Source: an uncultured Bacteroidota bacterium
GTDB taxonomy: Bacteria > Bacteroidota > Bacteroidia > Chitinophagales > Chitinophagaceae
Assembly (NCBI GenBank): GCA_946479055.1
Contig: CAMLEX010000027.1
Location: 1-14,733 of the forward strand
Direction of reading: 5' to 3'
DNA: 14,733 bases
The notes below the pieces were generated by a model. It was given only the letters and a program-made list of their open reading frames with translations. It did no database searches and was not told the origin of the DNA. The translations under genes were made by a program, and so were the position numbers. Numbering within the stretch: the first letter of the stretch is position 1; every line of letters starts with the position of its first letter. This document shows positions 1 through 14,733 of the stretch, piece by piece.

Positions 1-645
1 ACCTCAGGTCCTGTTGATCTGGATGATTACGGCCAATGGTGGGGTTGGGTAAAGGGCGCTGATTGGAAACATCCCGAAGGACCCAATAGCAGCATTAAAG
101 GAAAAGAAAATTATCCGGTAGTACAAGTAAGCTGGTACGATGCGATGGCTTATTGTAAATGGGGCGGAAAAAGATTGCCTACGGAAGCGGAATGGGAGTT
201 TGCAGCAAGAGGTGGATTGATCAACAAAATTTATCCCTGGGGTAACGAACATGTGAATGCGGGTAAATCAAAGACCAATAGCTGGGAAGGAAAATTTCCT
301 TATTTCAATGAAATGAAAGATGGCCATTTAACAGCGGCGCCGGTCAGATCTTTTACTGCCAATGGTTATGGTTTATATGATATGGCGGGCAATGTATGGG
401 AATGGTGCAGTGATTGGTATGATGCCGGTTATTATAAAATTTTAGCAACGCAAAATCCTAAAGGCCCCGAAAAAAGTTCTGATCCTGAAGATATGTACAC
501 ACCTAAAAGAAGTTTGCGGGGTGGAAGTTTTTTATGCAATGACAGTTATTGCAGTGGCTACCGTGTGGCAAGGCGGATGAAAAGCAGTCCTGATACAGGT
601 TTGGAGCATACAGGTTTCAGATGTGTAAAGGAGGCTATAAAGTAG
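1..645 (+). CDS. Formylglycine-generating enzyme (FGE-sulfatase domain), C-terminal part
   Basis: The reading frame is open from the first base, so the gene begins before the window and about 214 C-terminal codons are present. The protein converts the active-site cysteine of a sulfatase to formylglycine. Visible FGE landmarks in order are PVVQVSWYDAMAYCKW, GKRLPTEAEWEFAARGG, YGLYDMAGNVWEWCSDWY, RGGSFLCNDSYCSGYR and a terminal GFRC. The two cysteines in FLCNDSYC (codons 535-537 and 550-552) match the copper-binding catalytic pair of aerobic FGE. This marks it as a likely working sulfatase-maturing enzyme and not one of the many FGE-fold proteins that lack the pair. The sulfatase encoded at 1820-3364 carries exactly the motif this enzyme modifies, which supports the assignment. 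The N-terminus and any signal peptide are outside the window. Confidence 0.95.
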   Translation, partial: TSGPVDLDDYGQWWGWVKGADWKHPEGPNSSIKGKENYPVVQVSWYDAMAYCKWGGKRLPTEAEWEFAARGGLINKIYPWGNEHVNAGKSKTNSWEGKFPYFNEMKDGHLTAAPVRSFTANGYGLYDMAGNVWEWCSDWYDAGYYKILATQNPKGPEKSSDPEDMYTPKRSLRGGSFLCNDSYCSGYRVARRMKSSPDTGLEHTGFRCVKEAIK

Positions 646-756
646 TAGTTTGAGTTGGTGTTTATTATGCATTTTCAATGTATAGTCCTCAACTGTGTCT
701 GCCAGAAAAAGAGTCTGTTTTATTGTATCGCCAATGGATATATCAGATTGAATCAA

Positions 757-764
757 TAAGTTTG
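757..764 (+). promoter_or_regulatory. Candidate Bacteroidota -7 element upstream of the DUF1080 gene
   Basis: TAAGTTTG matches the Bacteroidota -7 consensus TAnnTTTG exactly. It ends 18 bases before the ATG at 783, which implies a very short leader. I see no convincing TTTG -33 box about 18-20 bases upstream, so this rests on the -7 element alone. Confidence 0.4.
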
Positions 765-782
765 TTCAATAGTATTTACAAA

Positions 783-1625
783 ATGAAAAAAATAATAACA
801 GGTTTAGTTCTGCTGATTGTAATAAGTGGTTGTTCTGCACAAAAAAAATCCAAATCCGGCAAATGGATAAAACTCTTTAACGGGAAAGATCTGAACGATT
901 GGACCGTTAAGATCAAAGATCACCCGGTGAATGATAACTGGGGAAATACTTTTCGTGTAGAAAATGGGGTGATGAAAGTTAGTTATGATCAGTATGGCGG
1001 TCAATTCAAGGAACAGTTCGGTCATATTTATTATAAGAAAAAGTTTTCTGCTTACCTGCTGGTAGTAGAATATCGTTTTACAGGTGAACAGATAAAAGAC
1101 GGGCCGGGTTGGGCAATCCGCAACAGCGGAATGATGTTGCATGGCCAGTCTCCGGAAACCATGGCGCTTGACCAGGATTTCCCTATTTCAATGGAAGCGC
1201 AATTCCTGGGTGGTAATGGAAAAGATGAACGCTCTACCAATAATCTCTGTACTCCCGGCACCAATGTAGTGATGAATGGTAAATTATTTACACCGCATTG
1301 TGTCAACTCTTCTTCCAAAACATATCATGGAGATCAGTGGGTGAGAGCGGAAGCATTGGTGTTGGGTGATTCCATTGTAAAACATATTGTGGAGAGTGAT
1401 ACAGTATTGGTGTATGGAAAGCCGCAATATGATGGTACTGATAAATGGGTAAAGCAAGCAGGTCTTACCGGTGGTATTACTATAAAGGAAGGAACTATTT
1501 CATTGCAAAGCGAAAGTCACCCAGTCGAATTCAGGAAAGTGGAAATATTTGATCTTTCAAAGTATATGGACAATCCTGTAAAACTCCAGGCTGTTATAAA
1601 AGAACTTAGCGGAAGAAAGAAATAA
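783..1625 (+). CDS. DUF1080 (3-keto-disaccharide hydrolase family) lipoprotein
   Basis: This 280-residue protein has an N-terminal lipoprotein signal: MKKIITGLVLLIVISGCSAQ, with lipobox VISGC and lipidated Cys18. The ATG at 783 was chosen because it places this signal at the N-terminus; an upstream in-frame extension to 678 would bury it. The mature part is a DUF1080 / 3-keto-disaccharide hydrolase domain (PF06439): it opens with WIKLFNGKDLNDWTV, the usual LFNGKDLxGW start, and later shows FRVENGVMKV, GWAIRNSGMMLHGQ, MEAQFLGG and a closing PVEFRKVEIFDL. The fold is a concanavalin-like beta sandwich. Characterised members cleave 3-keto-glycosides, while many relatives are uncharacterised glycan-binding or hydrolytic proteins. 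It lies between FGE and sulfatase genes on the same strand, so a periplasmic or surface role in sulfated glycan breakdown is inferred. The substrate cannot be read from sequence. Confidence 0.92.
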   Translation: MKKIITGLVLLIVISGCSAQKKSKSGKWIKLFNGKDLNDWTVKIKDHPVNDNWGNTFRVENGVMKVSYDQYGGQFKEQFGHIYYKKKFSAYLLVVEYRFTGEQIKDGPGWAIRNSGMMLHGQSPETMALDQDFPISMEAQFLGGNGKDERSTNNLCTPGTNVVMNGKLFTPHCVNSSSKTYHGDQWVRAEALVLGDSIVKHIVESDTVLVYGKPQYDGTDKWVKQAGLTGGITIKEGTISLQSESHPVEFRKVEIFDLSKYMDNPVKLQAVIKELSGRKK

Positions 1626-1744
1626 GAACACAATGGCTTTGAGATCACAGAGGATAATTATGTTTTAAGGTTAGATTTAATTCAATCGTTTGCATTCATA
1701 TCAGTAAATATTTTTATACCAGACATACAATTTCGAACAACCGG

Positions 1745-1774
1745 TTGCATGATATTCAGGTTGATTTATGTTTT
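1745..1774 (+). promoter_or_regulatory. Candidate promoter upstream of the sulfatase gene
   Basis: TTG at 1745-1747, a 19-base spacer and TATGTTTT at 1767-1774 (seven of eight positions of TAnnTTTG) resemble a Bacteroidota promoter. The initiation point would fall near 1781, before both candidate ATG codons (1802 and 1820). The 194-base gap after the DUF1080 gene makes an internal promoter plausible, but the match is imperfect. Confidence 0.3.
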
Positions 1775-1819
1775 AATTTCATTGCAAAGTGCATTGGGAA
1801 AATGCATTTACCCAAACGC

Positions 1820-3364
1820 ATGAAGAAAAAAATAACCGCCCAGTTTATTATTCAGGCGATCCTGGTTGTTGCATTGTTGCTATATGCTGTATTGGCATTT
1901 GCACAACCTGGGAAAAAGAATACCAATTTTAGAAAACTTCCCAACATCATTTACATCTATGCGGATGATCTTGGTTATGGCGAGTTGGGCAGTTATGGTC
2001 AGCAAAAAATTAAAACACCTAACCTTGATCGTATGGCCACAGAAGGCATGCGGTTTACCCAGCACTATAGCGGCGCACCTGTTTGTGCTCCCTCCAGGGC
2101 AATGCTGATGACAGGGAAGCATAGCGGTCATTCCTATATCCGTGGCAACTATGAGCTGGGTGGATTTGAAGACAGTACGGAAGGTGGACAGATGCCATTG
2201 CCCGAAGGTCTTTTTACATTGCCCAAAATGCTGAAGCAAGCAGGCTACACTACCGGCATGACAGGAAAATGGGGATTGGGAATGGCAGGCACTACGGGCT
2301 CGCCATTAAATCATGGATTCGATTACTATTATAGTATCCTTGATCAGAAGCAGGCGCATAATTTTTATCCCACACATATATGGGAAAATGATCAATGGGA
2401 TTCCCTAAACAATCATTTTATCAATGTTCACAGGCGTCTTGATTCCACTAAAGCAACGGACAATGATTTTGACTATTATAAAGGGAAAGAATATGCTCCC
2501 GCAAAAATGACCGAAAAAGCTTTAGGTTTTATTGAAAGCAATAAACAAAGACCTTTCTTTTTATACCTGCCTTACACCCTTCCGCATATGTCCTTACAAG
2601 CGCCGGATGAATATGTAAAAAAATACATTGGGCTTTTTGATGAAAAACCATACTACGGTGAATTCGGTTATGCAGCTACTAAATATCCTTTCTCTACTTA
2701 TGCAGCCATGATCACTTACCTGGATGAACAGGTAGGGATCATTATGCAAAAAATAAAAGAACTTGGGCTGGATAATAATACCATCATAATGTTCTCAAGC
2801 GATAATGGCGCTACATTTAATGCTGGTGTGGATACAAAATTCTTTAACAGCGTAAATGGATTACGTGGCCTGAAAATGGATTTGTATGAAGGAGGTATTC
2901 GTATTCCTTTTATTGCACGCTGGCCGGGTATTATTCCCGCTGGCAAAACAAGTGGCCTCATCTCTGCCCAATTCGATTTGTTGGCAACATTGGCTGAACT
3001 GACCCAACAACCCATAAGGGGTAAAACGGATGGCATTTCCTTTTTAGCAGAATTAAAAGGCAATTCGGTTTCACAAAAAAAGCATGACTATATTTATTTT
3101 GAATATCCTGAAAAAGGTGGACAGTCAGCTATACGCATGGGCGATTGGAAAGGAGTAAGAACCAATGTGAAGAAAGATCCTAAAGCTGCCTGGCAGATCT
3201 TTAATCTAAAAACTGACCGGAATGAAACAACGGATATTGCCAGTGAACATCCTGAGCTGGCAAAACAGTTTGATGCTATTCAGAAAAAAGAGCATCAGCA
3301 TGCACATATCAAAGAATGGGAGTTTATAGATCCTAAGTTCAATGTAAAAAATAATAACGATTAA
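1820..3364 (+). CDS. Secreted S1-family sulfatase (arylsulfatase type), Cys-type
   Basis: This is a 514-residue hydrolase of sulfate esters. Residues 1-28 form a signal peptide (basic MKKK, hydrophobic stretch, cleavage likely after LAFA at Q29). The ATG at 1820 places it cleanly; an in-frame ATG at 1802 is also possible. The alkaline-phosphatase-fold core starts at NIIYIYADDLGYG, with metal ligands Asp49 and Asp50. The maturation motif CAPSRAMLMTG begins at Cys89 (codon 2084-2086) and fits C-x-P-S-R-x(4)-T-G, so Cys89 is the residue oxidised to formylglycine. TGKWGLG and FSSDNGA supply further active-site and metal-binding residues. The C-terminal subdomain contains AIRMGDWKGVR and FNLKTDRNETTDIA, typical of S1 sulfatases. 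Partner FGE at 1-645 would mature it before or during export. The sulfated substrate is unknown; the neighbouring kinase hints at amino sugars. Confidence 0.96.
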   Translation: MKKKITAQFIIQAILVVALLLYAVLAFAQPGKKNTNFRKLPNIIYIYADDLGYGELGSYGQQKIKTPNLDRMATEGMRFTQHYSGAPVCAPSRAMLMTGKHSGHSYIRGNYELGGFEDSTEGGQMPLPEGLFTLPKMLKQAGYTTGMTGKWGLGMAGTTGSPLNHGFDYYYSILDQKQAHNFYPTHIWENDQWDSLNNHFINVHRRLDSTKATDNDFDYYKGKEYAPAKMTEKALGFIESNKQRPFFLYLPYTLPHMSLQAPDEYVKKYIGLFDEKPYYGEFGYAATKYPFSTYAAMITYLDEQVGIIMQKIKELGLDNNTIIMFSSDNGATFNAGVDTKFFNSVNGLRGLKMDLYEGGIRIPFIARWPGIIPAGKTSGLISAQFDLLATLAELTQQPIRGKTDGISFLAELKGNSVSQKKHDYIYFEYPEKGGQSAIRMGDWKGVRTNVKKDPKAAWQIFNLKTDRNETTDIASEHPELAKQFDAIQKKEHQHAHIKEWEFIDPKFNVKNNND

Positions 3365-3444
3365 ATAATAATAATACTGCCGGCGATATAAAGCAGTATA
3401 AATCTTTCGAACTGAATTTTTTAAAAATTGTATTATTGACAATT

Positions 3445-4497
3445 ATGCCACATAATGTGTTACCAGCATATGGATTAGAAGAAAAGTCTCTCGTAGTAGA
3501 GGCCTTTGGCAGTGGCCTTATCAATAACACCTGGAAAGTAACGGCTTCAGGTAATGAATATATTCTGCAAAGGGTGAATCATGCCGTATTTAAAGAGCCC
3601 GCTGATATTGCCAATAATATCCGGTTGATCGGCGCTTACCTCAGGAAAAATCATCCGGGTTATAAATTCGTTTCTCCGGTAACAAGCAATAAGGGTGATG
3701 AAATGATCTATCATGAAGACCAGGGTTATTTCCGGATGTTCCCTTTTGTACCGGGATCACATTCAAAGGATGTGGTGGAAACACCGGAGCAAGCTTATGA
3801 AGCGGCTACTCAATTTGGAAGATTTACCCGCTTGCTTCGTGGCGTGGATATAAAAAAGTTGAAAATTACTATTCCCTGTTTTCATGATCTTACCCTTCGC
3901 TACCAGCAGTTTCTGCTGGCATTGGAGAAGGGGAACAAACATCGTATTAATGAATCAGAAGCCTTAATAAAATCATTGGCTTCGCATGTTGACATTGCGA
4001 CCGAATATGGATATATAAAATCTGACCCTGCGTTTAAATTGAGGGTAACTCATCATGATACCAAGATCAGCAATGTATTGTTTGATGCAGATGGCAAAGG
4101 GTTATGCGTTATTGATCTGGATACGGTGATGCCCGGCTATTTCATCAGCGATGTAGGTGATATGATGCGGACCTATTTGTCTCCCGTCAGCGAGGAAGAG
4201 AATGAGTTTGGAAAAATCGAAGTGCGGGATGATTTTTATAAGGCCATTGTGCAGGGTTATTACAATGAAATGAAAGATGAACTGACGGAAACGGAGAAAA
4301 AAAATTTTTTCTATGCCGGAACGTTTATGATCTATATGCAGGCTCTTCGTTTTCTTACCGATTACCTGAACGATGATATCTATTATGGAGCGAAATATCC
4401 CCGCCACAATTTTGTCAGGGCCAAAAACCAGGTTGTATTGCTGGAGCAATTATTAAAAAAGAAAGAGCAATTGGAGAATATGATACTGGAAGGCTGA
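3445..4497 (+). CDS. APH-fold sugar kinase, NahK/MdsC-like (probable N-acetylhexosamine kinase)
   Basis: This 350-residue cytoplasmic protein has the aminoglycoside-phosphotransferase fold. GSGLINNTWKV (residues 22-32) is the nucleotide-binding loop. THHDTKISNVLFD gives the catalytic H203-x-D205-x(4)-N210 motif, and VIDLDTVMPG gives the metal ligands Asp224 and Asp226. These motifs match the family containing bifidobacterial N-acetylhexosamine 1-kinase and proteins often labelled mucin-desulfating MdsC. There is no signal peptide and no sulfatase motif, so a desulfatase label would be wrong for the protein itself. I chose ATG 3445 over an in-frame TTG nine bases upstream. It follows the sulfatase by 80 bases on the same strand, which suggests it phosphorylates a hexosamine released by that module; this is inference. 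Its last codons (MILEG) and stop lie inside a 7-bp repeat tract. Confidence 0.85.
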   Translation: MPHNVLPAYGLEEKSLVVEAFGSGLINNTWKVTASGNEYILQRVNHAVFKEPADIANNIRLIGAYLRKNHPGYKFVSPVTSNKGDEMIYHEDQGYFRMFPFVPGSHSKDVVETPEQAYEAATQFGRFTRLLRGVDIKKLKITIPCFHDLTLRYQQFLLALEKGNKHRINESEALIKSLASHVDIATEYGYIKSDPAFKLRVTHHDTKISNVLFDADGKGLCVIDLDTVMPGYFISDVGDMMRTYLSPVSEEENEFGKIEVRDDFYKAIVQGYYNEMKDELTETEKKNFFYAGTFMIYMQALRFLTDYLNDDIYYGAKYPRHNFVRAKNQVVLLEQLLKKKEQLENMILEG

Positions 4498-4543
4498 TGC
4501 TGGATACTGGTTGCCGGATACTGGTTGCTGAATGCCGGTAGCG
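4481..4543 (+). repeat. Degenerate 7-bp tandem repeat tract A, nine units
   Basis: Nine consecutive heptamers, among them GGATACT at 4502 and 4516, GGTTGCC at 4509, GGTTGCT at 4523 and GAATGCC at 4530, run without spacing. The first two units form the last codons of the kinase gene, and the third unit (TGATGCT, 4495-4501) supplies its TGA stop. The GGATACT/GGTTGCY alternation makes a 14-bp higher-order unit in the middle. Confidence 0.8.
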
Positions 4544-4572
4544 AGGATATTTCAAAAATAAAAACCTGCCAA

Positions 4573-4631
4573 CTATCATTTCCCTTCTTCCGAGGGAAGG
4601 AATCGTATTGCACACAAATATTAAATGATAG
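4573..4631. repeat. Nested inverted repeats between the kinase and EamA genes
   Basis: CTATCATTT at 4573-4581 is matched by AAATGATAG at 4623-4631, a perfect 9-bp inverted repeat. Just inside the left arm TTCCCT (4580-4585) and AGGGAA (4593-4598) form a 6-bp stem with a 7-base loop. No T-run follows, so this is not a clear terminator. It could be the remains of a small mobile or structured RNA element. Confidence 0.45.
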
Positions 4632-4681
4632 CTTAATTAAAAATACTTATTTCAGTAGCTTTAAAGTTTTTTGCCGGAGTT

Positions 4682-5623
4682 ATGAAACATAAACCAAAGC
4701 GGCAAAAAATAGTAGAAATGTTTAATGCAGGTAATACAAGATTGAAATGGTTAATAGCAGGAACATTATTTGCCGCTTTATGGGCTTCAGCTTCTACAGC
4801 TACTAAGATCGGGCTTACTATCGCACAACCGCTGGTGATTGCCGTGGTTCGTTTTGGTATCGCTGCCATTATCATGTTATTTATTGCACATGCTGTTAAG
4901 CGGCAACGCCTTCCTTCAGGTATGGAATGGAAACAAATCGCTATTTATGGACTGCTGAATATAACCATCTACTTAGGTTGCTATGTAGTAGCCATGCAAA
5001 CTATTACAGCAGGTATCGGCGCATTGGCTGTTGCTACTAATCCTGTATTTATTAGTTTTCTTTCCGTATTCTTTTTAAAAAAGAAATTAACTGGGCCGGT
5101 AATACTTTCAATAATTGTGTGTACTGCCGGCGTGTTGTGCGCAGCCTGGCCTTTGTTTGACGAAGCTGCAGTAACAGCACAGGGCCTGCTGATACTTCTT
5201 TTTAGCATGCTGTCTTATTCCGTTGCCGCTATTTATTTTTCCGCAAGAAAATGGAACGGTCTTTCTTTATTCACCATCAATGGCTGGCAAACATTTTTAG
5301 GCGGTTTGTTTTTATTACCCTTTGCATTGTTTTTTTATAAAGGTCAGGCCAATCAGTTTGATAAGACATTCTGGTTGTCTGTTGGCTGGTTGGCCATACC
5401 TGTTTCCATTGTTGCCGTGCAGCTTTGGTTGTGGTTGTTACAAACCAATGCCATCAGGGCGGGTTTGTGGTTGTTCTTATGTCCCTTGTTCGGTTTTGTA
5501 TTTGCTGCCTGGTGGATGAAAGATGCCATCAGTGTTTATACAATTGCAGGTGTAATGTTGGTGATCGGAGGATTGTTATTGTCTAAAATAAATGCAAGAA
5601 AAAGCGAGGTTGTTTTTGATTAG
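4682..5623 (+). CDS. EamA/DMT superfamily transporter
   Basis: This 313-residue inner-membrane protein is almost wholly hydrophobic, with about ten transmembrane segments arranged as two EamA repeats (roughly residues 20-150 and 165-305). The family hallmark FAALWASASTATKIGL in the first helix and the ITAGIGALAVATNPVFISFLS segment near the end of repeat 1 are typical of drug/metabolite transporters, which export small metabolites such as amino acids or nucleobases. The substrate cannot be predicted. The start at 4682 gives a basic leader (MKHKPKRQK); an ATG at 4718 is an alternative that still precedes the first helix. It is preceded by 184 bases of repeat-rich DNA, so it probably has its own transcription start. 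It converges on the HVA1-TUDOR gene, with 34 bases between the two stops. Confidence 0.93.
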   Translation: MKHKPKRQKIVEMFNAGNTRLKWLIAGTLFAALWASASTATKIGLTIAQPLVIAVVRFGIAAIIMLFIAHAVKRQRLPSGMEWKQIAIYGLLNITIYLGCYVVAMQTITAGIGALAVATNPVFISFLSVFFLKKKLTGPVILSIIVCTAGVLCAAWPLFDEAAVTAQGLLILLFSMLSYSVAAIYFSARKWNGLSLFTINGWQTFLGGLFLLPFALFFYKGQANQFDKTFWLSVGWLAIPVSIVAVQLWLWLLQTNAIRAGLWLFLCPLFGFVFAAWWMKDAISVYTIAGVMLVIGGLLLSKINARKSEVVFD

Positions 5624-5657
5624 AACCAAGGTGCCGCTGTATCCAAATGAAAAGGAA

Positions 5658-5879
5658 TTATTTCCCTTTTGCTATCTTTTTTAATGCTGAACCTTTATGT
5701 GCCGCTATATGATCGGTTTTATCGCTTTTAATTTCATATTGCGGATCGTCTTTGGTAGCATGATGTGTATAGCCTTTATACTTAAAATTTGAAGTATGAA
5801 TTTTTATAATTGTGCCGGAAACATGACCTGCTTCCGAATTCCAGCTTACATGATCGCCGACTTTAAATGAAGTTGCCAT
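5658..5879 (-). CDS. HVA1-TUDOR (DUF2945) small protein
   Basis: This 73-residue cytoplasmic protein matches the DUF2945 / hypervirulence-associated TUDOR family almost end to end: FKVGDHVSWNSEAGHVSGTI near the start, KYKGYTHHATKDDPQYEIKSDKTDHIAAHKGSALKK in separate blocks to the end. The ATG at 5877-5879 gives the usual family length; a longer in-frame start at 5933 would add 18 residues that do not look like the family. The fold is a small beta barrel. The biochemical role is not established, though these proteins are widespread in soil and plant-associated bacteria. It sits alone on the minus strand between two plus-strand genes. Confidence 0.9.
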   Translation of the reverse strand: MATSFKVGDHVSWNSEAGHVSGTIIKIHTSNFKYKGYTHHATKDDPQYEIKSDKTDHIAAHKGSALKKIAKGK

Positions 5880-6045
5880 GCTGTTTTCCCGGTTAAGAAC
5901 AAAAAGTAAGCCACCCGCCTGGAAATTATCCAAATCTTTAAACAGGCGATCTTACCCAATCATTTAGTTGAAAATAATTTTAGTAAAAATTGAACCTGAT
6001 AGCAGAATTATCTGTTTTATTTTTACAGAACATCAACCTTAAAAT

Positions 6046-6210
6046 ATGGGAGTCTGGAATCAAATAGCTGAATACCTGTACCTGAAAAAAAAAGACCCTG
6101 ATCGTCCGAAAAGTAAATGGATCGGTTATATGCACGGTATCAACCGTATCAGCCTGTTTATTTTTATTCTTTGCCTGGTCATCCTGGCAATTAAGCTGCT
6201 GAGAAAATAA
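6046..6210 (+). CDS. DUF6728-type small membrane protein
   Basis: A 54-codon gene begins ATGGGAGTCTGGAATC and ends with TAA at 6208-6210. The product starts MGVWNQIAEYLYLKKKDPDR, continues with a basic loop (PKSKWIGYMHGINR) and ends in one transmembrane helix (about residues 35-52, SLFIFILCLVILAIKLL) followed by RK. This layout matches a small Bacteroidota family I recall as DUF6728; the family name is from memory and less certain than the gene itself. The function is unknown. It stands alone and converges with the thioredoxin gene, leaving 19 bases between the two coding ends. Its brevity makes it easy for gene callers to miss. Confidence 0.78.
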   Translation: MGVWNQIAEYLYLKKKDPDRPKSKWIGYMHGINRISLFIFILCLVILAIKLLRK

Positions 6211-6229
6211 TAATAGCCGTCTTGAATGA

Positions 6230-6526
6230 TCATCCATTTTGAGTAAGAACATTCAGGAGGCTGTTCTTATCGATCGTGCCTGAATGGCGCCAGATAATAT
6301 TTCCTTTTTTAAAAATGATAAAGGTAGGAACGGCTTGTACCTGGTAAGCCTGTGCGGCCTGAACACTTTTATCTATATCTACTTTTATTACTCTTGCTTT
6401 GCCCTGGGTGGCTTTGGCTACTTCCTGAATGACGGGGCCCATGGCTTTGCACGGGCCACACCAATCCGCATAAAAATCTACCAATACAGGTTTTTCCGAG
6501 TTAATTAATTCCTTAAATGACTCCAT
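6230..6526 (-). CDS. trxA: Thioredoxin
   Basis: This 98-residue protein is a single thioredoxin domain without signal peptide, so it acts as a cytoplasmic dithiol reductant. The active site WCGPC occupies residues 22-26 in the context VLVDFYADWCGPCKAM. The cis-proline is Pro67 in QAVPTFIIF, and the helix after it is followed by GTIDKNSLL. Asp17 in the VDFYA strand matches the buried aspartate of classical thioredoxins. The length is slightly shorter than E. coli TrxA (about 108 residues) because the N-terminal strand is trimmed. The ATG at 6524-6526 opens the frame well. Upstream is the 330-base non-coding stretch, so it is probably transcribed alone. Confidence 0.95.
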   Translation of the reverse strand: MESFKELINSEKPVLVDFYADWCGPCKAMGPVIQEVAKATQGKARVIKVDIDKSVQAAQAYQVQAVPTFIIFKKGNIIWRHSGTIDKNSLLNVLTQNG

Positions 6527-6739
6527 TACTGATCAGTTTTCTTTTTGAAATAAAGGTTTGCAAATATTCTACATGATTGATGCCAAAAATGGATGATAAA
6601 CGCCGGAGACATTAAATCTTGTTTTTGCCAGGGGTACTGGATGTTTCCCCTTCAATTCATTCCATGAATTCAACTGTTCATCTAACAGAAATAACCGTTG
6701 ACTAAACGATTGTTTTTTTCCGTAAGCCCTGTGCCTTTC
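6527..6739. other. Non-coding stretch between thioredoxin and the candidate RNA
   Basis: No credible protein gene is visible on either strand. The only structure I see is a compact hairpin at 6651-6673: AATTCAT and ATGAATT around a TCC loop, extendable by two pairs past a mismatch. Just before it AGGGG (6630-6634) and CCCCT (6647-6651) could pair. The thioredoxin promoter should lie in the 6527-6600 part, but I could not identify it with confidence. Confidence 0.4.
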
Positions 6740-6769
6740 TTTGTGTAATAATCAGAAACAGTAACCTTG
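6740..6769 (+). promoter_or_regulatory. Candidate promoter for a short plus-strand RNA
   Basis: TTTG at 6740-6743, an 18-base spacer and TAACCTTG at 6762-6769 (seven of eight positions of TAnnTTTG) form a Bacteroidota-type -33/-7 pair. The spacer equals the one in the candidate promoter of the XRE gene. No protein gene lies downstream on this strand, but a terminator follows about 55 bases later. Confidence 0.35.
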
Positions 6770-6775
6770 AACCTT

Positions 6776-6851
6776 AGTCCTTTCCGAAAATTTTTCTCTA
6801 AAGCAGCAGTTTTTGTGTGAACGGCCCCGGATTCTTCCCGGGCCTCTTTTT
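6776..6851 (+). ncRNA. Candidate small RNA, about 76 nt
   Basis: The call rests on a promoter-like pair ending at 6769 and a terminator-like hairpin ending at 6851, with no open frame between them. The 3' end would lie six bases from the lpxB stop codon on the opposite strand, so the transcript would converge with lpxB mRNA. I recognise no known RNA family. The hairpin may instead belong to lpxB termination alone, which would leave no small RNA. Confidence 0.3.
6823..6851 (+). terminator. Rho-independent-type terminator, plus-strand polarity
   Basis: GGCCCCGG (6823-6830) pairs with CCCGGGCC (6837-6844) except for one C-C mismatch, around an ATTCTT loop, and is followed by TCTTTTT. The T-run is on the plus strand. 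On the minus strand the same hairpin lies just after the lpxB stop and is not followed by a T-run, so it would end lpxB transcripts only weakly. Confidence 0.6.
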
Positions 6852-6856
6852 ATAGT

Positions 6857-7975
6857 TTAAGCTGTTGAGGCTGCAAGAAAATGAACAATGGAGTGTGCAG
6901 CTTTGGAAGAAGCATTACCGCCTTCACTTAGGATATTTTTCAAAGCGGAATAATCTTTCTGCAATTCGGCTTTCCGGGTTTCATTCGTTAATAATTCCTG
7001 TAATTCATGCCGCAGGTTTTCTACAGTCATATCATCCTGTATCAATTCCTTTACCACCAGTTTATCCATGATGAGATTGACCAATGAAATGTATTTTACT
7101 TTTACTAACCGTTTGCCGATCTGGTAAGAAATATATGAGCCTTTGTAACAAACCACCTCCGGTACACCGAATAATGCAGTTTCTAATGTAGCGGTACCTG
7201 ATGTAACCAATGCTGCTTTTGACTGCGTCAATAAATTGTAAGTTTGGTTAGAAACATACGAAACATTGGAATAAGGCTTTAACAAATCGTCATAAAATGT
7301 TTCTTCCACTCCCGGCGCTTTGGCAACAATGAATTGATAAGTGGGAAATGATTTACTCACTTCCAGCATGACGGGCAATTTTTTTAAGATCTCCTGTTTC
7401 CTGCTTCCGGGAAGTAAAGCGATGATTGAACTATCAGAAAACTTTTCACTTTTCACTTCTGACTTCTGACTTTCCACCACTTCCACCAACGGATGTCCTA
7501 CATACTCTACATCCCAGTTCCATTTGTTTTTAAAATAATCTTTTTCAAAAGGGAGAATAACGAGCATTCTGTCAATGCATTCCTTCATCATTTTTACACG
7601 GCCTTCTTTCCAGGCCCATACCTGCGGGCTGATATAGTATATAACTTTTATTCCCTGTTCCCTGGCCCATTTGGCAATACGAAGATTGAAGCCAGGATAA
7701 TCAATAAGAATAAGGGTGTCGGGTTTATATTGTAAAATATCTTCTTTACAGAAGGCAAGATTTTTAAAAATGGTGCGAAGGTTCATCAGCACTTCTGTAA
7801 ATCCCATAAAGGCAAGATCACGGTAATGCTTTACTAATTCGCCACCGGCAGCCTGCATTTTATCGCCACCCCAGCAACGCATATCAGCGGAGTTGTCCAG
7901 TTTTTTTAATTCTTTTATAAGATTGCTGCCGTGCAGATCTCCTGATGCTTCACCTGCAATGATGTAGTATTTCAT
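6857..7975 (-). CDS. lpxB: Lipid-A-disaccharide synthase
   Basis: This 372-residue GT19 glycosyltransferase joins UDP-2,3-diacylglucosamine to lipid X on the cytoplasmic face of the inner membrane to make lipid A disaccharide. Diagnostic segments are YYIIAGEASGDLHGSNLI at the N-terminus, CWGGDKMQAAGG, IDYPGFNLRIAKWA, YYISPQVWAWKEGRV, EYVGHPLVEVV, IIALLPGSRKQEI and SGTATLETALFGVPEVVCYK. Length is normal. The ATG at 7973-7975 must be the start because the conserved sequence begins there. Residues about 168-180 (ESQKSEVKSEKFS), between the two Rossmann domains, are encoded by a 7-bp repeat tract and do not look like family sequence. It is the last gene of the surE operon. Its start codon directly abuts a long inverted repeat, which may affect translation. 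Confidence 0.97.
   Translation of the reverse strand: MKYYIIAGEASGDLHGSNLIKELKKLDNSADMRCWGGDKMQAAGGELVKHYRDLAFMGFTEVLMNLRTIFKNLAFCKEDILQYKPDTLILIDYPGFNLRIAKWAREQGIKVIYYISPQVWAWKEGRVKMMKECIDRMLVILPFEKDYFKNKWNWDVEYVGHPLVEVVESQKSEVKSEKFSDSSIIALLPGSRKQEILKKLPVMLEVSKSFPTYQFIVAKAPGVEETFYDDLLKPYSNVSYVSNQTYNLLTQSKAALVTSGTATLETALFGVPEVVCYKGSYISYQIGKRLVKVKYISLVNLIMDKLVVKELIQDDMTVENLRHELQELLTNETRKAELQKDYSALKNILSEGGNASSKAAHSIVHFLAASTA
7441..7475 (-). repeat. 7-bp tandem repeat tract B inside lpxB, five units
   Basis: On the plus strand the units are ACTTTTC (7441), ACTTTTC (7448), ACTTCTG (7455), ACTTCTG (7462) and ACTTTCC (7469). In the lpxB sense they read AGTCAGA twice and AGTGAAA twice. They encode the Lys/Ser/Glu-rich residues about 168-179, in the linker before the conserved IIALLPGSRKQEI. 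Confidence 0.85.
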
Positions 7976-8105
7976 GCCCCCATCCCCTAAAGGGGTGTTT
8001 TGAAGTTAATAATAACTTGAATATTTTTTTTCATTTGGACTTTCCAATTTTAGAAATGGTTTTTATAATAAAAAAGTTCTTAAACACCCTTTAGGGGATG
8101 GGGGC
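7976..8105. repeat. MITE-like inverted-repeat element between lpxB and the small membrane gene
   Basis: The left arm (7976-8004) and right arm (8077-8105) are inverted copies. The outer 19 bp are identical and contain CCCCTAAAGGG, then a 1-base indel is followed by a shared TGTTT. The 72-base interior is AT-rich and has no open frame. Each arm carries its own small palindrome (CCCCTAAAGGGG on the left, an 11-base version on the right). The layout fits a non-autonomous palindromic element. It fills the whole gap between the lpxB start and the end of the upstream gene. Confidence 0.8.
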
Positions 8106-8108
8106 TTT

Positions 8109-8405
8109 CTAATTCAATAATTTCAAAACCAAAATGGCGATACCATAAACCAATGTGATGATAAAAATTCCTTTAGCTGTAGTATCCCTGTGTGTGTTGA
8201 CATACAATGTAAACAAAACAACATTGGCCAGCAAAGAAAGAGAGCCAATAGAAGTGATCAGTTTATTATTATGAAAAAACTCATCGAGGAAACCTCCAAA
8301 TGACACTGCAGAAAATTTAATAAAATAAATAATAATTAATCCAAGCAGTGGGCCTATCAATCCGAGAATTAAGCCGAGCTTCAGGTTATCTTTTTTTAGT
8401 ATCAT
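8109..8405 (-). CDS. Small three-helix membrane protein, function unknown
   Basis: The 98-residue product starts MILKKDNLKLGL and has three predicted transmembrane segments at about residues 10-30, 50-69 and 79-96. A short polar loop (FGGFLDEFFHNNK) follows the first and THRDTTAKG precedes the third. The ATG at 8403-8405 overlaps the 3' end of surE by 20 bases, which suggests translational coupling; an in-frame ATG at 8423 is possible but would add six residues and lengthen the overlap. I do not recognise a named family. Its place between surE and lpxB on one strand marks it as an operon member, perhaps linked to the envelope, but no function can be stated. Confidence 0.8.
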   Translation of the reverse strand: MILKKDNLKLGLILGLIGPLLGLIIIYFIKFSAVSFGGFLDEFFHNNKLITSIGSLSLLANVVLFTLYVNTHRDTTAKGIFIITLVYGIAILVLKLLN

Positions 8406-9240
8406 TTTTCCAGAGTTTTTCAAGTTTGGATTTCTGTTCGTAATGGGTCATATCAAATTGAACAGGCACTATACTTACATACCCATTGGCCAGAGCCCAT
8501 ACATCCGTATCTTTTCCGTTGTCAAAATTTACAAATTCACCGGTTAACCAGTAATACTTCCGTCCATGAGGGTCCTGCCTCTCCATAAAATCTTCTTCGT
8601 ATTTCGCATAGGCCTGGCGGCAAAGTTTGTATCCTTTTAATGCCTCAGCCGGTAAAGCTGGAATATTTACATTCAGTACAGTATGCTTCTCCATTGTGGT
8701 TGCCAGCATTTTTTCAACAACCATTCTTACATATTTCCTGGCTCCGGTAAAATCTGCTTCAATACTATAATCTAATAAAGAAAAACCCGCGGAAGGGATG
8801 CTCTCAATAGCTGCTTCTACAGCTGCCGACATGGTACCCGAATAAATAACGTTGATACTATGATTAGCACCATGATTGATACCACTTAAACACAGATCAG
8901 GTTTGCGATGCAATATTTTGTCAACGGCAAGCTTTACACAATCAACGGGTGTGCCGGTACAGGAATAAGCTTCAATATCTCCAAATACATTTGCTTTATG
9001 CAAGCGCAATGGCTGACCAATCGTAATAGCATGTCCCATACCTGACTGAGGTTTGTCAGGAGCCACTACAACAACTTTCCCAAGATCTTTTACAGCTTCT
9101 ACAAGGTTCATAATGCCGGGAGCTGTTACGCCATCATCATTTGTAATAAGGATAACCGGTTTCTCTTTGCTGGAGCTGGTTGTTTTTCCAGCTTTTGGTT
9201 TACTTTTTCTGGCAACCGAAGGGATAGATTTTTTTGTCAT
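8386..9240 (-). CDS. surE: 5'/3'-nucleotidase SurE
   Basis: This 284-residue metal-dependent nucleoside monophosphate phosphatase acts in the cytoplasm. The core begins VILITNDDGVTAPGI with metal ligands Asp35 and Asp36, continues with VVVVAPDKPQSGMGHAIT (Ser66) and LCLSGINHGANHS (Asn122), and then VIYSGTMSAAVEAA, which are all the standard SurE blocks. An N-terminal extension of about 27 residues rich in Lys and Ser (MTKKSIPSVARKSKPKAGKT and on) precedes the domain and is longer than in E. coli SurE. It could be real or reflect a start further downstream, but no later ATG precedes NDDG. It is the first gene of an operon with the small membrane gene and lpxB, and is divergent from the XRE regulator with 110 bases between start codons. 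Confidence 0.96.
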   Translation of the reverse strand: MTKKSIPSVARKSKPKAGKTTSSSKEKPVILITNDDGVTAPGIMNLVEAVKDLGKVVVVAPDKPQSGMGHAITIGQPLRLHKANVFGDIEAYSCTGTPVDCVKLAVDKILHRKPDLCLSGINHGANHSINVIYSGTMSAAVEAAIESIPSAGFSLLDYSIEADFTGARKYVRMVVEKMLATTMEKHTVLNVNIPALPAEALKGYKLCRQAYAKYEEDFMERQDPHGRKYYWLTGEFVNFDNGKDTDVWALANGYVSIVPVQFDMTHYEQKSKLEKLWKNDTKKR

Positions 9241-9299
9241 ATACTAAGCAAAAATGTTTGTTTTTTTCGGCATGTCCAAACAGCTAACTGAAAAAAGGT

Positions 9300-9328
9300 T
9301 TTGAAAATCTAAATAAATTAGTATTTTG
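9300..9328 (+). promoter_or_regulatory. Candidate promoter of the XRE-S24 regulator gene
   Basis: TTTG at 9300-9303, an 18-base spacer and TATTTTG at 9322-9328 resemble a Bacteroidota -33/-7 pair. Initiation would be near 9335, leaving a leader of about 16 bases. The two operator-like dyads sit on this promoter, which strengthens the case. Confidence 0.45.
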
Positions 9329-9345
9329 CAGCTAAACAAATTAGT
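9309..9345. promoter_or_regulatory. Two tandem operator-like dyads, CTAA-N5-TTAG
   Basis: CTAAATAAATTAGT (9309-9322) and CTAAACAAATTAGT (9332-9345) differ at one base. Each is an inverted repeat CTAA-N5-TTAG suited to a dimeric HTH protein. Their starts are 23 bp apart, about two helical turns, so both face the same side of the DNA. One lies between the candidate -33 and -7 boxes and the other over the likely start of transcription. Self-repression by the XRE-S24 protein is the natural inference. Confidence 0.65.
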
Positions 9346-9350
9346 GTATT

Positions 9351-10100
9351 ATGGCAATGGCAAACCAGAATATGAAATACCTCCGCAAACTTCGCGGATG
9401 GACACAGGAAGAATTTGCAAATAAACTCCGTATCAAACGATCCCTGCTTGGAGCTTATGAAGAAGAAAGAGCCGAGCCCCGTATTGATGTATTGGAAGTA
9501 GTCTGTGATATTTTTAAACTGACACTGGATGAAATATTGCGAAAAGATCTGAGCGATAATAAGAGTAATTACATGGCAAAGCGCCGGGCTATGAAGCTTG
9601 CCTCGGGTCGTCCGGATATACCTTTTGTACCGGTAAAGGCTGCAGCCGGATATCTTGCTGGCTATGCTGATCCGGAATTTGTAGATGAGCTTAACACCTT
9701 CACCCTGCCGATGCTGGCGGGCGGCAATTACAGGGCATTTGAAATTATCGGAGATTCCATGTTGCCTACACCCAGCGGCTCGGTGATAGTTGGGGAAAAA
9801 ATAGAGAAAATAGATGAGTTGAAAAATGATAGTGCCTGTATTGTTGTGTCAAGGCATGAAGGTATTGTGTACAAACGGGTTCAGAAACACGGCCGCTCAA
9901 AAGATAAATTGACTCTTGTCAGTGATAATCCTATTTATCATCCTTATACTGTCAAGGCAGAAGATGTGCTGGAAATGTGGCAGGCCCAGATGGTCATTTC
10001 CAAAGCGAATCAGCAACAGCGCTGGGATATGGGCCAATTGGCTAATATTGTCAGCGACCTGCAGGAACAGGTGGTTTCATTAAAGAAAAAGATGAATTAA
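9351..10100 (+). CDS. XRE-family HTH regulator with S24 (LexA/CI-like) peptidase domain
   Basis: This 249-residue transcription factor has an N-terminal helix-turn-helix (about residues 8-62: YLRKLRGWTQEEFANKLRIK, then LLGAYEEERAEPRIDVL). A LexA-type S24 domain follows at about residues 95-215. The self-cleavage machinery looks complete: the scissile Ala99-Gly100 in VKAAAGYLAG, nucleophile Ser136 in EIIGDSMLPT and general base Lys175 in GIVYKRVQ, with spacings close to those of LexA. A short coiled-coil-like tail (MGQLANIVSDLQEQVVSLKKK) ends the protein. The ATG at 9351 is followed by another at 9357; either could start. It is not LexA itself, whose HTH is of a different type. Two dyads upstream suggest autoregulation, and the divergent surE operon may share them. 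No phage genes are nearby, so it looks like a chromosomal regulator. Confidence 0.93.
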   Translation: MAMANQNMKYLRKLRGWTQEEFANKLRIKRSLLGAYEEERAEPRIDVLEVVCDIFKLTLDEILRKDLSDNKSNYMAKRRAMKLASGRPDIPFVPVKAAAGYLAGYADPEFVDELNTFTLPMLAGGNYRAFEIIGDSMLPTPSGSVIVGEKIEKIDELKNDSACIVVSRHEGIVYKRVQKHGRSKDKLTLVSDNPIYHPYTVKAEDVLEMWQAQMVISKANQQQRWDMGQLANIVSDLQEQVVSLKKKMN

Positions 10101-10176
10101 CCCCCTTTCGACCCGTTTTTTCACCCTTTTTTTCCTTTTCCCCGTTATGTCTCTTTTAGTCTTCAAAACAGTCTGT

Positions 10177-10184
10177 TATATTTG
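10177..10184 (+). promoter_or_regulatory. Candidate -7 element for the DUF5916 gene
   Basis: TATATTTG matches TAnnTTTG exactly and ends 14 bases before the ATG. The expected -33 region (around 10154-10159) contains TTTTAG, only a partial match. The distance from -7 element to ATG is close to that seen before the DUF1080 gene. Confidence 0.42.
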
Positions 10185-10198
10185 TTCCAATTGAGCTT

Positions 10199-12652
10199 AT
10201 GCTGTTTTTACGACTATTCTGCTTAGCCTTGCTATTACTGGTGTGCGGGTCTTTATTTTCCCAGGCAAAAACATTGCAAGCTATTAAATTGTCTCATGGT
10301 CCACCTCTGATCGATGGAGATCTTGATGAGCCGGCATGGAAGAACATTCCGGTTGCCGGCGGATTCATTCAGAATTTTCCCAGCTTTGGATTGTCCGCCT
10401 CGCAAAAGAGTGAAGTCAAAATCAGTTACGATAATTCTGCTATTTACATCGGAGCCTATCTCTACGACGACCCTGCATTGATCCGCAAACAAATAACCGC
10501 CAGGGATGAAGAACAGTTGAAAGACCTGGATTATTTTTCTGTTTTTTTTGATACGTATAATGATCAGCAAAATGGATTCCAGTTCCTGGTTACTTCTTCT
10601 AATGTTCAGACTGATGCACGACTGTCTCCGAATGTTGTAACCGGATTTGGTGAATATGGCGACAAAACCTGGGATGCTGTATGGGAAAGTAAGGTTTCCA
10701 TAAAAAATGATGGCTGGGTGGTGGAAATGAAAATACCGTATATCTCCCTGCGATTTGCAAAAAGCGATGTGCAGGACTGGGGGCTTCAGTTGCTGCGCTC
10801 TGTCCGTCGTAATAATGAAACGAGTTTCTGGAATGCTGTGGATCCTAATGTAAATGGTTTTGTAAACCAGTTTGGCCGTTTAAAAAATCTTGTTGATATC
10901 CAACCACCGCTCAGGCTTAGTTTTTCTCCTTATCTGTCAACAGGAGTCCGCAGTATACCGGAAAACGAGGGTAAGAGGACGGAATGGTTGCGTAGTGGCG
11001 GTATGGATGTAAAATATGGCATCAATGAAAGTTTTACCCTGGATGCGACATTGATCCCCGATTTTGGCCAGGTAGTTTCTGATAATGTTGTCAACAACCT
11101 GACGCCTTACGAAGTAAAGTTTGAAGAATATCGTCCTTTCTTTACGGAAGGAACTGAAATGTTCAATAAATCGGATTTATTTTATTCCCGTAGGATAGGT
11201 GCAACTCCCGCTGGTTACGATGCCGTTAATAATATGGCGGATGATAATCCCAATATTGAAATCATAAAAAATCCTGGCCGGACACAATTGTATAATGGGA
11301 TCAAATTTTCGGGCCGCACTCCCAGGAAATTGGGGATTGGATTTTTCAATGCACTTGCTGCGCCGATGCATGCCCTTATCAGGAATAAAACAACCGGCGA
11401 ACAAACGAAAATTCAAACCGAGCCCCTGACCAATTATAATATTTTTGTACTGGACCAGGCATTGAAAGGAAGGTCTTCTGTTACATTTACCAATACCAAT
11501 GTAATGCGTAACGGTACAAACAGCGATGCGAATGTCAGCGGGCTTGATTTCAGCTTATACGACAAAAAAAATCTATACAATATCAAGGGGTATGGCCATT
11601 ACAGTAAAATATTCAATGCTAATTCTACTGATGGCTATAATACTTCGCTGCGATTGGGAAAAGTGAGTGGTAAAATTCAATATTATGCCCAAAACACGAT
11701 AAGGTCTTACAATTATGACCCGGATGATCTTGGCTATCAGCAAACAGACAATCAAAATATCACTACAGTTTATATAGCTTACAAGCAACTAACGCCAACA
11801 AAAAAATTTCTTTCGTATGAATATTCATTGACGACACTTTATGAGCGTTTGTATAAACCAGACAGGTTTAGTTCGCTGCAGATACAGGCAAAGGCTTTTT
11901 GGTATTTAAAGAATTTCTGGGATATTTCATTAAGAGCCGCCTATCTTCCCGACCAGCACGATTATTTTGTAATACGAAAACCCTATGATGCGTTTGCCTG
12001 TCGTCCGCAATATGGTTCTTTATCATTGACCGGAAGTACAGATAGCCGCAAAAGATTGTTTTTTAATTATAATTTTCTGATAGCTGAGTTCTTTAAAAAC
12101 CCTGAAAAGGAATACTATATTCTCGAAGCAGGTGTCCGGTATCGTTTTAGTAACCAGCTAACACTAGAGTTATCTCACAAATATGAAACCGAGACAGACT
12201 ATATTGTCAGTGCAGCCAGGGATAATCTAGGCAGACCACGAATCGCCTTTGTAGATTTTAAAGAAGTGTCTTCAGTGTTTTCCGGCATTTATAATTTTAC
12301 TTCACTCATCAACTTTACACTTCGTGTACGTCATTACTGGAGTAATGTTCCAATCAAACGGGTCGCTTATCTCGACGATAAAGGATATCCCGTTTCTGTT
12401 TCCAATGTAGCGGCTGAGGATAATGTCAATTTTTTTAACGCAGATGCTTTTCTCACCTGGGACTTTCGTTATGGCAGCCGCCTGATCCTGGGTTATAAAA
12501 ACTGGCTTGGCGAAGATCAATATGTGGATGGTAGCCGCTACAAACGATATGCTCCTAATCTTGGTCAAACCTTTGGTTTAAAACACGGTAATGAAGTAAC
12601 ATTGCGGTTTATTTATTTTTTGGATTATAACCAGCTTCGGAAAAAACGCTGA
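10199..12652 (+). CDS. DUF5916 outer-membrane barrel protein with CBM9-like N-terminal domain
   Basis: This 817-residue protein begins with a signal peptide (MLFLRLFCLALLLLVCGSLFSQ; cleavage near residue 21; Cys16 does not sit in a good lipobox). Residues about 28-230 resemble the carbohydrate-binding family 9-like domain: PPLIDGDLDEPAWKNI, then VKISYDNSAIYIGAYLYDD and DYFSVFFDTYNDQQNGFQF. The rest fits DUF5916: a conserved LDATLIPDFGQVVSDN, FFTEGTEMF and FYSRRIG, then many alternating aromatic/polar strands expected of an outer-membrane beta barrel, ending in RFIYFLDYNQLRKKR. The role of the family is not established; a surface binding or transport function is inferred from the architecture. 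It is monocistronic by position, after the XRE gene and convergent with pdeM. Its stop codon lies at the start of a 7-bp repeat tract. Confidence 0.92.
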   Translation: MLFLRLFCLALLLLVCGSLFSQAKTLQAIKLSHGPPLIDGDLDEPAWKNIPVAGGFIQNFPSFGLSASQKSEVKISYDNSAIYIGAYLYDDPALIRKQITARDEEQLKDLDYFSVFFDTYNDQQNGFQFLVTSSNVQTDARLSPNVVTGFGEYGDKTWDAVWESKVSIKNDGWVVEMKIPYISLRFAKSDVQDWGLQLLRSVRRNNETSFWNAVDPNVNGFVNQFGRLKNLVDIQPPLRLSFSPYLSTGVRSIPENEGKRTEWLRSGGMDVKYGINESFTLDATLIPDFGQVVSDNVVNNLTPYEVKFEEYRPFFTEGTEMFNKSDLFYSRRIGATPAGYDAVNNMADDNPNIEIIKNPGRTQLYNGIKFSGRTPRKLGIGFFNALAAPMHALIRNKTTGEQTKIQTEPLTNYNIFVLDQALKGRSSVTFTNTNVMRNGTNSDANVSGLDFSLYDKKNLYNIKGYGHYSKIFNANSTDGYNTSLRLGKVSGKIQYYAQNTIRSYNYDPDDLGYQQTDNQNITTVYIAYKQLTPTKKFLSYEYSLTTLYERLYKPDRFSSLQIQAKAFWYLKNFWDISLRAAYLPDQHDYFVIRKPYDAFACRPQYGSLSLTGSTDSRKRLFFNYNFLIAEFFKNPEKEYYILEAGVRYRFSNQLTLELSHKYETETDYIVSAARDNLGRPRIAFVDFKEVSSVFSGIYNFTSLINFTLRVRHYWSNVPIKRVAYLDDKGYPVSVSNVAAEDNVNFFNADAFLTWDFRYGSRLILGYKNWLGEDQYVDGSRYKRYAPNLGQTFGLKHGNEVTLRFIYFLDYNQLRKKR

Positions 12653-12684
12653 TGGTTTGAAGTTTGAGGTTTGAGGTTGTTGAA
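12650..12684 (+). repeat. 7-bp tandem repeat tract C at the DUF5916 stop codon, five units
   Basis: Units TGATGGT (12650), TTGAAGT (12657), TTGAGGT (12664), TTGAGGT (12671) and TGTTGAA (12678) follow one another. The TGA of the first unit is the stop codon of the DUF5916 gene. The tract lies between two convergent genes. Confidence 0.72.
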
Positions 12685-12746
12685 CAATACCGATAGCTTT
12701 TTTTCTTTAATGAGTTTCAATTAAGTGGAAAAGCGTTAACAAATTT

Positions 12747-13430
12747 TCAGCGGTTTAAACTCTTATTACTTTGTAAGGGCATAATTTCTTTTTCTACAAT
12801 AGCAAAAACATTTTCTCCTCTTTGTGGCTCTACTCTATAGGTTCCTGTAAAACGACTGAATGCCGGAAGTATGCAATGAGTTTTTGTAAAATAGAAACAG
12901 GGAAAACGAAGAGATTGTTTTCCTCTTCCTCTTAGCGTGATACCCGGATGTACATGACCGGAAAAAATAAATTTTCCAGGCTCCACTGTGATCTTTGGTT
13001 TTAAAATATCATGAACAAATAAAAAATGCCGGATGGCAAAAGGATTATTGTGAACTTTTATATCTGCTTCTTCATACCAGCGGTTATCCAGGATATCATG
13101 ATTTCCTTTTGCCAGGTAAACTTCTAATAAAGGAAAATCTTTACGCCATTTTCTGAAGAGATCCATTTCCCTGTTGGCAATGCTATGTGTAAGATCGCCA
13201 ACAATGATCAGTTTTTCCGCTTTGAAAAAAAGTATCTGTGCAAGTAAACGGTGAAGATCATCCTTATATACAGCGGAAGGCACGCCAATACCTGCTTTAC
13301 GAAAATGGCCGGTTTTGCCAACATGCAGATCGGCAACGATCAGCGCATTTTCATTCTCCCAAAACAATGTTCTTTCACTGCTCAGGATCAAATGTTCTTT
13401 ACCAATAATATGTGATAAAAGGGTTGCCAT
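12747..13430 (-). CDS. pdeM: Ligase-associated DNA damage response endonuclease PdeM
   Basis: This 227-residue calcineurin-like metallophosphoesterase shows every metal-binding motif: ADLHVGK (Asp34, His36), VGDLTHS (Asp79, His82), KGNHD (Asn110, His111), VHD (His140) and SGHVHP (His159, His161). The pattern DLHVGKxxxFRxxGxxVP after an N-terminal strand-rich segment is typical of PdeM, a nuclease usually encoded with an ATP-dependent DNA ligase and a DEXH helicase and thought to act in DNA repair. Here the helicase gene lies directly upstream on the same strand, which supports the name. No ligase gene is in the window. The ATG at 13428-13430 gives normal family length. The C-terminal tail (LQSNKSLNR) is short and variable. 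Confidence 0.95.
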   Translation of the reverse strand: MATLLSHIIGKEHLILSSERTLFWENENALIVADLHVGKTGHFRKAGIGVPSAVYKDDLHRLLAQILFFKAEKLIIVGDLTHSIANREMDLFRKWRKDFPLLEVYLAKGNHDILDNRWYEEADIKVHNNPFAIRHFLFVHDILKPKITVEPGKFIFSGHVHPGITLRGRGKQSLRFPCFYFTKTHCILPAFSRFTGTYRVEPQRGENVFAIVEKEIMPLQSNKSLNR

Positions 13431-13453
13431 AGGAGTTACAAATCTAAGGCAAA

Positions 13454-13488
13454 AGTTGACAGTTGGAATTGGACAGTTGACAGACTGC
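13454..13488 (+). repeat. 7-bp tandem repeat tract D between pdeM and the helicase gene
   Basis: Units AGTTGAC (13454), AGTTGGA (13461), ATTGGAC (13468), AGTTGAC (13475) and the diverged AGACTGC (13482) run in phase. The tract is an inverted counterpart of tract E about 65 bases away, so together they could form a long imperfect hairpin in the helicase-pdeM transcript. Confidence 0.78.
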
Positions 13489-13550
13489 GGCAGGCAGCGT
13501 TCATATTTTCTGCACGTGTTCTAAATCAGGAATTTTGAATATTAAATGCT

Positions 13551-13592
13551 GTCAACTCCCAACTGTCATCGGTCAACTTCCAACTGTTGCTG
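13551..13592 (-). repeat. 7-bp tandem repeat tract E over the helicase stop codon, six units
   Basis: Plus-strand units are GTCAACT (13551), CCCAACT (13558), GTCATCG (13565), GTCAACT (13572), TCCAACT (13579) and the diverged GTTGCTG (13586). On the minus strand they read AGTTGAC and AGTTGGA, the same as tract D on the other strand. They encode the helicase tail QQQLEVDR and its TGA stop (13566-13568). Confidence 0.8.
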
Positions 13593-14684
13593 CATCCTTC
13601 TCACCCTGTCTTCCAGTTTTTCGGAAGAAAGATCTTCCCGCATACTGTCTACTTTGATGGGGAAGCAAAAGGGCGTTAATCTTTCAGGAAAAGTAATGAT
13701 GATGCTGGATGATTGTATACGTTGCAGCATATCTCTTAAACGGACTTCTTCCATTTGCTGGTCGAATACTTCCTGGTAGGCCTGCCTGATTAATAAATTG
13801 TTGGGTTCATACTCAGTAAATACATTAAAAAGGAGAGAAGCTGATGCCTGCAAATGTTTTGATTTTATTTTTTCACCGGGCAAGCCCTGGAATACCAGTC
13901 CGCCAATAACAGCTATATCCCTGAATTTTCTGCGGGCCATTTCTGTAGCATTAACGCTCCGTTGTATATCCGCCAATAAATTATCCGGGGAAAAAAGATC
14001 ATATACATTGGTATCATCAACAGGAACGGGCTGATCACTTAATAATTCAAAACCATAATCGTTCATGGCAAATGAAAAAGTGATGGGAGTGATGAGGCTG
14101 ATACGATAAGCCAAAATAGCGGCCATTGCTTCATGCACCAACCTGCCTTCAAAAGGATATACAAATAGATGAAAACCATCTTTGGTTTCTATTTGCTCAA
14201 TCAGCAATTCATTGGCTTTTGGTACATGAGAAAGTTTTTCCTGCAATACGAATAATGGTTTTAATACGGTTAATTCCGTTTCTCGTTTCCTGGATCCCGT
14301 TTCTCGTATCCCGTTGCTCGTTTCTCGTTGCTTGTTTCTCGTTTCTCGTTTCTCGTTGCCCACATCACGCATCCCGTACCCCGTAGCTTCTTCTATTAAT
14401 GCTTCATTAAACTTCTCTCTTAGCTTCTTCCCCAAATTAGCACTCAATGGCATCCGCCCGCCCTGCCAGCTTGGGACCATTGATTTTTTGGAAGAACTTT
14501 TTCGCACCAATACGGTCATCTCTTTTAACATCACAAATTCTAAATTCCTGCCAGCCAGTGTAAACACATCACCCGGTTGTAAACGTGAAATAAACCATTC
14601 TTCAATAACACCAATATAACCGCCGGTCATGAATTTTACTTTCATCATGGACTCGCTTACAATAGTGCCGATATGCAACCGGTG
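13566..14684 (-). CDS. Ligase-associated DNA damage response DEXH-box helicase, C-terminal part
   Basis: About 372 codons of the C-terminal region are present; the ATPase core is missing because the gene runs into foreign sequence near 14684. Recognisable family blocks (numbered from the Leu codon at 14678) are LHIGTIVSESMMKVKFMTGGYIG, the WFISRLQPGDVFTLAGRNLEFV segment, VPSWQGGRMPLSA (about 68-80), LLIEQIE, LFVYPFEGRLVHEAMAAILAYR and FAMNDYGFELLS. The full protein is an Lhr-like superfamily 2 helicase that travels with PdeM and a DNA ligase in repair. Residues about 98-135 are a repeat-encoded insert with RET every seven residues, absent from the family as I know it. The gene's stop lies in repeat tract E. 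The gap to pdeM, 135 bases, is filled mostly by repeats; co-transcription is still likely. Confidence 0.93.
   Translation of the reverse strand, partial: HRLHIGTIVSESMMKVKFMTGGYIGVIEEWFISRLQPGDVFTLAGRNLEFVMLKEMTVLVRKSSSKKSMVPSWQGGRMPLSANLGKKLREKFNEALIEEATGYGMRDVGNEKRETRNKQRETSNGIRETGSRKRETELTVLKPLFVLQEKLSHVPKANELLIEQIETKDGFHLFVYPFEGRLVHEAMAAILAYRISLITPITFSFAMNDYGFELLSDQPVPVDDTNVYDLFSPDNLLADIQRSVNATEMARRKFRDIAVIGGLVFQGLPGEKIKSKHLQASASLLFNVFTEYEPNNLLIRQAYQEVFDQQMEEVRLRDMLQRIQSSSIIITFPERLTPFCFPIKVDSMREDLSSEKLEDRVRRMQQQLEVDR
14275..14386 (-). repeat. 7-bp tandem repeat tract F inside the helicase gene, sixteen units
   Basis: Exactly 112 bases divide into sixteen heptamers in phase. On the plus strand CTCGTTT occurs at 14282, 14317, 14338 and 14345, CTCGTTG at 14324 and 14352, CCCGTTT at 14296, and the remaining units (such as CCCGTTG, CTCGTAT, CTTGTTT, CACGCAT, CCCGTAC) differ at one to a few positions; CCTGGAT (14289) and CCCACAT (14359) are the most diverged. 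In the gene's sense the consensus is AAACGAG. It encodes helicase residues about 98-135. Confidence 0.92.

Positions 14685-14733
<49 letters not shown>

Follow-up and report, generated by a model that had tools for sequence, protein, structure and literature searches.

What could place, in a single stretch of bacterial DNA, several tandem repeats that share a period of 7 bp and differ in their unit? The window, by which we mean the whole stretch of 14,733 nucleotides analyzed here, had been described in an initial annotation as holding six such tracts. Tandem Repeats Finder reported arrays of period 7, 14 or 21 at 4482-4538, 7441-7477, 12654-12678, 13454-13483 and 14277-14357, while 13551-13592 was absent from its list for the window. 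Across lags 3 to 14, lag 7 or 14 was the strongest in all six tracts, which confirms them and their period; lag-7 identities were, in coordinate order, 0.54, 0.82, 0.64, 0.57, 0.51 and 0.70, and between 0 and 3 of 2000 dinucleotide shuffles of each tract reached the observed lag value, in a test that is post hoc because the six tracts had been chosen by eye. When each tract was compared with all window segments of its length, no segment scored as high as the tracts beginning at 4481, 7441 and 14275, and only 2 of 14160 did so for 12650-12684. The two remaining tracts were weak taken singly, with 30 of 14160 (13454-13488) and 65 of 14111 (13551-13592) overlapping segments at or above their score, yet they are mutual inverted partners. 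Over the whole window and periods 3 to 14, segments scoring at least 12 were found only at period 7 (three) and period 14 (two). The remark that most units can be phased to begin with GA or GG turned out to be uninformative, as 80% of random 7-mers from the window do so on at least one strand; the real regularity is the polarity of the strands relative to genes.

At 4481..4543 (plus strand) the units GGATACT and GGTTGCC alternate, so that lag 14 is the strongest; the tract overlaps the stop codon (4495-4497) of an ORF of the APH family, and its G-rich strand reads into the intergenic region. The tract at 12650..12684 (plus strand, GTTTGAG) lies directly at the stop codon of a DUF5916 ORF and is a single arm, its best inverted partner being hardly higher than the controls (8.0 vs a control maximum of 7.5). 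The tracts at 13454-13488 and 13551-13592 are the two arms of one inverted repeat that spans an intergenic region (score 17, reached by 1 of 2000 shuffles), a relationship that the initial annotation overlooked. The left arm (13454..13488, plus strand, AGTTGAC/AGTTGGA) stands 23 bp from the start, at 13430, of the adjoining pdeM (12747..13430, minus strand; ligase-associated phosphoesterase, TIGR04123). A 62-bp spacer (13489..13550) separates it from the right arm (13551..13592, minus strand), which encodes the last residues of a ligase-associated DEXH helicase and overlaps its stop codon (13566-13568). The C-terminal part of this helicase occupies 13566..14678 on the minus strand (TIGR04121, the best stretch covering positions 565-803 of 804), and the longest tract of all (14275..14386, minus strand, GAAACGA and variants) runs in frame inside the same gene, in a loop; the four other distinct palindrome-free sequences compared have a shorter loop there. 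Another in-frame tract (7441..7475, minus strand, no stop in frame) is found within lpxB (6857..7975, minus strand; lipid-A-disaccharide synthase, TIGR00215), in the loop between GHPL and LPGSR. No Rfam RNA family matched the window at gathering score.

The excess of period 7 extends to relatives. In 81 records of relatives we counted 52 period-7 segments against 0 to 12 at each of periods 4-6 and 8-15 (period 6, 1; period 8, 12; period 9, 3), and none in shuffled sequence; 40 stretches picked regardless of tracts gave 16 segments at period 7, 2 at period 6, 6 at period 8 and 2 at period 9. Period 7 was clearly above periods 5, 6, 9 and 10, and 100 kb of Escherichia coli contained no segment of periods 5 to 10. 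Period 8 forms a second class (20 segments vs 77 of period 7 in the 81 records; 98 vs 172 in Pinibacter). As neither 7 nor 8 is a multiple of 3, we considered stops independent of frame as the reason for both, and rejected them as the main cause: units with a stop on the inward strand numbered 35 of 55 (33.9 expected from letter permutations) and, in Pinibacter, 232 of 267 (216.1 expected). Close relatives do carry such tracts, at very uneven density (0.5 tracts per 100 kb in genome G003, 1.5 in G005 and 27.5 in G160). Across 30 lpxB loci from the order of G003 (121 kb) the only period-7 segment was in G003 itself, and none of the 29 lpxB loops examined from that order had a tract. The window and its relatives therefore contain head-to-tail 7-bp units well beyond chance, and fit the kind of prokaryotic heptanucleotide tandem repeat that goes under the names STRR and LSSR.

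This overall kind is already known from cyanobacteria, Xanthomonas, Beggiatoaceae and five Bacteroidetes, and, where the initial annotation knew of no named counterpart in Bacteroidota, direct repeats of TAACTGA have been published from Beggiatoaceae, cyanobacteria and five Bacteroidetes species, some of the latter with other heptamer arrays beside them (PMC4679880, in the parts compared here). As in those arrays, the heptamers here are intergenic, many of them close to start codons, and some relatives have the same genes and no repeats; unlike that system, which is defined by one unit, the window contains no TAACTGA doublet, even allowing up to two mismatches, and the compared parts of that paper do not feature inverted pairs whose units turn over and change in 7-bp steps. 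In Xanthomonas and Nostoc, the GGGAATC and GGGGA(T/C)T heptamers are described, in the sections of PMC4692102 consulted, as degenerate, mostly intergenic and nearer the upstream gene, from which they lie 28 nt away on average; two Xanthomonas genomes have 70 and 75 of them arranged as convergent inverted pairs. The tracts reported here likewise consist of degenerate, mostly intergenic 7-bp units and, where paired, converge, usually with the G-richer arm leading. In contrast to the single G-rich unit with quadruplex potential of that account, the units here are many, vary by place and species, and occur also in frame in lpxB and the helicase gene; by eye, no consensus unit of the six tracts has a run of at least three G, although single units have one. 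The turnover of units and the in-frame lpxB form look new. Mrazek et al. 2007, as cited in the portion of PMC4679880 compared, reported a predominance of heptanucleotides in long simple sequence repeats and proposed slippage with a 7-nt polymerase contact as its cause; a degenerate architecture of inverted pairs is not part of that report as given there. What makes heptamers the dominant simple repeat in several unrelated bacterial phyla has found no answer in the compared literature.

The inverted pair of the window is one case of a widespread arrangement. Among 340 intergenic regions from three Pinibacter species, 134 held hairpins, vs 15 with arms swapped; in other loci the figures were 49 of 559 and 5. 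The 5' arm was the G-richer in 104 of the Pinibacter hairpins (16 opposite, 14 equal) and in 33 of those from other loci (13 opposite, 3 equal), and the window's own pair has this order too. The arms of a region also resemble each other more than expected: its own partner beat all 30 swaps in 20 of 120, 28 of 111 and 23 of 109 regions of the three species (3.5 to 3.9 expected in each). In total this makes 71 of the 340 regions, where about 11 were expected, which indicates arm homogenization. Tracts avoid the interior of ORFs (27 of 77 vs 57 expected) and concentrate within 60 bp of stops (20 of 77 vs 8.6 expected) and of starts (23 of 77 vs 8.1 expected); in a larger set, the median distance from arm to gene end was 8 bp, and the G-richer strand read into the spacer.

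Such a concentration at gene ends would be expected of intergenic RNA structures (terminators, mRNA ends or insulators) kept by selection, and the hairpin architecture does persist in places while its letters change. On the sense strand of co-directional regions, however, G.U mismatches were no more frequent than A.C mismatches (27:26, 44:41 and 20:22; 91 vs 89 in total), which argues against selection on RNA. In addition, 8 of 81 lpxB loops have hairpins inside the gene, many relatives have no arms in the orthologous region (arms were absent from 8 of 11 helicase-pdeM regions), and some spacers appear by eye to contain a separate terminator-like hairpin. We therefore regard maintenance as RNA as distinctly unlikely. 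The P6b stem of the Nostoc trnL intron, in the part of PMC4476775 compared, is the nearest RNA likeness, a hairpin stem of 7-nt motifs whose Class I and Class II replace each other in place; it is one RNA locus in which pairing is thought to matter, whereas here many DNA regions are involved and no sign of RNA selection was seen.

Sister species allow the changes themselves to be followed. Orthologous intergenic regions of Pinibacter, compared in three pairs, contained 13, 13 and 16 gaps of 7 bp, against 2, 1 and 3 of 6 bp and 4, 3 and 2 of 8 bp; 10, 8 and 12 of the 7-bp gaps were tandem copies of the neighbouring unit, and 7 bp was the mode of gap length beyond 1-3 bp. Spacer orientation was resolved in 56 of 124 region pairs, being direct in 53 and inverted in 3, which fall in two regions (region 81, inverted score 52 vs 13; region 43, 56 vs 8). 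The inverted cases all come from Pinibacter. The outer arms of region 43, judged by eye, are not heptads. In some regions, such as region 3, one arm had been replaced and the other had not. In the helicase-pdeM region the unit is of 7 bp in the window, 8 bp in locus L009 and 9 bp in locus L012, although L009 and L012 are 91% identical. A different picture emerged from G003 and G005, which are about 85% identical and have few tracts: their 7-bp indels numbered 4, vs 14 of 6 bp and 8 of 8 bp, and none was a tandem copy of 7 bp. This comparison speaks against a general excess of 7-bp indels; the group as a whole does not share the 7-bp step. Where the two genomes align at one coding site, a tract in one is matched by a stretch of the same length but lesser regularity in the other, with no indel.

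We consider it somewhat better than an even chance that each tract is an arm, or what is left of one, in a quasipalindrome with units of 7 bp (at times 8 or 9 bp), and that slippage and template switching form and alter these arms as DNA and not as RNA. Strand slippage would lengthen or shorten arms by whole units; during replication the nascent strand would swap template between arms, copying one onto the other and sometimes flipping the spacer; and arms would then be copied into other regions already holding similar units. Selection would purge arms from most coding sequence, so that they accumulate beside gene ends and, where the unit lacks stop codons, within loose loops of proteins. A dedicated enzyme would not be required, and none was found for the tracts in the analysis. 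The Pinibacter sister species, when compared, show the whole-unit steps, the matched arms and the flipped spacers; we infer template switching as their agent, as well as the route of dispersal, the reason for the number seven and the extension to the window's own tracts. Template switching between short inverted repeats has been described in yeast, with no unit period in the part of PMC8604942 compared; arm homogenization and spacer inversion, both seen in Pinibacter, are what the two have in common. Against the explanation count RecA-type recombination between arms, which would invert a spacer too, the small number of inverted spacers, the outer arms of region 43 and the regions with one arm replaced. 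By comparing the genomes of Pinibacter and its two sisters, one can count 7-bp steps, copying from arm to arm and spacer inversions as they occur in nature, so that the heptamer question becomes testable in a named strain (Pinibacter aurantiacus MAH-26).

Could slippage alone suffice, each tract arising singly from a chance seed, without inversion or copying? This is closest to the initial annotation, and it would account for the period-7 excess, the diversity of units and the 7-bp tandem indels; moreover, an inverted partner within 150 bp that beat the best of up to 20 controls was found for 17 of 59 tracts (a direct partner for 8), leaving 42 without one. However, those inverted partners speak against it, as do the matching of arms, the flipped spacers and an array present in 68 exact copies (see below), and we think it very improbable as a full account, being hard to hold for paired arms and possible for single ones.

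The exact copies are of a 31-bp array in one Pinibacter genome, which forms 8 convergent and no divergent pairs within 250 bp (counted from the listing of copies). The suggestion of a common generating process was the right idea, given the period-7 excess, the units that vary by place and by relative and the 7-bp gap mode in Pinibacter, but its corollary, that no one element was copied, was too strong in view of this array and of arms that match their own partners better than swapped ones. Dispersed inverted pairs between genes recall REPIN and RAYT (PMC6006769 and PMC3733652, in part), and the arms might be a mobile palindromic element of that sort, moved by a single-strand Y1 transposase whose recognition sequence sets the 7-bp period. 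The convergent 31-bp copies fit this, PF01797 was found in 55 of 63 genomes, and the Bacteroidetes RAYT subclass 2.6 reportedly has atypical structures on its flanks, with copies at other genomic sites (PMC6006769, in the section compared). It is nevertheless unlikely: the 31-mer lacks the GTAG tag of a conserved REPIN palindrome, its printed flanks vary by eye from copy to copy, and units vary between species, unlike a conserved element. Nor was there a specific link to Y1 transposase genes, since a tract was present in 4 of the 20 loci, each of 1.9-3.4 kb, that surround Y1_Tnp genes, and neither G161 (6 tracts in 80 kb) nor G009 (the genome of L009, with its 8-bp hairpin arms) had a PF01797 match in assemblies that may be incomplete.

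Slippage and template switching alone leave the preference for 7 over 6 and the 68 exact copies unexplained. A bolder reading, which we hold to be doubtful, is a kind of DNA in which an architecture is propagated and not a sequence: inward-G-rich inverted arms of 7-8 bp steps would bracket intergenic regions, and their rapid rewriting would leave sister species with a common shape but different letters. Behind it would stand some activity of replication or repair that has an intrinsic step of 7 nt and is most vigorous in certain Chitinophagaceae. Just as doubtful is a modifier of the quasipalindrome explanation, not a full rival to it, in which loss of the hairpin nuclease SbcCD lets hairpins persist. 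SbcD (TIGR00619) was above cut-off in 8 of 14 control genomes but in only 21 of the 147 from the family to which G160 belongs, and in 1 of the 16 genomes first examined. Uncorrected for kinship, genomes with SbcD had 5 tracts of period 7 or 8 in 384 kb (intergenic hairpins, 10 of 139), and those lacking it 17 in 400 kb (intergenic hairpins, 18 of 159). Yet 10 of those 17 tracts come from a single genome, tract-bearing genomes (3 of 20 vs 6 of 20) are too few to tell, SbcD-bearing genomes also carry tracts, and a divergent SbcD may lie behind weak matches in ORFs of about 417-466 aa. Neither SbcCD loss nor RAYT is established as the cause.

In lpxB, 19 of 81 loops had tracts, with many different units. 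Six of the 19 are 33 residues long, a length common to many tract-free loops, so some tracts arose without net gain in length, a further point against slippage alone; in its favour, a possible seed, AAG-GCAC-AAG, can be seen by eye in lpxB of several species. Block rewriting by this route would touch both intergenic DNA and the loops of conserved proteins such as LpxB, and bears on gene annotation, phylogenetics and models of indels. A link of the tracts to the palindrome CCCGATAGCTATCGGG is a lead at most: the palindrome adjoins the lpxB tract of L016, and the helicase loop of L081 carries it in one exact and one variant copy. It occurs in 12 of 148 genomes of the phylum and in 6 of the 20 genomes of the studied loci; the 81 records contain 4 exact copies, of which 1 is no farther than 150 bp from a tract, where 0.1 was expected.

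All six degenerate tandem repeats that the initial annotation had described as keeping an exact 7-bp period (4481-4543, 7441-7475, 12650-12684, 13454-13488, 13551-13592 and 14275-14386) proved to be period-7 sequence. They lie among an APH-family ORF (3436-4497), lpxB (6857-7975, minus strand), surE (8386-9240, minus), a DUF5916 ORF (10199-12652), pdeM (12747-13430, minus) and the C-terminal part of a ligase-associated DEXH helicase (13566-14678, minus). In the genome collection, the best LpxB match (85% identical) belongs to a Chitinophagales assembly, and many of the following matches are from Chitinophagaceae, Niastella, Ferruginibacter and similar. The contig's final bases (14690-14733, minus strand; G+C 78% in the last 45) are in a frame other than that of the adjoining helicase and code for QLSGGQQQRVAIARAL, which we take to be an ABC-transporter signature; this is probably a chimeric contig end.

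We compared period 7 with other periods in two samples, scoring the self-match of each sequence after a shift by a given number of bases (lag score). The first, 1.37 Mb in all, consisted of the window together with 80 loci retrieved by LpxB similarity and thus picked by kinship regardless of tracts. At a score of at least 15 it held 52 segments of period 7, in 33 records, against 12, 3, 1 and 0 of periods 8, 9, 6 and 5; its shuffles gave none at any period from 4 to 15. With a cut-off of 12, the counts at periods 7, 8, 9, 6 and 5 were 77, 20, 4, 2 and 0. The second sample (one stretch from each of 40 genomes in the family of G160, a Pinibacter; 784 kb; a few of the genomes were also represented in the first sample) gave 16, 6, 2, 2 and 0 in the same order, and in 9 of the 40 stretches there was a tract of period 7 or 8. 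No such segments occurred in two E. coli stretches of 50 kb. Thus the relatives carry both the tracts and the excess over neighbouring periods and shuffled sequence (52 vs 0-12 vs 0) that had been named as support for a dedicated process. A 7-nt polymerase contact, proposed as the cause of heptamer repeats (Mrazek et al. 2007, as reported in PMC4679880), would fit. Published heptamer repeats come from cyanobacteria, Xanthomonas, Beggiatoaceae and five Bacteroidetes, and the literature searched, mostly outside subscription papers, held no report of a unit-changing inverted form in Chitinophagaceae; this form is thus probably a variant of known repeats not described before.

Density varied widely, from 0.5, 1.5 and 1.2 tracts per 100 kb in genomes G003, G005 and G169 to 7.5 in G161 and 27.5 in G160. 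In a sample of 30 loci from G003's order it was 0.8, the sole segment being G003's own. The tracts are therefore not a one-level trait across the whole order. Near the lpxB upstream tract, G005 has a CCTGCCTGCCGGTAGGCAAGG palindrome that G003 lacks there.

Tracts were over-represented near gene ends and scarcer than expected in coding sequence (27 of 77, against 57 expected); 322 intergenic tracts, mostly from Pinibacter, lay at a median of 8 bp from a gene end. Read on the strand running from gene into intergenic region, G-richer tracts outnumbered C-richer ones by 36 to 10 outside Pinibacter and 185 to 27 within, a rule that the window tracts at 4481, 12650, 13454 and 13551 follow by eye. 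Coding tracts lacked that polarity (sense strand, 12 vs 17 outside Pinibacter and 2 vs 13 within). Among coding sites, 81 sequences of the LpxB loop between GHPL and LPGSR included 19 with a period-7 tract, built from many different units, and 8 that are hairpins; period 6 occurred in 1 of these loops, and periods 5, 8, 9 and 10, like shuffles, in none. No tract was found in 29 loops from the order-wide sample, so this loop is favoured only close to the window's kin. Tract-bearing loops span 33-69 residues, six of them 33, a length frequent among tract-free loops; some tracts thus arose without net insertion. The helicase loop, site of the window's longest tract, was surveyed in 15 sequences (6 without a motif match left out, 3 duplicates of others): it was shorter in four distinct other sequences (loci L084, L085, L087 and L088), with a weak period-7 score of 10 in L084, and had two palindromes in place of the tract in locus L081.

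The tracts at 13454 and 13551 are weak singly, yet each is the other's inverted partner. The first arm against the reversed second scored 17, a value that only 1 of 2000 shuffles attained, and the 166-base stretch containing both, folded as single-stranded DNA, had a z of -2.3, with only 3 of 200 shuffles as good or better. The single-arm stretch at 12650 was unremarkable in such a fold (z -1.3; 21 of 200 shuffles equally good). At the left arm's inner end lies CTGCGGCAGGCAG (13485-13497). Among 11 relatives with adjacent helicase and pdeM, 8 had no arms in this region (best hairpin score 7-11). Arms were found in L009 (8-bp, score 30), L012 (9-bp, 28) and L013 (a different type, 14); L009 and L012 are 91% identical across 20.6 kb. 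In loci L002 and L006 pdeM does not adjoin the helicase. Both the L013 region and Pinibacter region 25 carry, at similar spots, inverted repeats of the CCACTGAGACACTAAGG..CCTTAGTGTCTCAGTGG type, another intergenic inverted-repeat family.

Three sister Pinibacter genomes (P1, P2 and P3), 74-88% identical in the longer pieces matching a 3-kb query, were compared in 200-220-kb blocks. They held 51, 77 and 44 segments of period 7, 43, 28 and 27 of period 8, and 5, 5 and 1 of period 9, with none at periods 5, 6 or 10. Of 101 intergenic regions common to all three, 45 had a tract in at least one genome and 17 in all. Hairpins were found in 134 of 340 regions, against 15 once arms were swapped as a control. 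Arm identity was 0.46-0.50 for a lag of 7 and 0.39-0.45 for lags of 8 and 14; for all remaining lags between 3 and 13 it was 0.24-0.31. In 87 of the 134 hairpins, and in 18 of 49 at other loci, one arm or both showed an identity of at least 0.5 at lag 7 or 8; some are thus not heptad hairpins. The G-richer arm was the 5' arm in 104 vs 16 Pinibacter hairpins and 33 vs 13 elsewhere, and, because an inverted repeat is identical on both strands, this polarity is independent of transcription direction. Above 1-3 bp, gaps between sisters had their mode at 7 bp (13, 13, 16), most being tandem copies of a neighbour, and by eye units were exchanged, for example in regions 3, 19, 24 and 30.

Were a sense RNA hairpin selected, G.U would be expected to outnumber A.C mismatches; co-directional Pinibacter regions showed no G.U surplus (27:26, 44:41, 20:22). 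In two regions (81 and 43) the spacer was reverse-complemented between sisters with the arms kept. The region 81 spacer was direct between P1 and P3 (44 vs 7) and inverted between P1 and P2 (35 vs 11) and between P2 and P3 (52 vs 13; best of 1000 shuffles 15); that of region 43 was inverted between P2 and P3 (56 vs 8). The spacer was direct in the 53 other resolved pairs, 68 of 124 pairs having no resolved orientation. Template switching between inverted repeats, described in PMC8604942 as leading to arm homogenisation and spacer inversion, would account for both flips and homogenised arms. Recombination between the arms could flip spacers too, so template switching is the agent that we infer.

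Arms also spread through the genome. An exact 31-mer, AATTGAAAATTGAAAGTTGAAAATTGAAAAT, occurs in G160 in 37 forward and 31 reverse copies; within 250 bp, eight convergent pairs of copies were counted and no divergent pair. In 30 loci and four further stretches its flanks varied by eye from copy to copy, and some copies had no partner in the 170 bases read, which argues for spread without the spacer. Y1 transposases were found in 55 of 63 genomes, yet with no tie to the tracts; G161 and G009 (the source of L009) have tracts or arms and no Y1 match. SbcD was above the family cut-off in just 21 of 147 genomes of the G160 family, patchy for a general hairpin nuclease. Some Bacteroidota (12 of 148 genomes) have dispersed copies of a 16-bp palindrome, CCCGATAGCTATCGGG, as many as 30 in one genome; genomes with it include G173 (28 copies), G165 (15) and G037. 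It adjoins the lpxB tract of L016, has a variant inside that of L014 and occurs in the L081 helicase loop. A second dispersed palindrome, GTAGGGGCGAATCGCATTCGCCC, seen by eye in Pinibacter intergenic regions (L184, L193, L202-L204), starts with GTAG, as do REP elements tagged for Y1 transposases.
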